64,000 nucleotides of DNA from OCS155 cluster bacterium AG-349-E07 (GTDB lineage: Bacteria > Actinomycetota > Acidimicrobiia > Actinomarinales > Actinomarinaceae): contig QCCZ01000001.1 in assembly GCA_003281085.1 (NCBI GenBank), positions 278,688 through 342,687 on the forward strand, read 5' to 3'. Below, piece after piece: positions 1 to 64,000 of this stretch. The notes under the pieces are model-generated. The model did not search any database. It was not told where the DNA came from and saw only the letters and a list, made by a program, of their open reading frames with translations. The position numbers were made by a program, and so were the translations under genes. Each line of letters opens with the position of its first letter. The first letter of the stretch is position 1.

Positions 1-770
<770 letters not shown>

Positions 771-773
771 TTA

Positions 774-974
774 TTAAATTGGTTCTTGTTCTCTTGGCAA
801 ATGACCTCTTACCCTTGGATAGGAGATAGGAGCATGCAGAAAACAAAATTTCTTTTTGTTGTAAACACTAATTACGGTCTCACAAGTTTCAAATGCGCAA
901 ACTCTACCAGTAGTGTATTTTTTTGATCTTCTAACACCTGGTTTAACTTGTGATGCTGTCAATGTTCCACTCAT
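774..974 (-). CDS. Small Cys/His-containing protein upstream of dnaK, function unknown
   Basis: This 66-residue protein has a good AGGAAGG ribosome binding site about 6 nt before its ATG. It has a basic N-terminal half followed by C-x4-C, then a third Cys and a nearby His (motif CFLHAP), an arrangement that could bind one zinc ion. I do not recognise a named family with certainty. It sits 27 bp upstream of dnaK on the same strand, directly after the palindrome at 1011-1034, so it is probably part of the heat-shock operon. The ribosome binding site, codon use and operon position argue that it is a real gene. A chaperone-related or RNA/DNA-binding role is only a guess. Confidence 0.7.
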   Translation of the reverse strand: MSGTLTASQVKPGVRRSKKYTTGRVCAFETCETVISVYNKKKFCFLHAPISYPRVRGHLPREQEPI

Positions 975-1010
975 TTTTAACCTTCCTAATCTAATTTAGT
1001 TTTAATATAT

Positions 1011-1034
1011 AATCTAAGTATATTTACTTAGATT
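1011..1034. promoter_or_regulatory. Perfect inverted repeat (10-bp arms, 4-nt spacer) before the dnaK operon
   Basis: AATCTAAGTA and TACTTAGATT are exact reverse complements separated by TATT. The element lies 37 bp upstream of the 66-aa gene and dnaK (minus strand), just after a plausible minus-strand promoter, TTGCAT (1069-1064), 16 bp, TATATT (1047-1042). The predicted start site would be at about 1035, so the palindrome would occupy the first transcribed bases. This is the usual place for a repressor operator on a chaperone operon. The sequence matches neither the CIRCE consensus (TTAGCACTC arms) nor the HspR HAIR consensus (CTTGAGT arms). It could instead act as an RNA hairpin. Confidence 0.6.
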
Positions 1035-1041
1035 TGTTATT

Positions 1042-1069
1042 AATATATCATATTTGCAATTTAATGCAA
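1042..1069 (-). promoter_or_regulatory. Candidate sigma-70 promoter of the small gene-dnaK operon
   Basis: On the minus strand TTGCAT (1069-1064) is followed after 16 bp by TATATT (1047-1042). The transcript would start right at the palindrome. The region is very AT-rich, so chance matches are likely and the assignment is tentative. Confidence 0.35.
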
Positions 1070-1138
1070 AAAATTTAATAAAAAAGATAAAAAATAAGCA
1101 ATTTTAGTAATTATTAAACCACCTGATAATATTGAATA

Positions 1139-1933
1139 ATGAAAAAGATAGATATCAGTATTTTAGGGCTTGGGAATTTAGGAACAGCTTTTTTTGAGGG
1201 CTTACGAAAAAATAAAAACCTCAATCTTTATTTTTATGAAGAAAATGAAAAAATTAGAAATGATTTCGCCAAATTACATGATGTAATAACTTCTCCGCAC
1301 ATTAACACTCTTGATTCAGGAGTTTTAATACTTTGCATTAAGCCACAAAATATAAATAATTTCTTTGAATCATTTTCTAAAAACATTGAGAAAGATGTCC
1401 TTATTTGCTCACCTGTTGCTGGCTTAGAAATTGAAACGATAAACAAATATGTTAAAAATAGAGTTATTAGGGTAATGCCTAATCTATTAATTAGAAAAAA
1501 CAATGGATTTATTCCATTTGTAAAAAATTATGATGATGACTACTTAAGTTTTATAGAAATAGCATTATCTTCTTTGGGGCTTACGAGAGAATTTACTGAG
1601 CAATTGTTCCCACTTGTTACAGCATTATCAGGAAGTGGCCCAGCATGGTTCTATGAGCTTTCAAGGCAGCTTACAAATTCAGCTATTCAATTAGGTATGA
1701 ATGAAGATGATGCTGAAGAACTAGTTAAAGAATTAATTAAAGCATTACCAAACTTAATTAGTGTAGAGGATTCTTTTACTGAGTTGGTAAATAAAGTGAA
1801 ATCACCAAAAGGCACTACAGAGGCAGGTCTTGATTCGCTTATTAATGATTCCTTTGATAAAATAATTTTCAATGCAATTCAACAGGCAACAAATAGATCA
1901 ATTGAGATATCAGCTGAATTAAAAAATGAATAA
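1139..1933 (+). CDS. proC: Pyrroline-5-carboxylate reductase
   Basis: This enzyme reduces 1-pyrroline-5-carboxylate to L-proline with NAD(P)H, the last step of proline synthesis. The 264-residue length fits the family. The N-terminal Rossmann motif GLGNLG is at about residues 10-15. The C-terminal dimerisation domain carries LSGSGPAWFYEL (about 167-178) and SPKGTTEAGLDSL (about 221-233), matching the P5CR signature. The ATG at 1139 places the Rossmann strand at the very N-terminus as expected, although the ribosome binding site is weak. The gene overlaps the start of the next gene by 8 bp, which suggests translational coupling. Confidence 0.95.
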   Translation: MKKIDISILGLGNLGTAFFEGLRKNKNLNLYFYEENEKIRNDFAKLHDVITSPHINTLDSGVLILCIKPQNINNFFESFSKNIEKDVLICSPVAGLEIETINKYVKNRVIRVMPNLLIRKNNGFIPFVKNYDDDYLSFIEIALSSLGLTREFTEQLFPLVTALSGSGPAWFYELSRQLTNSAIQLGMNEDDAEELVKELIKALPNLISVEDSFTELVNKVKSPKGTTEAGLDSLINDSFDKIIFNAIQQATNRSIEISAELKNE

Positions 1934-4082
1934 ATTAAAAAGCTTAAAGGGCAATGATTATGTTCTACTTCTATCTGCAGGAGCTTCTCTTGGTACATTA
2001 TTTCTTTGGGGAGCCAGCTATATTTTTCCTGAAGGAGAGATAATTGAAGGAAGACGTGTTTTTGAAAATATTCCTAAAGTCCTTCAATATATATTTTATG
2101 TATTAAGTGCTTCTACTATTTACCTATCTGGTTATCTACTTTCTCTTAGAGTTAAAAACTGGACAAGAGGTAAAGAAGAAAAAAGAAATGTAAAATTTTC
2201 TGCTCGTCTTTGGAGCTTTTTTGATGGAATAACAATGAGAACAGTGCTTAGGTTTAAAGCTGCCGGACTAATGCATTCTTTAATATATATTGGTTTTCTT
2301 GGTTTGTTTGCTGGGACTATTACTCTTGAAATTCATCATTTAATGCCTCCTAAATGGAAGTTTCTACAAGGAACTACCTATATTGTTTATTCATTCCTTC
2401 TTGAGTTAGCAACTATAGCTTATCTAATCGGTCTTTTCTGGGCTTTAATAAGAAGATTAAGAGGCGCAGAATATCGAATACAAACAAAGACTACAGTTGA
2501 TGATTATCTAACGTTATCTTTGTTAATTTTTATTGGTATATCAGGTGTTACTACAGAAGCTGGAAGAATTGCACTTGAAAATTTTCCAGATTACGAGAAG
2601 TGGTCATTTATTGGATATTTTGTAGCTGATTTCTTAAATCTATCAAACCCCGAGCTGTTTCATAGGGTTTCCTGGGTTTTGCACGTTGTTTCTTTCTTCG
2701 TGTTTTTGATTGCATTACCTATTTCTAAGTTACGCCATATTATTACGTCACCAATAAACATGTTTATGTCACCTAAAGAGAGACACAAAGGCGCTATGAG
2801 AGATATTGGAAACTTACTAGAAGCAGAAGATATTGATAATGTTGGCACAGAAATAATTGACCATTTCACATGGAAACAACTTATGGACTTAGATGCTTGC
2901 ACAGTTTGCGGAAGATGTACTTCAGTATGTCCAGCAAATCAAACAGGTAAATCTCTTGATCCAAGAGAGATAATCTTAAAAGTAGGGCAAGTAATGTCTG
3001 AATCTGGAGATCCTGCTGTTCCAGCAACTATCAGCACGCCAGGACCCCTAAAAGTAAATTCATCAAATGTTTTTGAAAGAATAACCTCAGAAGAAGTCTG
3101 GGCCTGTACTTCGTGTAGAGCTTGTGATGAAATATGTCCTGTAAATATAGAAATTTTGGACAAGATACTTGATATGAGAAGACATCTAGCTTTGATGGAA
3201 TCAGATTTTCCATCAGAACTTGGTAAAGCTTATGTTGCAATGGAGAATTCATCTAACCCTTGGGGGGCATCACAAAACGATCGTTTGAAGTGGACGGAAG
3301 ATCTTGATTTTGAGGTACCTGTTATTGATGAATCGAACTCTGAAGAATACGATTATTTATACTGGATCGGATGTGCCGGAGCTTTCGACGATAGAAATGT
3401 GCCTGTGACAAAAGCTGTTGCGACACTTTTAAAGCGAGCTGGAGTATCGTACGCTGTTTTGGGGCCCAAGGAAGTTTGTACGGGAGATTCTGCACGAAGA
3501 ACAGGTAATGAATTTGTTTTTCAACAACTTGCGATACAAAATATTGAAAACATGAACAATCTAAAAGTAGATAAGATCATTACACAGTGTCCACACTGTT
3601 TTAATACCATCGCAAATGAATATCCTCAACTTGGCGGCGAGTATAAAGTTATTCATCACAGTCAATTACTAACAGAACTTGTTCAGTCTGGGAGAATAGA
3701 AGTTGGAACGAGTGACAAGCCTTACAAAATTACATATCACGATTCATGTTACTTAGGTCGGCATAATGACATTTATACAGCACCGAGAGAAATCGTTGGC
3801 TCAATTGGTGGAATAGAAATTAGAGAAATGAAGCGCCAAGGAACCCAGAGCTTTTGTTGTGGTGCTGGCGGTGGAAGAATGTGGATGGAAGAGTCTGTTG
3901 GCAAAAAAGTAAATGTTGAAAGATCTCAAGAAGCAATTGAGACCGGTGCTGATGAAGTTGCAGTTGCTTGTCCATTCTGCTACATAATGATGGATGACGG
4001 TGTTAAAGAGCTTGGATATGGGGATAACGTAAGAGTTAGAGACGTGTCTTTAATACTTTTAGACAACCTCAAAAAAGACTAA
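1926..4082 (+). CDS. Membrane Fe-S oxidoreductase, EtfD/FadF-like (HdrD-type with NarI-like membrane domain)
   Basis: This 718-residue protein probably passes electrons from reduced electron-transfer flavoprotein to menaquinone. Residues 1-290 hold about six hydrophobic segments resembling a nitrate reductase gamma-type heme/quinone domain. Two 4Fe-4S motifs follow: CTVCGRCTSVCP near residue 325 and CTSCRACDEICP near 400. The C-terminal part has the paired cysteine-rich (CCG) motifs of heterodisulfide reductase D, seen in CPHCF, FCCGAGGGRMW and CPFCY. The same order is known from mycobacterial Rv0338c (EtfD), which serves beta-oxidation. An acyl-CoA dehydrogenase occurs in this window at 13236-15023, which fits. 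No etfAB genes are adjacent, so the ETF link is inference from family. Confidence 0.8.
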   Translation: MNKLKSLKGNDYVLLLSAGASLGTLFLWGASYIFPEGEIIEGRRVFENIPKVLQYIFYVLSASTIYLSGYLLSLRVKNWTRGKEEKRNVKFSARLWSFFDGITMRTVLRFKAAGLMHSLIYIGFLGLFAGTITLEIHHLMPPKWKFLQGTTYIVYSFLLELATIAYLIGLFWALIRRLRGAEYRIQTKTTVDDYLTLSLLIFIGISGVTTEAGRIALENFPDYEKWSFIGYFVADFLNLSNPELFHRVSWVLHVVSFFVFLIALPISKLRHIITSPINMFMSPKERHKGAMRDIGNLLEAEDIDNVGTEIIDHFTWKQLMDLDACTVCGRCTSVCPANQTGKSLDPREIILKVGQVMSESGDPAVPATISTPGPLKVNSSNVFERITSEEVWACTSCRACDEICPVNIEILDKILDMRRHLALMESDFPSELGKAYVAMENSSNPWGASQNDRLKWTEDLDFEVPVIDESNSEEYDYLYWIGCAGAFDDRNVPVTKAVATLLKRAGVSYAVLGPKEVCTGDSARRTGNEFVFQQLAIQNIENMNNLKVDKIITQCPHCFNTIANEYPQLGGEYKVIHHSQLLTELVQSGRIEVGTSDKPYKITYHDSCYLGRHNDIYTAPREIVGSIGGIEIREMKRQGTQSFCCGAGGGRMWMEESVGKKVNVERSQEAIETGADEVAVACPFCYIMMDDGVKELGYGDNVRVRDVSLILLDNLKKD

Positions 4083-4396
4083 GAATTTTTTCCCATAAAA
4101 AAATGTGCAATATCCCCATTTGATTTATTAATGCTATAAATCACGTATATTGCAGTAGTAAGGTTGCCTAAAATTAAAACAAAAAATGACCATATAATTG
4201 TTGCAGACAAAGACTCTTTATAAGCAATCCACAAGCAAACTAGAATAAATCCACCATAAAGATCTACAAGAGAAACTATACCCCATGGTAAATCTGGAAT
4301 AGGAGAGTCAAATAAAGAAACTTGATTTTGTGCCCAAATTATTACTCCTATCATTGAGACACTTATAAAGTATGAAATTAATTTTGTTATAGTCAT
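4079..4396 (-). CDS. Small integral membrane protein, DUF1475-like
   Basis: This 105-residue protein has three hydrophobic segments (about 5-23, 43-60 and 65-90) and a central PWGIVSLVDLYGGF stretch that resembles the DUF1475 family of small membrane proteins; this is recalled, not searched. Function is unknown. It converges on the preceding gene with a 4-bp shared CTAA stop overlap. Only 29 bp separate its start from the divergent gene at 4426, so both promoters must overlap or extend into the coding regions. Confidence 0.65.
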   Translation of the reverse strand: MTITKLISYFISVSMIGVIIWAQNQVSLFDSPIPDLPWGIVSLVDLYGGFILVCLWIAYKESLSATIIWSFFVLILGNLTTAIYVIYSINKSNGDIAHFFMGKNS

Positions 4397-4425
4397 TAAG
4401 TAGATTTTAAATAAATCAAAAAAAA

Positions 4426-5052
4426 ATGAATGATAAAAAAATAATATCCCGCATATTACGTCTTGATAAAGAGATTTATAACGAGCTTTTAGTTCAGGAT
4501 GGAGCTTTTCAAAAATCTATTGCTATCTTTGTAAGCACGACAATTTTAGTCACTATGAGTGGCTTTAGATTTCTTTCAGGTCTGTTAGATTATTTACAAG
4601 AAAACTTAATTTTATTTCAACAGGATTTTCAACAAGAATTTTCTCAAGAAGAATTTAATTTGTTTCAATCATTGATTGAAGAGTTGCAAACTTTTATAAA
4701 CTCTTCAGACAGTACTACTTCATTATTTTCATCGGCCTTCTCATCTCTCGTTGCCACAGTTACAGGATTAGTGATAATTTACTTAATACTCAGATTTCTT
4801 TTCAGGAAAGATCCAATTCCTAAAGATCTTCTAATGATCAATTTTTTTGCTTCAACTCCATGCTTGCTTGTCGTGCCTGCACTATTTGTCTCGTCAATTT
4901 TTCTTCAGGGTTTTTTAATTTTGATAGTTTCAATATATTCAATTGTTTCTTTTGGTTCAGGGCTAAAACAAGTTTATATGTTGAGAAATATTGAAGTCAT
5001 ACTATTAATTGTTTCATTAACGTTTGGTACAAGTATTTTAGGTGGTGCATAG
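4426..5052 (+). CDS. Yip1-like multi-pass membrane protein
   Basis: This 208-residue protein has a soluble N-terminus followed by about five hydrophobic segments. The first is around residues 28-48, a Gln/Glu-rich loop spans about 60-90, and the remaining helices lie between 97 and 205. The start LDKEIYNELLVQDGAFQKS followed by a helix resembles Yip1-domain membrane proteins of actinobacteria. No catalytic motif is visible. Its end abuts the start of the nucleotidyltransferase gene, so it is probably the first gene of the plus-strand run that continues towards nadE and selD. Confidence 0.55.
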   Translation: MNDKKIISRILRLDKEIYNELLVQDGAFQKSIAIFVSTTILVTMSGFRFLSGLLDYLQENLILFQQDFQQEFSQEEFNLFQSLIEELQTFINSSDSTTSLFSSAFSSLVATVTGLVIIYLILRFLFRKDPIPKDLLMINFFASTPCLLVVPALFVSSIFLQGFLILIVSIYSIVSFGSGLKQVYMLRNIEVILLIVSLTFGTSILGGA

Positions 5053-5053
5053 A

Positions 5054-5650
5054 ATGAATGCAGGAGTTATACTCGCTGCTGGTGACTCAACAAGAATGGG
5101 ATTTCCTAAGCAGCTTGCTGAAGTTAAAAACAAGCCATTATTAGAACTTGTAATTGAAAAAGTAAACACCTACTTTGAGTTATCTACTGTAGTTCTGGGG
5201 TCCGAAAATGAAATTATTGAAGAAAAAATAAATTTTTATAATTCAAATATTTTAATAAATGAAAACTGGGAAGAAGGAATAGTTTCATCAATTAGAACAG
5301 CTCTATTTTTCTATCAAGAACAAAAGCAAATAGAAAATCTTATATTTTTTTTGGGAGACCAACCTGAAGTAAGGGATGAAGTGATCATTGCTTTACAAAA
5401 TAATGAAATGGACAACTCAAAAATATTAATTCCTCAATATAGATACAAGTTGGGTTTTCCAGTTTTAGTCCCGCGTCTATTTTGGTCAAAGTTAGAATTA
5501 TTGACACAAGATGATCCTGGTGAATTTGAAATTTCAGCATATAAAGATTTTGATCTAATCGATTATTTTGTTTCATCTGAGGTAAAAATTGAAAAACTTA
5601 ATTTTAATTTTCTTGGTCCAACGGATTATGACGAAGAAAAAGATTTTTGA
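5054..5650 (+). CDS. MobA/MocA-like NTP transferase (molybdenum cofactor cytidylyltransferase type)
   Basis: This 198-residue nucleotidyltransferase begins NAGVILAAGDSTRMGFPKQ, the nucleotide-binding signature GxxLAAGxSxRMGxPK of the MobA/MocA family. FLGDQPEV provides the metal-binding Asp, and GFPVLVP followed by DDPGE matches the MocA substrate region. MocA adds CMP to the molybdenum cofactor for xanthine-dehydrogenase or CO-dehydrogenase type enzymes. The ORF track starts at GTG 5042, but ATG 5054 puts the signature at the N-terminus and has a GGTGG box upstream, so I prefer it. It lies three genes upstream of selD. Related small-molecule nucleotidyltransferases cannot be excluded. Confidence 0.75.
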   Translation: MNAGVILAAGDSTRMGFPKQLAEVKNKPLLELVIEKVNTYFELSTVVLGSENEIIEEKINFYNSNILINENWEEGIVSSIRTALFFYQEQKQIENLIFFLGDQPEVRDEVIIALQNNEMDNSKILIPQYRYKLGFPVLVPRLFWSKLELLTQDDPGEFEISAYKDFDLIDYFVSSEVKIEKLNFNFLGPTDYDEEKDF

Positions 5651-5713
5651 GAGTGGGAAAATCTCTTAAAAAAAAGCATTTGTTTATAAAATAAATTTTG
5701 TAAAATCAAAAAC

Positions 5714-6118
5714 ATGAATTCAATTGATTCGATAAATGGCATGACTCATACTGAGGCAACAAAATTAAGAAGAGCAAGAGTCAGAACAACAACAACATTC
5801 CTTCAGATAGCTTCATCTAGATCTGGAAGGGCTTTATTGACAAAAGAGACAGGGATTAGCTCACCAAAGCTTCTTCACTGGGCAAGAAGAGCTGAACTGA
5901 TGAAAATTAAAGACCTGGGTAGAGATTATGCTGACTTATTAGAAGCAGTTGGTGTTGAAAGCGTTTCTGAATTAAGAAGACGCAACCCTGAATCATTGCA
6001 TGAATCAATGCAAAAAATAAATATTAAAGCCAAAATTGTTGAAAGAATGCCTTCAATTAAAAGAGTTAATAGATGGATAGAAGATTCTCAGCATATAGAA
6101 ATTAAGGTTTCTTCTTAA
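5714..6118 (+). CDS. DUF4332 helix-hairpin-helix-type protein
   Basis: This 134-residue, basic, helix-rich protein contains LLHWARRAELMKIKDLG and YADLLEAVGVESVSELRRR, the hallmark of the DUF4332 family of tandem helix-hairpin-helix folds. No enzymatic residues stand out. Relatives are small soluble proteins of unknown function that may bind nucleic acid. It stands alone between the MocA-like gene (63 bp upstream) and nadE (26 bp downstream). An alternative start lies at the ATG encoding MTHTEATKL, ten codons in. Confidence in the family is good; function is unknown. Confidence 0.75.
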   Translation: MNSIDSINGMTHTEATKLRRARVRTTTTFLQIASSRSGRALLTKETGISSPKLLHWARRAELMKIKDLGRDYADLLEAVGVESVSELRRRNPESLHESMQKINIKAKIVERMPSIKRVNRWIEDSQHIEIKVSS

Positions 6119-6144
6119 TAACAATAAGAATCTATCATTAAAGT

Positions 6145-7851
6145 GTGGATAAAAAAACTATAAGAATAACAGGTGCTCAATGTTCTTTTTCGGTGGGTGC
6201 AATTCAAGAAAACAAAGAAACTATACTTAATTGTTTTGAAGAAGCTGAATCAGTAGAATCAGACATCGTTATTTTTCCAGAGCTAGCAATTACAGGATAC
6301 CCACCAGAAGATTTGTTACTTCGTGAAAGTTTTATTGGTAAAAATTTTGCAGTACTGGAGGAGATCGCAGCTTTTTCATCTCACACAAGTGGAGTTATTG
6401 GTTTTGTTGATAGAAAGAACGATCCCCACAATCAAGACAATAATAAACGGACGATAGCCAATGCTGCTGCAATTGTGCAGAATGGAGACGTTAGAGGAAT
6501 ATATCATAAATCATTTTTACCAAATTATTCAGTTTTTGATGAAGCTAGATATTTTTCCAAAGGCACAGAACCGAATACTTTATTTTGGTATGACGACATT
6601 GCTATTGGGATTAATATTTGTGAAGATATTTGGATTGAAGACGGACCAGCAGAAGAGCAAGTGAAACAAGGTGCATCACTAATTATAAATATAAATGCAT
6701 CACCTTATGATATTCATAAAAGCGAAACTCGAAAAGAAATAGTCATGAAAAAGGCATTAAAACTAAATGTACCAATAATATATTTGAACATGGTGGGTGG
6801 TCAAGATGAACTAGTTTTTGACGGAGGTTCGTTTGTTGTAAATGACCTTGGTGAAATTATCTACCAGGCCTCAAGTTTCAAAGAAGAAGTATTCCACTTA
6901 GATATTGATTTAAAAACTAATAAACAAAATGACAAATCTCCTCTAATAATCAGGCCAAAAACAATTGAATTGAAAGATGTTGAAAGCAAGGCTTCATTGA
7001 GTAAGAATGAATCTATTTATTCTGCGTTAAAATTGGGACTTAAAGACTATGTAAGAAAGAATAAATTTACAAAAGTATTAATAGGTATTTCAGGTGGAAT
7101 TGATTCAGCTTTGACTGCTGCAATTTGTGTTGATGCATTAGGCGCAGAAAATGTAATTGGAGTAGCTATGCCCTCTAAATATAATTCCAAAGACTCTTTA
7201 GACGATGCAATTAAACTATCAGATAATTTAGGAATAACTCTAAAAACAATTGAGATCGAAAAAATAGTAGATGATTTTAGAGAAACTCTTACGAATTCTC
7301 TCAATGAAGATCTTGGGCAAATAACTGATGAAAATATTCAATCAAGGGTTAGAGGTAATATTTTAATGGGATTATCTAACCAAACCGGTGCAATGGTTGT
7401 TTCTACTGGTAATAAATCAGAAATGGCAGTTGGCTATTCTACTCTTTATGGCGATCTTGCTGGTGGATTCGCATTGATAAAGGATTTATATAAAACTAAA
7501 GTTTATGAATTATCAAACTACATAAATTCAATTTCTGATGCTATACCAAAAAACATTATCACTAAAGAGCCAAGCGCAGAACTTCGCCCTAATCAGTTTG
7601 ATAGCGATGCACTTCCTGATTATGAAGTACTCGATAAAATATTGAATCTTTATATTGAGGAAGATAGTTCGTCTGAAAAAATTATCGCTTCAGGAGTTAA
7701 TCCAGATTTAGTATTTGATGTTCTTGAAAAAGTAGATAGAAATGAATATAAAAGAAAACAAGTTGCACCTGGAGTAAAGCTCACTCAAAAAGCTTTTGGA
7801 AAGGACAGAAGAATGCCTATTACAAACACATACATAAGACAAAAGGAATAA
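6145..7851 (+). CDS. nadE: Glutamine-dependent NAD+ synthetase
   Basis: This enzyme amidates nicotinic acid adenine dinucleotide to NAD+ using ATP and glutamine. The 568-residue protein has the two expected domains. The N-terminal nitrilase-type glutaminase (about 1-270) carries FPELAITGYPPEDLL (Glu), a Lys in KSFLPNYSVFDE and Cys in INICEDIW. The C-terminal synthetase domain shows the ATP pyrophosphatase loop GISGGIDSALTAA (about residue 314) and STGNKSEMAVGYSTLYGD. The start is GTG at 6145. It ends one base before the next gene, so the aminotransferase and probably selD are cotranscribed with it. Confidence 0.96.
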   Translation: MDKKTIRITGAQCSFSVGAIQENKETILNCFEEAESVESDIVIFPELAITGYPPEDLLLRESFIGKNFAVLEEIAAFSSHTSGVIGFVDRKNDPHNQDNNKRTIANAAAIVQNGDVRGIYHKSFLPNYSVFDEARYFSKGTEPNTLFWYDDIAIGINICEDIWIEDGPAEEQVKQGASLIININASPYDIHKSETRKEIVMKKALKLNVPIIYLNMVGGQDELVFDGGSFVVNDLGEIIYQASSFKEEVFHLDIDLKTNKQNDKSPLIIRPKTIELKDVESKASLSKNESIYSALKLGLKDYVRKNKFTKVLIGISGGIDSALTAAICVDALGAENVIGVAMPSKYNSKDSLDDAIKLSDNLGITLKTIEIEKIVDDFRETLTNSLNEDLGQITDENIQSRVRGNILMGLSNQTGAMVVSTGNKSEMAVGYSTLYGDLAGGFALIKDLYKTKVYELSNYINSISDAIPKNIITKEPSAELRPNQFDSDALPDYEVLDKILNLYIEEDSSSEKIIASGVNPDLVFDVLEKVDRNEYKRKQVAPGVKLTQKAFGKDRRMPITNTYIRQKE

Positions 7852-7852
7852 A

Positions 7853-8668
7853 ATGTATTTGATTGACGGGGTCCAAGTTGAAAAAGAAAATTTCATTCTT
7901 CCTGTAGAAAATATTGGAGTATGGAGAGGCGATGGAATTTTTGAAGCAATAAGAATTCATAAAGGTTATCCGTTTGGAATAGATTTACACATTGAAAGAT
8001 TCAAAAATTCTGCTTCCAAGGTATTTTTTAAAGATATAAATTTTGAGAAGATAAAAAAAGATATTTTATTTGTGGCAGAAAATTTTCAAAATGGATATGT
8101 TAGGACGTTAATTTTAAGAAATGAAAAAGATTCATTTAATGTATTTTGCTTTTATCAGCCACCTATAGATGTACCAGCATATTTTACTTTACAAACTCAA
8201 AAAGCCTACTGGCAGAGTGGTGGAGACTTTATTGAACAAGATGTATTCAACGTTGGTACAAAATCTACATCGTACGCAATGAACATAAGTCATACAAGAC
8301 AAGCTGAATTAAATGGGTATACGGATGCTTTATTAGTTAATAGAGAAAACATCATTCTTGAAGGTCCTACTTGGACTTTTGGGTGGATATTGAATGATAA
8401 AATACACGTACCAGACCTAGATCTTGGGATCCTAGATTCAATAACTCGAAAATATTTAATTCGCTTTGGAGAAGAAAAAAAGCTAGATGTATCTATCGGA
8501 CGTTTAGCTGAAGACGAATTAGACGCTATACAATGTGGTTTTGTATTATCTACCGCAAAACATGCGATACCTGTATCTAGAATAAATAAAATAGACTACT
8601 CTCACCACCCCTTAATTAATGAAATTCAAAAAACTTTTAAAAACCAAGTAAGTATTGAGCGCCCTTAA
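7853..8668 (+). CDS. Class IV PLP aminotransferase (aminodeoxychorismate lyase / branched-chain type)
   Basis: This 271-residue fold-type IV PLP protein has an early Arg in WRGDGIFEAIRIH, the probable PLP lysine in VGTKSTSYAMN and the C-terminal ILEGPTWTFGWI turn, as in PabC, D-amino-acid and branched-chain aminotransferases. Sequence alone does not fix the substrate; PabC (p-aminobenzoate for folate) is one reasonable guess. It follows nadE by one base and precedes selD by 11 bp, with a GGAGGTGG ribosome binding site for selD lying between them. Confidence 0.75.
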   Translation: MYLIDGVQVEKENFILPVENIGVWRGDGIFEAIRIHKGYPFGIDLHIERFKNSASKVFFKDINFEKIKKDILFVAENFQNGYVRTLILRNEKDSFNVFCFYQPPIDVPAYFTLQTQKAYWQSGGDFIEQDVFNVGTKSTSYAMNISHTRQAELNGYTDALLVNRENIILEGPTWTFGWILNDKIHVPDLDLGILDSITRKYLIRFGEEKKLDVSIGRLAEDELDAIQCGFVLSTAKHAIPVSRINKIDYSHHPLINEIQKTFKNQVSIERP

Positions 8669-8679
8669 AAGGAGGTGGA

Positions 8680-9720
8680 ATGAGATTAACTGAGTACTCA
8701 CATGGTGCTGGTTGAGCATGTAAGCTCTCACAAAAAGAGCTTGCTCAGGTACTGACGCATTTTAGACAACAAAATAATTCCAATACTTCACAAATACTGG
8801 TTGGTCTAGATTCGCCTGACGATGGAGGTGTAATTGATATTGGTAATGGAATCAGAATAGTTCAGACTGTAGACTTTTTTACACCTATATTGGATAACCC
8901 ATTTGATTGGGGAAGAGTTGCAGCCGCTAACGCATTATCTGATATTTATGCAATGGGTGGAACCCCAATATCTTCCTTACAGCTTGTTTCATGGCCAAGA
9001 GAAGATTTAAGTTTTGAAATATTGTCTGAAGTAATAAAAGGTGGTTTAGAGACTATGCAAAGTGTTGGTTGTAACATCATTGGAGGACACAGTATCGACG
9101 ACAAAGAGCCAAAGTATGGTTTTGCTGTAACAGGAATAATCAATGATGTTATTTATAAAAAAAGAAATCTTCAAGTAGGCGATAAACTTTTTTTGACTAA
9201 ACCTTTAGGTTCTGGAATTATCTCTTCCGCTATAAAAAAGAATATAGCAAGTGAAAAAGCGATATCTGAAGCAACTGAAGTGATGACAACATTGAATGAC
9301 AAAGCACTAGAAGCTGCCAGAGAATTAAATGCAAATGCAATAACAGATGTCACTGGTTTTGGACTATTAGGGCACTTAATAGAAATGATTGGAGATTCTG
9401 AAGTTACAGTAAATATATATTTAGATAATGTACCAGTTATAGAACATGCAAAAGAATATTTCAACAATGGAGTTTATCCTTCTGGGTCTAAAAGAAATTT
9501 TGATTCAGCTAAAGAAAATATAATTTATAACGATGATCAAGAATCTTTTGTAAAAATATTATCAGATGCTCAAACAAGTGGTGGTTTACTAATTTCAGCA
9601 CCAAATGACAACTCAATAGATTTAGATGATATATCTGACAGACTTGGACTAAATATATGGGAAATTGGAGATATTGTTTCTAGATATAAAAATAAAGTCA
9701 ATATCATTAATAGCAAATGA
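8680..9720 (+). CDS. selD: Selenide, water dikinase, itself a selenoprotein (Sec at codon 12)
   Basis: SelD makes selenophosphate from selenide and ATP, the selenium donor for selenocysteine synthesis. The ORF track begins at TTG 8890, which would remove the catalytic N-terminus. Reading from ATG 8680, preceded by GGAGGTGG at 8671-8678, gives MRLTEYSHGAG-U-ACKLSQK, with TGA at codon 12 (8713-8715) and the essential Lys at residue 15. SelD enzymes carry Cys or Sec at this exact place. The frame then continues open to 9720 through VQTVDFFTPILDNPFDWGR (Asp motif), ANALSDIYAMGG, GGHSIDDKEPKYG and DVTGFGLLGHL. Total length is 346 residues, typical of the family. It overlaps the next gene by 4 bp. 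Confidence 0.95.
8713..8715 (+). other. selD: In-frame TGA read as selenocysteine (SelD residue 12)
   Basis: This TGA interrupts the selD frame exactly where family members have catalytic Cys or Sec (G-x-G-C/U-x-C-K). The ribosome binding site and eleven family-like codons precede it and the conserved ACK follows it. A tRNA-Sec gene occurs at 34042-34133. Together these make recoding much more likely than a nonsense mutation. Confidence 0.93.
8713..8747 (+). promoter_or_regulatory. SECIS-like hairpin starting at the selD UGA
   Basis: UGAGC (8713-8717) pairs with GCUCA (8743-8747), and AAGCUCU (8722-8728) pairs with AGAGCUU (8736-8742). An AUGU bulge lies on the 5' side and the apical loop is a 7-nt CACAAAA. 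The twelve perfect pairs begin on the recoded codon, the position expected of a bacterial SECIS read by SelB. The loop lacks the guanines typical of the E. coli-type element, so the recognition details may differ. Confidence 0.75.
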
Positions 9721-10640
9721 TAAAAACAATTACTAAATTTTTTGCTTTTGCGACAATCTTGAAAAACTTGCTTGAAACAAAAAAGGGAGATATTTCTGGT
9801 AATACTCAAATTCATCCAAGTAAGTTTCCTGGCAGAACTATTTTTGTAAGGGAAAAAGAGTATTTTATTAGAGAATCATATGTAGACGGAACAACCCCTA
9901 TTGTTTTTTTGCATAGCTGGGGGACTGATTCGTTAGGTAGTTGGTTTAAAGTATTGCCAAAAATAAAAAATAAAAATTCATTTATTGCAATTGATTTAAG
10001 AAATCATGGAAAGTCAGATTCAAGTTGGAAAAGATGGGACGTAGACGAAAATGCAGATCTGGTTATAAGCATTCTAGAAAAACTTGGTATAGAAGAGTGT
10101 GATATTGTTGGTTGGTCGATGGGAAGCGCTGTTGGAATGTCTGTTGCTAGAAAAAAACAATCCTTAATTAGAAAATTAGTTTTAATAACCCCATTTAGCT
10201 GGCTAGGCGGTGCTGTTTATAGTGATAAATTAGCATTTAAGGTTTTCATAAGTTTTGTAAGAATTCGAGAAAGACTTTTTCCAAATTTTAATCCTAGATC
10301 AAAATTTTCTTTCTTAAGGAAATCCCAATCTATTGAAGATGAGTACACAGAGTGGGCATGGAATAATCTACATAGGTCAAAAGATGACTTTATATATGGT
10401 GATGGAGGAAGGTTCGTTGTACCTTATGATGCAAGACCATGGATTCATGAAATACATTCTGAAACCTTGGTCATTACTGGTGGCAAAGATAAACTAGTCC
10501 CTGAAGAAACATCTAATGAAGTGATAAATCGTTTAAATACTGTCAAATCGAAAGTTATTAATGATGCTGGTCATTCTGTTCCGTGGACTCACGCAGATGA
10601 ACTATTAGAAGAGATTAATAGCTTTTTAAACAATGAATAA
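9717..10640 (+). CDS. Alpha/beta-fold hydrolase
   Basis: This 307-residue alpha/beta hydrolase has the oxyanion-region motif FLHSWGTDSLGSW near residue 65, the nucleophile elbow GWSMGS near 138 (Ser), an acid in GGKDKLVPEE and the catalytic His in NDAGHSVPWTH near 288. The order Ser-Asp-His and the length fit the family. The substrate is unknown; relatives include esterases, haloperoxidase-like and lipid hydrolases. It starts inside the selD stop (ATGA overlap) and overlaps the downstream glycosyltransferase by 8 bp, so it is translationally coupled on both sides. Confidence 0.85.
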   Translation: MIKTITKFFAFATILKNLLETKKGDISGNTQIHPSKFPGRTIFVREKEYFIRESYVDGTTPIVFLHSWGTDSLGSWFKVLPKIKNKNSFIAIDLRNHGKSDSSWKRWDVDENADLVISILEKLGIEECDIVGWSMGSAVGMSVARKKQSLIRKLVLITPFSWLGGAVYSDKLAFKVFISFVRIRERLFPNFNPRSKFSFLRKSQSIEDEYTEWAWNNLHRSKDDFIYGDGGRFVVPYDARPWIHEIHSETLVITGGKDKLVPEETSNEVINRLNTVKSKVINDAGHSVPWTHADELLEEINSFLNNE

Positions 10641-11766
10641 AGTTTTATTTGTTTCTCCAACTGTTTATTCCAATCCTGTAACAAAAGATATTCAAAAAAA
10701 ATTTCAATCTCTCTCTAAAGTTTGTAATCCTATAGTTTATGCATTCAGTGAGGAAAAGTTTAGAACTAGTGTTGAAGGTGTTGAAGCTATGTTTAATAAA
10801 AAAAATAAAAATAGGTTTTTAAATTATCTTAAAATTATATTTCTATTCTTTTTCAAGATCCCAAAAATAGTAAAAGACCAAAATATAGATATTGTTTGTT
10901 TGCAAGACCCTATTACTGGTTTCTTTACAATCTTTTCTTTAAAGATTAGAAAATCACCTGTAAAAATTGTAGTTGAAACCCATGGAGATTTTATCGACAC
11001 GATTGGATTGGAAAAAAATTTATTGCTACCAAAATTTTATACTTCAATATTTAGCTACCTAGCAAAATATTCAATCAAAAAAGCAGATTTAATTAGATCT
11101 ATCTCCGACTTTACAGAAAAACAAGTTTTAAATTTTGGATATCAAGGACTATTTGTTCGTTTTCCTGCATGGATAAATATTGATAATTATCTAAATACTG
11201 ATATTCAAAGATCATACTCAGATACATTTAAAATAATATTTGTAGGGAGTGTTACAGATAGAAAGAATCCAAAGATAATCATTGAGTCACTTGAGACAAT
11301 TGATGGGGATGTTTCATTGGAAATAATTGGACAAACACCTAATTTAAAATATCTGAAAGAATTAAACAATCTCATTTCTAGCTCTAAGTATTCAGAGAGA
11401 ATAACTATGACACCTTTTATCGAAGCTGAACAATTAATTTCAAAATATGCATCAGCAAATTTATTTATTTTGCCTTCTAAATCTGAAGGATTAGGTAGGG
11501 TAGTAATTGAAGCACAAGCCACAGCATGTCCCGTCTTAGTTTCAAGCAACACCGGAATGGTCGATTTAATTATTGAAAATGAAACTGGTTATATATTTGA
11601 AAACAACAATAAAAATGATTTATCAAACAAAATTCAATACATTATGAACAATTATGAAAGTGCTTTACAAACAGGATTGAATTCTAAAAACTTTATTAAA
11701 GAAAACCAAAGTGTTGCCAATTTCGAGTTTGGTTACAAAAAACTAATTGACTTAGTCTCTATATAA
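10633..11766 (+). CDS. Family 4 glycosyltransferase
   Basis: This 377-residue GT-B glycosyltransferase has a C-terminal GT4 donor domain: IIFVGSVTDRKNPKIIIESL near residue 200, and LFILPSKSEGLGRVVIEAQATACPV with the E-x7-E-type nucleotide-sugar motif near 280-300. The N-terminal acceptor domain has hydrophobic patches (about 54-70) that suggest membrane association. It probably adds a sugar to a lipid or surface polysaccharide; the acceptor cannot be told from sequence. It overlaps the hydrolase gene by 8 bp and is followed by a 57-bp gap. Confidence 0.85.
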   Translation: MNKVLFVSPTVYSNPVTKDIQKKFQSLSKVCNPIVYAFSEEKFRTSVEGVEAMFNKKNKNRFLNYLKIIFLFFFKIPKIVKDQNIDIVCLQDPITGFFTIFSLKIRKSPVKIVVETHGDFIDTIGLEKNLLLPKFYTSIFSYLAKYSIKKADLIRSISDFTEKQVLNFGYQGLFVRFPAWINIDNYLNTDIQRSYSDTFKIIFVGSVTDRKNPKIIIESLETIDGDVSLEIIGQTPNLKYLKELNNLISSSKYSERITMTPFIEAEQLISKYASANLFILPSKSEGLGRVVIEAQATACPVLVSSNTGMVDLIIENETGYIFENNNKNDLSNKIQYIMNNYESALQTGLNSKNFIKENQSVANFEFGYKKLIDLVSI

Positions 11767-11823
11767 TTTAGCTTTACTTAACCCAATTATTAAATTGTCT
11801 GCCTTTATTGCTATTCTTAAGGC

Positions 11824-12846
11824 ATGGAAATTATATTTTATGTGTTAATAGTCCTTCTTCTTTGTATGAACTTGTATTTTGTAACCAGAAAAAAAGATGA
11901 AGGCAAAAAAGAAGATGAGTATTTGATTAAAGGAATTGTAAGTGAAATTATTGAAAATGAAGAATCGCAGATATATAAACTACTTAATAAATCTGATCAA
12001 ACAGTAAAAGATTTCATTGAAAAAACTGGTGAAATCAAAAGCTCTATAACGGGTGTTGATCAGCAAACGCGAAATTTAATTTCAGTTCTTAACAACAATC
12101 AAAGCAGAGGTCAGTGGGCTGAGTTTCAAGTAGAAGATCTTTTGGGAATAATGGAATATAAAGACGGCATCCATTATGAAACGCAAAAAATAATGAAAAG
12201 TGGAACTAAACCAGACTTTACTTTTTATCTTCCTGATAATAAAACAATTAATATGGACTCAAAATTTCCACTAACAAATTACATGGAAATCGCCAAGTTA
12301 AATCGTGACTTAGATGATGAGACTCTTGATCAAATTTCAAGAAAAGAAATAAATGATTTAATTAAAAACAAGAACAAAGAATTTTTAGATAAGGCTATAA
12401 AAACTAAAATTGATGAAACTTCAAGCAGGGAAGGTTATATTTCGTCTGAAGAGGGTACAGTTGATTTTGTACTCATGTATATTCCACTTGAAAACCTTTA
12501 TCATTTCCTACTTACTTCAGTCATAGGCTCGAACAAAACGCCAGTAATTCAATACGCTTTTTCAAAAAAAGTAATTCTTGTTAGCCCCCAAACTTTAATG
12601 GCTTATTTAGAAACAATTAGACACTCCATGAAATTATTCAGTTTACAAACTGATACCAAAAATATTTTAATTACCCACGAAAAGGTTAAGAATGAAGTTA
12701 GAAAGTTTATAGATTCTTTCGACGATGTAACTAAGCGATTAGACCAAACTGTTCAATCATTTGAAGTATTAAAAACAACAAGAGTTAACAAGTTAGAAAA
12801 GTCTTTTGATGAATTAGATGAGGTAAATAAATCTTCTGAAAATTAG
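11824..12846 (+). CDS. rmuC: RmuC-family DNA recombination protein
   Basis: This 340-residue protein has an N-terminal transmembrane anchor (about residues 3-20), a helical region, and the RmuC nuclease-like domain: NNQSRGQWAEFQVEDLLGI near 92-110, KPDFTFYLPDNKTINMDSKFPL near 137-158 with PD-(D/E)xK-like Asp and Lys, and YIPLENLYHFLL. RmuC proteins limit inversions and other rearrangements; the exact activity is poorly defined. The C-terminus is a predicted coiled coil. It converges on the CoA-binding gene with a 4-bp overlap (TTAG serving both stops). Confidence 0.9.
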   Translation: MEIIFYVLIVLLLCMNLYFVTRKKDEGKKEDEYLIKGIVSEIIENEESQIYKLLNKSDQTVKDFIEKTGEIKSSITGVDQQTRNLISVLNNNQSRGQWAEFQVEDLLGIMEYKDGIHYETQKIMKSGTKPDFTFYLPDNKTINMDSKFPLTNYMEIAKLNRDLDDETLDQISRKEINDLIKNKNKEFLDKAIKTKIDETSSREGYISSEEGTVDFVLMYIPLENLYHFLLTSVIGSNKTPVIQYAFSKKVILVSPQTLMAYLETIRHSMKLFSLQTDTKNILITHEKVKNEVRKFIDSFDDVTKRLDQTVQSFEVLKTTRVNKLEKSFDELDEVNKSSEN

Positions 12847-13235
12847 TAGTGTTCTGACAATCTTGTAACGACCATAATGCATTTGTCATCGATAAAATTT
12901 TTATTGTTTTCATTTAGATAAGTGGAAATTTTTTGACTTTCAGCACCCGGTTGATACCAAAAATTGTCATAATTATTTCCTACTAATTCTTTTGTAATTT
13001 CAAACCCAACATTTGGAGGTACTACAAAGTTAATTATTGAAGGAGATAATTCAAGATCCATAACATTTTTATATGATTTAATGCCAGATATCATTTCCTC
13101 CTTGTTATTAATTGGAGCGACGTTATATCCTTTCGAAATAAGATCTAGTAAAATTTTATTGCCATATTTTTTTGGATCATTGCTTGCACCAACTAATGCT
13201 ATAAGATTGTTTTTATTTTTTAAAGTATCAAGCAA
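12843..13235 (-). CDS. CoA-binding domain protein (YccU-like)
   Basis: This 130-residue single-domain protein has the Rossmann-like start LIALVGASNDPKKYGNKILLDLISKGYNV and then the NFVVPPNVGFEI segment of the small CoA-binding (YccU) family. FWYQPGAESQ near residue 92 is also characteristic. Such proteins bind CoA or a nucleotide in the cytoplasm and have no settled role. It is the last gene of a minus-strand run and follows the acyl-CoA dehydrogenase with no spacing, which fits a CoA-related role but does not prove one. Confidence 0.85.
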   Translation of the reverse strand: MLDTLKNKNNLIALVGASNDPKKYGNKILLDLISKGYNVAPINNKEEMISGIKSYKNVMDLELSPSIINFVVPPNVGFEITKELVGNNYDNFWYQPGAESQKISTYLNENNKNFIDDKCIMVVTRLSEHY

Positions 13236-15023
13236 TTAAAAGCTTTCAGCTTTTATATTGAATAAATCATCTTTGCCAGCAGTGACGGAAGCAGCATAAC
13301 CAGATGCTAAAGGCAGAAGTTGTTCAATATAAAACTTTGATAATGTGATTTTATCGTTGTAAAATTCATCACCTGTTTCTTCAAGTTTCTTAGTAGCTAA
13401 AATTGCTGCTTTACCCATGTAATAGCCTCCAAGAACTTGTCCAAACATCTTCAAATACGGGGTTGCACCGGCACTTGCATCTACAAGTTCACCTTCAAGC
13501 ATTTTTGAACCTAACCATAAAGTGACTTCTGAAAGCCTATCAACCTCAACTTTTAATTTTTGTGCCAGGTCTGATAAAACTTCTCCACCTTCATTCATTT
13601 CATCGATAACTTTATTTACATCAGCTAGCAACCTTTGCATTGCCTGCCCATTGTCAAGGGGAAGCTTTCTAAACATAAGGTCTAATGCTTGAATACCATT
13701 GGTTCCTTCATAAATGGGAGCAATACGAGAATCTCTTAAGTATTGAGCCACACCAGTTTCTTCTACATAGCCCATTCCTCCATATACTTGAATAGCAATA
13801 GAAGATAATTCAACACCTAAATCTGATATCCAGGCTTTAGTTATAGGTGTAAGAATACCGCATCTCTCTTCACCAAACTCTTTAAGTTCTCCTTCTGCGA
13901 AGTACTCTAAGTCAAGCATTAATTGGTTATCATACATTAGGTATCTCATAGCATCTACATAAGATTTAATTGTTATAAGCATTCTTCTTACATCCGCATG
14001 ATCAATAATTGTTGATTTTTTGGCGTCCTCTTTAGACATTCCTACGGGTCTTCCCTGAACTCTGTCTCGAGCATATTGAGATGCTCCTTGTAGTGCACCA
14101 GATGCACAAGCCAAACCTTGACCGCCTACCCAAACTCTTGCCTCATTCATCATGGTAAACATGTAGTTTAGCCCTCTATTTTCTTCACCAACTAAATAGC
14201 CTACTGAACCATCGTATTCCATTACACATGTAGGACTAGCATGTATACCAAGTTTTTCTTCTATGGATATACAGGACACATTATTATTGTCACCCAACGA
14301 ACCATCATCGTTAACCACAACTTTTGGAACAATAAACATAGAAATACCTTTAGTTCCTTCCGGAGAACCAGGCACTTTTGCAAGAACTAGGTGGATTATA
14401 TTTTCAGTCATATTATGTTCACCAAAAGTAATCCAAACTTTTGTACCAGTAACCTTATATGTACCATCATCTTGTTTTTCTGCTTTTGTTGTTATAGTTC
14501 CCAAATCAGAACCTGATTGAGGTTCACTTAAGTTCATCGTTCCTGTCCATTCTCCTGAGACAAGCTTTGGAAGAAATTTATCTTTCTGTTCTTGATTTCC
14601 ATGAAAATTGATTGCGGATATTGCCCCGGCACTTAATCCGGGAGCCAATCCAAATGCTAAATTAGCAGTACTTAAAATTTCTAACGTACCACCGGAAAGA
14701 GTTATCGGCATCCCTCCTCCACCTATTTCTTCAGGTAGTGATATAGATGCCCATCCAGCTTCAGCAAATTTTTTATATGCATCAACGAATTCCTCAGGCA
14801 TTGTTACATTGCCATTCTCAATGGTTGCCCCTTGTTGGTCACCTATAGCATTAATGGGAGCCAGTACTTCTTCAGAAAATTTTGCACATTCTTCCATAGT
14901 TGGGACGACAATATCTTCAGAAAAATCACTAAACTCAGATATTTTATTCAATACATTATAAGAATCAATTACTTCGTAGCCAAAAACAATGTCTTTGACT
15001 GGTGCTTTGTAGGGAACTGCCAT
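13236..15023 (-). CDS. Acyl-CoA dehydrogenase, long three-domain type
   Basis: This 595-residue FAD enzyme oxidises an acyl-CoA to the enoyl-CoA in fatty-acid breakdown. Recognisable parts are GWASISLPEEIGGGG (N-terminal helix domain), MNLSEPQSGSDLGTI and the flavin-binding strand KVWITFGEHNMTEN. IQVYGGMGYVEETGVAQYLRD and IYEGTNGIQALDL carry the catalytic-base region. An added C-terminal helical domain (about 460-595) makes it longer than the 380-residue short type, as in the AcdA/FadE5-like group. Electrons would go to ETF and probably to the EtfD-like protein at 1926-4082. Chain-length preference cannot be told. Confidence 0.92.
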   Translation of the reverse strand: MAVPYKAPVKDIVFGYEVIDSYNVLNKISEFSDFSEDIVVPTMEECAKFSEEVLAPINAIGDQQGATIENGNVTMPEEFVDAYKKFAEAGWASISLPEEIGGGGMPITLSGGTLEILSTANLAFGLAPGLSAGAISAINFHGNQEQKDKFLPKLVSGEWTGTMNLSEPQSGSDLGTITTKAEKQDDGTYKVTGTKVWITFGEHNMTENIIHLVLAKVPGSPEGTKGISMFIVPKVVVNDDGSLGDNNNVSCISIEEKLGIHASPTCVMEYDGSVGYLVGEENRGLNYMFTMMNEARVWVGGQGLACASGALQGASQYARDRVQGRPVGMSKEDAKKSTIIDHADVRRMLITIKSYVDAMRYLMYDNQLMLDLEYFAEGELKEFGEERCGILTPITKAWISDLGVELSSIAIQVYGGMGYVEETGVAQYLRDSRIAPIYEGTNGIQALDLMFRKLPLDNGQAMQRLLADVNKVIDEMNEGGEVLSDLAQKLKVEVDRLSEVTLWLGSKMLEGELVDASAGATPYLKMFGQVLGGYYMGKAAILATKKLEETGDEFYNDKITLSKFYIEQLLPLASGYAASVTAGKDDLFNIKAESF

Positions 15024-15065
15024 AGTAATAATATATTAGTAGATTTTTTGAAAAAGTATAAATCG

Positions 15066-15917
15066 CTAACGTGGGTTTACCTCAACAAGTTCAGCAATTT
15101 CTTCTATTTTTTCAATTGTAGGTTCATCATTAGTTCCAGCCACAATTGCACCAGCTGCGCAGGCTTTTTTGATGTTGGGAATCAAATCTTCAACACCAAA
15201 CGCAGCAATATAGGCAGCTGTTGTATCACCAGCCCCATTTGCATTTATTGTTTTAAAATCAGGAGGAACAATCTCTATTGCTCCTTCAAGACTAATTAAT
15301 CTTGCTGGTAGATTTGACGATGTTAATAAAATATATCTTACAGTTTTTGATTCCACTAAATCATTTGCTTCATTCACGGTAATTTCATCCTTACTTACGG
15401 TTAAAAAATCTAATTTGTAATCAATCTTGTGTTCATATCCCGCTTGGCTAACAAACAAATTTTTATTTTTTTGAATTTCAATAAGGTCTTCTTTTACAAA
15501 TTCAATTGAATATCGATCTAACATTAGTGAGTCATATGAATCTATATTATCAAAGTTGTTCCAACTTGACTTTTGGTACCCTGAAGAAACAATAGTTCTC
15601 TCTCCAGTTTTGTCTACAAAGATTGAGCAAGTAGGTGTGATACCTTTATCGATTATTAAATCATCATGATTAATGTTTTTTGACTTAAGATGATTTAATA
15701 AATATTTCCCTAAAGGATCTTTGCCAATGCTATTTCCTCTTACATGAACAGATTTGTTCCAAAGAACAATTTTTTCAGCACAATTAATTGCTGTACCACC
15801 CGCTCTGATAAGCGAATCTGAACTTCTGATATCGTCACCTTTTTTTGGTATTTCATCAACAAAGTAAATTAAATCAGGGTTTAATGTTCCAAAGCAGAGT
15901 ATCTTTTCGAAAGACAT
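15066..15917 (-). CDS. PfkB-family carbohydrate kinase
   Basis: This 283-residue ribokinase-like protein starts with the substrate-binding strand ILCFGTLNPDLIYFVDEIPKKGDD. It has SLIRAGGTAINCAE (glycine pair), and its C-terminal motif INANGAGDTTAAYIAAFG carries the catalytic Asp in GAGD. The family phosphorylates sugars, nucleosides or sugar phosphates; the acceptor here is unknown. It lies 42 bp upstream of the acyl-CoA dehydrogenase and 21 bp downstream of the cupredoxin/beta-helix gene on the same strand. The neighbours give no functional clue. Confidence 0.88.
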   Translation of the reverse strand: MSFEKILCFGTLNPDLIYFVDEIPKKGDDIRSSDSLIRAGGTAINCAEKIVLWNKSVHVRGNSIGKDPLGKYLLNHLKSKNINHDDLIIDKGITPTCSIFVDKTGERTIVSSGYQKSSWNNFDNIDSYDSLMLDRYSIEFVKEDLIEIQKNKNLFVSQAGYEHKIDYKLDFLTVSKDEITVNEANDLVESKTVRYILLTSSNLPARLISLEGAIEIVPPDFKTINANGAGDTTAAYIAAFGVEDLIPNIKKACAAGAIVAGTNDEPTIEKIEEIAELVEVNPR

Positions 15918-15938
15918 AAATTAAATTTAAGCTTTACT

Positions 15939-17906
15939 TTAAACTAAACCACTAATTACTGCGCCAGCAACAAGTATTGCAATATAACTAAATAGACCAC
16001 CAACTATAGCTGCTAGCTTCATGCTGCGTGATATAGCACTTGGTCCAGCAAGATGATAAACAAGAACACCAAAAAACGGTACCAGATAAACCACCCCCAA
16101 CCACACATATTTCATACTTCCATTTACTTTGTCGTTAGAGTCAATATCTTTTATTGCTAAAGCAGCCCAAGCAGCGTACAACACAAACGGCATTAAGTAT
16201 CCGTATAGTTGAAATAACAGCTGCCATAATGTTGGGCTTGAAATTGGAACTCCGCTCATAATTATCTCCTTTTCAGCATTGTAGTAATTTTCTAAATCCT
16301 CATTAAGTAAATCCGTAGGTACATTTATTTCTTCTAAGTTTGGTACAAAAAATAAATTTATTGCTGGAGATGGCTTATTAATATCAGAAAACTCCATATT
16401 CATCTGTTCTTTTGGCCAAGGGTATTCTTTGTATCTATTTTTGTCTAAATCAGTAGTTTGTGCATCAGCAAAAAATCCAGCAAGCATCATGAGCCCCGAA
16501 GGGTCACCTTGTAGTGGAAACCTGGCAAGAATATTAGTTGAATTTATTGAACTACAGTTGTGTACTTGCTCAAGTAATGGAGGTGTGCTGGTTTGGTAAA
16601 CATTATTTTCAAAACAGTTTCCAGGACCCCAAGGACCAGCTAAGGCTAAATCTGTATACCCAGAGTCTAAAACAACATTATCAACAACACTTACATGTTG
16701 TGAAAAGTATAAATTTGCATCAAGCATCGGGCTTGCGACAATTCCATAACGGTCATGATTTATCACTAAGTTTTTTTCAATGACATCTCCAACCCTTCCT
16801 GGAACAACAATCCCCATCCCTTTAGCTACAACGCCAAAGCGATTTGTAGGAGCTTCATAGTTATTATTGTTAATCACAAGATTTCCTACAATTGTTGTTT
16901 CCCTACCAGGAGGATTGAGCTCAGAGTCAAGAGTATTTGGAACAATACCTGACATATTATCGCGCCATATATTGTTATATAAATACAGATGACCACCTGC
17001 ATTAGTTCCTGAATAACCTAATGCATTACCCTCAATTACATTATCGTATATTAAGGAATTACAGGGATAACACTGTCCTATATAAATTCCACTATCAGGG
17101 TGTCCAGAAGCGTATATATTATCAAATACACCGTCAGTTGAATTAAATGCATATACACCGTAATCTCCATTGTTGTAAACAGTTAAATAAGAACCTTTAA
17201 ACCCTTTTGCTGTATTCCAATAAACGCCATTTAGTGTAAAGTTTCTTACAGACAAATTCTCAACTGTTACCCCATCAGTATCATAAATCTGTATTCCGTT
17301 TTCACTCATAAATTGGCCATCTATTATTACTTTGTTTCTATCAGTACCCCTCAGTGTTAAATACGAAGTAGTCACAGTTATGCTTTCGTTATAAACTCCT
17401 GGGTTAATTAGAATCAAATCTCCTTCTTGTGCAACATCAACAGCATCTTGAATTTTTGTAAATTTTTTATCCTGTCCTACACTCAAAACATTTTCACTTA
17501 AACTGACGATCACTTTTTCAGGTTCAACTGCATAATCAACATCACCTACAATAACTGTACCGACCATACCTTTGTTGTTAGTTCCATGATATGGACAGTA
17601 ATAATCGTAAACTCCCGGCTCATTAAATGTGTGTTCATATTGATCGCCTTTTGTAATAATTCCATATTCAAAATAGTCTGATGATATTGCTTGCCATGAA
17701 CCGTCACTCGCAATCACATTGTGATCATTTGCTCCACCAGATTCCCAAATTACTGTAGTACCAGGTTCAACTCTTAAAACTTTTGGAGAAAATTCATCAT
17801 CGACGACTCTTATAACTTGTGGATCCAAATTTGCAGATTCTTCACCTCCACATGCAAAAAGCATCATAAGAAAAGATAAAAAAAGTATGCGCAGAATATT
17901 ATGCAT
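15939..17906 (-). CDS. Lipoprotein with cupredoxin domain, parallel beta-helix and C-terminal membrane domain
   Basis: This 655-residue exported protein has a signal peptide ending in the lipobox LFAC (Cys19). A plastocyanin-like domain follows (about 30-122) with a complete type-1 copper set visible: His62, Cys104 and His107 (YYCPYHG) and Met114. Residues 140-490 form a right-handed parallel beta-helix of NosD/CASH type, with repeated IxxNxI/V turns such as VENLSVRNFTLNGVYW. The last 100 residues hold three membrane segments that resemble a PLDc_N-type domain. It probably works at the outer face of the membrane in copper or electron handling. The cytochrome oxidase genes lie 3-7 kb away. Substrate and partners are unknown. 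Confidence 0.75.
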   Translation of the reverse strand: MHNILRILFLSFLMMLFACGGEESANLDPQVIRVVDDEFSPKVLRVEPGTTVIWESGGANDHNVIASDGSWQAISSDYFEYGIITKGDQYEHTFNEPGVYDYYCPYHGTNNKGMVGTVIVGDVDYAVEPEKVIVSLSENVLSVGQDKKFTKIQDAVDVAQEGDLILINPGVYNESITVTTSYLTLRGTDRNKVIIDGQFMSENGIQIYDTDGVTVENLSVRNFTLNGVYWNTAKGFKGSYLTVYNNGDYGVYAFNSTDGVFDNIYASGHPDSGIYIGQCYPCNSLIYDNVIEGNALGYSGTNAGGHLYLYNNIWRDNMSGIVPNTLDSELNPPGRETTIVGNLVINNNNYEAPTNRFGVVAKGMGIVVPGRVGDVIEKNLVINHDRYGIVASPMLDANLYFSQHVSVVDNVVLDSGYTDLALAGPWGPGNCFENNVYQTSTPPLLEQVHNCSSINSTNILARFPLQGDPSGLMMLAGFFADAQTTDLDKNRYKEYPWPKEQMNMEFSDINKPSPAINLFFVPNLEEINVPTDLLNEDLENYYNAEKEIIMSGVPISSPTLWQLLFQLYGYLMPFVLYAAWAALAIKDIDSNDKVNGSMKYVWLGVVYLVPFFGVLVYHLAGPSAISRSMKLAAIVGGLFSYIAILVAGAVISGLV

Positions 17907-17966
17907 ACTAAATTTTACCTTCCCCTAATTGCAGATTCCATCTAAAAAAATAATTAGTATAAGAAC

Positions 17967-18194
17967 ATGGAAGAAAGATATCCAACACAACAAAAAATTT
18001 GGACATGTCCTAAATGTGAATCAACTGAATACTATGAAGATACAGTGACCATGACTGGTAAAACTTGGTCAAGATTTATGAATATACAAAATAGAAAGTT
18101 TTTAGCAGTAACTTGCTCAAAATGTAACTATACAGAGTTCTATAAAGGTGTTTCTAAAGGTTGGGAAAGCGTTATAGACTTTTTAGGCAACTAA
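17967..18194 (+). CDS. Small zinc-ribbon protein (COG3478/YpzJ-like)
   Basis: This 75-residue protein has two Cys pairs, CPKCES near residue 14 and CSKCNYTEFYKG near 51, forming a zinc ribbon. The intervening MNIQNRKFLAVTC and terminal TEFYKG match the small predicted nucleic-acid-binding family typified by YpzJ. Its role is unknown. It is a one-gene plus-strand unit, divergent from the beta-helix lipoprotein (60-bp gap) and convergent with the SDR gene, with a 4-bp CTAA overlap of the stops. Confidence 0.85.
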   Translation: MEERYPTQQKIWTCPKCESTEYYEDTVTMTGKTWSRFMNIQNRKFLAVTCSKCNYTEFYKGVSKGWESVIDFLGN

Positions 18195-19039
18195 GCCTGA
18201 ATCCAATCTTCAGGATTGTCATCGACAAAAAAGTCTGATACAAGTTTTGCCTCTGGATCTATCGCATACTGATCAAAATCTGTAACGCCTTCTTCTTCAA
18301 GTACATCTTGGTCTAAAAAGAAATTACCGGTACATGACGAAGAGTCTCTTTTTAATACTGCATATGCGGCATCAGCATATATTGAAGGCTTTCTGGAACC
18401 TTTTACTAGCTCTTCTCCAATTACATTTCTTACAGCTGCGGTATCAAGTGAAGTTCTTGGCCACAGACAATTAGATGCAACATTGTGCTTCCCAAGTTCT
18501 TCAGCCAGACCATGTGCAACAAGTGACATTCCATACTTTGCAGTTGTATAAGCAAGGGTCATACCAAACCACTTTCTCGCTATATCTAAAGGCGGTGAAA
18601 GCGTCAAAATGTGTGAATTATCTCCTTTAATAAGATGAGGTATACATTTTTGGCTAAGCATAAAAGTACCACGCACATTAATGTTATGCATCAAGTCATA
18701 TCTTTTCATAGGCGTATTGACAGTATCAGTTAAATGTATGGCACTTGCGTTATTGATACATATATCTATACCACCAAATTTACTTGCTGTTTCCTCAACA
18801 GCTGCCTCTACTTGATCTTCAAATCTAATATCACAAACTATTGGAAGTGGATTGCCTCCAACTTGCTTAATTTCATCTGCAGCTGTAAAGATTGTTCCTG
18901 GAAGTGTTGGATGTGGTTCTGTAGTCTTCGCTAGAATTGCAACATTTGCTCCGTCTTTGCCAAGCGCTTTTGCAATCTCAAGACCAACTCCACGAGAGCC
19001 TCCGCTCATAATTATTGTTTTATTTTTAAAGTATGTCAT
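18191..19039 (-). CDS. Short-chain dehydrogenase/reductase (HSDL2-like)
   Basis: This 282-residue NAD(P)-dependent oxidoreductase has the cofactor motif SGGSRGVGLEIAKALG near residues 12-27, NNASA in strand 4 and the active-site YTTAKYGMS (Tyr-x3-Lys) near 165. The insertion EPHPTLPGTIFTAADEI after strand 2 is typical of the SDR subgroup that includes hydroxysteroid dehydrogenase-like protein 2. The substrate is unknown; fatty-acyl or steroid-like compounds are possible from family. It stands apart from the next minus-strand gene by 116 bp. Confidence 0.85.
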   Translation of the reverse strand: MTYFKNKTIIMSGGSRGVGLEIAKALGKDGANVAILAKTTEPHPTLPGTIFTAADEIKQVGGNPLPIVCDIRFEDQVEAAVEETASKFGGIDICINNASAIHLTDTVNTPMKRYDLMHNINVRGTFMLSQKCIPHLIKGDNSHILTLSPPLDIARKWFGMTLAYTTAKYGMSLVAHGLAEELGKHNVASNCLWPRTSLDTAAVRNVIGEELVKGSRKPSIYADAAYAVLKRDSSSCTGNFFLDQDVLEEEGVTDFDQYAIDPEAKLVSDFFVDDNPEDWIQA

Positions 19040-19155
19040 TTGTATATTCTATTAAAAATGCGTAATTTCTGTAGAGTCTTTTATCGAAAGTACATTCCTC
19101 AAGGTACCTATAGTGAAATATTAAATTTTACTCGATTAAAAGATTGGCTTTTCTA

Positions 19156-20271
19156 TTAATTTTGGCTTGCTGCAACACTTGCTATGATAATTATTAAAGT
19201 TATCACACCTGCGGATGCAATTAAAACTTCATTTCTGGTAATTTTTATTTTTGGTGCTGAGCTCATCACACTCGCAAATAAAAGTATCGCAGCTGAAATT
19301 ATTAAGGCAAACAAAGGTGCATAATCATGAAAGTTAAGGAAAACTTGAGCAATCGCAACGGATATGACTCCACCTACAACAATAGCCCCCAATGGAATAA
19401 CAATAGAACCAACAATCCTATTTCTAATTTTATTAGCTTCGGTATTTTCATCACTTTCTAGTCCTTTAGGGACTCCTAAAATCATTGAAAGTACAGAAAT
19501 TGCCGCTTGTATGAATGTTGACAAAATCACTATTCTCCAAAACGCTCCTCCAACACTGATAAGGTTTGTGACAGGATCTTCGGGTAAAATTCCTAAGATT
19601 GTTTGACCGACACTATTTATAATATAAAAAGCTGATGAGGACCCAAAGACAAGACCTAGTCCGACACCGGTGTATATAGATTCCCTATCATTTGTAAGCA
19701 CCCCAAAACCTTCATAATTAGTTTCTAGAAATTTTTTGATATTTAAGGAATTTAATGCTCCAATAAATGCAGTTGTTAATGAAACAATAAGCACAAAAGA
19801 AACAGTGCTATATTCTGCAGTTAGTTTTTGGGTTTCAGCTTCTAAAATTAAACCATCATAAAGAAAAGAACTTGCAAGCAGTCCTTGAATGAACCCTGCT
19901 AAAACTCCAAAACCGAGTCCATACTTTACAGATTTTAAAATTTTTTGACTTATAGAAACGGGTGGAGGTGAATCGTCAACTATAACAGTTGCTATAGCAC
20001 TGATCTCTTCAGCCGGTATCTCAAGTGGTGTCTCTTCAACAATCTCTTCTGTTTCATTTTCGATAACTTGTTTTTCAACAGCTACGTCTGTTTTTTCAAC
20101 GGTAGTTACTTCTGAAATAGGGGTCGGTATTGAATCACCACCACTCCAGTTATTTAATATATCATCTGAAGAGACGCCAGTTGCTTCTGCCCTAGCTTGA
20201 ATAGATCTAGATAAAAGATCTAGTGGTATACCACTAGAGCTACTTAGCTGTTCTAATTTTTGTCCATCCAT
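19156..20271 (-). CDS. Multi-pass membrane protein of unknown function, end of the cytochrome oxidase cluster
   Basis: This 371-residue protein has a helical N-terminal segment (about 1-45, with LSRSIQARAEATGVSSDD and NWSGGD) and an acidic Pro/Glu/Thr/Val-rich linker (about 50-105). About seven to eight hydrophobic helices follow between 110 and 370. I do not recognise the family. It lies 17 bp downstream of ctaG on the same strand, so it is probably cotranscribed with ctaC-D-E-F-G. A role in oxidase assembly or stability is a guess from position. The soluble N-terminus probably faces the cytoplasm, since there is no signal peptide before it. Confidence 0.6.
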   Translation of the reverse strand: MDGQKLEQLSSSSGIPLDLLSRSIQARAEATGVSSDDILNNWSGGDSIPTPISEVTTVEKTDVAVEKQVIENETEEIVEETPLEIPAEEISAIATVIVDDSPPPVSISQKILKSVKYGLGFGVLAGFIQGLLASSFLYDGLILEAETQKLTAEYSTVSFVLIVSLTTAFIGALNSLNIKKFLETNYEGFGVLTNDRESIYTGVGLGLVFGSSSAFYIINSVGQTILGILPEDPVTNLISVGGAFWRIVILSTFIQAAISVLSMILGVPKGLESDENTEANKIRNRIVGSIVIPLGAIVVGGVISVAIAQVFLNFHDYAPLFALIISAAILLFASVMSSAPKIKITRNEVLIASAGVITLIIIIASVAASQN

Positions 20272-20288
20272 AATAAATCTATATAATT

Positions 20289-21068
20289 CTAATCAGTTGA
20301 ACTATTTCTAACGACATCATCAAACGTTTTTTCATTTTGATACCACTTCATCCATATAACTAAAATAGAAATCCAGAGTATTATGCCTCCTCCAAGCTTG
20401 AGTATTAATCCTGCTAGCGTTTGATCGTTAATCACAGATATGTTGTAAATATTTTCGACATTTACATAAGCGCTGTAAAGTGGCTCTGTACCAAAAGCAA
20501 GAAAACTTGCAGGGATTGTTGGAAGTAGTGATTGAAGAAACAAGTATCCTATTTTTGCAGCTGAATTCATAGGTTTAATTTCATCATTAAAACCAATAAC
20601 AGGAATCCACATATTCAGTGAGACCAGAAGCATCACAGAGTGTATTAAAAAATGGAATAATGTATTTGTTACCATCAGATTTACAACTGTAGACCAATGC
20701 ATTCCAACCATTACAAAATTGAATAAGAAAAACGCAACAACAGGTTTTGCAGTTATTTTAAGTACGGATACTAGTGGTTTAACAGACACTAATTTTTTCA
20801 TTTCTTTATGCATACCCATAAGCAATAAAGGTGGAGATACAAGAGCTAAGACTAAGTGTTCAGCTGAATGAACAGAAAACAAATATCTTTCACCAATGTC
20901 GTGAATTGGATAATCTGTAAAAGCCCAAAGAATTAGTAAACCTGAATACCACAACCTTCTTTTATCTTTTTTTATTGTTTTGTCTTTAGTTGATAGTTCA
21001 AAAAATATAACTAATGAAACTATCAATGCCCAAACATCATAATGTGGATGAAATGGTAAATTTTCCAT
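20289..21068 (-). CDS. ctaG: Cytochrome c oxidase assembly factor CtaG (caa3 type)
   Basis: This 259-residue membrane protein has about seven helices and conserved histidines in HDIGERYLFSVHSAEHLVLA near residues 56-75 and VMVGMHWSTVVNL, typical of the caa3_CtaG family. It probably helps deliver copper to the oxidase in the membrane. It follows the subunit IV gene by 6 bp in the oxidase operon. Mild length variation aside, nothing is odd. Confidence 0.88.
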   Translation of the reverse strand: MENLPFHPHYDVWALIVSLVIFFELSTKDKTIKKDKRRLWYSGLLILWAFTDYPIHDIGERYLFSVHSAEHLVLALVSPPLLLMGMHKEMKKLVSVKPLVSVLKITAKPVVAFFLFNFVMVGMHWSTVVNLMVTNTLFHFLIHSVMLLVSLNMWIPVIGFNDEIKPMNSAAKIGYLFLQSLLPTIPASFLAFGTEPLYSAYVNVENIYNISVINDQTLAGLILKLGGGIILWISILVIWMKWYQNEKTFDDVVRNSSTD

Positions 21069-21074
21069 AAAATT

Positions 21075-21374
21075 TTAAGAAAAGTTAGCTGATGCACGCT
21101 CTATCATTACAATTGCAAATAACACTAAAGCCAATATCATCCCACCAGTAAAGAATCTGTTGACCATTTTATTTTCAAACCTAAGGTGCATAAACCATCC
21201 GACAACAATTATGAATTTTCCGACAGCTAGAATTATCAATATAGGATCGGTGAAAACCCCTACAATGTCCTCTGTATAATATAAAGCTATTTCAATTGCG
21301 GTTAGTATCCCAAGAACAATTGCAATTTGTACATACTTTTTTGGAGTGGGATGATCTATATGATTTTCGGACAT
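21075..21374 (-). CDS. ctaF: Cytochrome c oxidase subunit IV (prokaryotic type)
   Basis: This 99-residue protein has three hydrophobic segments, starting HPTPKKYVQIAIVLGILTAIE and continuing with KFIIVVGWFMHLRFE, the hallmark of the COX4_pro family. It is an accessory subunit of the terminal oxidase. One base separates it from ctaE upstream and 6 bp from ctaG downstream, so it is tightly embedded in the operon. Confidence 0.88.
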   Translation of the reverse strand: MSENHIDHPTPKKYVQIAIVLGILTAIEIALYYTEDIVGVFTDPILIILAVGKFIIVVGWFMHLRFENKMVNRFFTGGMILALVLFAIVMIERASANFS

Positions 21375-21375
21375 T

Positions 21376-21960
21376 TTAAATCAAATATACTACTGTAAAC
21401 AATACTATCCATACAATATCAACAAAGTGCCAGTAAAGGGCTACAAACTCAAGATTCATACCACCCTCTAAAGTAAGGCCTTTTTGTCTTTGTCCAATAC
21501 CCCAAAGAGCAAGGAGGAGAACCACGCCAATGAATACATGAAGTCCGTGAAAACCAGTAAGAACATAAAAAGTTGAACTGAAAATATTTGTAGAAAGCTC
21601 GAAACCTTTATGGTAAAACTCTGTGAATTCGTAAATTTGTCCTGCTAAAAATACCGCACCTAACATCGCGGTTGCTAAAAGCCAAACTCTTGTTTTTTCT
21701 TGATCGTTTGCTTCTAGTGCATTGTGTGCCAAAACCATAGTTAAAGAACTCATGAGAAGTATAAAAGAGCTAATTGAAGTAAATGGTATGTCGTAGACAT
21801 CTGTTAATTTGATGCCTGGAAAGTCTCTTCCTTTAAAAATCATAAAGGTAGTAATCAAAGTCCCAAAAAAAAGTATTTCAGTAGATAGAAATACCCACAT
21901 TCCAAGTTTTCTGGTTTCTACTCCTGTAGGTTCATGTGGATATGAATGAGAACTACTCAT
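21376..21960 (-). CDS. ctaE: Cytochrome c oxidase subunit III
   Basis: This 194-residue protein has five membrane helices, as in short bacterial subunit III. It begins with KLGMWVFLSTEILFFGTLI and carries TGFHGLHVFIGVVLL and ALYWHFVDIVWIVLF, the conserved subunit III segments. The subunit stabilises subunit I of the proton-pumping oxidase. Its start overlaps the ctaD stop by 8 bp, consistent with translational coupling. Confidence 0.95.
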   Translation of the reverse strand: MSSSHSYPHEPTGVETRKLGMWVFLSTEILFFGTLITTFMIFKGRDFPGIKLTDVYDIPFTSISSFILLMSSLTMVLAHNALEANDQEKTRVWLLATAMLGAVFLAGQIYEFTEFYHKGFELSTNIFSSTFYVLTGFHGLHVFIGVVLLLALWGIGQRQKGLTLEGGMNLEFVALYWHFVDIVWIVLFTVVYLI

Positions 21961-23914
21961 GCTCTAAATTTTCTTCAACCTCTTCTTCTAGTGGTTCCGT
22001 TCCCCACCCAAAACCTCCAATTAGAAGAAATAAAGTACCAATTAAGGCAAGGGGAATGGATTTATAAATTACTGCATAACCTAAAAATGGAAGACCAGCA
22101 GCAAGTAAAATAGGGAAATATGAAGGATTAGGCAATACAATATTTTCTGATGGATTTAGACCCTCTTCTTCAAGTTCAACAAGCATTTGATCGGTAGATT
22201 CTTTTCTTACTGCTCTCCCATCCTCATCTTCATCATATTTTGAATGCCAAAAATCATCTAATGATTTCACTTCTGGAGCTTTTGAAAAGTTCCATACAGG
22301 TGTTGGTGATGGGATAGTCCACTCTATCGTTCTTGCATCCCAAGGATCAAATGGAGCTTTTTCTCCGTTTCTTTTTGAAAAAATCCAATTAATCATAAAT
22401 ACAATTATTGAAACTGCAATTATAAAAGCACCAATTGTCACAATAATATTCCAAAATTGAAGATTAGTTTCTTCAGCGTAAACCCAAGTTCTTCTCACTT
22501 GGCCTTGAAGACCTAACCAGTGCATAGGTCCAAAAGTTAGATTAAATCCAATTAACATTAACCAAAAATGAATTTTTCCTAGAGTTTCGTTATACATTTT
22601 TCCCCAAACTTTTGGAAACCAGTAGTAAAGTCCTGAAAAAATTCCAAACAATGCGCCTCCAAAAAGTACATAATGAAAATGTGCAACAATGTAATAAGTA
22701 TCAGTTTGCTGTGTATCAGCAGGTACTACTGAATGTGTAACACCACTTAATCCACCAATAACAAACATTCCGATAAAACCTAAAGAAAATAGCATAGGAG
22801 TATTAAGTTTGATTTTTCCACCCCAAATAGTACCCAACCAATTAAAGATTTTTACTCCTGTAGGTACCGCTATAACCATTGTTGAAAGTCCAAAACCCGC
22901 TTGAGCCACAGGACTAATTGCAGATGCGAACATATGGTGTGCCCATACTCCAAAACCTATGAAAGCAATTCCAAAACCCGCAAAAACAATTGCAGCATAA
23001 CCGAATAAAGGTTTCCTAGCAAAAGTAGGTAGAACCTCAGAAACTATACCAAACGCTGGAAGAATAAGAATGTATACCTCTGGATGACCAAAAAGCCAAA
23101 ACAAATGTTGCCATAGCACTGGATCCCCACCTCCTTCTGTGAGGAAGAAAGTAGTGCCAAATTTTCTATCAAATGTTACATAAAAAAGTGCAATTGCAAT
23201 GATTGGCAAAGAGAAGGCAAGTAGGAACGAAACAGCAAAAGTCATCCATGTAAATACTGGCATCCTCATAAATCTCATACCTTTTGTTCTCATGTTGATA
23301 ATTGTTGTAATGAAATTAAATGCGGATATGAGTGATGCGATTCCTAGAATCTGGAGCCCAATTGCCCAATAATCCATTGCTGTTCCGGGAGAATATTTCA
23401 GTCCAGCATTTGGTTGATAACCAAACCAGCCACCATTGGGAGCAGATCCAAGCCAACCAACTTCCTCAGCAAGATATCCTCCATCCGGAGCTCCTGCAGT
23501 TCCAAAAATAAAAGTAGAATAAAGAAAAGCTCCTCCAAATATAAATATCCAAAAAGAAAGAGCGTTAAGCCTTGGAAAGGCAACATCTCTGGCTCCAATT
23601 TGAAGAGGAAGCAAATAATTGAAGAACGCTGCACTTATTGGCATAATTGCCAAGAATATCATTGTAGTTCCATGCATCGTAAACATTGCGTTATATTCTG
23701 CAGCTGTTAAAAAATTGTTATCAGGCTGTGAAAGCTGAATTCTCAAAACTAACGCCTCAAGACCACCGATTAATAAAAAGAAAAACGCTGCGTAACCATA
23801 CATTATGCCTATTCTTTTATGGTCAACAGTTGTTATCCAACTCCAAATACCTGTTTCAGAAGAGGGTCTTTTAAAAATATTACTTTGTTTATTCGGCTCA
23901 ATTATTTTTGTCAT
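21953..23914 (-). CDS. ctaD: Cytochrome c oxidase subunit I with C-terminal extension
   Basis: This catalytic subunit of the aa3/caa3 oxidase reduces O2 to water and pumps protons. The 653-residue protein shows TVDHKRIGIMY, the low-spin heme His in TMHGTTMIFL, WLFGHPEVYILILPAFG (CuB His, cross-linked Tyr and the Glu of A1-type oxidases) and HFHYVLFGGALFG (heme ligands). After helix XII it has a soluble linker (about 545-595) and two more hydrophobic segments ending in an acidic tail, a fused extension known in actinobacterial and caa3-type subunit I. Its start overlaps the ctaC stop by 4 bp. Confidence 0.97.
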   Translation of the reverse strand: MTKIIEPNKQSNIFKRPSSETGIWSWITTVDHKRIGIMYGYAAFFFLLIGGLEALVLRIQLSQPDNNFLTAAEYNAMFTMHGTTMIFLAIMPISAAFFNYLLPLQIGARDVAFPRLNALSFWIFIFGGAFLYSTFIFGTAGAPDGGYLAEEVGWLGSAPNGGWFGYQPNAGLKYSPGTAMDYWAIGLQILGIASLISAFNFITTIINMRTKGMRFMRMPVFTWMTFAVSFLLAFSLPIIAIALFYVTFDRKFGTTFFLTEGGGDPVLWQHLFWLFGHPEVYILILPAFGIVSEVLPTFARKPLFGYAAIVFAGFGIAFIGFGVWAHHMFASAISPVAQAGFGLSTMVIAVPTGVKIFNWLGTIWGGKIKLNTPMLFSLGFIGMFVIGGLSGVTHSVVPADTQQTDTYYIVAHFHYVLFGGALFGIFSGLYYWFPKVWGKMYNETLGKIHFWLMLIGFNLTFGPMHWLGLQGQVRRTWVYAEETNLQFWNIIVTIGAFIIAVSIIVFMINWIFSKRNGEKAPFDPWDARTIEWTIPSPTPVWNFSKAPEVKSLDDFWHSKYDEDEDGRAVRKESTDQMLVELEEEGLNPSENIVLPNPSYFPILLAAGLPFLGYAVIYKSIPLALIGTLFLLIGGFGWGTEPLEEEVEENLEHE

Positions 23915-24930
23915 TTAAGTGTCTCCAGATACGCAATTAAAGCATTAATTTCCGATTCAGTCAATTCTAGGTTCGGCATAAATGTACCAGGTTTTAACTC
24001 TGCTGGATTAGCTAGCCATTTTGTAAGGTTTTCTGGATTATTTTTCAATGCTGCACCGGCAAAGACATTTCGATTAGCAAAATGGGTTAGATTTGGCGCA
24101 ATTCTATCACCTTGAATATCCCAAACACCATTTATAACATGGCATTGTGTACAACCCGCATTCAGATAAACTTGCTGACCTTCTGCTGCTAAAGATAAAT
24201 CATCGGTACTAAATGCAACTGCATCTTTTTGTTGATTTTTTACCCACGCATCAAAATCACTTTGGGACATTGATAAAACTCTTCCGCGCATTTTTGAATG
24301 ACTCAATCCACAATATTCACCACATTGAGCCCAAAACTCATTTGGTGAATCGGCATGAAGATTAAGATAAGTCGTTTGTCCAGGAACAAGGTATCTTTTA
24401 CCATTTAATTTAGGCACCCAGTAGTTATGAAGAACATCATTAGACCACATTTCAAGTCTTACTGGTCTGTCTGCTGGAATCACTAGAACATTTGCAGTGG
24501 TTATTCCATAATCAGGATATTTATATTCAAACCACCATTGATGACCAATTACTTCAATTTTAAGGGCATTCTCTGGTTCTCTTGCTAAATCAAAGATTGT
24601 TCTTACTGTTGGTACAGCGATCGCAGCCAAAATTAATACAGGTATAACTGTCCATAATATCTCGAGTTTTGTATTTCCATGAATTTGTTTTGGCTCTGGA
24701 GAGTCTGGTTTTTCTTTATACACAAATACTGACAGTAGTAACGCACCCTGCACAATTACAAAGATTACAACAGCAATCCAAAAAGTTATCCAGAATAGTT
24801 CATCGATTGATCTTGCATAAGGACCCTCAGGGCTAAGGGAGTCGAGAGGAGCATTTTCAATACATGCAGAGAGGAAAACTAACAGCATATATTTTAAATT
24901 CTTTAACTTAAAAATTTTTTTCACAAGCAT
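23911..24930 (-). CDS. ctaC: Cytochrome c oxidase subunit II with C-terminal cytochrome c domain (caa3 type)
   Basis: This 339-residue lipoprotein subunit takes electrons from cytochrome c-type donors. The signal peptide ends in LSAC (Cys23). Two membrane helices are followed by the CuA domain with HQWWFEYKYP and CGEYCGLSHSKMRG (Cys, Cys, His, Met ligands), then a fused c-type cytochrome with CTQCH near residue 272. The fused heme domain defines the caa3 class. It is the first gene of the minus-strand operon ctaC-D-E-F-G and is divergent from ctaB across 71 bp. Confidence 0.96.
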   Translation of the reverse strand: MLVKKIFKLKNLKYMLLVFLSACIENAPLDSLSPEGPYARSIDELFWITFWIAVVIFVIVQGALLLSVFVYKEKPDSPEPKQIHGNTKLEILWTVIPVLILAAIAVPTVRTIFDLAREPENALKIEVIGHQWWFEYKYPDYGITTANVLVIPADRPVRLEMWSNDVLHNYWVPKLNGKRYLVPGQTTYLNLHADSPNEFWAQCGEYCGLSHSKMRGRVLSMSQSDFDAWVKNQQKDAVAFSTDDLSLAAEGQQVYLNAGCTQCHVINGVWDIQGDRIAPNLTHFANRNVFAGAALKNNPENLTKWLANPAELKPGTFMPNLELTESEINALIAYLETLK

Positions 24931-25001
24931 ATTTATATTATCAACAATATTTAAGAATAGCGTTCAAACAATATATAGTGTAATTAAAGTACTATGACAC
25001 T

Positions 25002-25883
25002 ATGAAGGTTCAAACAAAAAAAGTTGCTTCTAATTATTTAAAACTTTCTAAATTAAGAATTGTTGAGCTGCTACTTATTACAACTGTGCCATCAATGGTT
25101 GTCTCTATATATGGCTTTCCACCTGTTGAGTTGGTTTTGTTTACATTATTTGGTGGTACAGCATTAGCAGTAAGCGCTAATGTTCTAAATCAAATTTTTG
25201 AAATCGAAACTGATAAATTAATGGCAAGAACATCTGACAGGCCCCTTGTCACTGGAACTATTTCTGTAAAAAATGCATATATGTATTCAATTTTGTTGGC
25301 ACTAATAGGATTTATGATTTTATACACACAAACAACTCCGCTAGCAGCATATATTGCATTAATGGCAAACATTTTTTACTCATTTATATATACATTAATT
25401 TTAAAACCTAGAACAAATCAAAATATTGTTATTGGGGGTGCAGCTGGGGCTGCCCCTGTTCTTATAGGATGGGCTGCAACAGGAACTGCACTTGATACGG
25501 GATCGTGGCTTTTATTTCTACTTGTTTTTCTTTGGACTCCTGCTCATTTTTGGGCGTTATCAATTGAAAATGTAGAAGACTACAGGGGTGCAGAATTTCC
25601 AATGTTACCAACCCAAGAGTCAAAAAAAAGAACATCAATTTTTATTGGTGTTTATTCATGTGCTACCGTAATAACATCTCTTTTAATTGCACCGGTATTA
25701 CAACTTGGTTTGATTTATTTATTTTTGGCATTAATTTTTGGAATCTATTTAATGATTAAATCTTATGGTTTGTACTCAGATAAAATCAAACCAATATCGT
25801 ACTTTGTATTTTCTAATACTTATCTAGCAGTTATATTTTTGTCTATGATTGCTGACATTCTTTTTACAATAAGGAATACTTAA
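25002..25883 (+). CDS. ctaB: Protoheme IX farnesyltransferase (heme O synthase)
   Basis: This enzyme attaches a farnesyl group to protoheme to give heme O, the precursor of heme A for the oxidase encoded next door. The 293-residue UbiA-family membrane protein has about nine helices. The prenyl-diphosphate motif NQIFEIETDKLMARTSDRPL lies near residues 64-83. A second Asp-containing loop follows, ending in WTPAHFWALSIENVEDYRGAEFPM near 177-200. It is divergent from ctaC and is followed by lgt after 2 bp, so the two plus-strand genes form a unit. Confidence 0.95.
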   Translation: MKVQTKKVASNYLKLSKLRIVELLLITTVPSMVVSIYGFPPVELVLFTLFGGTALAVSANVLNQIFEIETDKLMARTSDRPLVTGTISVKNAYMYSILLALIGFMILYTQTTPLAAYIALMANIFYSFIYTLILKPRTNQNIVIGGAAGAAPVLIGWAATGTALDTGSWLLFLLVFLWTPAHFWALSIENVEDYRGAEFPMLPTQESKKRTSIFIGVYSCATVITSLLIAPVLQLGLIYLFLALIFGIYLMIKSYGLYSDKIKPISYFVFSNTYLAVIFLSMIADILFTIRNT

Positions 25884-25885
25884 TC

Positions 25886-26719
25886 ATGGAAGAAATATTT
25901 TTTTCAATAACTTATCCTCCAATACCAATTACTAAAGTTGGGCCAGTCTTTCTTTCCTTACATGGAGTTTTTGCAGCAATTGGATTTTATTTTGGGGCTA
26001 GTCATGCTTTAAAACTCTCAGAAAAAGATGGAGCAAACCCAATTTTATTTTCTGAGGCGCTAACCTGGGCAATCTTTGGAGCTATTCTTGGTGCAAGATT
26101 TTTTACCATACCTGCACAATGGTATGCGAATCCAGGGTATGGATTAAGCGATGTTTTTACATTAGCTGGTAGCTATTCAATTATGGGTGGTATGGCAGGG
26201 GGAATTATTGCTGCATATCTAAAAATTAGCATTTTTAATAAAGAAGACTTTAAACAATATGGAGATTACGCTGCCACAGGATTAATACTTGGAACTGTTA
26301 TTGGAAGAATTGGCGATCTTGCTATCGTTGAACATCTAGGAAGAGAAACAAGTTTCTTTTTAGGTTATGAAATTAAGCCAGGATATGACGTTGCCCCACA
26401 ACACAATTCTTTAGAATGTATGGAGCCACTGCTAACTTGTGGAACATACCATCACGTTGCACTGTATGACTTAATCCTTGCATTAATTGTTTTCTTTATT
26501 TTTAGATCATCACAAAATCGTTATGAATTTGGGAAAGGATCTTGGATTGGTTTATGGGCAGTATGGTATGGAACTCAAAGAGCATTTCTAGACACCTTAA
26601 GATTTGGAATGGGAGATTCTACGATTGGTGTATTTACCTGGAATCAAATTGGAGGAGCCCTTCTCGCATTTTTAGGATTAATCTTTTTCTTAAAAAATAA
26701 AAATATTAAAAAAGACTAA
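25886..26719 (+). CDS. lgt: Prolipoprotein diacylglyceryl transferase
   Basis: Lgt transfers diacylglycerol from phosphatidylglycerol to the lipobox cysteine of prelipoproteins in the membrane. The 277-residue protein has seven hydrophobic segments. It shows GARFFTIPAQWY, SIMGGMAGGII and the Lgt signature GRIGDLAIVEHLGRET near residues 140-155, then RFGMGDSTIGVFTWNQ with the C-terminal Arg. Lipoprotein substrates visible in this window include CtaC and the cupredoxin/beta-helix protein. It converges with the antiporter gene with a 14-bp overlap. Confidence 0.94.
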   Translation: MEEIFFSITYPPIPITKVGPVFLSLHGVFAAIGFYFGASHALKLSEKDGANPILFSEALTWAIFGAILGARFFTIPAQWYANPGYGLSDVFTLAGSYSIMGGMAGGIIAAYLKISIFNKEDFKQYGDYAATGLILGTVIGRIGDLAIVEHLGRETSFFLGYEIKPGYDVAPQHNSLECMEPLLTCGTYHHVALYDLILALIVFFIFRSSQNRYEFGKGSWIGLWAVWYGTQRAFLDTLRFGMGDSTIGVFTWNQIGGALLAFLGLIFFLKNKNIKKD

Positions 26720-27629
26720 TAATAAATAGAAGATAAAAAGCTATAAAAGAATACCCAACAACAATGTTTCTTTTAATGACATTTCTTGATAAAAATATTA
26801 CAAGAAAAGAAACAAAATACATCATAAATAGCTGGTAATCAATTCTTGAAAGAATACTTCCAGGGCTTATTGAAATTGCCACACCACCAACCAATCCAAT
26901 ATTAAAAAGATTTGAACCAAAAATATTTCCAAAAACAATGTCAGGCTTTCTCATCCTCGCCGCTGCTATTGTTCCAGCAACTTCTGGAAGACTAGTACCA
27001 ATTGCAATAATTGTTGAACCTATTACCAAAGATGAAACGCCAAATGTTTCTGCTAGCTTAACTGCATTATCAACCACTAACTGACTTCCATAAAGAGTTG
27101 CAGCTAAAGAAAGTAATCCCCTGAGCCACACGTAGTTTTTTTCTTCAGGTTTGAAATCTTCTTCTTCAACACTGTCAGCACTTACCATTTTGTAAACTAC
27201 ATAAATTGTCAAAACTAATAGAACAATCCCTAAGTAAAGCGGAAAGCTACTAAAGAGAACATAAGTTGATACAAATACAGTGGTGAGGATTGCCATCCAA
27301 ACCGGACTAAGTTGATTGAGTTTAATTTTCTTGTCAAAGTCCTTTGGAATTGCAAGATACAAAACTGCCACTACAAGTAATGAATTAGCTATATTTGAAC
27401 CTACTATATTTCCAATTCCTAGATCCAAATCTCCATTTAATGCAGCTCCCGTACTTGCAAACAATTCTGGTGCAGATGTACCAAATCCAATAAATGTTGC
27501 ACCTATGATAGAGCTAGGAATTTTGAATTTTAAAGCTATTTGGACCGCAGAGCTAACCATTTCATCAGCTCCCTTTACCAGTAAGACTAATCCAATCGAA
27601 AACCCAACAAAAAGAATTACTATTTCCAT
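26706..27629 (-). CDS. Calcium/sodium exchanger family transporter (YrbG-like)
   Basis: This 307-residue membrane protein contains the two alpha-repeats of the CaCA family: GATFIGFGTSAPELFASTGA near residues 43-62 and GSTIIAIGTSLPEVAGTIAA near 203-222, both with the acidic ion-binding Glu. An acidic cytoplasmic loop (about 150-165) separates the halves. The family exchanges Ca2+ or other cations for Na+ or H+. It is followed on the same strand by no further gene; upstream is the F420-type oxidoreductase, 12 bp away. Confidence 0.9.
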   Translation of the reverse strand: MEIVILFVGFSIGLVLLVKGADEMVSSAVQIALKFKIPSSIIGATFIGFGTSAPELFASTGAALNGDLDLGIGNIVGSNIANSLLVVAVLYLAIPKDFDKKIKLNQLSPVWMAILTTVFVSTYVLFSSFPLYLGIVLLVLTIYVVYKMVSADSVEEEDFKPEEKNYVWLRGLLSLAATLYGSQLVVDNAVKLAETFGVSSLVIGSTIIAIGTSLPEVAGTIAAARMRKPDIVFGNIFGSNLFNIGLVGGVAISISPGSILSRIDYQLFMMYFVSFLVIFLSRNVIKRNIVVGYSFIAFYLLFIISLF

Positions 27630-27641
27630 GATTTCAATTTT

Positions 27642-28457
27642 CTACTTAGAGTCTCTCCATGCAATCCACTCTTTTACTTGTGTGAGGTCATATCCTGGCC
27701 CATTCACAGCAAGCGTAATTTCAGTTGCACCAGCTTCTAGCAAATCATCTGCCAAATCTATTCTTTTTATATCAATTCCAATTGATCTTTTGATTTCATT
27801 TGGATCTCTTCCAACTTTGTCACACCAGTTATTAAGTACATTATTTTTATGTGCGACTGTTTCAATCCCGCTTCTTTCTTCAGTTTTTGTAGCAAATCCA
27901 TGCCATATATCTGCATACTGAGCCACTAATCTTAAAGTAACTTTTTCTCCACCACCACCGATAAGAATAGGGATTTTTCGTTTAGGTTGAGGATCGAGTT
28001 TACCCATTCTGTTTACAATTCTTTCGAGTGATTTTTCTAATTCTTTTAACCTCCATATTGCAGTGCCAAATTCATAACCATACTCTTCATAGTCTTGTTC
28101 AAACCAGCCTGAACCTATTCCAAAAATTAATCTACCATCTGATATATGGTCAACAGTTCTGGCCATATCAGCAAGTAGTTCTGGATTTCTATACGAGTTA
28201 CATGTTACTAAAGGACCTATCTCGACAGAGTTAGTTACCTCTGCCCAACTTGAAAGCATTGTCCAACATTCAAAATGTTTACCTTCACGCCTTTCTCCTT
28301 CAGCCCACTGGGTTCCATCTTCTTTGTATAAAGGGTAAAAATGATCCCAATTATAAATTACATCTGCACCTATTTTTTCAGACTCTATTGCAGCAGCCCT
28401 TATCTGATCATACTCAGCATGTTGTGGTTGTAAAAATACAGCTATTCTTGGTTTCAT
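27642..28457 (-). CDS. Luciferase-like (LLM) F420-dependent oxidoreductase
   Basis: This 271-residue TIM-barrel protein belongs to the bacterial luciferase-like superfamily, in the actinobacterial F420-type branch. It starts KPRIAVFLQPQHAEYDQIRAA and has GADVIYNWDHFYPLY, SVEIGPLVTCNSYRNPELLA and ISDGRLIFGIGSGWFEQDYEEYG, the barrel strands that hold the deazaflavin. IPILIGGGGEKVTLRLVAQYADIWHG follows. The substrate is unknown and F420 rather than FMN is inferred from family resemblance. It is 12 bp downstream of pepN. Confidence 0.85.
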   Translation of the reverse strand: MKPRIAVFLQPQHAEYDQIRAAAIESEKIGADVIYNWDHFYPLYKEDGTQWAEGERREGKHFECWTMLSSWAEVTNSVEIGPLVTCNSYRNPELLADMARTVDHISDGRLIFGIGSGWFEQDYEEYGYEFGTAIWRLKELEKSLERIVNRMGKLDPQPKRKIPILIGGGGEKVTLRLVAQYADIWHGFATKTEERSGIETVAHKNNVLNNWCDKVGRDPNEIKRSIGIDIKRIDLADDLLEAGATEITLAVNGPGYDLTQVKEWIAWRDSK

Positions 28458-28468
28458 ATTTATTCTCC

Positions 28469-30982
28469 TTACAGTTCAAATTTAGTATTAATAAACTCAT
28501 CCTTTATTGCGTTTTTAAATTTTATATTCGCATCCATTCGCTCAATATTTTGTCTTGTTATTTTTTCGGCTGATGGAAGTGGATTTTCATTAACAAAAGA
28601 TTTAATTTCTTCACTCAGTAACTCGTCATATATTGATGGCAGTGAATCAAGTATTCGTGATGCTGTCCACCCAGGCATTAATTCGAGCAAGGCACTCCAA
28701 TTATTTTTTATTTCCATAAACCCGTTAGAAGCATTCTTACTATTTGAAAGTAAAGTAGCGATTATATAAGGGGCATCTGCCCCTCTGATTGTTTGATCCA
28801 AAATTGCTCCAATTACATTTTTTGGAGTACCAGGGTCACTTAATGTACCGATGACCCCTCTATATCTTGCTTCTATTTGGGGTGATGATGAATTTTTAAA
28901 CTTTTCAATATATATTTCTGAGGAACACTCTTGATTCATTCCAGCAATTGATAACACTAAATTAAAATAATTACCATCAGCGTATTCTTCATATTCATTT
29001 GAAATAAATTGATTTGCAAAAAATTCAATAAATTTTGTATCTTCAGTTATCTTTGCATAAGTTCCACACAGTAAGGACCTTAACTGGGATTCTTCTTGAT
29101 CAAATTTATCTTGATAGTCTTTTCCTAGAGATTCTATTAACGGATAGCTAAAATCTTTTACATAATTTTTAAAACTATCATTTTCTCCAATTTTTGCAAA
29201 GGTAGAAAATATGCTACTAATTAATGACCAAACATTTACATCTTTTTCCCCTGTATATAAGTTTAAAAGTTTGATAAAAAGTGATAGCTTCAACTCACCT
29301 ATTCGCAATGCCATCCAAGAATCTTCTAAAATTCTATATTTTTCGTTTAAGTCAAGTTTTTCAAAATTTAATAATATTTCTTCAAATATATCTTTACTAT
29401 ATGATGAGTGAAAAAATGACCAACCACCATTATTTATAAATGGAATTTCACCATCATTTTCAATCGTGATTGAATCAGAATCCATAATTAACTTATTAAC
29501 TTTTTCGTTATCCAAGTATCTAATATTCAATGGCACGCTCCAAAGAGAGCTGTCGGTGCTTCCATCAATCAAATATTTCTTTTGAGATATTTTAAAACTG
29601 GAACCTTCTTTTTCGATATTTACTATTGGATACCCTTCTTGTTGTATCCATGTAGGAAGAATTTCACTAAGGTTATAAGAACTTGCACTTGTAAGTTCGT
29701 TCCAAAGGTCAGAAGAGTGTGTATTTTTATACTCATATTTTTTAAGATATTTTCTCACGCCATCCTTAAAAGTTTCTTCACCTATAAATGTTTCAAACAT
29801 CCTGAGTACGGTAGAACCTTTTTGATAGGTTAATACATCAAACATTTCTTCTGCTTCTTCAGGAGTTTTTACTTCAAACTCAACTGGCCTTGAAGACTTT
29901 AATGAGTCAACTCCAAACCCTCTTGACCTGTCCAGGTTCATCTGATTCCACAATTTAAACTCGGGGTAAGTTGCTTCAGAAGCTATAACTTCCATTAAAC
30001 TTGCAAATGCTTCATTTAGCCAAATACCATCCCACCAGTTCATGGTTACCAAGTCTCCGAACCACATATGAGCCAATTCGTGAGCAACTACTTCAACAGA
30101 CCTTGATAATTCTGCTCTTGTTGCTTTTTCTACATCAATAAGCAGTAGCGTTTCTCGAAAAGTAACGGCCCCAACATTTTCCATTGCACCCATAGCAAAA
30201 TCAGGTATTGCTATAAGATCTAATTTTGATCCTGGATAATTTATCCCGTAGTAATCCTCAAAGAAATCCAGAATTTTTATTGCAGCTGTGCCAGCAAAAT
30301 TAGTTTGTTTAGAAAAACCTGGCCTATGCACTATTCCTACATCAGTTGTTTTTGAAGATCCTATCTTAGAAACTTCTAATTTACCAACAACAAAAGCTAC
30401 TAGGTATGTTGACATTCTCATAGAGTCAACAAACTTAGTTGTAGTTCTATTGTTTTCAGTTGATTCATTCAACACTTTTTCATTGCTAATTCTTATCAAA
30501 TCACTGTCTGTAGTTAAAGCTATGGAAAATATAGCTTTGAATTCTGGCTCATCCCAACAAGGAAATGCCATTCTCGCTGCTGTTGGTTCGAATTGAGTAG
30601 TCGCAATCCAAACATCTTTATTTTCTGAATCTTTAAAGCTACTCCTGTAAAACCCTCTTAATTCATCAACTATTGTGGCTTTGAAATCAAGATAAAGTTG
30701 CCAATCTCCTTGAGTAACTTTATCTTCGAAAATAAGCGAAACTCTCTCTTCTTCAGGTAAATAATTAATTGAAGCCTCAATATGTTCACCTGAGTCATTT
30801 TCTATAAAAGCATTTTTTATATCAATTCCTAATGAGTGAAGCTGTAATTCTTTTGTTTCATCAACTATTTCCAAAAAAACAACTTCTTTGCCCGTGTAGC
30901 TGAATTCTTCTAAGTTAATGTCTAGATTGATTTCGTATCTTTGAGGAATTGCTATTTTTGGTAGCCTAATGTTTTCATTCAT
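28469..30982 (-). CDS. pepN: Aminopeptidase N (M1 zinc metallopeptidase)
   Basis: This 837-residue M1 peptidase removes N-terminal residues from peptides. The substrate-recognition motif GAMENVGAVTF lies near residue 265. The zinc site HELAHMWFGDLV near 301 is followed by the third ligand Glu in NEAFASL. A long C-terminal helical (ERAP1-like) domain follows. There is no signal peptide, so it is cytoplasmic and probably recycles peptides. The gene lies 25 bp downstream of gnd. Confidence 0.95.
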   Translation of the reverse strand: MNENIRLPKIAIPQRYEINLDINLEEFSYTGKEVVFLEIVDETKELQLHSLGIDIKNAFIENDSGEHIEASINYLPEEERVSLIFEDKVTQGDWQLYLDFKATIVDELRGFYRSSFKDSENKDVWIATTQFEPTAARMAFPCWDEPEFKAIFSIALTTDSDLIRISNEKVLNESTENNRTTTKFVDSMRMSTYLVAFVVGKLEVSKIGSSKTTDVGIVHRPGFSKQTNFAGTAAIKILDFFEDYYGINYPGSKLDLIAIPDFAMGAMENVGAVTFRETLLLIDVEKATRAELSRSVEVVAHELAHMWFGDLVTMNWWDGIWLNEAFASLMEVIASEATYPEFKLWNQMNLDRSRGFGVDSLKSSRPVEFEVKTPEEAEEMFDVLTYQKGSTVLRMFETFIGEETFKDGVRKYLKKYEYKNTHSSDLWNELTSASSYNLSEILPTWIQQEGYPIVNIEKEGSSFKISQKKYLIDGSTDSSLWSVPLNIRYLDNEKVNKLIMDSDSITIENDGEIPFINNGGWSFFHSSYSKDIFEEILLNFEKLDLNEKYRILEDSWMALRIGELKLSLFIKLLNLYTGEKDVNVWSLISSIFSTFAKIGENDSFKNYVKDFSYPLIESLGKDYQDKFDQEESQLRSLLCGTYAKITEDTKFIEFFANQFISNEYEEYADGNYFNLVLSIAGMNQECSSEIYIEKFKNSSSPQIEARYRGVIGTLSDPGTPKNVIGAILDQTIRGADAPYIIATLLSNSKNASNGFMEIKNNWSALLELMPGWTASRILDSLPSIYDELLSEEIKSFVNENPLPSAEKITRQNIERMDANIKFKNAIKDEFINTKFEL

Positions 30983-31007
30983 TTAAAAATATTAGTAAGA
31001 ATTTAAA

Positions 31008-32360
31008 TCAATCCCATTCCAAGTGGATAAATTCGTCAGAATTTTTAAATTGCACTTGATGCGCACCGAAATAATCTCTTTGAGCTTGAATTAAAGCAGA
31101 GGGATTAAATTTACTTGATGTTCCTACAAACCAGTTGTATGAAGAATTTATAACGGGAATTGAGATACTGCTATCAACACACGATTTAATTACTTCTTTT
31201 GCATCACTGAGATTATTCTGTAATAAATCTTGAATAGAAGAGGTTGTAGTAATAGGGTTCAGTAGCTTTGCATTACCCAATTCATTTAGAAGGTCAGATC
31301 TAATAATGCAACCAGCTGACCAATTCTGCAAGACCTCTTTTAAATCTATATCTAATTGCTCTTTGTTACTCACATGCTGGATAAAGAGCAAACCTTGAAT
31401 CATTGTTGCTAGTCTTGCAAAATATATTGCGTTGTTTAAAGATTCTGAAGAAATATCTATTAACTGTCCATCAATATTTTTTGACCATAAGTTTTCATAG
31501 TTACTCTCTACTCTTGCATTGAATGCTTCAAAGACACTAGGTAATGGAAAACCATAGTTAAGTGAGGTCTCAACTGTTAGTTTGCCTGTTCCTTTATGAT
31601 TTGCATTATATTGTATTTGATCAAGTAAATATCCTGAATCGTTTTTCTTTAATAAAATTTCTGAAGTTATTTCAATTAAGTATGAAGATCTGTTTTGTGG
31701 GGAAAATTCCTTGAAAAACTCACTTATCTCAATATTGGTATAGTTTGCTCTTTTTAAAATATGGTAAGCCTCAGTAATAATTTGCATTTCAGCATACTCA
31801 ATACCGTTATGAAGCATTTTAATAAAATGGCCAGTTCCGTAACCTTTATAAAACCCAATACTTAATGAGTTTTCATAACTCGCAGCTATTGAAGATAAAG
31901 AATCTTTTAATTCATTATTAATTGATTTCTCTGAACCAATCATTAAGGCCGGGCCATTTCTTGCACCCTCTTCTCCTCCCGAAACACCCATTCCTATAAA
32001 ATCTATCTCTTTCTCAGCACACAGAGCACCCAGTATGTTGCTGTCAAGATAGTATGCATTACCCCCGTCAATCAATATGTCATTTGGTTCGAGATAGCTA
32101 ATTACTTTTTTTGCCATATCGAATGTTGGTTTACCAGATGGAATTAGCATAAGAATTTTTCTCGGTTTTGGTAAAGATTCTATAAAATTCTCGAGGTCAG
32201 TAGAGCCAGAAATGTTCCCATGAGAGTCTTTCTCTATAAGAGAATTAATCTTATCTTCAGATTTATTAAATACGTGAACAGCCGTGCCCTTTTCAGAAAA
32301 ATTAAGAGCAATATTGCTACCCATTACCCCAACACCAATTAAACCAATAGATTTAGTCAT
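31008..32360 (-). CDS. gnd: 6-phosphogluconate dehydrogenase, decarboxylating
   Basis: This enzyme makes ribulose 5-phosphate and NADPH from 6-phosphogluconate in the pentose phosphate pathway. The 450-residue protein has the Rossmann motif GLIGVGVMGSNIALN at the N-terminus, VFNKSEDKI (NADP-selective position), GMGVSGGEEGARNGPALM near 125 and the catalytic KMLHNGIEYAEMQ near 183. The C-terminal all-helical domain has NHKGTGKLTVE and ends with QAQRDYFGAHQV. It overlaps the hflX start by 4 bp. The length is slightly below the usual 468-482. Confidence 0.94.
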   Translation of the reverse strand: MTKSIGLIGVGVMGSNIALNFSEKGTAVHVFNKSEDKINSLIEKDSHGNISGSTDLENFIESLPKPRKILMLIPSGKPTFDMAKKVISYLEPNDILIDGGNAYYLDSNILGALCAEKEIDFIGMGVSGGEEGARNGPALMIGSEKSINNELKDSLSSIAASYENSLSIGFYKGYGTGHFIKMLHNGIEYAEMQIITEAYHILKRANYTNIEISEFFKEFSPQNRSSYLIEITSEILLKKNDSGYLLDQIQYNANHKGTGKLTVETSLNYGFPLPSVFEAFNARVESNYENLWSKNIDGQLIDISSESLNNAIYFARLATMIQGLLFIQHVSNKEQLDIDLKEVLQNWSAGCIIRSDLLNELGNAKLLNPITTTSSIQDLLQNNLSDAKEVIKSCVDSSISIPVINSSYNWFVGTSSKFNPSALIQAQRDYFGAHQVQFKNSDEFIHLEWD

Positions 32361-33676
32361 GATAAAAGTTTAACAACATCTTTTTGAAGCAGATTTTCTA
32401 GGTAATAATTTCTAATTTCTACAATTACTTCTAATCCCTCTTCAATATTTTTAACACTTATGATGGAAGAGTACTTGTGTAGTTGATCCAAGTCCTTAGG
32501 CGATATTATAAGCGAAACTTCATTTAGATCACCAAAGACATTTGTTGTAATCTCGGAAATTAATTTTTCAATGTTTGTCCCTTTTGTTGATGATACAAAT
32601 ATTGCATCTGGATATTTTTCTGTTAAATAATTTAAAGACGCCTTGTCAATTCTATCTATTTTATTGAAAACCAATATTTCAGGCACATCTGCTTCAATCT
32701 GGTCTAGTATTTCATGCACAGTATTTATGTGCATTTCTGGTATTGCAGATGCTGCGTCAACAACATGAATTAATAAATTTGCTTCTTTAACAACTGTAAG
32801 TGTTGATTTAAAAGATTCAATCAATGTTGTTGGAAGATTTTGAATAAACCCAACTGTATCCGAGAGTATTATGTGCTCATTTATTCCATCAATTTTTAAC
32901 TCTCTTTGTAAAGAATCAACAGTTGCAAATAACTCATTAGCTACATATGTTTTCGAAGACGTAATTTTTTCTAGCATGGTAGATTTTCCTGCATTCGTAT
33001 AACCAACAATTGAAACAAGGGGTGTATTATTTTTCTTTCTAAAGCTAGATTGCACTTCTCTTTGTTTACTAACTTTTTTAATTTCCCTTTTTAATTTATT
33101 AATTCTGTTGTCAATTAATCTATTGTCTGTTTCAAGCTTTGTTTCACCAGGTCCTCTTGTTCCTATACCACCGCCCTGCTGATTCAAAGTTTTACCTAAG
33201 CCAGCTAAACGTGGTTTTAAGTAAATTGATAAAGCTAATTCAACTTGTAAGCTGGCTTCCTTTGACTGAGCATGAAGTGCAAATATATCAAGGATAAGAC
33301 CAGTCCTGTCTACTACATCACACTTGAATAAAGCTCTCAATTCTTTTTGTTGATTTGGAGTTAATTCGCAATCAAATAAAACCACATCAATATCATTTGC
33401 ATCTGAGATATCTACCAATTCTTTTATAGAACCTTTACCAATAAAAGTTTTAGGATCAATTTTTTCAACCCTTTTAGTCTGGATTATTGTTGGACTTGAT
33501 CCAGCAGTTTTTACTAAATTTACAAGCTCTTTAAGAGACTCTTCCTTGTCAGCTCTTATTTCGTTTTTTAAGACTATTCCAATTAATAATGCTTTTTGAG
33601 TAGTGACAAAGATATCTCTATCAGATACTGTTAGAAGCCTTCTATCTGATTGGTTTGGATTATTTCTTTGATTCAA
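32357..33676 (-). CDS. hflX: GTPase HflX
   Basis: HflX is a ribosome-associated GTPase that splits or rescues 70S ribosomes under stress. The 439-residue protein has the N-terminal HflX domain with FDCELTPNQQKEL and the linker GGGIGTRGPGETKLETD near 180. The G domain shows GYTNAGKSTMLEKI (P-loop) near 225, DTVGFIQNLP (G3) and NKID (G4). It starts directly after the Cpn10-like gene ends and overlaps gnd by 4 bp, forming a minus-strand unit. Confidence 0.94.
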   Translation of the reverse strand: MNQRNNPNQSDRRLLTVSDRDIFVTTQKALLIGIVLKNEIRADKEESLKELVNLVKTAGSSPTIIQTKRVEKIDPKTFIGKGSIKELVDISDANDIDVVLFDCELTPNQQKELRALFKCDVVDRTGLILDIFALHAQSKEASLQVELALSIYLKPRLAGLGKTLNQQGGGIGTRGPGETKLETDNRLIDNRINKLKREIKKVSKQREVQSSFRKKNNTPLVSIVGYTNAGKSTMLEKITSSKTYVANELFATVDSLQRELKIDGINEHIILSDTVGFIQNLPTTLIESFKSTLTVVKEANLLIHVVDAASAIPEMHINTVHEILDQIEADVPEILVFNKIDRIDKASLNYLTEKYPDAIFVSSTKGTNIEKLISEITTNVFGDLNEVSLIISPKDLDQLHKYSSIISVKNIEEGLEVIVEIRNYYLENLLQKDVVKLLS

Positions 33677-34006
33677 TTATTTCATTATAGGTAATTGGCC
33701 ATTTTCAGAAGATTTTGAAAGCTCTTCTTCAGCAATAATTTGAGATTCTCTAACAGCTAAAACTACTTTTCCAGTTGGAGGCCAGATAAATTTCCATGCA
33801 CCACTAGCTACAGCCCAGAACTGCTGTCCTGTATCAACATCAATAAGAGGAAGTGCTTCTGAAGTTTTTTCACTACCAGCTGGTACAAGAAGTCCTGACT
33901 TAGTAATTGTCTCTTCTTTTAGGTGACCAACTCTCCAACCTGGAGAAACTTTGAATCCGGCAGGTGCTTCTTGCACCTCATCTAATAAGTTTTTTTCTTC
34001 TGCCAT
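33677..34006 (-). CDS. Small soluble protein, possibly divergent Cpn10/GroES-like
   Basis: This 109-residue protein contains KEETITKSGLLVPAGSEKTS (about 29-48), which resembles the GroES mobile loop with its hydrophobic tripeptide. KVVLAVRESQIIAEEEL (about 79-95) resembles the C-terminal strand LILRESDILA of GroES. The middle (QQFWAVASGAWKFIWPPTG) does not match the usual GroES core. It may be a diverged GroES-fold protein or a lineage-specific protein of unknown role; the resemblance is by eye only. It lies directly before hflX without spacing and 36 bp after the tRNA-Sec gene on the same strand. Confidence 0.5.
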   Translation of the reverse strand: MAEEKNLLDEVQEAPAGFKVSPGWRVGHLKEETITKSGLLVPAGSEKTSEALPLIDVDTGQQFWAVASGAWKFIWPPTGKVVLAVRESQIIAEEELSKSSENGQLPIMK

Positions 34007-34041
34007 TTTTCTATATTAAACATGTATATCTTATAAAGTAG

Positions 34042-34133
34042 CGGAGGTGGACAGGAATCGAACCTGCCAAAGACTTTTACACCTTTCAACAGTTTTGAAG
34101 ACTGTGGAGCCCACCAGGCGCTCATTCACCTCC
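34042..34133 (-). tRNA. selC: Selenocysteine tRNA, tRNA-Sec(UCA)
   Basis: The minus strand folds into a 92-nt tRNA. The acceptor starts GGAGGTGA and ends CACCTCC plus discriminator G. The anticodon stem-loop is ACAGT-CTTCAAA-ACTGT, with anticodon TCA that reads UGA. A long variable arm follows (AAAGG / TCTTT pairing), and the T arm GCAGG-TTCGATT-CCTGT nearly repeats the E. coli selC T arm. The D stem is GAGC/GCTC. Length, long extra arm and UCA anticodon are diagnostic of tRNA-Sec. The eighth acceptor pair is an A-C mismatch. CCA is not encoded (GCT follows). It decodes the selD UGA in this window. Confidence 0.93.
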
Positions 34134-34185
34134 ATTATTAAGACTAGTTATATAAAAAAATATTATTTGAATAGAATTAAATGTA

Positions 34186-34770
34186 ATGAAAAGTTTTCAC
34201 CAAATATTTAATGAGCTTAAGAAAGATAGAGGATTAAGCAACAAACAGATTGCTTCATTTACTGGTGTAAAACTAAAAGAAGTTAAACAATGGGAAGCAG
34301 GAACCAGTTTTCCAATTGAAACTAAGGTAGTTGATGCACTAGAAGGATTACTAGGTACTGAAATTAGCGAATCATTAGAAGGATACAGTTCGAAAAGCAA
34401 AATAAATAGCCAAGTCAAAACTGCCGAGGACGATATTTTCAAAGTAAAAAAAGAAAAAATAGATGTTACAAATACAAAGATTGATAAGTTACGAAACTTG
34501 TTTCAAAAACAACCTCAGAATACTACGGAGTATGAATTTGATAATGAAATTCAACACATAACGGATGATTACTATTTTGAAGAAGACACAGCTGTGCCTG
34601 CACAAAATGTTTTAGAAAAACCCTATATATATGATGAAAATCAAATAGGTTTTTATTTTTCGAGAAATTTAAAAACTATTGGTCTGCTTTCTGTTTTAGG
34701 TGTAATTATTTTTAGTTTTTTTCAGCTATTTTGGGACTCCTTTAACTTATTTTTAGAAAACTTACTGTGA
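34186..34770 (+). CDS. HTH (XRE-like) protein with C-terminal membrane helix
   Basis: This 194-residue protein has an N-terminal helix-turn-helix of Cro/C1 type (about 5-62, LSNKQIASFTGVKLKEVKQWEAG), a charged linker (about 65-160) and one hydrophobic segment near the C-terminus (about 164-183, IGLLSVLGVIIFSFFQLFW). The layout recalls membrane-tethered regulators and RodZ-like proteins, though RodZ usually has a periplasmic domain that is missing here. Its TGA overlaps the GTG start of ctaA (GTGA), so translation is coupled to heme A synthase. Function is unknown. Confidence 0.6.
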   Translation: MKSFHQIFNELKKDRGLSNKQIASFTGVKLKEVKQWEAGTSFPIETKVVDALEGLLGTEISESLEGYSSKSKINSQVKTAEDDIFKVKKEKIDVTNTKIDKLRNLFQKQPQNTTEYEFDNEIQHITDDYYFEEDTAVPAQNVLEKPYIYDENQIGFYFSRNLKTIGLLSVLGVIIFSFFQLFWDSFNLFLENLL

Positions 34771-35651
34771 GATTACTTTTTTACACAAAACTAGGTTTAG
34801 TCCTTTCAGTACTCTCTATCCTTGCTGGTGCATTTGTTAGGGCAACAGGATCAGGGGATGGGTGTGGTGCAACTTGGCCAACATGCAAAGGAAAAATAAT
34901 TCCAACGCTTTCAGATACATCAGAAATTATTGAGTTTTCACATCGAAGCATTAGTGGAGTCTTATTAATTGTTACTTTGTATATTTTTATTAATTCAAGA
35001 AAATTAGAAAAAGACAGTATTGCAAGAACCGCTGTAAACTATCTCACATTTTTTGTACTATTTGAGGCATTAATAGGTGCTGTAATAGTGGTATTTGAAT
35101 GGGTAGGATTAAATAGTTCATTACCTAGAATTATTGCTGTACCAATCCACCTTGTTAACACATTCGGCCTTTTAGCTAGCTACGTAATTCTCTATAAAAT
35201 ACTTGAAAATAAATTAGACAGCATAAAAAATCTTTGGGATCGAAATTTTATAATTATATCTATTTTCTTTCTTCTTACAGGAGCTACAGGATCAATAACT
35301 GCCCTTGCTGATGTACTATATCCAAGCGCATCTTTTTATGAGGGTTTTCTTGATGATTTTGATAAAACTTCTGAGTTATTGACCAGATTGAGAATTTTTC
35401 ATCCTATAATTTCAACAATTTTATCAATAGGTTTATACATTGAATCCAAGCAACTTAAAGAAAGATTCAATATAAACACAAATTTTCTTAAATTTTTGAT
35501 TTTTTCAGCAATTTTTCTTGGTGTTATCAATGTTTTATCAAACATTGTTCTATTTCTTAGTATTTTTCACCTAGCAATGGCTGATTTACTATGGATTACC
35601 TATATATATGTGAGTTTGGATAAGGTAAAAAATAATCTACCTACAAATTAG
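34767..35651 (+). CDS. ctaA: Heme A synthase (COX15/CtaA)
   Basis: CtaA oxidises heme O to heme A for the aa3/caa3 oxidase. The 294-residue protein has eight hydrophobic helices in two halves. It shows GAFVRATGSGDGCGATWPTCKG with the paired Cys of the first outer loop, EFSHRSISGVLL and PIHLVNTFGLL (heme His of the first half), and FHPIISTILS and FHLAMADLLWITYI (second half). The start is GTG at 34767, overlapping the HTH-membrane gene by 4 bp. It is separated by about 9 kb from ctaB and the oxidase operon but serves the same pathway. Confidence 0.92.
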   Translation: MRLLFYTKLGLVLSVLSILAGAFVRATGSGDGCGATWPTCKGKIIPTLSDTSEIIEFSHRSISGVLLIVTLYIFINSRKLEKDSIARTAVNYLTFFVLFEALIGAVIVVFEWVGLNSSLPRIIAVPIHLVNTFGLLASYVILYKILENKLDSIKNLWDRNFIIISIFFLLTGATGSITALADVLYPSASFYEGFLDDFDKTSELLTRLRIFHPIISTILSIGLYIESKQLKERFNINTNFLKFLIFSAIFLGVINVLSNIVLFLSIFHLAMADLLWITYIYVSLDKVKNNLPTN

Positions 35652-35721
35652 CTTTAAATTAAACACTGTTATAGACTTCACCTTTGTAACTAGATGAGAA
35701 AAGGAAAAGTCAAAATATACG

Positions 35722-36777
35722 ATGGTAACTAAAACAATTCCTTCAAAACCAAAACCTGAGGCTAAAGAGGTCGATTTTTCAAATGAAGACATTACTTTAA
35801 CACCTGAACAGGAAAAAGCTGCTCGTGAAAAAGCTAAATCTCTTACAAAAAAATTAGCTGATGACAAAGGAAAACTTACTACTGATCTTGTGAGTCAATA
35901 TCTGACAGCTATTGGTAACTTTGACTTATTGACTGCTGAGCAAGAAGTCGAATTAGCACAAAAAATTGAATCAGGAGAAAAAGCTGCTGTCAAACTTCAC
36001 AAAAAACAATTCAAAGATAAAAAAGGTGAGATAAGACTTAAAAGAGACAGAAAAAAAGGTGCAGAAGCGAAAGATGCGTTTTTGACAGCTAACTTAAGAC
36101 TTGTTGTTGCAAATGCTAGAAGATACGCTAACACATCTGGAATTGACTTTTTAGATTTGATTCAAGAAGGTAACTTAGGCTTAATTAGAGCAGTTGAAAA
36201 ATTTGATTGGAGAAAAGGTTTTAAATTCTCAACTTACGCTACTTGGTGGATTAGACAGGCAATTACAAGAGCAATAGCAGATAAATCTCGTACTGTAAGA
36301 ATCCCTGTTCACTTACATGACACAATGGCAGCTGTTAGAGCAGCACAAGCACAATTAAAAGCTGAGTTAGGTAGAGATCCAAAACCGCAGGAAATTGCTA
36401 AAGAAGCAGGCGTAGGCGTAGACAAAGTGGAACTTGCTTTAAGTGTTGCTGATACTGTTTCTCTAGAACAGCCAGTTGGTGAAGACGGTGCTCAACTTGG
36501 AGATTTTATTCAAGATGAAGATGCAAGTGACCCTTCGTTGATAGTTCAAGATCTTGATGTTGCTGAAAGTTTACGAGACAGCATTAGCAGATTACCTGAG
36601 AGAGAGGGAAGAATTCTTGCTCTGAGATATGGTTTTTATGATGGCGTTCCTAGAACCCTTGAAGAAATTGGTGAAGAATTTGATTTAACAAGAGAAAGAA
36701 TTAGACAATTGGAAAAACTCGCTCTTTGTAGATTAAGACATCCGTCATTTGGAATTAGAGAACAAGATTTAGTTTAA
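35722..36777 (+). CDS. RNA polymerase sigma-70 factor, RpoD/SigA-like
   Basis: This 351-residue sigma factor has region 1.2 ([23 protein letters not shown]), region 2 with [31 protein letters not shown] and [18 protein letters not shown], region 3 (RIPVHLHD onward) and region 4 with [10 protein letters not shown] and [20 protein letters not shown]. All DNA-binding regions of a group 1/2 factor are intact. The N-terminus before region 1.2 is short (about 55 residues, Lys/Glu-rich). It is probably the primary sigma factor of this small genome, but a SigB-like second factor is possible. Confidence 0.9.
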
Positions 36778-36795
36778 TTTTTTTATAAGAAATTC

Positions 36796-36822
36796 GCTTA
36801 ACTCTATTCATCGTTGTTAAGC
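36796..36822. repeat. Inverted repeat (7-bp arms) between sigma gene and tldD
   Basis: GCTTAAC (36796-36802) and GTTAAGC (36816-36822) are exact reverse complements with a 13-nt spacer. They sit in the 52-bp gap after the sigma factor stop and 8 bp before the tldD ATG. The element could be an operator or a weak transcript hairpin; no T-run follows the second arm. In such an AT-rich gap it may be chance. Confidence 0.35.
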
Positions 36823-36829
36823 TAAATAC

Positions 36830-38266
36830 ATGTTCGAATACCTTGAATTAGCTATTGATTCTGCTGTTAATAGCGGTGCAAAATACTCTGATGCAAGAAT
36901 TTTAATTTCAAAATCAAGAAATATAGCAGCTAAAAATGGTGAATTAGAAAACTACAATGAATCTGAAAAAATAGGTATTGGAATTAGGGCTTTAGTGGGT
37001 TCATCTTGGGGCTTTTACTCAACTTATGATCTGTCAAAACCTTCGTTAACTAATGCTGGTATAAAAGCTTTTCAAATTGCAAAAGCTTCATCTATGGTTT
37101 CTGGCGATGATCTACCCTTTGCAGATGTACCAGTAGTTGAAGATAGTTATACAACTCCTCATGACGAAAATCCTTTTTCGATTTCAAATACAGATCAAGT
37201 TGATTTACTCCTAAGGTCTACTGATGAAATGAAAAAACTAGGAAGCTCTAGAGCTTCAGGCAGATTAGATTTTTGGGATACTGAAAAATGGTTTTCATCC
37301 AGCCAGGGCCATAGAATTTATCAAAATATTATTGAGTCTGGAGGAGGGATTTCATCGTTAGCAGTTGGTGATGGAGAAACTCAAATTCGCTCATATCCAC
37401 AATCTTTTGGTGAATATAGAACAGGCGGGTGGGAAGTAATAAAAAGTTTTGAATTTGAAAATCACACTGAGAGATTAGCAGAAGAATCTCAGAGATTATT
37501 GGTAGCTCCCCAATGTCCAGAAGGAACAATGGATTTAATTTTAGAAGGAAGTCAATTAGCATTGCAAATTCATGAATCTGTAGGTCATGCAATAGAGCTA
37601 GACAGAATCCTAGGATGGGAAGCTGCATATGCTGGTACATCACATTTAGACTTAAAAAAACTAAACCAACATAAATATGGTTCAGAATTAATGAATATAG
37701 TTGCTGATGCAACATTGCCTGGGGCACTTGCAACTTTTAAATATGATGACGAAGGCACTCCTGCACAAAGAGTGGACATTGTAAAAGAAGGAATTTGGAC
37801 TGGAGTTCTATCTGGTAGGGATAGTGCAGCTGTCGCAGGAGTTAAACCTGGGGGAATGGTACGAGCTGATGGGTTCGGCAGACTTCCTATGGTGAGAATG
37901 ACTAATGTAGGATTGTTGCCAGGTACATCTTCATTAGATGAAATAATACAATCAACTGAAAATGGAGTTTATATGGAGACAAACAGGTCCTGGTCTATAG
38001 ATGATCTAAGATTAAATTTTCAATTTGGATGTGAAGTTGGCTGGCTTGTTAAAAATGGAAAAATTATAGACATGGTAAAAAACCCAACTTACACAGGAAT
38101 AACCCCTATTTTCTGGGGAAATATGGATATGTTGGCCAGTGAAGAAGAGTGGGTTTTTTGGGGAACTCCAAATTGCGGAAAAGGTCAGCCGAGCCAAATA
38201 GGACATACCGGCCATCCAGCTTCACCTGCAAGGTTCAAAGATACAAGAATTGGAGTAAGAGGATGA
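36830..38266 (+). CDS. tldD: Metalloprotease TldD
   Basis: TldD is the zinc-bearing subunit of the TldD/TldE protease, which cuts unfolded or modified peptides. The 478-residue protein has the metal motif HESVGHAIELDRI (HExxxH) near residue 248. It continues with GTPAQRVDIVKEGIWTGVLSGR and EGxW-type strands of the family, then GADG-like MVRADGFGRLPMVRMTN and the C-terminal NPTYTGITPIFWGNMD. Its TGA overlaps the ATG of tldE (ATGA), matching the usual heterodimer gene pair. Confidence 0.92.
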   Translation: MFEYLELAIDSAVNSGAKYSDARILISKSRNIAAKNGELENYNESEKIGIGIRALVGSSWGFYSTYDLSKPSLTNAGIKAFQIAKASSMVSGDDLPFADVPVVEDSYTTPHDENPFSISNTDQVDLLLRSTDEMKKLGSSRASGRLDFWDTEKWFSSSQGHRIYQNIIESGGGISSLAVGDGETQIRSYPQSFGEYRTGGWEVIKSFEFENHTERLAEESQRLLVAPQCPEGTMDLILEGSQLALQIHESVGHAIELDRILGWEAAYAGTSHLDLKKLNQHKYGSELMNIVADATLPGALATFKYDDEGTPAQRVDIVKEGIWTGVLSGRDSAAVAGVKPGGMVRADGFGRLPMVRMTNVGLLPGTSSLDEIIQSTENGVYMETNRSWSIDDLRLNFQFGCEVGWLVKNGKIIDMVKNPTYTGITPIFWGNMDMLASEEEWVFWGTPNCGKGQPSQIGHTGHPASPARFKDTRIGVRG

Positions 38267-39588
38267 GAATTTGGGATGACTTACTTGACGAGGTTAAAGA
38301 AAATCTTCCAACTGCAATAGAGTGTGAACTAAAATTATTGCATTCAAAAAGTGCACTTACAAGATTTGCAAATTCCCAAATTCATCAAAATGTAGATGAA
38401 GAATCTGCAGAAATTTATTTAACAATTCATAAAGATTCTAAAACTACAACAATCTCAAATAATATTACCGCTATTAAAGATGTAGGAGAATTTGTTAGCA
38501 AAGCCTTATTTTCTTTGGAGGACAGCCCTATAGACAAGGGCTGGTCAGGGCTGCCAGATAAATCTAATTCTTATAACGGATATAAAGACCTTGAAGAATC
38601 TACTCCTGACGACAGAGCAAAAGTTGTCAAAGAATTTATTGACGAGGGAAAAAGTATGAATGCGGCTGGATATTGTTCAACTTATATTAACAACTATTTT
38701 GTTTGGAACTCTAACGGATTGCATTCCTCTGACTCATCAAGTAGTGCGTTTATAGATGGAATCTTTAGAACGGATACTTCTGCTGGATCTTCACATAGGG
38801 GAGATCAAACTCTGACTTCTCTTGAGGGTTCTACTGCTGGGTTTGAAGCAGCACAACTTGCTACTGACTCACAAAATCCAGTCGATATTGAACCTGGAAA
38901 ATATGAAGTTGTTTTAGGACATGAAGCAGTAAGTACAATATTGGTCTTTTTAGAAGTTTATGGCTTTAATGCAAAAAGCAAAATTGATGGAATGAGTCCA
39001 ATAATAATTGGAGAACAACAATTCGATGAAAAAATTAATTTGGTTGATACTCCTGAAGATCCAGATTCAATTGGTTTTAAAATAGATGCATCGGGCTCCA
39101 AAAAGCTAAATTTAGATGTTGTTAGTAATGGTGTTCCTCAATCTTATTTTCATACAAGAAGAACTGCTAACGAACTTGGAATGAAAAATACATTTCATGA
39201 ACTTTTTGGTTGGGGCGAAAACTTTGGAGGAATTGGAACAAATGTAAAGCTACTGAGTGGAGATAAAAGTTCTGAAGATATGATATCCGATGTAAAAAAA
39301 GGAATTTACATTAATGAATTTTGGTATTGCAGAGTATTAGATCCCATAACGCAAGTAGTTACAGGTTTGAATAGAAATGGCTCATTTTTAGTGGAAAATG
39401 GAAAAATAACTAAACCAGTTGGAAGGTTGCGCTTTACACAAAGCTTTATATCTGCATTAGCAAACGGAAATGTTAAATCAGTCGGAAATCATTCAAGGTA
39501 CTCTGACTCAGAATTTGGCGAAGGAATACTTTCAGTTCCTCAACTTCATTTAAAAGAATTTAATTTTACTGGCGGTGTTTCTGGATAA
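38263..39588 (+). CDS. tldE: TldE/PmbA-type partner subunit
   Basis: This is the partner of TldD that lacks the metal motif and shapes the peptide chamber. The ORF track starts at 38149, inside tldD. The ATG at 38263 overlaps the tldD TGA by 4 bp and gives MRIWDDLLDEVKENLP, 441 residues, the family length. Typical features are LKLLHSKSALTRFANSQIHQN near the N-terminus, KYEVVLGHEAVSTILVF and IYINEFWYCRVLDPITQVVTG, followed by the C-terminal beta-barrel strands. It overlaps the phosphodiesterase gene by 14 bp. Confidence 0.9.
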   Translation: MRIWDDLLDEVKENLPTAIECELKLLHSKSALTRFANSQIHQNVDEESAEIYLTIHKDSKTTTISNNITAIKDVGEFVSKALFSLEDSPIDKGWSGLPDKSNSYNGYKDLEESTPDDRAKVVKEFIDEGKSMNAAGYCSTYINNYFVWNSNGLHSSDSSSSAFIDGIFRTDTSAGSSHRGDQTLTSLEGSTAGFEAAQLATDSQNPVDIEPGKYEVVLGHEAVSTILVFLEVYGFNAKSKIDGMSPIIIGEQQFDEKINLVDTPEDPDSIGFKIDASGSKKLNLDVVSNGVPQSYFHTRRTANELGMKNTFHELFGWGENFGGIGTNVKLLSGDKSSEDMISDVKKGIYINEFWYCRVLDPITQVVTGLNRNGSFLVENGKITKPVGRLRFTQSFISALANGNVKSVGNHSRYSDSEFGEGILSVPQLHLKEFNFTGGVSG

Positions 39589-40348
39589 ACTAAGCTATTT
39601 TGATGGTCAAAAACCATTAATTATTCCTCACAGAGGTGGTTCAAATATAGTTCCTGAAAATACACTTCATGGTCTCCAAATGGTTATATCTGAAGGCTTT
39701 ACCCATTTTGAAACTGACTTGAGAATGTCCAAGGATGGAGAAATATTTTTACATCATGATGATTCATTTAATAGGACCACTGACGTAGAAGGAAAAGTAA
39801 AAGATTTCAATTGGTCTGAAATAAAAACTATTAATGCTGGGTACGAATTTTACAATAGGAACAATTTACCAGGCAACACAACAAGCTTTGTAAGATTGGA
39901 GGATGCGTTATTGATGAGCCAAGTTTTAAAATTTAATCTTGATTTGAAAGAAACAGGTCTCGCAAAAAAAGTTGTAGAAATTGTCTTGTCATTAAATGCA
40001 CAAAAAAGAGTTCTAGTTTCTTCATTTAGCCCATCAAGGCTTGATGAATTTTTACTTGAAAGTAAAGGTCAAATTGCTACATCAGGAACTTTTAGAGAAA
40101 ACGCAATTGCTAGATTCCTGCCGATAAAAAAAAGAAATTTTAAGGTACAGGCTTTGCAAGCTCCATTCAAGTGGAGAGGTATGCAAATTTATTCAAAAAA
40201 ACTAGTTGATTTTTGTAAATTAAACGATTTACAACTTCACGTCTGGACCTTGAATTCTTTAGATAATTTAAAAATATGTTTGGATTTAGGATGTGATGGG
40301 ATTATTACTGATGAACCAATATTGTTTAGAAAATATTTAAATTCATAA
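39575..40348 (+). CDS. Glycerophosphodiester phosphodiesterase
   Basis: This 257-residue TIM-barrel enzyme splits glycerophosphodiesters into glycerol 3-phosphate and an alcohol. The active-site strands are visible: IIPHRGGSNIVPENTL near residue 16 (His-Arg and Glu), ETDLRMSKDGEIFLHHD near 45-61 (Glu, Asp, His) and FNLDLKE near 119. The C-terminus has LHVWTLNSLDNL and DGIITDEP. There is no signal peptide, so it acts in the cytoplasm. GTG at 39575 is the start; it overlaps tldE by 14 bp and ends 2 bp from the convergent photolyase-related gene. Confidence 0.92.
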   Translation: MFLDKLSYFDGQKPLIIPHRGGSNIVPENTLHGLQMVISEGFTHFETDLRMSKDGEIFLHHDDSFNRTTDVEGKVKDFNWSEIKTINAGYEFYNRNNLPGNTTSFVRLEDALLMSQVLKFNLDLKETGLAKKVVEIVLSLNAQKRVLVSSFSPSRLDEFLLESKGQIATSGTFRENAIARFLPIKKRNFKVQALQAPFKWRGMQIYSKKLVDFCKLNDLQLHVWTLNSLDNLKICLDLGCDGIITDEPILFRKYLNS

Positions 40349-40350
40349 AC

Positions 40351-41844
40351 TTAATTTGTATTTTTTTCTATAAACATTTCGGCTTGAATAAAAATATGCT
40401 GTTTTCTATCTGGATTCATTTTGTCAAGTGAACGTGTTAATAGTGCAAGTCGTGGATTGTTTTCATAAAAAGTTCTATTTTCTTCCGTAAATTTCCAATA
40501 AAGTCCATCTAAAACATCACACCAATCACCCTTTTTATAATTGGACATTTTCAAAATATAATTCGATCCACATGTGTATGGCTTTGTTGACATAAGACCA
40601 CCATCGGCATATGTTGCCATTCCGAATACATTTGGTACCATCACCCAGTCTGAAGAGTCTATATACATTTCCATAAACCATTTATAAATTTCTCTAGGTG
40701 AGATTCCAGCAAGATTCATGATATTGCTAATTACCATCAACCTTGGTATGTGATGAATATATCCGTCATTTAAAGTTGTTTTAATACAATCATCAAGAGG
40801 GTCTATACCAGTTGTTCCCTCGTACCAAGACTTCGTCAACTTCCTTTCATGGTTCCAATAATTTTGCTTAATTTGAAAATCACCTTCTTCATGATAAATA
40901 CCTCTTATAAATTCACGCCAGCCAATTATCTGCCTAATAAAACCTTCAAGTGAATTAATTGGAATATTATTATCTGATGCGAACTTCGTGGTTTTTTTAA
41001 TAACAGTTTCAGGATCTAGTAAACCAGTATTTAACAATGCACTTATACAACTATGAAATAGGAAATTTTTTCCTTCCAACATCGCATCTTCATAAATACC
41101 AAAATTTGTAAATTTGTTTTTTAAAAAATCTTCTAGTTGTCTTTCAGCTCCTTTTCTGGTGACCGGAAACCAAATATTTTCCAAGTTTCCAGGGTGTTTA
41201 TTAAAGTTTTTGTTAATCAAATTAACTATGTCGTTGTGATGTTCAGAAGATTTAAATTTCAAGTTTTTTGGAGGCTCTACTCCTTTAGGAATTTTTTTTC
41301 TATTCTCTTCATCAAATGACCACTTACCTCCAATTGGCTTCTGATCTTCATCAACCAATATATTTAAACTTTTTCTGGCCTTTTGATAAAAAGAAGACAT
41401 TCTGTAAACTTTTTTACCTTTAGCCATGGGCACAAAATCTTCTCTTTTAAATAGAAACATTGGAGATTTAATAAATGTTATTTCAATCTCTTCTTTTTTT
41501 AAGTGTGCAACTAATTCAAATTCTAATTCTTTATCTTCTATTTCAAACATATGAACACTGTTTATTTTTTTTGATTTTAAGAATTTAGCCAAGAATATAG
41601 AATATTTATCGTTGTCATCTCTTCCATCTAATTTGAAGTAATTGACTTTTATTGAATTCTTTGTGAGTTCATCTCTATATTCTCTCATTGCTGTTAAAAA
41701 TAAATATAACTTCGCTTTATGATGTTTGAAATAAGTACACAATCCATGGTCCTCGGCCATGAAAACTTCATTACAATTATTTTTATTTAGTATTTTTGGA
41801 TTAAAGAGCTGATTGCCAAGTATTATAAAAAATTTGCTTTCCAT
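40351..41844 (-). CDS. Cryptochrome/photolyase-related flavoprotein (PhrB/FeS-BCP-like family)
   Basis: This 497-residue protein starts MESKFFIILGNQLF, the usual first strand of the photolyase-related family. The ORF track extends it 18 codons to ATG 41898, for which I see no ribosome binding site. The antenna domain is followed by the FAD domain with EGFIRQIIGWREFIRGIYH, NYWNHERKL and IHHIPRLMVISNIMNLAGI. These proteins repair (6-4) photoproducts or act as light sensors. Their four Fe-S cysteines are only partly matched: DDC, YTC and DWC are present, but the CxxC after NYxxKMSxY is missing (YKKG). FAD binding is likely; the Fe-S cluster is uncertain. Confidence 0.82.
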   Translation of the reverse strand: MESKFFIILGNQLFNPKILNKNNCNEVFMAEDHGLCTYFKHHKAKLYLFLTAMREYRDELTKNSIKVNYFKLDGRDDNDKYSIFLAKFLKSKKINSVHMFEIEDKELEFELVAHLKKEEIEITFIKSPMFLFKREDFVPMAKGKKVYRMSSFYQKARKSLNILVDEDQKPIGGKWSFDEENRKKIPKGVEPPKNLKFKSSEHHNDIVNLINKNFNKHPGNLENIWFPVTRKGAERQLEDFLKNKFTNFGIYEDAMLEGKNFLFHSCISALLNTGLLDPETVIKKTTKFASDNNIPINSLEGFIRQIIGWREFIRGIYHEEGDFQIKQNYWNHERKLTKSWYEGTTGIDPLDDCIKTTLNDGYIHHIPRLMVISNIMNLAGISPREIYKWFMEMYIDSSDWVMVPNVFGMATYADGGLMSTKPYTCGSNYILKMSNYKKGDWCDVLDGLYWKFTEENRTFYENNPRLALLTRSLDKMNPDRKQHIFIQAEMFIEKNTN

Positions 41845-41907
41845 GTTAATCGAACATAGTTTACCATTGTAATGTAGAAGTAATAAATCTATAGCCATGG
41901 GGGAAAT

Positions 41908-43023
41908 ATGAATGAAGATATTTTAAATATTGGATTTATTCCAGAAGTTATTTGTGAACAACTACCTGGGGATTTCGAAGATATAGAATTGCTTGCAGAA
42001 GAGTTACCAAAAGTTTTGGCCAACGAACAAATAACAGACAGAATATCAAAGCTTGAAATAGAAAAAGATATTTCAAAACTATCTTTAAGCGAACTTGAGA
42101 GAGCAATGCTTCTTTATTCATATATTGGCCATGCTTACATGTGGGGAAAAAGTAAAGTCGAAAACGTAATACCTATTCAAATCTCAAAAACATGGTATGA
42201 GATTTCAAAAAAACTAGATAGACCTCCAATACTTTCTTATGCTTCATACGCTTTAAATAACTGGAAAATAGCAGACCCAGACAAGCCTTTTGATGTTGAA
42301 AATATATCTATCATGCAAAATTTTCTAGGTGGAGTAGATGAGGACTGGTTTATCATGATTCACGTTGCCATTGAATATGAAGCGAAAGAAATATTATCAA
42401 ATTTGAAATCCTATTTTCTTGAAAAAAATTTAGATCAATCATATTTACAAAAAGCTTTAGATAGTATCAAGAAAATAAATTCAATTATGAATAGGATGCC
42501 AGAAAAATGTGACCCGTTTATTTATTACAATCGAGTAAGGCCCTACATATTTGGCTGGAAAAATAATCCTGCAACACCTGATGGTGTAATTTACGAAGGT
42601 GTTGATGCATATAATGGAGAACCACAGCTTTTCAGGGGAGAAACAGGTGCCCAAAGTTCAATTGTTCCTGCTTTAGATGCTCTTCTTGGAGTTACTCACT
42701 CCAATGATCCTTTAAGAGAGTATCTTGATGAGATGAGACTTTATATGCCAAAAGAACATAGAGAGCTATTAAACGGCTTAGATGAATGGTCAAAAAATGA
42801 AAGAACAAAATTAAATATAAATAAAGAATCAGTTGAGTTAATCAACGAATTGATAAAAGAGGTACACACTTTTAGGAACAAGCACCTTGAGTATGCGAGA
42901 GTTTATATTTATGAACAGTCATTAACAAACAATTCGAACTCTAACATTGTTGGTACAGGAGGAACTCCATTCATGAAGTATTTAGATAAACATTTACAGG
43001 AGACAGTTCCAGCAAATGATTAA
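41908..43023 (+). CDS. Indoleamine 2,3-dioxygenase-family heme protein
   Basis: This 371-residue protein resembles indoleamine/tryptophan 2,3-dioxygenases of the IDO type, which open the indole ring to N-formylkynurenine. Matching parts are RVRPYIFGWKNN near residue 210, GVIYEGV, GETGAQSSIVPALDALLGV near 245, and FRNKHLEYARVYI near 330 (probable proximal heme His), with GTGGTPF near the C-terminus. The start has a GGGGGA box 6 nt upstream. It overlaps the alanine dehydrogenase gene by 8 bp. No kynurenine formamidase or kynureninase is visible nearby. Confidence 0.82.
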   Translation: MNEDILNIGFIPEVICEQLPGDFEDIELLAEELPKVLANEQITDRISKLEIEKDISKLSLSELERAMLLYSYIGHAYMWGKSKVENVIPIQISKTWYEISKKLDRPPILSYASYALNNWKIADPDKPFDVENISIMQNFLGGVDEDWFIMIHVAIEYEAKEILSNLKSYFLEKNLDQSYLQKALDSIKKINSIMNRMPEKCDPFIYYNRVRPYIFGWKNNPATPDGVIYEGVDAYNGEPQLFRGETGAQSSIVPALDALLGVTHSNDPLREYLDEMRLYMPKEHRELLNGLDEWSKNERTKLNINKESVELINELIKEVHTFRNKHLEYARVYIYEQSLTNNSNSNIVGTGGTPFMKYLDKHLQETVPAND

Positions 43024-44119
43024 AAAGCTTGGAATTCCAAAAGAAGTAAAACAGGATGAAGGAAGAATTGCATTAATACCTGAGCACATTACCCAATTTA
43101 CTGGTTTGGCAGATATTTTTGTTGAAACACAAGCAGGATTAGGGTCTGGATTCACTGATAAAGATTATGAGGATGCCGGAGCAAAAATAATACATTCTGC
43201 GGAAGAGCTTTATGAAATTTCTGAAATTATATGTAAAGTTAAGGAGCCTCAACCTCAAGAACTGGAATTGTTGAATTCATCCCATATATTGTTTGCATAC
43301 CTCCATTTGTCATCAAATATATCATTAACAAAGGCATTACTTGATAAAAAATTAACCGGTATTGCAACTGAAATGATAATGGATGGTAAAGAGTACCCCT
43401 TGTTAATTCCAATGTCGAGGATTGCCGGTAACCTAGCAATTCAGAAAGGTATGCAATTTTTAGAATATTCATCTAAAGGTAAAGGAGTGCTTCTATCTGC
43501 AATTTCAGGGGAAAACAATTCAAAAGTCACAATAATAGGTTGTGGTGAAGTTGGCAGAGCTTCAATAAACCAATCTATTCAAATTGGAGCTTCGGTAACT
43601 GCTATTGATGTAAATGAAAGTATTTTGGAGGATTTAAAAAATAAATACGGCGAAAATATTTCGACAATAATTAGTGGTACTGATGAAGCTGTAAATGCAA
43701 TCAGATCAGCTGACTTAGTAATCGGTGCTGTTTTACTGCCAGGCAGGAAGCCTCCGGTAGTTATAACAGAAGAAGATATTAACGAAATGGAGCAAGGAAC
43801 CGTCATTGTTGATGTTGCTATTGATCAAGGTGGTTGTGTTGAAGGTGTCAAACCTAATACTCACAGTGACCCTTTTGAAATAAGAAACGGTGTAATAGTT
43901 TCTGCAATTGCAAACTTACCAGGAGCAGTTCCTAGAACCTCTTCTATTGAGCTATCTACAAATTTACAAAAATATGTTGATAATCTTTTAGTTGAAAACT
44001 GGTTCGATAAATATAAAAATAATGAAAGTCTAAGACCATCACTGCAAATACACAATGGACTTTTGTTATCAGAAGAGGTCGCAGATAGCTTAAGTTTGAC
44101 TTTGTCTAAGCTAGTTTAG
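43016..44119 (+). CDS. ald: Alanine dehydrogenase
   Basis: This enzyme interconverts L-alanine and pyruvate plus ammonia with NAD(H). The 367-residue protein starts KLGIPKEVKQDEGRIALIPEH, with the Arg and Lys of the pyruvate site. It has LFAYLHLSSN, MSRIAGNLAIQKGMQFLE, the Rossmann motif IIGCGEVGRASINQ near 174 and VVDVAIDQGGCVE near 265. The family match is clear. It overlaps the IDO-like gene by 8 bp and so is probably cotranslated with it. Its 3' end overlaps leuD on the other strand by 14 bp. Confidence 0.93.
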   Translation: MIKKLGIPKEVKQDEGRIALIPEHITQFTGLADIFVETQAGLGSGFTDKDYEDAGAKIIHSAEELYEISEIICKVKEPQPQELELLNSSHILFAYLHLSSNISLTKALLDKKLTGIATEMIMDGKEYPLLIPMSRIAGNLAIQKGMQFLEYSSKGKGVLLSAISGENNSKVTIIGCGEVGRASINQSIQIGASVTAIDVNESILEDLKNKYGENISTIISGTDEAVNAIRSADLVIGAVLLPGRKPPVVITEEDINEMEQGTVIVDVAIDQGGCVEGVKPNTHSDPFEIRNGVIVSAIANLPGAVPRTSSIELSTNLQKYVDNLLVENWFDKYKNNESLRPSLQIHNGLLLSEEVADSLSLTLSKLV

Positions 44120-44693
44120 GCATCCATTTTTTTCTAGATTTACTAAAACTATCTATTTGATCTGTGTACCCCAGTGTTATATCAATTTTGTCTAAACCTT
44201 CAAGGATTCGTTTTTGAGAAAAATCATCTAAATCAAATGAAAATCTTATTTCCTCACATTGAACTGTTTTATTTTCAATAGAAATTTCGATGTTAGTACT
44301 TGGAGTAGCATCAATTTTCGCAAAAAGTGCATCTACATTTTCTTGACTTGTTTCTATAGGTACAAGACCGATATTGATTGAATTTAATCTGAAAATATCA
44401 GCAAATTTAGTTGAAATTATCGCATCAAATCCCCAATCTTGTAAGCCCCAAGGAGCATGCTCCCTAGAAGAACCAGTCCCAAAATTATCTCCAGCAACTA
44501 AAACTTTTGACCCTTCATATGCTTTATTATTCAAGGGAAATTCAGGCTCTTTCTTCCAATCATAAAACAAGAACTCACCATAACCTGAGCGCTCAACACG
44601 CTTAAGAAATTGTTTTGGCATTATTTGATCAGTGTCAACATTAGACATATTAAGTGGGAGCATTGTTGAGTAAATAGTGCTTAATTTCTTCAT
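44106..44693 (-). CDS. leuD: 3-isopropylmalate dehydratase small subunit
   Basis: LeuD forms the swivelling small subunit of isopropylmalate isomerase in leucine synthesis. The 195-residue protein has DTDQIMPKQFL near residue 20 and the substrate-binding loop GDNFGTGSSREHAPWGLQDWGF near 68-89. It lies directly downstream of leuC with no spacing, the standard heterodimer order. Confidence 0.95.
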   Translation of the reverse strand: MKKLSTIYSTMLPLNMSNVDTDQIMPKQFLKRVERSGYGEFLFYDWKKEPEFPLNNKAYEGSKVLVAGDNFGTGSSREHAPWGLQDWGFDAIISTKFADIFRLNSINIGLVPIETSQENVDALFAKIDATPSTNIEISIENKTVQCEEIRFSFDLDDFSQKRILEGLDKIDITLGYTDQIDSFSKSRKKWMPKLA

Positions 44694-46091
44694 TTACAGG
44701 TTCCTAATATCAACAAATTTTCCATATAAAGCTGCAGCAGCTGCCATTTTTGGACTCACTAAGTGGGTTCGCCCTCCAGCACCTTGTCTACCTTCATAGT
44801 TTCTATTAGATGTAGATGCACATCTTTCACCGGGACTTAAAATGTCTGGATTCATTCCTAAACACATTGAGCAACCCGCTTCTCTCCAGTCAAAACCAGC
44901 GTCAATAAAGATTTTGTCTAACCCTTCTTCTTCAGCTTGTTTTTTAACAAGTGTTGACCCAGGAACTATCATTGCGCCAATTGTTTCCGAAACTTTTTTA
45001 CCTTTTACTACATCTGCAGCTTCTCTTAAATCTTCGATTCTTCCATTGGTACAGCTACCAATAAAAACTCTATCCAATTGGATTTCACTAATTTTTTCTC
45101 CAGGCTTTAAATCCATATACTCTAAAGCTCTTGATGCCGCTTCTTTTTCGGATTCTTCATCAAAATCATCTGGATGAGGAATAGTATCATTAACAAAAAT
45201 TACCTGTGAGGGATTTGTTCCCCATGATATAGATGGTTCAAGTTCACTAGCATTTATTGTTACAACTTTATCAAACTTAGCATCTTCATCAGAATATAAA
45301 TTTCTCCACTCATCAATTGCATCATCCCAGTCAGAACCCTTAGGAGCATAATTTTTCTCTTTTAGATAATTGAAAGTTACGTCATCCGGAGCAATCATTC
45401 CTGCTCTAGCTCCTCCTTCAATTGACATATTGCAGATAGTCATTCTGTTTTCCATGCTCATATTTTGAATAACATCACCTACATATTCAATAACATGACC
45501 GGCTCCTCCTCCAGTCCCAATTTTTCTAATAATTCCTAAAATTATATCTTTTGGTCCTACACCCTCAGCTACATCTCCAATTACTTCCACCTTCATTGTT
45601 TTGGGTTTTTCCATTGCCAGTGTCTGAGTAGCTAAAACATGTTCTACTTCTGAAGTTCCTATACCAAAAGCAAGTGCACCAAATGCTCCATGAGTTGCTG
45701 TATGGCTATCGCCACAAACAATTGTCATTCCTGGTTGAGTTATTCCTTGTTCTGGACCAATAACATGTACTATTCCTTGACGTGGATCATTAATACCAAA
45801 TAATGTAACTCCAAATTCTTCACAATTGGTTTCCAAAGCTTCTATTTGAATTTTTGACAGTGGATCTTTAATTCCAAGCAATCTGTTAGAGGTTGGAACT
45901 CCATGATCCACAGTAGCAAGAGTAAGTTCAGGATGTTTGACTGACCTGCCTGTGATTCTTAGACTATCAAATGCTTGAGGTGAAGTAACTTCATGTACTA
46001 AGTGAAGATCTATGAATACTAAATTCGTACTTTTATCAATTGAAGCTATAAGATGCTTGTCCCAAATTTTTTCAAATAATGTTTTTGCCAT
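44694..46091 (-). CDS. leuC: 3-isopropylmalate dehydratase large subunit
   Basis: LeuC carries the 4Fe-4S cluster that isomerises 2- to 3-isopropylmalate in leucine synthesis. The 465-residue protein has [46 protein letters not shown] near 345 (first Cys) and [14 protein letters not shown] near 400 (other two Cys), ending [21 protein letters not shown]. It is the first gene of leuCD and starts 96 bp from the divergent antiporter. I see no convincing leucine attenuator in that gap. Confidence 0.96.
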
Positions 46092-46187
46092 TTCAGATAT
46101 AAATTATATTATTTTTTTTCAATTTATTCTATAGAGTTGTTTTTGTTTTATTATCATTTAATCTCTGCTCATTTAGAATAAAGCATC

Positions 46188-47414
46188 ATGGAAACAATTA
46201 TTGAAAAGTTTTTGGAAATAGCAATTATATTAGTAGCTGCTAAGTTCGGTGCAGAATTAATGAGAAGAATTAATCAACCCGCTGTAATAGGAGAACTAGT
46301 TATTGGAATCATTATTGGTTATTACGGATTAGGACTTCTTCCGCATTTTGAATCCGGAGATGTTGTATCAACTTTAGCTGAAATTGGTGTAGTCCTTTTG
46401 CTATTTGAAGTAGGATTGGAAACTAATTTAGACGAGTTCATAGAATTGGGCTCAACTTCTCTTCTCGTAGCATTAATAGGTGTTGTAGCACCATTTGCTT
46501 TGGGCTTTGGCTCAATTTATGCACTCAATTTAGGAGGAGAAGATCAATTTGGAATAGCTTTATTCGTAGGTGCAGCTATGACCGCAACCTCAGTTGGTAT
46601 TACCGCTAGAGTGTTTGGAGACTTAGGTGCTTTAAAATCAAGAGAAGCAAAAACTATCATAGGCGCAGCAGTTGTAGATGATATTTTAGGTTTATTAATT
46701 CTTACTGTTGTCGCGGGAGTTTTAGGAAGCTCAGGAGATTTCTCAATAGTTGATCTTGGAGTAATCAGCGCAAAGGCAGTCGGTTTTTTAATTGCCGTAG
46801 TAATTGTTGGAAGAAAACTTTCAAAACCAATATTTAATTTCTTTGTAAAAATTCCATCACCAGGAACATTTGTAACAGGAAGCTTTATTTTTGCAATGCT
46901 TCTTGGTGCAGCAGCCCACTTTGTAGGACTTCATCCAATAGTTGGAGCTTTTGCAGGGGGTGTAGTTGCTGGTGAATCAGGCATGACTCATAGAATTAGA
47001 GATGAGATGAAGCCTTTAAACTTTTTACTTGTTCCAATATTTTTTGTTTATATTGGCTCGGAAGTGAACATTCAAACTTTAGCTTCTCTTGATGTATTTT
47101 TATACGGAATGTTGGTAAGTCTTTTAGCGTTTGTTGGTAAATATGTATCAGCTCTAGGAGCTATGGGCAAAGGATTAAATACTTCTTTAATTGGAATTGG
47201 AATGTCTCCAAGAGGAGAGGTTGGGCTGATATTTGTTGCTGTTGCTACAACCACATTATCAGACATAATTACAGGTGATATTATCTCAATAATTATCTGG
47301 ATGGTCATAGTAACAACAGTTATTGCGCCTATATTGCTTAATAGAATATTACAAAAAGTGCCTTTATCTGAGAGAGATGATGATGAAAGGTTCGAAACTC
47401 CTGTAGTAGAGTAA
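46188..47414 (+). CDS. CPA2-family cation:proton antiporter (Kef-type)
   Basis: This 408-residue membrane protein has about 12 hydrophobic segments. INQPAVIGELVIGIIIGYY near residue 27, LLLFEVGLETNLDEF near 84 and AVVDDILGLLI near 161 (double Asp of the ion site) match the Na+/H+ or K+/H+ exchanger domain of the CPA2 family. There is no C-terminal RCK/TrkA-N domain. It is followed after 63 bp by the pyrophosphatase, and both could serve membrane-potential and cation control. Ion specificity is unknown. Confidence 0.88.
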   Translation: METIIEKFLEIAIILVAAKFGAELMRRINQPAVIGELVIGIIIGYYGLGLLPHFESGDVVSTLAEIGVVLLLFEVGLETNLDEFIELGSTSLLVALIGVVAPFALGFGSIYALNLGGEDQFGIALFVGAAMTATSVGITARVFGDLGALKSREAKTIIGAAVVDDILGLLILTVVAGVLGSSGDFSIVDLGVISAKAVGFLIAVVIVGRKLSKPIFNFFVKIPSPGTFVTGSFIFAMLLGAAAHFVGLHPIVGAFAGGVVAGESGMTHRIRDEMKPLNFLLVPIFFVYIGSEVNIQTLASLDVFLYGMLVSLLAFVGKYVSALGAMGKGLNTSLIGIGMSPRGEVGLIFVAVATTTLSDIITGDIISIIIWMVIVTTVIAPILLNRILQKVPLSERDDDERFETPVVE

Positions 47415-47477
47415 TTTTTTACTACAAAATTATTTAACTTTATTATCATTAATTTGTTCAAAAAAGGGGAAAATTAA

Positions 47478-49520
47478 ATGTTTTTAAACTATCAAGGTTC
47501 AATCATTGCAGCCTTACTCGGTCTTGGTCTAGCAGCATATTTTGCAAACAGAATACTTTCAATAGAGGTAACAGACAGTAAAGTTCAAAGCCTATCTGAT
47601 GCAATAAGAAAAGGCTCAATGGCATTTCTCAAAAGACAATATTCTTGGGTAAGTATTTTTGTTGTAATTCTTGCAGTTTTAATTTCAACCTTAACTGATT
47701 GGGGCTATCCATATGGAGCAATAGCATTCATCGGAGGTGCTCTTTTTTCATCACTGGCAGGATTTATCGGAATGAGAATTGCAACAGCTGCCAACGGTAG
47801 AACCACAGAAGCTGCAAGAGACGGAGGTACACTCAAAGCTTTACCTGTGGCGTTCAGAGGTGGAGCAGTAATGGGATTTTCTGTTGCTGGACTAGGCCTT
47901 CTTGGTGTGGCATTAGGTTACTGGGTATTTATCGACATAATGGATTTAGAAAATGGATATGATATTTTAGCCGCAATAGGCTTAGGTGGATCTTCAATTG
48001 CTCTCTTTGCCAGAGTCGGTGGTGGTATCTATACAAAAGCAGCGGATGTCGGTGCTGATTTAGTTGGAAAAGTAGAAGCAGGAATACCGGAAGATGATCC
48101 AAGAAATCCAGCAACAATTGCAGATAATGTTGGAGACAATGTTGGTGATGTTGCAGGAATGGGTGCGGATCTCTTTGAAAGCTACGTTGGATCTCTAGTA
48201 GCACCATTAGCTTATGCAGCAATTGTATTTGCTGGAACTGATGTTTTGCCTTCGCTACTTTTTTTCCCACTAGCAGTAGGAACTATTGGTATGTTGGCAT
48301 CTATTGTTTCCTCTTTTCTTGTAGTTCCTAAGGAAGGCAAGTTGGCTCAAGCACTTCACAGAGGAACCTACTCAGCTGCAGGAATAACTGCTGTTGGCGT
48401 GTATTTTCTATCAGATACGATGTTTGCTGATTTTTCTGAAAACCCAATAGGATTATTTATATCAGTTATCATCGGTTTGCTCGTTGGTATTACTGTTGGT
48501 CAAATATCAGAATGGTTTACCTCTGACCACTATTCAATTGTTAAAAATATTGCAGATCAAGCTAAAACTGGACCAGCGACAGTAGTTTTATCTGGAATTT
48601 CTGAAGGAATGCGATCTGCAGCATTCTCTGTAATAGTAGTTGTTATTGGTGTTGGTGGAGCTTACACATCTGGAGCATGGGCTTTAGGAGAGTCTGGTGG
48701 AATTTATGGTGTTGCTGTTGCAGCAATCGGTGTTTTGGCAACACTCGGAATAACTGTTGCAGTCGATGCTTATGGTCCTATTGCAGATAACGCAGGCGGT
48801 ATTGCAGAAATGGCTCATCTTGATCCTGAAGTAAGAAAAGCTACAGATGAACTTGATTCACTAGGAAACACAACAGCTGCCATTGCAAAAGGATTTGCAA
48901 TTGGTTCTGCTGCTGTAACAGCATTAGCTTTATTCTCTGCATTTGTGCAAAGCGCAGGCCTGACTGAACTAGATATTACGCAAGTAGAAGTTACAGCAGG
49001 ATTGTTTTTAGGTGGAATGTTTCCTTTCTTGTTTGCTGCGATGACAATTAATGCAGTAGGGAGAGCTGCATTTAAAATGATTGAAGAAGTCAGACGTCAA
49101 TTTAGAGAAATTCCTGGATTGCGTGAAGGAAAAGAAGGCGTAACTCCTGAATATGAAGAATGTGTTGATATTGCAACTTCAGCAGCTTTAAAAGAGATGC
49201 TTCTTCCAGGCGGTCTTGCAATTGTTTCGCCTTTAATTATTGGTTTCTGGAACAAAGAAGCTCTTGGAGGCTTTTTAGCTGGTGCTTTAGTAACAGGGTT
49301 CTTACTTGCAATATTTATGGCTAACTCAGGTGGTGCATGGGACAATGCAAAAAAATATATTGAAGCTGGTGGCGGCGCTGGTAAAGGATCTGAAGAACAT
49401 AAAGCTGCCGTAATTGGAGATACTATAGGGGATCCATTTAAAGACACATCTGGTCCGGCAATGAATATTGTTATCAAAGTTATGACTATAGTAAGTCTGA
49501 TATTTGCATCTGCGTTTTAA
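47478..49520 (+). CDS. hppA: Membrane-bound ion-pumping pyrophosphatase
   Basis: This enzyme couples pyrophosphate hydrolysis to ion pumping across the membrane. The 680-residue protein has about 16 helices. The catalytic stretch KAADVGADLVGKVEAGIPEDDPRNPA lies near 190 (first part), followed by GDNVGDVAGMGADLFESY and the C-terminal DTIGDPFKDTSGPAMNI. GNTTAAIAKGFAIGSAA near 466 carries Ala where K+-independent pumps have Lys, which suggests the K+-dependent class. H+ versus Na+ cannot be decided by eye. The start has a GGGGA box 8 nt upstream. Confidence 0.95.
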   Translation: MFLNYQGSIIAALLGLGLAAYFANRILSIEVTDSKVQSLSDAIRKGSMAFLKRQYSWVSIFVVILAVLISTLTDWGYPYGAIAFIGGALFSSLAGFIGMRIATAANGRTTEAARDGGTLKALPVAFRGGAVMGFSVAGLGLLGVALGYWVFIDIMDLENGYDILAAIGLGGSSIALFARVGGGIYTKAADVGADLVGKVEAGIPEDDPRNPATIADNVGDNVGDVAGMGADLFESYVGSLVAPLAYAAIVFAGTDVLPSLLFFPLAVGTIGMLASIVSSFLVVPKEGKLAQALHRGTYSAAGITAVGVYFLSDTMFADFSENPIGLFISVIIGLLVGITVGQISEWFTSDHYSIVKNIADQAKTGPATVVLSGISEGMRSAAFSVIVVVIGVGGAYTSGAWALGESGGIYGVAVAAIGVLATLGITVAVDAYGPIADNAGGIAEMAHLDPEVRKATDELDSLGNTTAAIAKGFAIGSAAVTALALFSAFVQSAGLTELDITQVEVTAGLFLGGMFPFLFAAMTINAVGRAAFKMIEEVRRQFREIPGLREGKEGVTPEYEECVDIATSAALKEMLLPGGLAIVSPLIIGFWNKEALGGFLAGALVTGFLLAIFMANSGGAWDNAKKYIEAGGGAGKGSEEHKAAVIGDTIGDPFKDTSGPAMNIVIKVMTIVSLIFASAF

Positions 49521-49527
49521 AATTTAA

Positions 49528-50757
49528 TTGAAAACAGTTCATTTTGTTCGTCATGGAGAAACAGAGCAAAATAAAAATGGAATTTGGCAGGGTCATACAA
49601 ACACACAATTAAGCAAAATTGGAAAAGCTCAAGCTAAACTTTTGTCAGATAGGCTAAATTTAACAAATCAAACAGTTTTTACCTCAGATCTAGCTAGAGC
49701 AAAAGAAACTGCTTATTTCTTATCAGATTCACCAACGGTAAGAGAAAATTTAAGAGAAATAAATGTTGGAGACTTTACAGGAAAGTCTGTAAAAAAAACA
49801 TACTCAAACAATTTAGACATATTCGATGCCTTACAAGATGATACGTATGTTTTTCCAAATGGAGAATCTGTTCAGGAATTTAAACAAAGAGTCCATCAAG
49901 AGGTTGATTATATTTTTGACAATATTGATGAAGACTCTGAATGCATAGTAGTGACACATGGTTTCTTTATTGGCACCGCTATAGGGTTAGTTCTAGGGTT
50001 TAATCAGTATCCATATCCAATTGGCAACATTCAAAATACATCCGTTTCTACAGTTATAAAAAGAGACTCTGTTATGCAAGTTAATAAATTCAACGATGCT
50101 ATTCACCTACCTAATTCATATATTGATTATCCAGCTAAAGATAAAAGTAGAATTCTAACATTTATTAGACATGGTCAGACCGATTCTAACACTCAAGGCG
50201 TATGGCAGGGTCATGTTGACAATCCTTTAAATACATATGGTGTTGAAACTGCAAAAGAACTGAAAGGTAAATTTTCAAATTATGATTTATATCTATCTTC
50301 TTCATTTAAAAGAGCTTTTGAAACTATCTCACTAATAGTTGATGATAAAGATATAATCGCAACTGAACTTTTAGCTGAAATGGATTTAGGCCAGTGGGAA
50401 GGTTTAAGTACATCAGAAATAATGAAAAATTATAGAGAAAATTTCATTCAGTCCTTGTTCATTAACTTTAGAGTTAAGTACGGAATAGATGGGGAGTCAA
50501 TGAATGAAGCTGGCATTAGAGTAAGAGATTTACTAAACGATTATGATAAAGCCAAAATGTTAGTTGCGAGTCATGGCGGAACTATAAAAGCTGCAATTAC
50601 AACTATTTTAAACTGTCCAGAACTAAAGGCTGCTTCATCATTTACGATTCCGAATAATTTAGGTGTATCTTGTTTGGAGGTCAAGGACAACAAATATTCT
50701 TTATGGTCGTATAATGTAGGAAAAATAGGATATGAAAACATTAGTTATAACGAATGA
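49528..50757 (+). CDS. Tandem histidine phosphatase (two PhoE/Gpm-like domains)
   Basis: This 409-residue protein contains two complete phosphoglycerate-mutase-like phosphatase domains. The first has VRHGETEQN near residue 7 and VVTHGFFIG near 149. The second has IRHGQTDSN near 213 and VASHGGTIKA near 347. Both keep the catalytic Arg-His-Gly, an acidic residue and the second His, and share a WQGH motif, so the protein looks like an internal duplication. The substrate is unknown; members include phosphoglycerate, cobalamin and sugar phosphatases. The start is TTG at 49528, 7 bp after hppA, and the 3' end overlaps the next gene by 26 bp. Confidence 0.85.
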   Translation: MKTVHFVRHGETEQNKNGIWQGHTNTQLSKIGKAQAKLLSDRLNLTNQTVFTSDLARAKETAYFLSDSPTVRENLREINVGDFTGKSVKKTYSNNLDIFDALQDDTYVFPNGESVQEFKQRVHQEVDYIFDNIDEDSECIVVTHGFFIGTAIGLVLGFNQYPYPIGNIQNTSVSTVIKRDSVMQVNKFNDAIHLPNSYIDYPAKDKSRILTFIRHGQTDSNTQGVWQGHVDNPLNTYGVETAKELKGKFSNYDLYLSSSFKRAFETISLIVDDKDIIATELLAEMDLGQWEGLSTSEIMKNYRENFIQSLFINFRVKYGIDGESMNEAGIRVRDLLNDYDKAKMLVASHGGTIKAAITTILNCPELKAASSFTIPNNLGVSCLEVKDNKYSLWSYNVGKIGYENISYNE

Positions 50758-51775
50758 TTATTTTCCAAAAAAAGGTGGAATTTCTACTTACATAAAATCT
50801 TTTGAAGACCATCTTGAATTTGAAAAAATAATATATGCTCCAAGTTGGGCAGAAGGACCTAATGTTGTTAACTCTAAATCAAAGTTTATCTTTGGTAGTA
50901 GAACTCATTTAAGAGAAATAAATCAAATAATAAACCAGCACAACATCGAAATAATTTTACACGCATCAAGCAATCCACAGTTCTACCTGGTTGATAAATT
51001 AAAAAATTTTGGATTGAAGCAGTATATGATTATTCATGGAGCGGAATTTAGTGTGATTGATTCGATTCCAATTGTCAAAAAAATATTTAGAGGATCACTT
51101 GAATCGTTAGAAAAAATATTTACCGTTAGCTATTTTACAGGTAGAAAATTACAAGAAATTACTTCAACTGAGATTGTACTTATGGGTGCAGGTGTTGAAA
51201 AAAATGAATATCAAAAAGACTTTAAGAAAAATGAAAAATTAATTGTAGGAGTAAGTAGTAGATTTGTATCCAGAAAAAAAATCGATTGGGTTATTGATTC
51301 TTTAAACGATTTACAAATGGATGGATATGACGTTACATTAAATATCTTCGGTTATGGAAAACTAGAGAAGTATCTAAAAAAACTTTCCGATATTTCATCT
51401 CAAGAAGTAAATTTTTACTCAGATGATGATGAAAATGCGTTAAATGCTTTTTACAAAGACTTAGATATATTTGTCATGCCTGCAAAATCTAGATTTTTTG
51501 GAAGAGAATATGAAGGCCTCGGAATAGTTTATTTAGAAGCTGCAAGCTATGGATTGCCGGTTCTTGTTGGAAGTTCTGGAGGGGCTTTTGAAACTATTAT
51601 TCCAGGAAAAACTGGCTTTATTGTTGGTTCAAGAATTGAAATATATGATGCTATTAAATATTTCTACGAAAATAAGGATAAGATTAAAGAATTTGGAAGT
51701 AATTCAAAGTTATTTGTCGAAGAAAATTTTTCATGGGAAACAGTGGTTGAAAAATTTAAAATAAACACTAACTAG
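50732..51775 (+). CDS. Family 4 glycosyltransferase (PimB-like)
   Basis: This 347-residue GT-B enzyme begins TLVITNDYFPKKGGISTYI, the acceptor-side glycine loop typical of mannosyltransferases such as PimB. It has GVSSRFVSRKKIDWVIDSL near 172 and FGREYEGLGIVYLEAASYGLPV near 255, the nucleotide-sugar Glu motif. A role in phosphatidylinositol mannoside or another glycolipid is plausible for an actinobacterium but not shown. It overlaps the phosphatase gene by 26 bp and converges with topA with an 8-bp overlap. Confidence 0.85.
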   Translation: MKTLVITNDYFPKKGGISTYIKSFEDHLEFEKIIYAPSWAEGPNVVNSKSKFIFGSRTHLREINQIINQHNIEIILHASSNPQFYLVDKLKNFGLKQYMIIHGAEFSVIDSIPIVKKIFRGSLESLEKIFTVSYFTGRKLQEITSTEIVLMGAGVEKNEYQKDFKKNEKLIVGVSSRFVSRKKIDWVIDSLNDLQMDGYDVTLNIFGYGKLEKYLKKLSDISSQEVNFYSDDDENALNAFYKDLDIFVMPAKSRFFGREYEGLGIVYLEAASYGLPVLVGSSGGAFETIIPGKTGFIVGSRIEIYDAIKYFYENKDKIKEFGSNSKLFVEENFSWETVVEKFKINTN

Positions 51776-54458
51776 ATTCAGTATCTCCAAACAATTCAAG
51801 AACTTCTGAAGGCGTAACAGTTAGAGCTTTTCTTGGACTTTCTAGTGGTTTGTTTTTTTTCTCAAAAAGAATTTTGTTAATAAGATTATCTTTAGTTGCA
51901 TCCTCAGGTTTCATTCTGAATCTTCCTCTATAAAATACAATCTCTAGTGATTTGGCGAGTTCAACTAAGTTTTCTTTTGATAATGTCTTTATATCTTTTT
52001 CATTAAGTTCAAAATGTTTAGTAACTTTATCAATCATACTTTCTTTGCTTACATTTTTTGGAAGTTTTAATATTTCACCACCAAGAAAATTAGATATTTT
52101 TCTTAATTTTTCACCTTCTATCAACTCTCTTATTTCATCTTTCTTCATTTCAGCTAATTCTGAATTTTCAAGTACCGTTCTGTCTCGTTGTTTCATTGCA
52201 TAACCTCCATAGGGTCCAACTGCTGCAGAATAAGTCCATTCATTTAACGATGTGATATATCTAGGATTTTTAGCTGATAGTGAAAATCTTTTAATACATT
52301 CCTCTTCTGTTAATTTATCTGGATCTTCCTCTTCAAAAATAGGTCCAATTAAATTTTTATAAACGCATTTTTCTTGCCTCACACCTTTTTCTTTTATCCC
52401 ATGTTGTATATAAAAACTTCCATTTGGTCCAAGTTTTATAAATATGGATGAAGAACATTCAGGGCATTTTGCAACTACTCTCTCTTTTTTTAAGCTTTTC
52501 TCTTGTTGGGTTTCAACTTCACTTATATATTCTGCTTCTATTTCTTCTATGGTTATCTCAGGTGGTAATCCAACCTTAAAATCATCATCTCTCAATAAAT
52601 ATGGATATGGTATTTTTCCCTGTATCCTTCCTGTTTTTACTACGTACCGTGATTGAAATGGTAATTTTACGGTAGTCAAAGCCAGAGGGTCTTGGATACC
52701 ATAATTCTCAACGTGGCTTTTGATTGTCTTATGAGATTTTTCGAGAAATTCAATTTTTGATTGCTCTGGATTTTTACTTTCAAGAATTAAATCTAAATCA
52801 TCTTCCATAGTTTTCGAGAACTCATAATCAATGTATTGATTGAAATACGGTTTCATGAAGTTATTGATTAAAGCTATAGCTAAAATTCTTGGTTTCAGAC
52901 TAGATTCAGAATTAATAAATACGGAAGTAATGCTTTCAATAATTGAAACGTATGTTGATGGCCTACCTATACCTAATTCCTCCAATTTATTAATAAGTGA
53001 AGTTGAAGAATACCTATTGGGAGGATTTGTATATTTTTCTTCGCTCTCTGATTCAATAATTTTTATTTCATCATTTTCTCTCAAGTCTGGAAGCTCTTGA
53101 GACTTCTCTGACAAATCTTTAATTAAATCCCTATATCCACCAAATGTCCAAGTTGTCCCTGAGATTCCCAAAATTAAGGGAGAGTAAGTATTTTCTTTCG
53201 TTTCTATTTCAATAGTTTTCGTGATTCCTTGAGCATCAGTCATCTGAGATGCGACTGTTGTGTTAAAAATCAAACTGTAAAGCTTGTACTCATCGCTGTC
53301 TTCTTTGTGTGTTTTCAGTAATTCTTGAGGAGTAGTGAAGCTTTCACCAGAAGGCCTAATTGCTTCATGGGCTGCTTGTGCATTTTTGCTGTCACCATAT
53401 AGATTTGGAGAATCGGGTAAGTGTTTTTCAGAAAAATTTTCCTTAATATAAGCTCTTGAGGCTTTAATTGCGATATCTGATAACCTAATTGAATCAGTTC
53501 TCATATATGTAATTAAACCCTCTTGGTAAAGCCGCTGGGCCACACTCATGGTTTTTCTTGGCTGAAAACCCAAATTACTTCTAGCGGAAGATTGTAAACT
53601 TGTTGTTTTAAATGGCTTTGGAGGCTTACCACTCCGAGACGACTCTTTAATGGATGAGATTGATGCAGTTTGATTTTTTAATATACTAACTATTTCGTTA
53701 GCTTCATTTTCATCTAGGTATTTTTTATCCTTACTAGTCTTATTTCCTTTTTCATTAAAATCCGAAGATGAAGCCAACCTCTTTCCACTAACTCTTTTAA
53801 GATTTGCTGTAAATTCATAATCATTACTTTTACATAATGCCTTGATTTCAAAATATTTTGATTTTATAAATTTTAGTCTTTCTTCTTCTCTCTCAACAAT
53901 TAACCTTATAGCAGGACCCTGGACTCTTCCTGTAGAGATGAATGCTCCTCCAAGATCCCTAACTTTGGGTGAAATTTCATATCCAATCATCCGATCAAGA
54001 GTTCTCCTAGCCTCATAAGATTTAAATTTGCCAATATCAATAGTTTCAGGATTATTGATCGCGTTTGTTACTGCTGCTTCTGTAATTTCATTGAACTTAA
54101 TTCTCTTTGGTTCACTTTTGAGTTCAAGTGATTCCATTAAATGATATGCAATAGCTTCACCTTCTCTATCATCATCAGTCGCTAGATATACATCCGATGC
54201 TTCATCCGCTAGGTCTTTTAGTTCTTTAACAATTGCTTTTCTGTCTTCAGGTATTACATATATATTCTCAAAATTCTTAGGCTTAACAGCACCCCACAAG
54301 ATTTCCTTATTGGAATAGCTAGCAGGTATAGCTTTAGCATTACGTGGAAGATCCCTTATGTGGCCAACACTTGATTTAACGATATATTCAGAGCCTAGAA
54401 TCTTTGAAATAGTTTTTACTTTTGTTGGCGACTCAACAATAACTAAAGGTTTTGACAT
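51768..54458 (-). CDS. topA: DNA topoisomerase I (type IA)
   Basis: TopA relaxes negatively supercoiled DNA. The 896-residue protein has the Toprim domain with KPLVIVESPTKVKTISKILG at the N-terminus and YLATDDDREGEAIAYHL near 93 (Asp-x-Asp). The active Tyr lies in EGLITYMRTDSIRLS near 315. One Cys cluster (CPECSS near 660) is followed by C-terminal topo repeats such as GPYGGYAMKQRDR, as in actinobacterial enzymes with few zinc fingers. It stands alone on the minus strand; the 87-bp gap to the divergent MFS gene should hold both promoters. Confidence 0.95.
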   Translation of the reverse strand: MSKPLVIVESPTKVKTISKILGSEYIVKSSVGHIRDLPRNAKAIPASYSNKEILWGAVKPKNFENIYVIPEDRKAIVKELKDLADEASDVYLATDDDREGEAIAYHLMESLELKSEPKRIKFNEITEAAVTNAINNPETIDIGKFKSYEARRTLDRMIGYEISPKVRDLGGAFISTGRVQGPAIRLIVEREEERLKFIKSKYFEIKALCKSNDYEFTANLKRVSGKRLASSSDFNEKGNKTSKDKKYLDENEANEIVSILKNQTASISSIKESSRSGKPPKPFKTTSLQSSARSNLGFQPRKTMSVAQRLYQEGLITYMRTDSIRLSDIAIKASRAYIKENFSEKHLPDSPNLYGDSKNAQAAHEAIRPSGESFTTPQELLKTHKEDSDEYKLYSLIFNTTVASQMTDAQGITKTIEIETKENTYSPLILGISGTTWTFGGYRDLIKDLSEKSQELPDLRENDEIKIIESESEEKYTNPPNRYSSTSLINKLEELGIGRPSTYVSIIESITSVFINSESSLKPRILAIALINNFMKPYFNQYIDYEFSKTMEDDLDLILESKNPEQSKIEFLEKSHKTIKSHVENYGIQDPLALTTVKLPFQSRYVVKTGRIQGKIPYPYLLRDDDFKVGLPPEITIEEIEAEYISEVETQQEKSLKKERVVAKCPECSSSIFIKLGPNGSFYIQHGIKEKGVRQEKCVYKNLIGPIFEEEDPDKLTEEECIKRFSLSAKNPRYITSLNEWTYSAAVGPYGGYAMKQRDRTVLENSELAEMKKDEIRELIEGEKLRKISNFLGGEILKLPKNVSKESMIDKVTKHFELNEKDIKTLSKENLVELAKSLEIVFYRGRFRMKPEDATKDNLINKILFEKKNKPLESPRKALTVTPSEVLELFGDTESS

Positions 54459-54545
54459 GCCCTTATTGATAACACTATTTTTGGCATATGTACAGGATTT
54501 AAGAAAAAAAGTATTCTAAACATAAACTAGGATGGATATAAGGCA

Positions 54546-55877
54546 ATGAAATCAATAAAAATATTTTCAAAATCTCAGTTCTCAGTTCTATGGTGGTCGG
54601 GCACTTTGTCAAGCTTTGGAGACTGGGCAACATTATTTGCTTCTGTCGCATTAGCAAGTTATTTAGGATCAGAAGGCGGCAATTCTGAGCTTACCGCCGT
54701 TATTCCAATAGTTGCAAGGATAATCCCTGCGCTCATGTCATCTTTCGCAGGAATATTGGCTGATAGGTTTAATAAAAAAAATGTGATGATCATATGTGAT
54801 CTATCAAGAATGGTTATAGTTCTAGGACTTTTTTTTACAACTACCTTAATTCAACTTTTTCTTATAAATTTTTTATCTGAAATTTTTTCCCTTATCAGAC
54901 AACCTTCAAGAGAATCAGTAGTTCCTGAAGTAGTTGACAATGAATATTTAGTTAAAGCAAATTCTTTGTTTACAGTAGGCACATATGCGTCACTTCCACT
55001 AGCTTCATTAGCTTTTGGTGTAATTTCTGATAATTCTTTAATTGAAGGAATTGTTTCTTACGGAAATGGTTGGAATGGGTCTGTAATATTTGTAATTGAT
55101 TCGGTCACTTTTTTAATTTCATCATTTTTACTTTTGTATCTTAAAACAGATTCTCCAAATAAAAATATAGAAAAGCAATCGAATGTTCTTGGTGATCTTA
55201 AGGAAGGCTTAAATTATTTTCTTTCTGTTCAAGAACTCAGAACAGTGACAACATCGATATCGTTAAGTCTTGTTGGGGCAGGAGCTCTTTTTGTTTTAGG
55301 AAACACATATTTGACAGAGTCACTTAAGTTTACTCAGAGCTCTTTTGGTTTTATGATTGCTTCGTTTGGGTTTGGGATTATTTTTACAATGGTAATTTTA
55401 AGTTACTTTGTAACCTCGTTCAGTAGAATTCCATTTTTTATTGGTATAAGCATGGTAATAACTGGCCTCTCACTTTTATTTGCATTTAACTCATCAGAAT
55501 TTTCCACAATCTTATTTTTTATTTTTATTTCAGGAATAGGATCAGGATCTGTTTACTTATTAACTATAAGTTATCTTCAAAGCACAACAGATAAAAATTT
55601 AAGAGGAAGAGTATTTGGTAATTTTTATACAATTGGGAGACTGTCAATTCTACTTTCACTATTTATTTCTGGATTTGCCGCAAATTTTATTAATCAATAT
55701 TTTGAGTTTGATGGAGTACTTTTTGTTTTAAGAATAAGCTCTGGGTTTATATTGCTTTCGGGTTTAATTACTTTTGTTAAAGGGTACAGAACGATAATTA
55801 AAGATTTTGGATTTGAAAATTCCAATTTTAACAAGTTAAGATTAAACCTTGATACTGATGAAGATGAACCATTATGA
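54546..55877 (+). CDS. MFS transporter (MFS_3/EntS-like)
   Basis: This 443-residue protein has about 12 membrane helices. The N-terminal FSVLWWSGTLSSFGDWATLFA and the loop ILADRFNKKNVMIICDLSR (MFS motif A, GxLADRxxxK) identify it as a major facilitator of the exporter-like MFS_3 group. The cargo is unknown. The TGA overlaps the start of tmk by 4 bp, so it is coupled to the tmk-holB genes although no functional link is obvious. Confidence 0.88.
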   Translation: MKSIKIFSKSQFSVLWWSGTLSSFGDWATLFASVALASYLGSEGGNSELTAVIPIVARIIPALMSSFAGILADRFNKKNVMIICDLSRMVIVLGLFFTTTLIQLFLINFLSEIFSLIRQPSRESVVPEVVDNEYLVKANSLFTVGTYASLPLASLAFGVISDNSLIEGIVSYGNGWNGSVIFVIDSVTFLISSFLLLYLKTDSPNKNIEKQSNVLGDLKEGLNYFLSVQELRTVTTSISLSLVGAGALFVLGNTYLTESLKFTQSSFGFMIASFGFGIIFTMVILSYFVTSFSRIPFFIGISMVITGLSLLFAFNSSEFSTILFFIFISGIGSGSVYLLTISYLQSTTDKNLRGRVFGNFYTIGRLSILLSLFISGFAANFINQYFEFDGVLFVLRISSGFILLSGLITFVKGYRTIIKDFGFENSNFNKLRLNLDTDEDEPL

Positions 55878-56482
55878 ATTGTGACTATGTAGCTTTTGAA
55901 GGGATTGATGGATCTGGAAAGTCAAGCATCATTGAACAGCTTTCAAAAATTTTAGATGAGAACAAAATAGAAAATAAGATAGTCAGAGAACCAGGCGGAA
56001 CTAAAGTCGGTGAAGGTATTAGGGAGTTATTATTAAGCCATGACTACAAAGTTGACCCCCTCACAGAAGCCTTATTATTTTGTGCTCAAAGATCTCAATT
56101 AGTAAACGAGCTTATAAAACCATCAATTCAAAATGAAATAAAAATTTTGTCAGATAGAAGTGCATATTCCTCTGTTGCTTACCAGGGTGTTGGAAGAGAA
56201 TTAGGCTATGAAAAAATCTATCAGTTAAACGATATTGCTATTGGAGGTTTCTGGCCAGAAAAAGTTGTTTTACTTGATATTGATCCATTAGTTTCCTTAG
56301 ATCGTCAAAAAGTTGCGGACAGAATTGGTAGTGACAAAATAGAGTTTTTTCAAAATATAAGAAAAGGATATTTGAGGCTTTCAGAAGAATTTTCGGAAAG
56401 TTTCTTAGTACTAGACGCTGAAAAAAATTTAGAAGAAAATTTGATGAAGATGTGTAACTGGTTAGGAATTGACAAAGCTTAA
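55874..56482 (+). CDS. tmk: Thymidylate kinase
   Basis: This enzyme phosphorylates dTMP to dTDP for DNA synthesis. The 202-residue protein has the P-loop FEGIDGSGKSS near residue 8, the DR(Y/S) motif in ILSDRSAYSSVAYQG near 93 and REPGGTKVGEGIRELLL near 38-54. The length fits. It overlaps holB by 14 bp, a common gene order in bacteria. Confidence 0.95.
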   Translation: MNCDYVAFEGIDGSGKSSIIEQLSKILDENKIENKIVREPGGTKVGEGIRELLLSHDYKVDPLTEALLFCAQRSQLVNELIKPSIQNEIKILSDRSAYSSVAYQGVGRELGYEKIYQLNDIAIGGFWPEKVVLLDIDPLVSLDRQKVADRIGSDKIEFFQNIRKGYLRLSEEFSESFLVLDAEKNLEENLMKMCNWLGIDKA

Positions 56483-57302
56483 TAAATCACTTGAAAAAGA
56501 ACTAGATGGCGTATTCCATGCCTATCTTCTGTTTTCAAACTCGTCAAGAGAACTTATCAAACAAGCAAAGAAATTTGCAGGACTTATTGCGTTTAACGAT
56601 GAATCTATAGATGCCCATCCAGATATAAAAATAGTTGAATCTGACAATCTTCGTACATTAGGTGTTGAAGATATAAGGACAGTTATAACACAAGATAATC
56701 TTTCTCCAATTGAGGGAAGATATAAGGTCGTAATATTTCCACCACTAAAATCTTTGACTGAGGAAGCATCAAATGCACTTTTAAAGACTATAGAAGAGCC
56801 ATCAAAAACAAGCGTATTTTTGATACTGTCTACTGGGAATTTTTGGTCTCACAGTAGAGATGATTCAAACAATATGATTCTCTCAACTATAAAAAGTAGA
56901 TGTAGAACTATTTTTGTTGATACTGATAAAGATATAAAGTTTAATTATTCAGATGAAGACTTTATTGATTTTTTAGATTTTGAAATAGTTGATGGAAATC
57001 AGTCTTTTAAAAAAATTTTAAATATTTTAACTATCCAAAAAAAAGAGTTAAGTAATTTGATCCATTCATTTGCTCTAGTAAACGAATGTAAGAAAGTCAT
57101 TGATAATCTTGATGATGTATCTTTAACTCTTAATTCACTTATTGTTAGTTGTCTTGAGTATTTAACTAACTCAATAATCATTCAACAGAACATATCAAGA
57201 GAGATGTATGAATTTGCTGTCAAAGTTGAAATAGCTATGGCAGACATAAGTTCCGGCATGAGGCCGCAAGTAGTTTTAAGCAACTTGTCACTGGAGGTTT
57301 AA
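56469..57302 (+). CDS. holB: DNA polymerase III delta' subunit
   Basis: This clamp-loader subunit is a 277-residue protein whose best-conserved stretch is EEASNALLKTIEEPSKTSVFLIL near residue 97, followed by the STIKSRCRTIF sensor (SRC) motif near 137. No functional Walker A loop is visible, as usual for delta'. It is shorter than many homologues and lacks an obvious zinc module. Its position directly after tmk supports the call. ATG at 56469 overlaps tmk. Confidence 0.85.
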   Translation: MTKLNKSLEKELDGVFHAYLLFSNSSRELIKQAKKFAGLIAFNDESIDAHPDIKIVESDNLRTLGVEDIRTVITQDNLSPIEGRYKVVIFPPLKSLTEEASNALLKTIEEPSKTSVFLILSTGNFWSHSRDDSNNMILSTIKSRCRTIFVDTDKDIKFNYSDEDFIDFLDFEIVDGNQSFKKILNILTIQKKELSNLIHSFALVNECKKVIDNLDDVSLTLNSLIVSCLEYLTNSIIIQQNISREMYEFAVKVEIAMADISSGMRPQVVLSNLSLEV

Positions 57303-57305
57303 AAT

Positions 57306-58130
57306 ATGAACAAATTGACCCTTTTAGGTACAGGCTGTCCAAGCCCAAGTCATTTAAGATATGGACCAAGTAGTTTAGTTTCCTATGAAGGAACAAATTA
57401 TTTAATTGATGCTGGTTCGGGAGTTACTCAAAGGCTAAGTGAAGTAGGTATAAAGCCAGGAGAAATAGACTATTTTTTTATTACCCATTTACACTCTGAT
57501 CATATTGTTGATTTATATCAATTATTCATATCTGGATGGCACACTGGGAGAGAAACTAAATTTAAAGTATTTGGCCCGAAAGGTCTAAAAAGCCATTTCG
57601 ATAAAATCTTTGAAGCTTATAAAGAAGAATTAGATTTACGAAAAGAATGGGAGAAAAGACCTAACGTAGAGGGATTAGCATATGAAATTACCGAAATTAA
57701 TAATGAATTAAAAATCGAGCTTGATAACGCAACTATAGAAAGTGTAAAAGTGGACCACCATCCTGTTGATCCTGCATTTGGGTATAAATTTATTCTTGGA
57801 CCAAAAAATATAATTTTTTCTGGAGATACTCGATACTGTGAGGTTCTAGAAAAATCTTCAAAAGATGCCGATATTTTAGTACATGAAGTGTTTGTGGGTT
57901 TGGATTATGATCCAGTACGAATGTCATCGGACACGATTGAAAATATAAGTGATTATCATACAACCCCAGAAGAAATTGGGGTATTAGCCAGTAATGCAAG
58001 TGTTAAAAAATTAATCTTAAACCATTTTGTACCTCCTGTTTTTGATGAAGATGTCTTAGTAGAGAGAATTGCTAAACATTTTGATGGAGAAATTGTAGTT
58101 GGTAAAGATTTGATGCAGTTTGATATCTAA
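57306..58130 (+). CDS. Metallo-beta-lactamase-fold hydrolase (RNase Z-like)
   Basis: This 274-residue protein has the zinc motif FITHLHSDHIVDLYQLF (HxHxDH) near residues 57-73, DHHPVDPAFGYKF near 148, FSGDTRYCEVLE (Asp ligand) near 172 and LNHFVPP (His) near 238. The start LTLLGTGCPSPSHLRYGPSSLV is typical of RNase Z/arylsulfatase-like members. It may process tRNA 3' ends or hydrolyse a small molecule; sequence alone does not decide. It follows holB by 3 bp. Confidence 0.88.
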   Translation: MNKLTLLGTGCPSPSHLRYGPSSLVSYEGTNYLIDAGSGVTQRLSEVGIKPGEIDYFFITHLHSDHIVDLYQLFISGWHTGRETKFKVFGPKGLKSHFDKIFEAYKEELDLRKEWEKRPNVEGLAYEITEINNELKIELDNATIESVKVDHHPVDPAFGYKFILGPKNIIFSGDTRYCEVLEKSSKDADILVHEVFVGLDYDPVRMSSDTIENISDYHTTPEEIGVLASNASVKKLILNHFVPPVFDEDVLVERIAKHFDGEIVVGKDLMQFDI

Positions 58131-58184
58131 TAGAAATATGCTTTTTTCTTTTTAAACTTTAATTTTAAATTGTAAAATATTTAC

Positions 58185-59453
58185 ATGACAGTTCCAGTAA
58201 TTCCAAGCCTTCCTATCATTGGTCATTCTTTACCTTTTCAACGTAATGCGCTTAAATTTACTTCTGAAATGCAAGAAAAATATGGAGATGTATTTCAGAT
58301 TTCATTGTTAAATGAAAAGTTTATTGCACTTTTAACCCCAGAGGCTACAAAAGATATTTTTTTAGATAAAGACGATCTATTTTCTTCGAAGGAAGGTTGG
58401 GCAGTATCACTAGGACCAACTTTTGAAAATGGGTTAATGTTAAGAGATTTTGATGATCACAAATATCATAGAACTTTACTGCAAGATTCTTTTCGACACG
58501 ATGCAATTCATGGATATTTAGAAATCATTCAACCAATTATTAATCAATGGGTAGAAAACTTAAAGAAAGCTGGGAGCTTTAATTTGTATCAATCTGTTAA
58601 ACAGCTCATGTTTGATATTTCTCTAAGTCTTTTTTTTCTTGATGTAAAACAAGACGAATCTGAAAAGTTAAACAAACTTTTTATGGATTCAATTGCTTCT
58701 GCAACTTCTGCAATAAGGTGGCCACTGCCATTTACCAAAATGAAAAAAGGACTCAAAGCACGTGAGTTTTTGCTTGATTATTTTGAATCAAAAGCAGGAC
58801 TTATTAATGATGACAGTAAAAAGACTTTATTTGCTGAATTAGTAAATACAAATAAAGGGGATGCGGGATTAACAAATTTTGAGATAGCTGAGCACATGAT
58901 TTTTTTACTGTTGGCAGCTCACGACACTACAACTATCACTCTTACAAATTCAATTTATAGCTTGTCTCAAAATGTAGATTTCAGGAATGACTTAATTAAA
59001 GAAGCAAATGAAGTTAATCATTCTGACATCTCCTCATTGAAGAATGGATTAGTAGGGGAATCAATATTTAAAGAAGCCATGAGATATTATCCACCTGTGC
59101 CATTTTCAATCAGATATGTTGTAAGGGATACCGAAATTCAGAGTTACCCACTTAAAGCAGGCACTTATGTGACGATAAGTCCATTACTTTTACATCACGA
59201 TGATAGGTACTGGGACAATCCAGATGCTTTTGATCCATATAGATTTATTGATCCAAACTATCATAACAAAGCTTATTTTCCATTTGCTGGAGGGGCTCAT
59301 ACATGTTTAGGTAAGTTCTTTGCAAGCTATATTTACAAAAATGTAATCTACAAATTTGTTCAAAATATTGACAATTTTGAAATAGATGAATCCCTTGAAA
59401 TAAGGCCAACCCCGATACCACATCCAGTTAAGGATGTGCTTGTTTCAGCCTAA
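58185..59453 (+). CDS. Cytochrome P450
   Basis: This 422-residue heme monooxygenase has an oxygen-binding I-helix with LLAAHDTTT near residue 246, the ExxR pair in KEAMRYYPP near 300 and the heme loop FPFAGGAHTCLGKFF near 366 (Cys thiolate). Its N-terminus PSLPIIGHSLPF resembles class I soluble P450s of the CYP51/CYP120-like type, with no membrane anchor. The substrate is unknown, and no ferredoxin or reductase gene is adjacent. It converges with the glycosylase gene through a 4-bp CTAA overlap. Confidence 0.92.
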   Translation: MTVPVIPSLPIIGHSLPFQRNALKFTSEMQEKYGDVFQISLLNEKFIALLTPEATKDIFLDKDDLFSSKEGWAVSLGPTFENGLMLRDFDDHKYHRTLLQDSFRHDAIHGYLEIIQPIINQWVENLKKAGSFNLYQSVKQLMFDISLSLFFLDVKQDESEKLNKLFMDSIASATSAIRWPLPFTKMKKGLKAREFLLDYFESKAGLINDDSKKTLFAELVNTNKGDAGLTNFEIAEHMIFLLLAAHDTTTITLTNSIYSLSQNVDFRNDLIKEANEVNHSDISSLKNGLVGESIFKEAMRYYPPVPFSIRYVVRDTEIQSYPLKAGTYVTISPLLLHHDDRYWDNPDAFDPYRFIDPNYHNKAYFPFAGGAHTCLGKFFASYIYKNVIYKFVQNIDNFEIDESLEIRPTPIPHPVKDVLVSA

Positions 59454-60055
59454 GATTCAATAAAATGCCAAAGATGTAAGCACGCAATAGTTTTATAAGG
59501 GTCCCACTTTTTTGCATATTTATCATATTTCTCAAAATCGCTAGTTTTTTTGACCATTTTAAGTTCTTCCATTGCGACCCTAATAGCAGCATCTCCGCTA
59601 GAAAAAATATTTTTGTTTCTAACACAAAACATCTCAAACATCTCAATACTCCATTTACCGATTCCAAAAATTTTAATTAGATTATCGTATCGTTCCTTCT
59701 CGGACATCCTATAGAGATTTTTAGAATTTGGATTCTGACTAAAGAACAACACTAACGATTTAATAGACTTAGCCTTGTTTTTACTTAATCCGAGGCTTTT
59801 TATTTGACTGACAGTAAGGTTTTTGAAACTTAAAATTTTAAAACTTTCTTCATTGAGTTGTTTCAACATTTTTTCTATAATGCCTTTGGCAGCTTTTGTG
59901 GAAATGAACTGTGAAATAACAATATTTACTAACTCATTAAACGGGTCTATTTTTTTGATTGAAAATATTAGATGACCATTATTTTCAATAACTTTGCCTA
60001 ATTTTGGATCACTTTTTATTAAACTTTTTTCAGCTTTTGAAAAATTTTTATTCAT
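59450..60055 (-). CDS. DNA-3-methyladenine glycosylase II-like (HhH-GPD)
   Basis: This 201-residue base-excision repair protein has the helix-hairpin-helix IFGIGKWSIEMFEMFC near residue 136 and the catalytic Asp in SSGDAAIRVAM near 158. It matches the catalytic domain of AlkA-type glycosylases, which remove alkylated bases. The extra N-terminal AlkA domain is absent, so it is a minimal form. Its start overlaps the upstream MFS stop by 4 bp. Confidence 0.88.
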   Translation of the reverse strand: MNKNFSKAEKSLIKSDPKLGKVIENNGHLIFSIKKIDPFNELVNIVISQFISTKAAKGIIEKMLKQLNEESFKILSFKNLTVSQIKSLGLSKNKAKSIKSLVLFFSQNPNSKNLYRMSEKERYDNLIKIFGIGKWSIEMFEMFCVRNKNIFSSGDAAIRVAMEELKMVKKTSDFEKYDKYAKKWDPYKTIACLHLWHFIES

Positions 60056-61230
60056 TCAATATTTAACTTATTTAAATTTTTTAAATTGTAAAATAAAAAA
60101 ACACTTACAGCAATTCCTACAAAAGATAGACCTCTAAATCCAATTAGCAAGTAGCTTAAGCCCAAAGAAGTATGAGCTACAAAACTTCCTAAGAAAACAA
60201 AAGAGTCGCTTTTTATGTTTAAGGGAGTTCTGTATTTGATTGAAAATTTTGAGATAGCTGCACTAATGGCAACATAATTAAAATTCCATCCAAGTCCTAG
60301 TAGGTATAAACCTATTTTTAACGCTGTAGGTCCAGAATTAGTAAAAGTAATTAAGCAACTTATAAATAAAATTACTGTTCCTACATATGTAAATTTTTTG
60401 TATCCGTATTTATCTACGTAATTTCCGAGAATGGGTGAAAATAGAAACATCCCTAACGTGTGATAGCTAATAATAATTCCAACCAGCTGAACGGTTTCAC
60501 CTATATCTTGTATATGTAATGGTGTAGCTGACATTATTACAACCATTGTGAAATGATTTAAAACCAAAAGTAGTGATAATAAGTTACCATTTTTCTTATT
60601 AGAGTTTTGATTATTTGATTCACTTTCTAAATTACTCGGACTCCTTAAAATACTTTTTTTTGAGGTAAATATAAATAGAGAAGATGCTGCAAATAGCATC
60701 CCAACTAATGCAATTACATAACCAACTATTAGTTCTGAGTTAAATATATTTTCAAAAAAATTAGAATAACTTCCAACCATACGTGGTCCAAATACAGATC
60801 CAAAAACTGAAAACCACACAGCTAGAGACAATGCAGTAGCTTTAAATTTTTCACTAGCAACAAATGAAGCAGCGTATCTAGTTTGGAGTGTTGCTGACTG
60901 GCCAATCCCTAGGATAAAAGCCCCAAATAATAACATTACAAACGAGTCAACTATTAGGCTGTAAAACATAATTGCCCCTCCAAAAGCACCAATTAAAAAG
61001 GTAAAAGCTAGAGCGTTAAGTTGAGAATTGTTTTTTGATATTAAATATATCATTCGAGTTCCTAAGACTGCACCCCCTACCCCTACTGCATTTGGAAAAC
61101 CAACAAAAAGTGGATTGCTAGAAACTTCTCTTGCAGCGAGTACGGTGACAGTAATAGAAGCTATAAAACCTATAGAAGAAAAAGCTACAGACAAAAGGAG
61201 GCTTGAAATTTTTCTTATCTCGCTAAGCAT
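60052..61230 (-). CDS. MFS transporter
   Basis: This 392-residue protein has about 12 hydrophobic helices with a central charged loop (about 193-215, rich in Asn/Ser). NYVDKYGYKKFTYVGT in the second half matches MFS motif A. It belongs to the drug/metabolite exporter-like majors; cargo is unknown. The start codon ATG 61230 lies in a region divergent from metK. It overlaps the AlkA-like gene by 4 bp. Confidence 0.85.
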   Translation of the reverse strand: MLSEIRKISSLLLSVAFSSIGFIASITVTVLAAREVSSNPLFVGFPNAVGVGGAVLGTRMIYLISKNNSQLNALAFTFLIGAFGGAIMFYSLIVDSFVMLLFGAFILGIGQSATLQTRYAASFVASEKFKATALSLAVWFSVFGSVFGPRMVGSYSNFFENIFNSELIVGYVIALVGMLFAASSLFIFTSKKSILRSPSNLESESNNQNSNKKNGNLLSLLLVLNHFTMVVIMSATPLHIQDIGETVQLVGIIISYHTLGMFLFSPILGNYVDKYGYKKFTYVGTVILFISCLITFTNSGPTALKIGLYLLGLGWNFNYVAISAAISKFSIKYRTPLNIKSDSFVFLGSFVAHTSLGLSYLLIGFRGLSFVGIAVSVFLFYNLKNLNKLNIE

Positions 61231-61277
61231 ATAAGAAGGTTAGCTAACTTAGTAACTTAAACTTTTACATATGTTCT

Positions 61278-61305
61278 TTGAAAAAAAAATATATTTTATT
61301 ACTAT
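61278..61305 (+). promoter_or_regulatory. Candidate promoter of metK
   Basis: TTGAAA (61278-61283) and TACTAT (61300-61305) are spaced 16 bp apart. The predicted start at about 61312 lies exactly before the riboswitch, which supports the call. Confidence 0.5.
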
Positions 61306-61312
61306 GAGTTTT

Positions 61313-61402
61313 GCATAAAGAGAGGGAAGCCTCAGCAACCTAGATTGCCAACTAAGGTGCTTTTTGATGTGGTTATTACAACAAAAAATGGCTTTTTCCT
61401 TT
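61313..61402 (+). ncRNA. SAM riboswitch (SAM-I/IV type) in the metK leader
   Basis: The leader contains the conserved core CAGCAACC (61333-61340) followed by CTAAGGTGC (61352-61360), as in the SAM-I/SAM-IV clan. P3 is CCTAG paired with CTAAGG. Its loop bases GCCA (61347-61350) can pair with TGGC (61389-61392), a SAM-IV-like pseudoknot. P1 pairs weakly (ATAAAG with CTTTTAT). The ribosome binding site AAGGAG (61411) follows 9 nt after the aptamer, so control is probably translational. It senses S-adenosylmethionine, the product of metK. Confidence 0.85.
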
Positions 61403-61422
61403 TATTTAATAAGGAGTTTTAA

Positions 61423-62511
61423 TTGTTTAAATATGTCACAGCTGAAACTGTATCTCCCGGACATCCAGATAAAATAGCAGATTTAATTTCAGATTATGTT
61501 TTAACCAAAGCTTTAGAGAATAATCCTTCATCAAGAGTGGCTGTAGAAACAGTTTTAACTGGAACAAAAGGTGGCGGTCTAGTAATGGTTGGTGGAGAAA
61601 TAAGTGAAATTGCAAATATTTCTACAGAAGACATTAAAACAATTGTTCATGAAGCACTTAGCAAAACTATAAAAACTAGTTTTGAAGACTTTGATCTTGA
61701 TAGATTAAATATTTATAACGAACTAACACCTCAGTCAGAAGAAATAAGGGCAGCAGTAGAAGAAGACGAAGACCAAGGAGCGGGGGACCAGGGAATAATG
61801 ATTGGATTTGCAACTAATAAAACAGAGTCTTTTATGCCTCCAACATTTGATATTTCTAGAAATATACAAAAGACATTGTGGGATTTACAAAATTCAGACC
61901 CAATGCTTGACCTTGATTCAAAAGTTCAGGTAACTACTGGGGGAGATAAAGCAAAAGTAGTTGTGTCAACTCAACATAAAAAAGAGATTAATATTCAAAA
62001 ACTTTACGATCAGGTGTCAGAAATTGTAGAAAATCATGTAAATCAGAATTTTCAATTGGATTTAAATCCTTCAGGGTCTTTTGTTAAAGGAGGTCCAGCA
62101 GGTGATACTGGTTTAACAGGTAGAAAAATTGTAGTAGACGCATATGGTCCATCTGTACCGGTAGGCGGTGGAGCATTTTCGGGTAAAGACCCTAGCAAGG
62201 TTGATAGATCAGCTGCCTATGCAGCAAGACATTTAGCAAAAAACATTGTTTTTCATAAACTTGCTGATGAATGTCTTGTTAGAGTGTCCTATGCTATAGG
62301 AAAAGCAGAGCCGTATGAATTGACAGTTAACACCTTTGATACTTCAAATGTTAAAGAAAATGTCATTAATGACTTTGTCAATAAGTTTGACATGAAACCT
62401 GGAGCAATTATTGAGAGACTCGACTTAATAAATGTCAACTATAGAATAGATACACTTTTTTCCCACTTTGGTCATGATGATAGAAATTGGGAAAAAATAG
62501 AAAATATTTAG
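61423..62511 (+). CDS. metK: S-adenosylmethionine synthetase
   Basis: MetK makes SAM from methionine and ATP. The 362-residue protein has GHPDKIADLISDYVL near residue 13, the signature GAGDQGIMIGFATN near 117 and the second signature GGGAFSGKDPSKVDRSAAYAAR near 246. It is slightly shorter than the usual 380-400. The start is TTG at 61423 with AAGGAG 7 nt upstream; no in-frame ATG is near. A SAM riboswitch lies in its leader. Confidence 0.96.
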   Translation: MFKYVTAETVSPGHPDKIADLISDYVLTKALENNPSSRVAVETVLTGTKGGGLVMVGGEISEIANISTEDIKTIVHEALSKTIKTSFEDFDLDRLNIYNELTPQSEEIRAAVEEDEDQGAGDQGIMIGFATNKTESFMPPTFDISRNIQKTLWDLQNSDPMLDLDSKVQVTTGGDKAKVVVSTQHKKEINIQKLYDQVSEIVENHVNQNFQLDLNPSGSFVKGGPAGDTGLTGRKIVVDAYGPSVPVGGGAFSGKDPSKVDRSAAYAARHLAKNIVFHKLADECLVRVSYAIGKAEPYELTVNTFDTSNVKENVINDFVNKFDMKPGAIIERLDLINVNYRIDTLFSHFGHDDRNWEKIENI

Positions 62512-62536
62512 AAGTCTTAAAAACTTTTGATATAAT
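62508..62536 (+). promoter_or_regulatory. Candidate promoter of metY
   Basis: TTAGAA (62508-62513), 17 bp, then TATAAT (62531-62536), a perfect -10 box. The predicted start near 62543 abuts the riboswitch, which makes the assignment more credible than motif matching alone. Confidence 0.6.
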
Positions 62537-62546
62537 TTTTAATAAC

Positions 62547-62641
62547 ATAAAGAGAAGGTTAAGGCCTCGGCAACCTGGAAGACTATCCAAGGTGCCTGAA
62601 GATGTGGCAGAAATGCAACTAAATAGTCAAAGTCCTTCTCC
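62547..62641 (+). ncRNA. SAM riboswitch (SAM-I/IV type) in the metY leader
   Basis: The core is CTCGGCAACC (62566-62575) and CCAAGGTGCC (62587-62596), matching the SAM-I/IV clan. P1 is GAGAAGG (62552-62558) with CCTTCTC (62634-62640). P3 is CCTGGA with TCCAAGG. The P3 loop GACTA (62581-62585) pairs with TAGTC (62624-62628), a pseudoknot of SAM-IV kind. TTCTCC (62636-62641) is also complementary to the ribosome binding site GGAGAA (62650-62655), which points to control of translation. Confidence 0.9.
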
Positions 62642-62659
62642 AAATTAAAGGAGAAATTT

Positions 62660-63940
62660 ATGAAGTTTAATTCAAAACTAATACATGCAGGTTGGGATTC
62701 TGATGAAAATTCTGAAGGATCAATAACAGTTCCTATTTATAGAACAACAGCCTATCAATTTAACAATACCGAACACGCTGCAAACCTATTTGGCTTAAAA
62801 GAGTTTGGTAATATTTACTCTAGATTAGGCAACCCAACAGTTGGAGCATTGGAAGCTAGATTAACAGCCCTTGAAGAAGGTGCTATGTGTGTAGCATTAT
62901 CCTCAGGAACCTCTGCTGTGATGTACTCACTAATCAACATCATGAGTCAGGGGGATAATTTTGTTACTGCAAATCAACTTTACGGCGGAACCTATACAAT
63001 GTTTGATAATATCTTGCCAGAATATGGTATAAATTCTAAAAAAGTAGATATTACTGATTTAGAAGCTGTTGAAGCAGCAATTGATGAAAAGACTCGAGCA
63101 ATTTATTGTGAGACAATAACCAACCCAGGATTAGTTGTTGCTGACATATCAGCTTTAGCAGATATTGCACATTCAAAGGGAATTCCTTTAATTGTAGATG
63201 CTACCTTCACAACATCAGCCATACTAAAACCTTTTGAATATGGTGCGGACATCGTTGTCTACTCATTAACTAAATGGATGTCGGGTCATGGAAGAGTTAT
63301 TGCAGGTGCAGTGATTGAAAAAGGTGGTTTTGATTGGGGTAATGGTAATTTTCCACTTTATGATAAACCCGATACCAGTTATGGAGGTATGAGATGGGGT
63401 CATGACCTAGGTGATTTAGGAAATGTTGCATACTCACTCAGATTGAGAACAGTTCCTTTGCGAAATCTTGGTGCAAATATGTCTCCAGATACTGCTTTTG
63501 AAGTTATGAGTGGCCTCGAAACACTGGCTCTAAGAATGGAACGTCATTGTGAGAATGCAATTAAAGCTGCGGAATATTTGACTAAACACGATCTTGTAGA
63601 GTGGGTTAGGTTTCCTGGACTCAAAGATGATCCAGCATATGATCTGTCAGAAAAGTATTTAAAAGGTACTGGTGGAACAATGGTGGTCTTTGGGATTAAA
63701 GGCGGAAAAGATGCTGGACAAAAATTTATAGATAATTTAAAAATGTTCAGACATGTTGCAAATGTTGGAGACACTAGATCTTTAGCTATTCACCCAGCAA
63801 CAACTACACATTCTCAATTAGATGAAGATCAACTTATTGCAGCGGGCTCACCACCTGAACTAATAAGACTTTCAATAGGCATTGAAGATATTGACGACAT
63901 CATTGAGGATCTTTCACAAGCACTTGAAAGTACAAAATAG
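62660..63940 (+). CDS. metY: O-acetylhomoserine sulfhydrylase (PLP trans-sulfuration family)
   Basis: This enzyme makes homocysteine from O-acetyl- or O-succinylhomoserine and sulfide in methionine synthesis. The 426-residue protein starts KLIHAGWDSDENSEGSITVPIY and has YSRLGNPTVGALEARLTALE near 53 and ALSSGTSAVMYSL near 79 (PLP phosphate). The PLP lysine is in VVYSLTKWMSGHGRVIAGAV near 203. The long insert after the lysine separates MetY from shorter MetB/MetZ. It is preceded by its own SAM riboswitch, which supports the methionine role. Confidence 0.93.
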   Translation: MKFNSKLIHAGWDSDENSEGSITVPIYRTTAYQFNNTEHAANLFGLKEFGNIYSRLGNPTVGALEARLTALEEGAMCVALSSGTSAVMYSLINIMSQGDNFVTANQLYGGTYTMFDNILPEYGINSKKVDITDLEAVEAAIDEKTRAIYCETITNPGLVVADISALADIAHSKGIPLIVDATFTTSAILKPFEYGADIVVYSLTKWMSGHGRVIAGAVIEKGGFDWGNGNFPLYDKPDTSYGGMRWGHDLGDLGNVAYSLRLRTVPLRNLGANMSPDTAFEVMSGLETLALRMERHCENAIKAAEYLTKHDLVEWVRFPGLKDDPAYDLSEKYLKGTGGTMVVFGIKGGKDAGQKFIDNLKMFRHVANVGDTRSLAIHPATTTHSQLDEDQLIAAGSPPELIRLSIGIEDIDDIIEDLSQALESTK

Positions 63941-64000
63941 CTCTAATAAGTTTTTCATTCCACAATTGTTTAAAAAAATAATTAAAAACTTCTTATAAAC
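63941..64000. other. Non-coding tail of the window
   Basis: The last 60 bases after metY are AT-rich. I see no hairpin with a T-run, no coding start and no RNA motif. Confidence 0.6.

Follow-up and report, generated by a model that had tools for sequence, protein, structure and literature searches.

A conserved mismatch in the selenocysteine tRNA of Candidatus Actinomarina probably marks a switch to another base pair that preserves the full length of the long arm

INTRODUCTION

Can a selenocysteine tRNA (tRNA-Sec) in which the eighth acceptor pair reads A-C still form the long arm that is special to this tRNA? The question is raised by a gene in a 64-kb stretch of DNA, called the window here; the window is part of contig C1, in an assembly of 955 kb that is 85% complete. 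Seryl-tRNA synthetase places serine on tRNA-Sec, SelA converts the serine to selenocysteine (Sec) with selenophosphate supplied by SelD, and SelB delivers the charged tRNA to in-frame UGAs. The length of the acceptor plus T arm and the eighth acceptor pair are the textbook determinants of SelB binding and of rejection by EF-Tu, as worked out in Escherichia coli.

The arms described for tRNA-Sec are 8/5 in bacteria (acceptor/T stem) and 9/4 in archaea and eukaryotes (PMC5330540, PMC7609411). A 7/5 or 12-bp arm is on record for a number of bacterial groups, Rubrobacter among them (PMC5330540), and for Epsilonproteobacteria (PMC4607533), and U66 is deleted in two alphaproteobacterial tRNA-Sec genes (PMC8124441). 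A review gives C7-G66, G49·U65, and C50-G64 as the E. coli pairs for SelB recognition and EF-Tu rejection (PMC9976931); C7-G66 in that naming is the eighth pair, numbered 8:66 here. In the open-licence literature we found no account of a 7/6 arm, nor any of an eighth position that is left unpaired across many Actinomycetota, and a published genome paper on this order makes no mention of selenium.

RESULTS

The window encodes a full-length tRNA-Sec

ARAGORN identified a single tRNA in the window, a tRNA-SeC with anticodon TCA, at 34041-34133 on the minus strand. The Rfam tRNA-Sec model RF01852 matched the same strand at 34043-34133, over its full length, with 75.4 bits (E 1.2e-13), well above its gathering cutoff of 47 bits. 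A first-pass annotation, made without database searches, had placed a tRNA-Sec at 34042-34133 and had named a covariance model as the means of checking it; the model bears out the identity, and the extent proved exact, since base 34042 is the discriminator G. The gene (selC; 34042..34133, minus strand) consists of 91 nucleotides, as RNA GGAGGUGAAUGAGCGCCUGGUGGGCUCCACAGUCUUCAAAACUGUUGAAAGGUGUAAAAGUCUUUGGCAGGUUCGAUUCCUGUCCACCUCC, followed by G73 at 34042. The UCA anticodon (34096..34098, minus strand) and G73 expected of RF01852 members are both present. CCA is absent from the gene, which reads GCTA at G73 and beyond; within the genus, CCA is encoded after G73 in 5 genomes (L023, L029, L030, L042, and L046) and is lacking in the other 35. 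The fold has a shuffle z-score of -2.6. The 5-bp T stem and T loop (34051..34067, minus strand) contain G49·U65 and C50-G64, seen in the sequence and in the genus and phylum comparisons and assigned their role from PMC9976931; the T arm differs from that of E. coli selC by one loop base, so that its earlier description as E. coli-like was apt.

The gene is found in 40 of 42 Actinomarina genomes, and its fold is conserved in those 40. The named genomes in which the 5' part of the tRNA is matched exactly are mostly those of Candidatus Actinomarina and other Acidimicrobiia. Genes for HflX, a helix-turn-helix protein, and CtaA flank it at 38 of the 39 genus loci examined; in the window these conserved neighbors include an HflX-type GTPase identified by Pfam (32357..33676, minus strand) and a divergent gene with a weak Pfam helix-turn-helix match (34186..34770, plus strand). 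The tRNA gene is followed on its own strand by an open reading frame for a 109-amino-acid protein (33677..34006, minus strand) that has no Pfam match and was assigned to no family. We consider the gene to be, almost certainly, a functional tRNA-Sec of Candidatus Actinomarina (Acidimicrobiia).

The genome carries a Sec system that is evidently in use

SelA, SelB, and SelD are all encoded in the genome, together with UGA-containing selenoprotein genes. selA (C1:106480-107739) scored 383 bits and is directly followed by selB (C1:107751-109376), which scored 202 bits, below the NCBIfam cutoff, but combines a GTPase domain of the EF-Tu type with a SelB winged-helix domain. The pair lies about 203 kb from the tRNA gene on the same contig, and the end of selD lies 24.3 kb from it (9720 to 34042), in agreement with the earlier observation that the tRNA gene sits about 25 kb from selD and apart from selA and selB.

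selD itself (8680..9720, plus strand) is read through one in-frame UGA, the Sec codon at 8713..8715 (plus strand), to give MRLTEYSHGAGUACKL...; the part after the UGA matches TIGR00476 with 286 bits. A standard open reading frame finder shortens the gene to a TTG start at 8890, but the start is very probably the ATG at 8680, which is preceded by an AGGAGG ribosome-binding site. The UGA, in the context HGAGUACKL, is conserved in the genus, being present in 34 of 34 genomes with a SelD match. Folding places a possible bacterial SECIS hairpin just 3' of it (8720..8744, plus strand), to which pair counts over 15 sequences give modest support. A second UGA gene, outside the window, was found by a scan for UGA-interrupted genes; it encodes a SelW-like Rdx protein with a C-x-x-U motif (L440:10441-10674, equivalent to G000:C1:257441-257674; 58.8 bits to PF10262), and its UGA is kept in 37 of 37 Actinomarina matches. 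The scan covered contig C1, which makes up roughly one third of the assembly, so the list of selenoproteins is incomplete and the genome has at least two UGA genes. Because the selD and Rdx UGAs are conserved across the genus, the Sec system is evidently in use, and the sequences point to a working system in this Actinomarina, in which the window tRNA-Sec would serve both UGAs by the serine, SelA, SelD, and SelB route. Among 57 members of the class outside the genus, tRNA-Sec and selA were both present in 33, both absent in 20, and discordant in 4.

The 8:66 mismatch is a norm of the lineage

Acceptor nucleotides 1 to 7 are all paired with the last seven nucleotides of the window tRNA. At the eighth position A8 (34126, minus strand) faces C66 (34050, minus strand), as the first-pass annotation had read it, and cmscan likewise marks 8:66 as a nonstandard pair; the eight standard acceptor pairs of a bacterial 8/5 tRNA-Sec are therefore not all present. 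A8·C66 occurs in 40 of 40 parsed Actinomarina tRNA-Sec genes, comprising 12 distinct tRNA sequences, which rules out a lone quirk or a sequencing error.

Acceptor and T stems were parsed in tRNA-Sec genes drawn from the genus, from its class, and from the phylum. In sampled Actinomycetota families with an 8-nucleotide 3' acceptor strand, a standard 8:66 pair is missing from 38 of 48 family states (U·C in 18 families, A·C in 9, G·A in 5, G·G in 4, C·A in 1, and U·U in 1); the pair is C-G in 9 families and U-G in 1. Other Actinomycetota families (groups f12, f14, f17, f22, f37, and f38) lack nucleotide 66 and have a 7/5 form. The 8:66 mismatch is thus the norm for much of Actinomycetota and no peculiarity of the window gene. 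The first-pass annotation had suggested that it could matter for recognition by SelB and SelA; it does not stop the system, since selA, selB, selD, and two UGA genes are kept.

A rough cross-phylum sample was provided by viral contigs (38 distinct parsed sequences, a few of them not tRNA-Sec). Here 8:66 takes the forms A-U, U-A, C-G, and G-C, so the eighth pair is truly paired elsewhere. A query of viral contigs with a protein from the window yielded nothing informative. The arrangement U8/C66/G48/U65 recurs in five viral-contig tRNA-Sec-like genes (L343, L347, L357, L387, and L415, beginning GGCGACG... or GGTGACG...), which may be phage-borne tRNA-Sec genes. Within the class, four families have 7/5 tRNA-Sec genes (L063, L064, L070-L072, L074, L075, L079, L083, L084, and L087), with one nucleotide fewer between the T stem and G73 and a D stem without a bulge, in genomes with a high-scoring selA.

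C66 is predicted to pair with G48

When the window tRNA is folded to minimum free energy, C66 is paired with G48 (34068, minus strand), which opens a 6-bp T stem; with the 7-bp acceptor stem this gives 13 bp. The pair probability is 0.94 for 48:66, 0 for 8:66, and 0.004 for 49:66 with U65 bulged. Mean P(48:66) is 0.92 over the A·C genes and 0.87 over the U·C genes. The E. coli selC control, its sequence verified against 5,394 genomes of that species, gave the opposite result, with 0.997 for 8:66 and 0 for 48:66. Nearest-neighbor folding of this kind leaves out the tertiary contacts and modifications of tRNA.

The comparison with relatives is consistent with this fold. C66 is always accompanied by G48 and by a 49:65 pair of the G49·U65 type (94 genes, 27 families); nucleotides 8 and 66 are decoupled in this class, since 8 is A in 9 families and U in 18 against a constant C66 and G48 (94 of 94 genes). 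G49·U65 and C50-G64 occur together in 91 of the 94 C66 genes, whereas among the other sampled Actinomycetota genes with an 8-nucleotide strand they do so in 1 of 32. A family-level Fisher test gave a P value of 2.8e-5, but it treats families as independent and so is no proof of 48:66; the 27 C66 families all belong to one phylum and may represent one inherited state. G48 is, moreover, invariant in all sampled Actinomycetota genes with an 8-nucleotide strand. Because it never varies, 48:66 has no covariation support, and because it also persists opposite a G or A at 66, with which it could form no pair, G48 may serve some other purpose. About ten families carry 8:66 mismatches (G·A, G·G, and C·A) that 48:66 could not rescue.

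On this evidence we lean toward 7/6 pairing through G48-C66 in the window tRNA-Sec; it is the best-supported model for the arm, a prediction and not a demonstration. According to the model, nucleotides 8 and 66 would not pair with each other in the window tRNA and its relatives. C66 would instead pair with G48, the lone nucleotide that separates the variable stem from the T stem, and A8 would be freed into the acceptor-D linker. As C66 has a Watson-Crick partner in G48, the coaxial arm would keep 13 layers, made up as 7 + 6 and not as 8 + 5, and the strand switch would lie at 7/48 in place of 8/49. Of the E. coli identity pairs, G49·U65 and C50-G64 are present and the C7-G66 equivalent is absent; the 13-layer length and the two retained pairs would together maintain SelB binding and EF-Tu rejection. 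A functional tRNA-Sec with a 7/6 arm and preserved SelB/EF-Tu discrimination is, overall, the explanation that we judge probable.

The first-pass annotation had proposed that the mismatch makes the acceptor stem effectively 7 bp. That stands for the acceptor stem proper, which is predicted to have 7 bp; it does not carry over to the arm, which, with C66 able to pair with G48, is predicted at 13 bp and is not equivalent to the canonical 12-bp arm.

Other readings of the arm

The reading that competes best is a standard 8/5 fold in which A·C or A+·C is stacked at the acceptor/T junction, length rather than pairing is what matters, and G48 does something else. Functioning relatives have G·A, G·G, or C·A at the same site, which therefore tolerates mispairing; the true 8:66 pairs of the viral-contig sample and the retention of G48 opposite a nucleotide 66 that it cannot pair with also fit, and an A+·C wobble could be stacked inside an 8/5 arm in Actinomarina. 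However, nucleotide 8 is A or U in the C66 class, and U·C and A+·C differ in geometry, which leaves no conserved noncanonical 8:66 pair; folding, too, gives no 8:66 and favors 48:66. We regard this reading as possible but unlikely.

A good deal less likely still is an acceptor stem of effectively 7 bp in an arm that works as a 12-bp (7/5) one, possibly with U65 bulged and G49 paired with C66. There are precedents: published tRNA-Sec include 7/5 and 12-bp-plus-bulge forms (PMC5330540, PMC4607533), and the related class families that are one nucleotide short and read as 7/5 (CCUGC-CACCUCC) nonetheless keep selA. In the window tRNA, however, eight nucleotides remain between the T stem and G73, where a 7/5 form has seven; their use in a 13-pair arm as 7 + 6 is a prediction. 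The bulged-U65 variant was rejected on its pair probability of 0.004, against 0.94 for 48:66.

An arm of the archaeal and eukaryotic 9/4 type, with A9-U65 as the ninth pair, is very improbable. The register printed in the Rfam alignment suggests it, as cmscan aligns A9 with U65, but nucleotide 9 is A in only 58 of the 94 C66-class genes and C, T, or G in 36, with U65 constant; A9-U65 is therefore not maintained, and we rejected the 9/4 register. The SelA and SelB of the genome are, moreover, bacterial. That the gene is decaying or nonfunctional, as its one nonstandard pair and its position apart from selA and selB might suggest, can practically be dismissed, given that gene and mismatch are conserved in 40 species-level genomes with conserved neighbors and that the UGAs of two genes are conserved.

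DISCUSSION

The window tRNA-Sec resembles E. coli selC, an 8/5 tRNA, in its UCA anticodon, its D stem of 6 bp (in which a G is bulged here), its long variable arm, and G73, as well as in G48, G49·U65, C50-G64, and the 13-layer acceptor plus T arm predicted for it. It departs from E. coli selC, which has C-G as its eighth pair, in that A8 and C66 are unpaired with each other, G48 being the predicted partner of C66. With the 7/5 (12-bp) bacterial tRNA-Sec (PMC5330540, PMC4607533) it shares a 7-bp acceptor stem, predicted here, and genomes that contain selA and selB; unlike them, being neither one nucleotide short nor bulged, it retains the nucleotide and, by prediction, the 13th pair. The 9/4 tRNA-Sec of archaea and eukaryotes likewise have a 13-bp acceptor plus T arm, but the ninth pair is not maintained here and the SelA pathway is bacterial. 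Allo-tRNAs and selC* tRNA-Cys (8/4 and 9/3; PMC7609411) also redistribute pairs between acceptor and T stem, but in those tRNAs pairs are shifted into the acceptor stem, whereas here the shift would be into the T stem, and a full Sec system is present. Three weak tRNA-Sec-like matches of 53 to 56 bits, with stems that could not be parsed, are possibly allo-tRNA-like: L090, in a genome without selA (G055), and L089 (G093) and L091 (G052), which are second copies.

Behind the conserved mismatch there is thus probably a different base pair, one that preserves the full length of this tRNA's special long arm. More tentatively, much of Actinomycetota may use a 7/6 tRNA-Sec, a third route, beside 8/5 and 9/4, to the 13-bp arm that SelB requires and EF-Tu rejects, in which the extra pair, G48-C66, would come from the variable-arm side and not from the acceptor strand; loss of nucleotide 66 would then have led to the 7/5 forms of related families. 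A phylum that mostly does without the eighth pair and yet evidently keeps Sec insertion shows that the rule derived from E. coli does not hold everywhere. Its paired, mismatched, shifted, and 7/5 forms make up a natural set for testing what SelB measures. The gene in the window is best seen as an ordinary functional tRNA-Sec that belongs to a phylum-wide structural variant open to direct test. With it, one of the most streamlined free-living bacteria of the sea is documented as having a complete Sec system that includes at least two UGA genes.

Further features were noted elsewhere in the window. A plastocyanin-like copper domain is fused to a parallel beta-helix domain at 15939-17906. Two SAM-I/IV riboswitches occur in neighboring units, one (61308-61398) before an S-adenosylmethionine synthetase gene (61423-62511) and one (62540-62632) before a gene for a pyridoxal phosphate (PLP) enzyme of Cys/Met metabolism (62660-63940).
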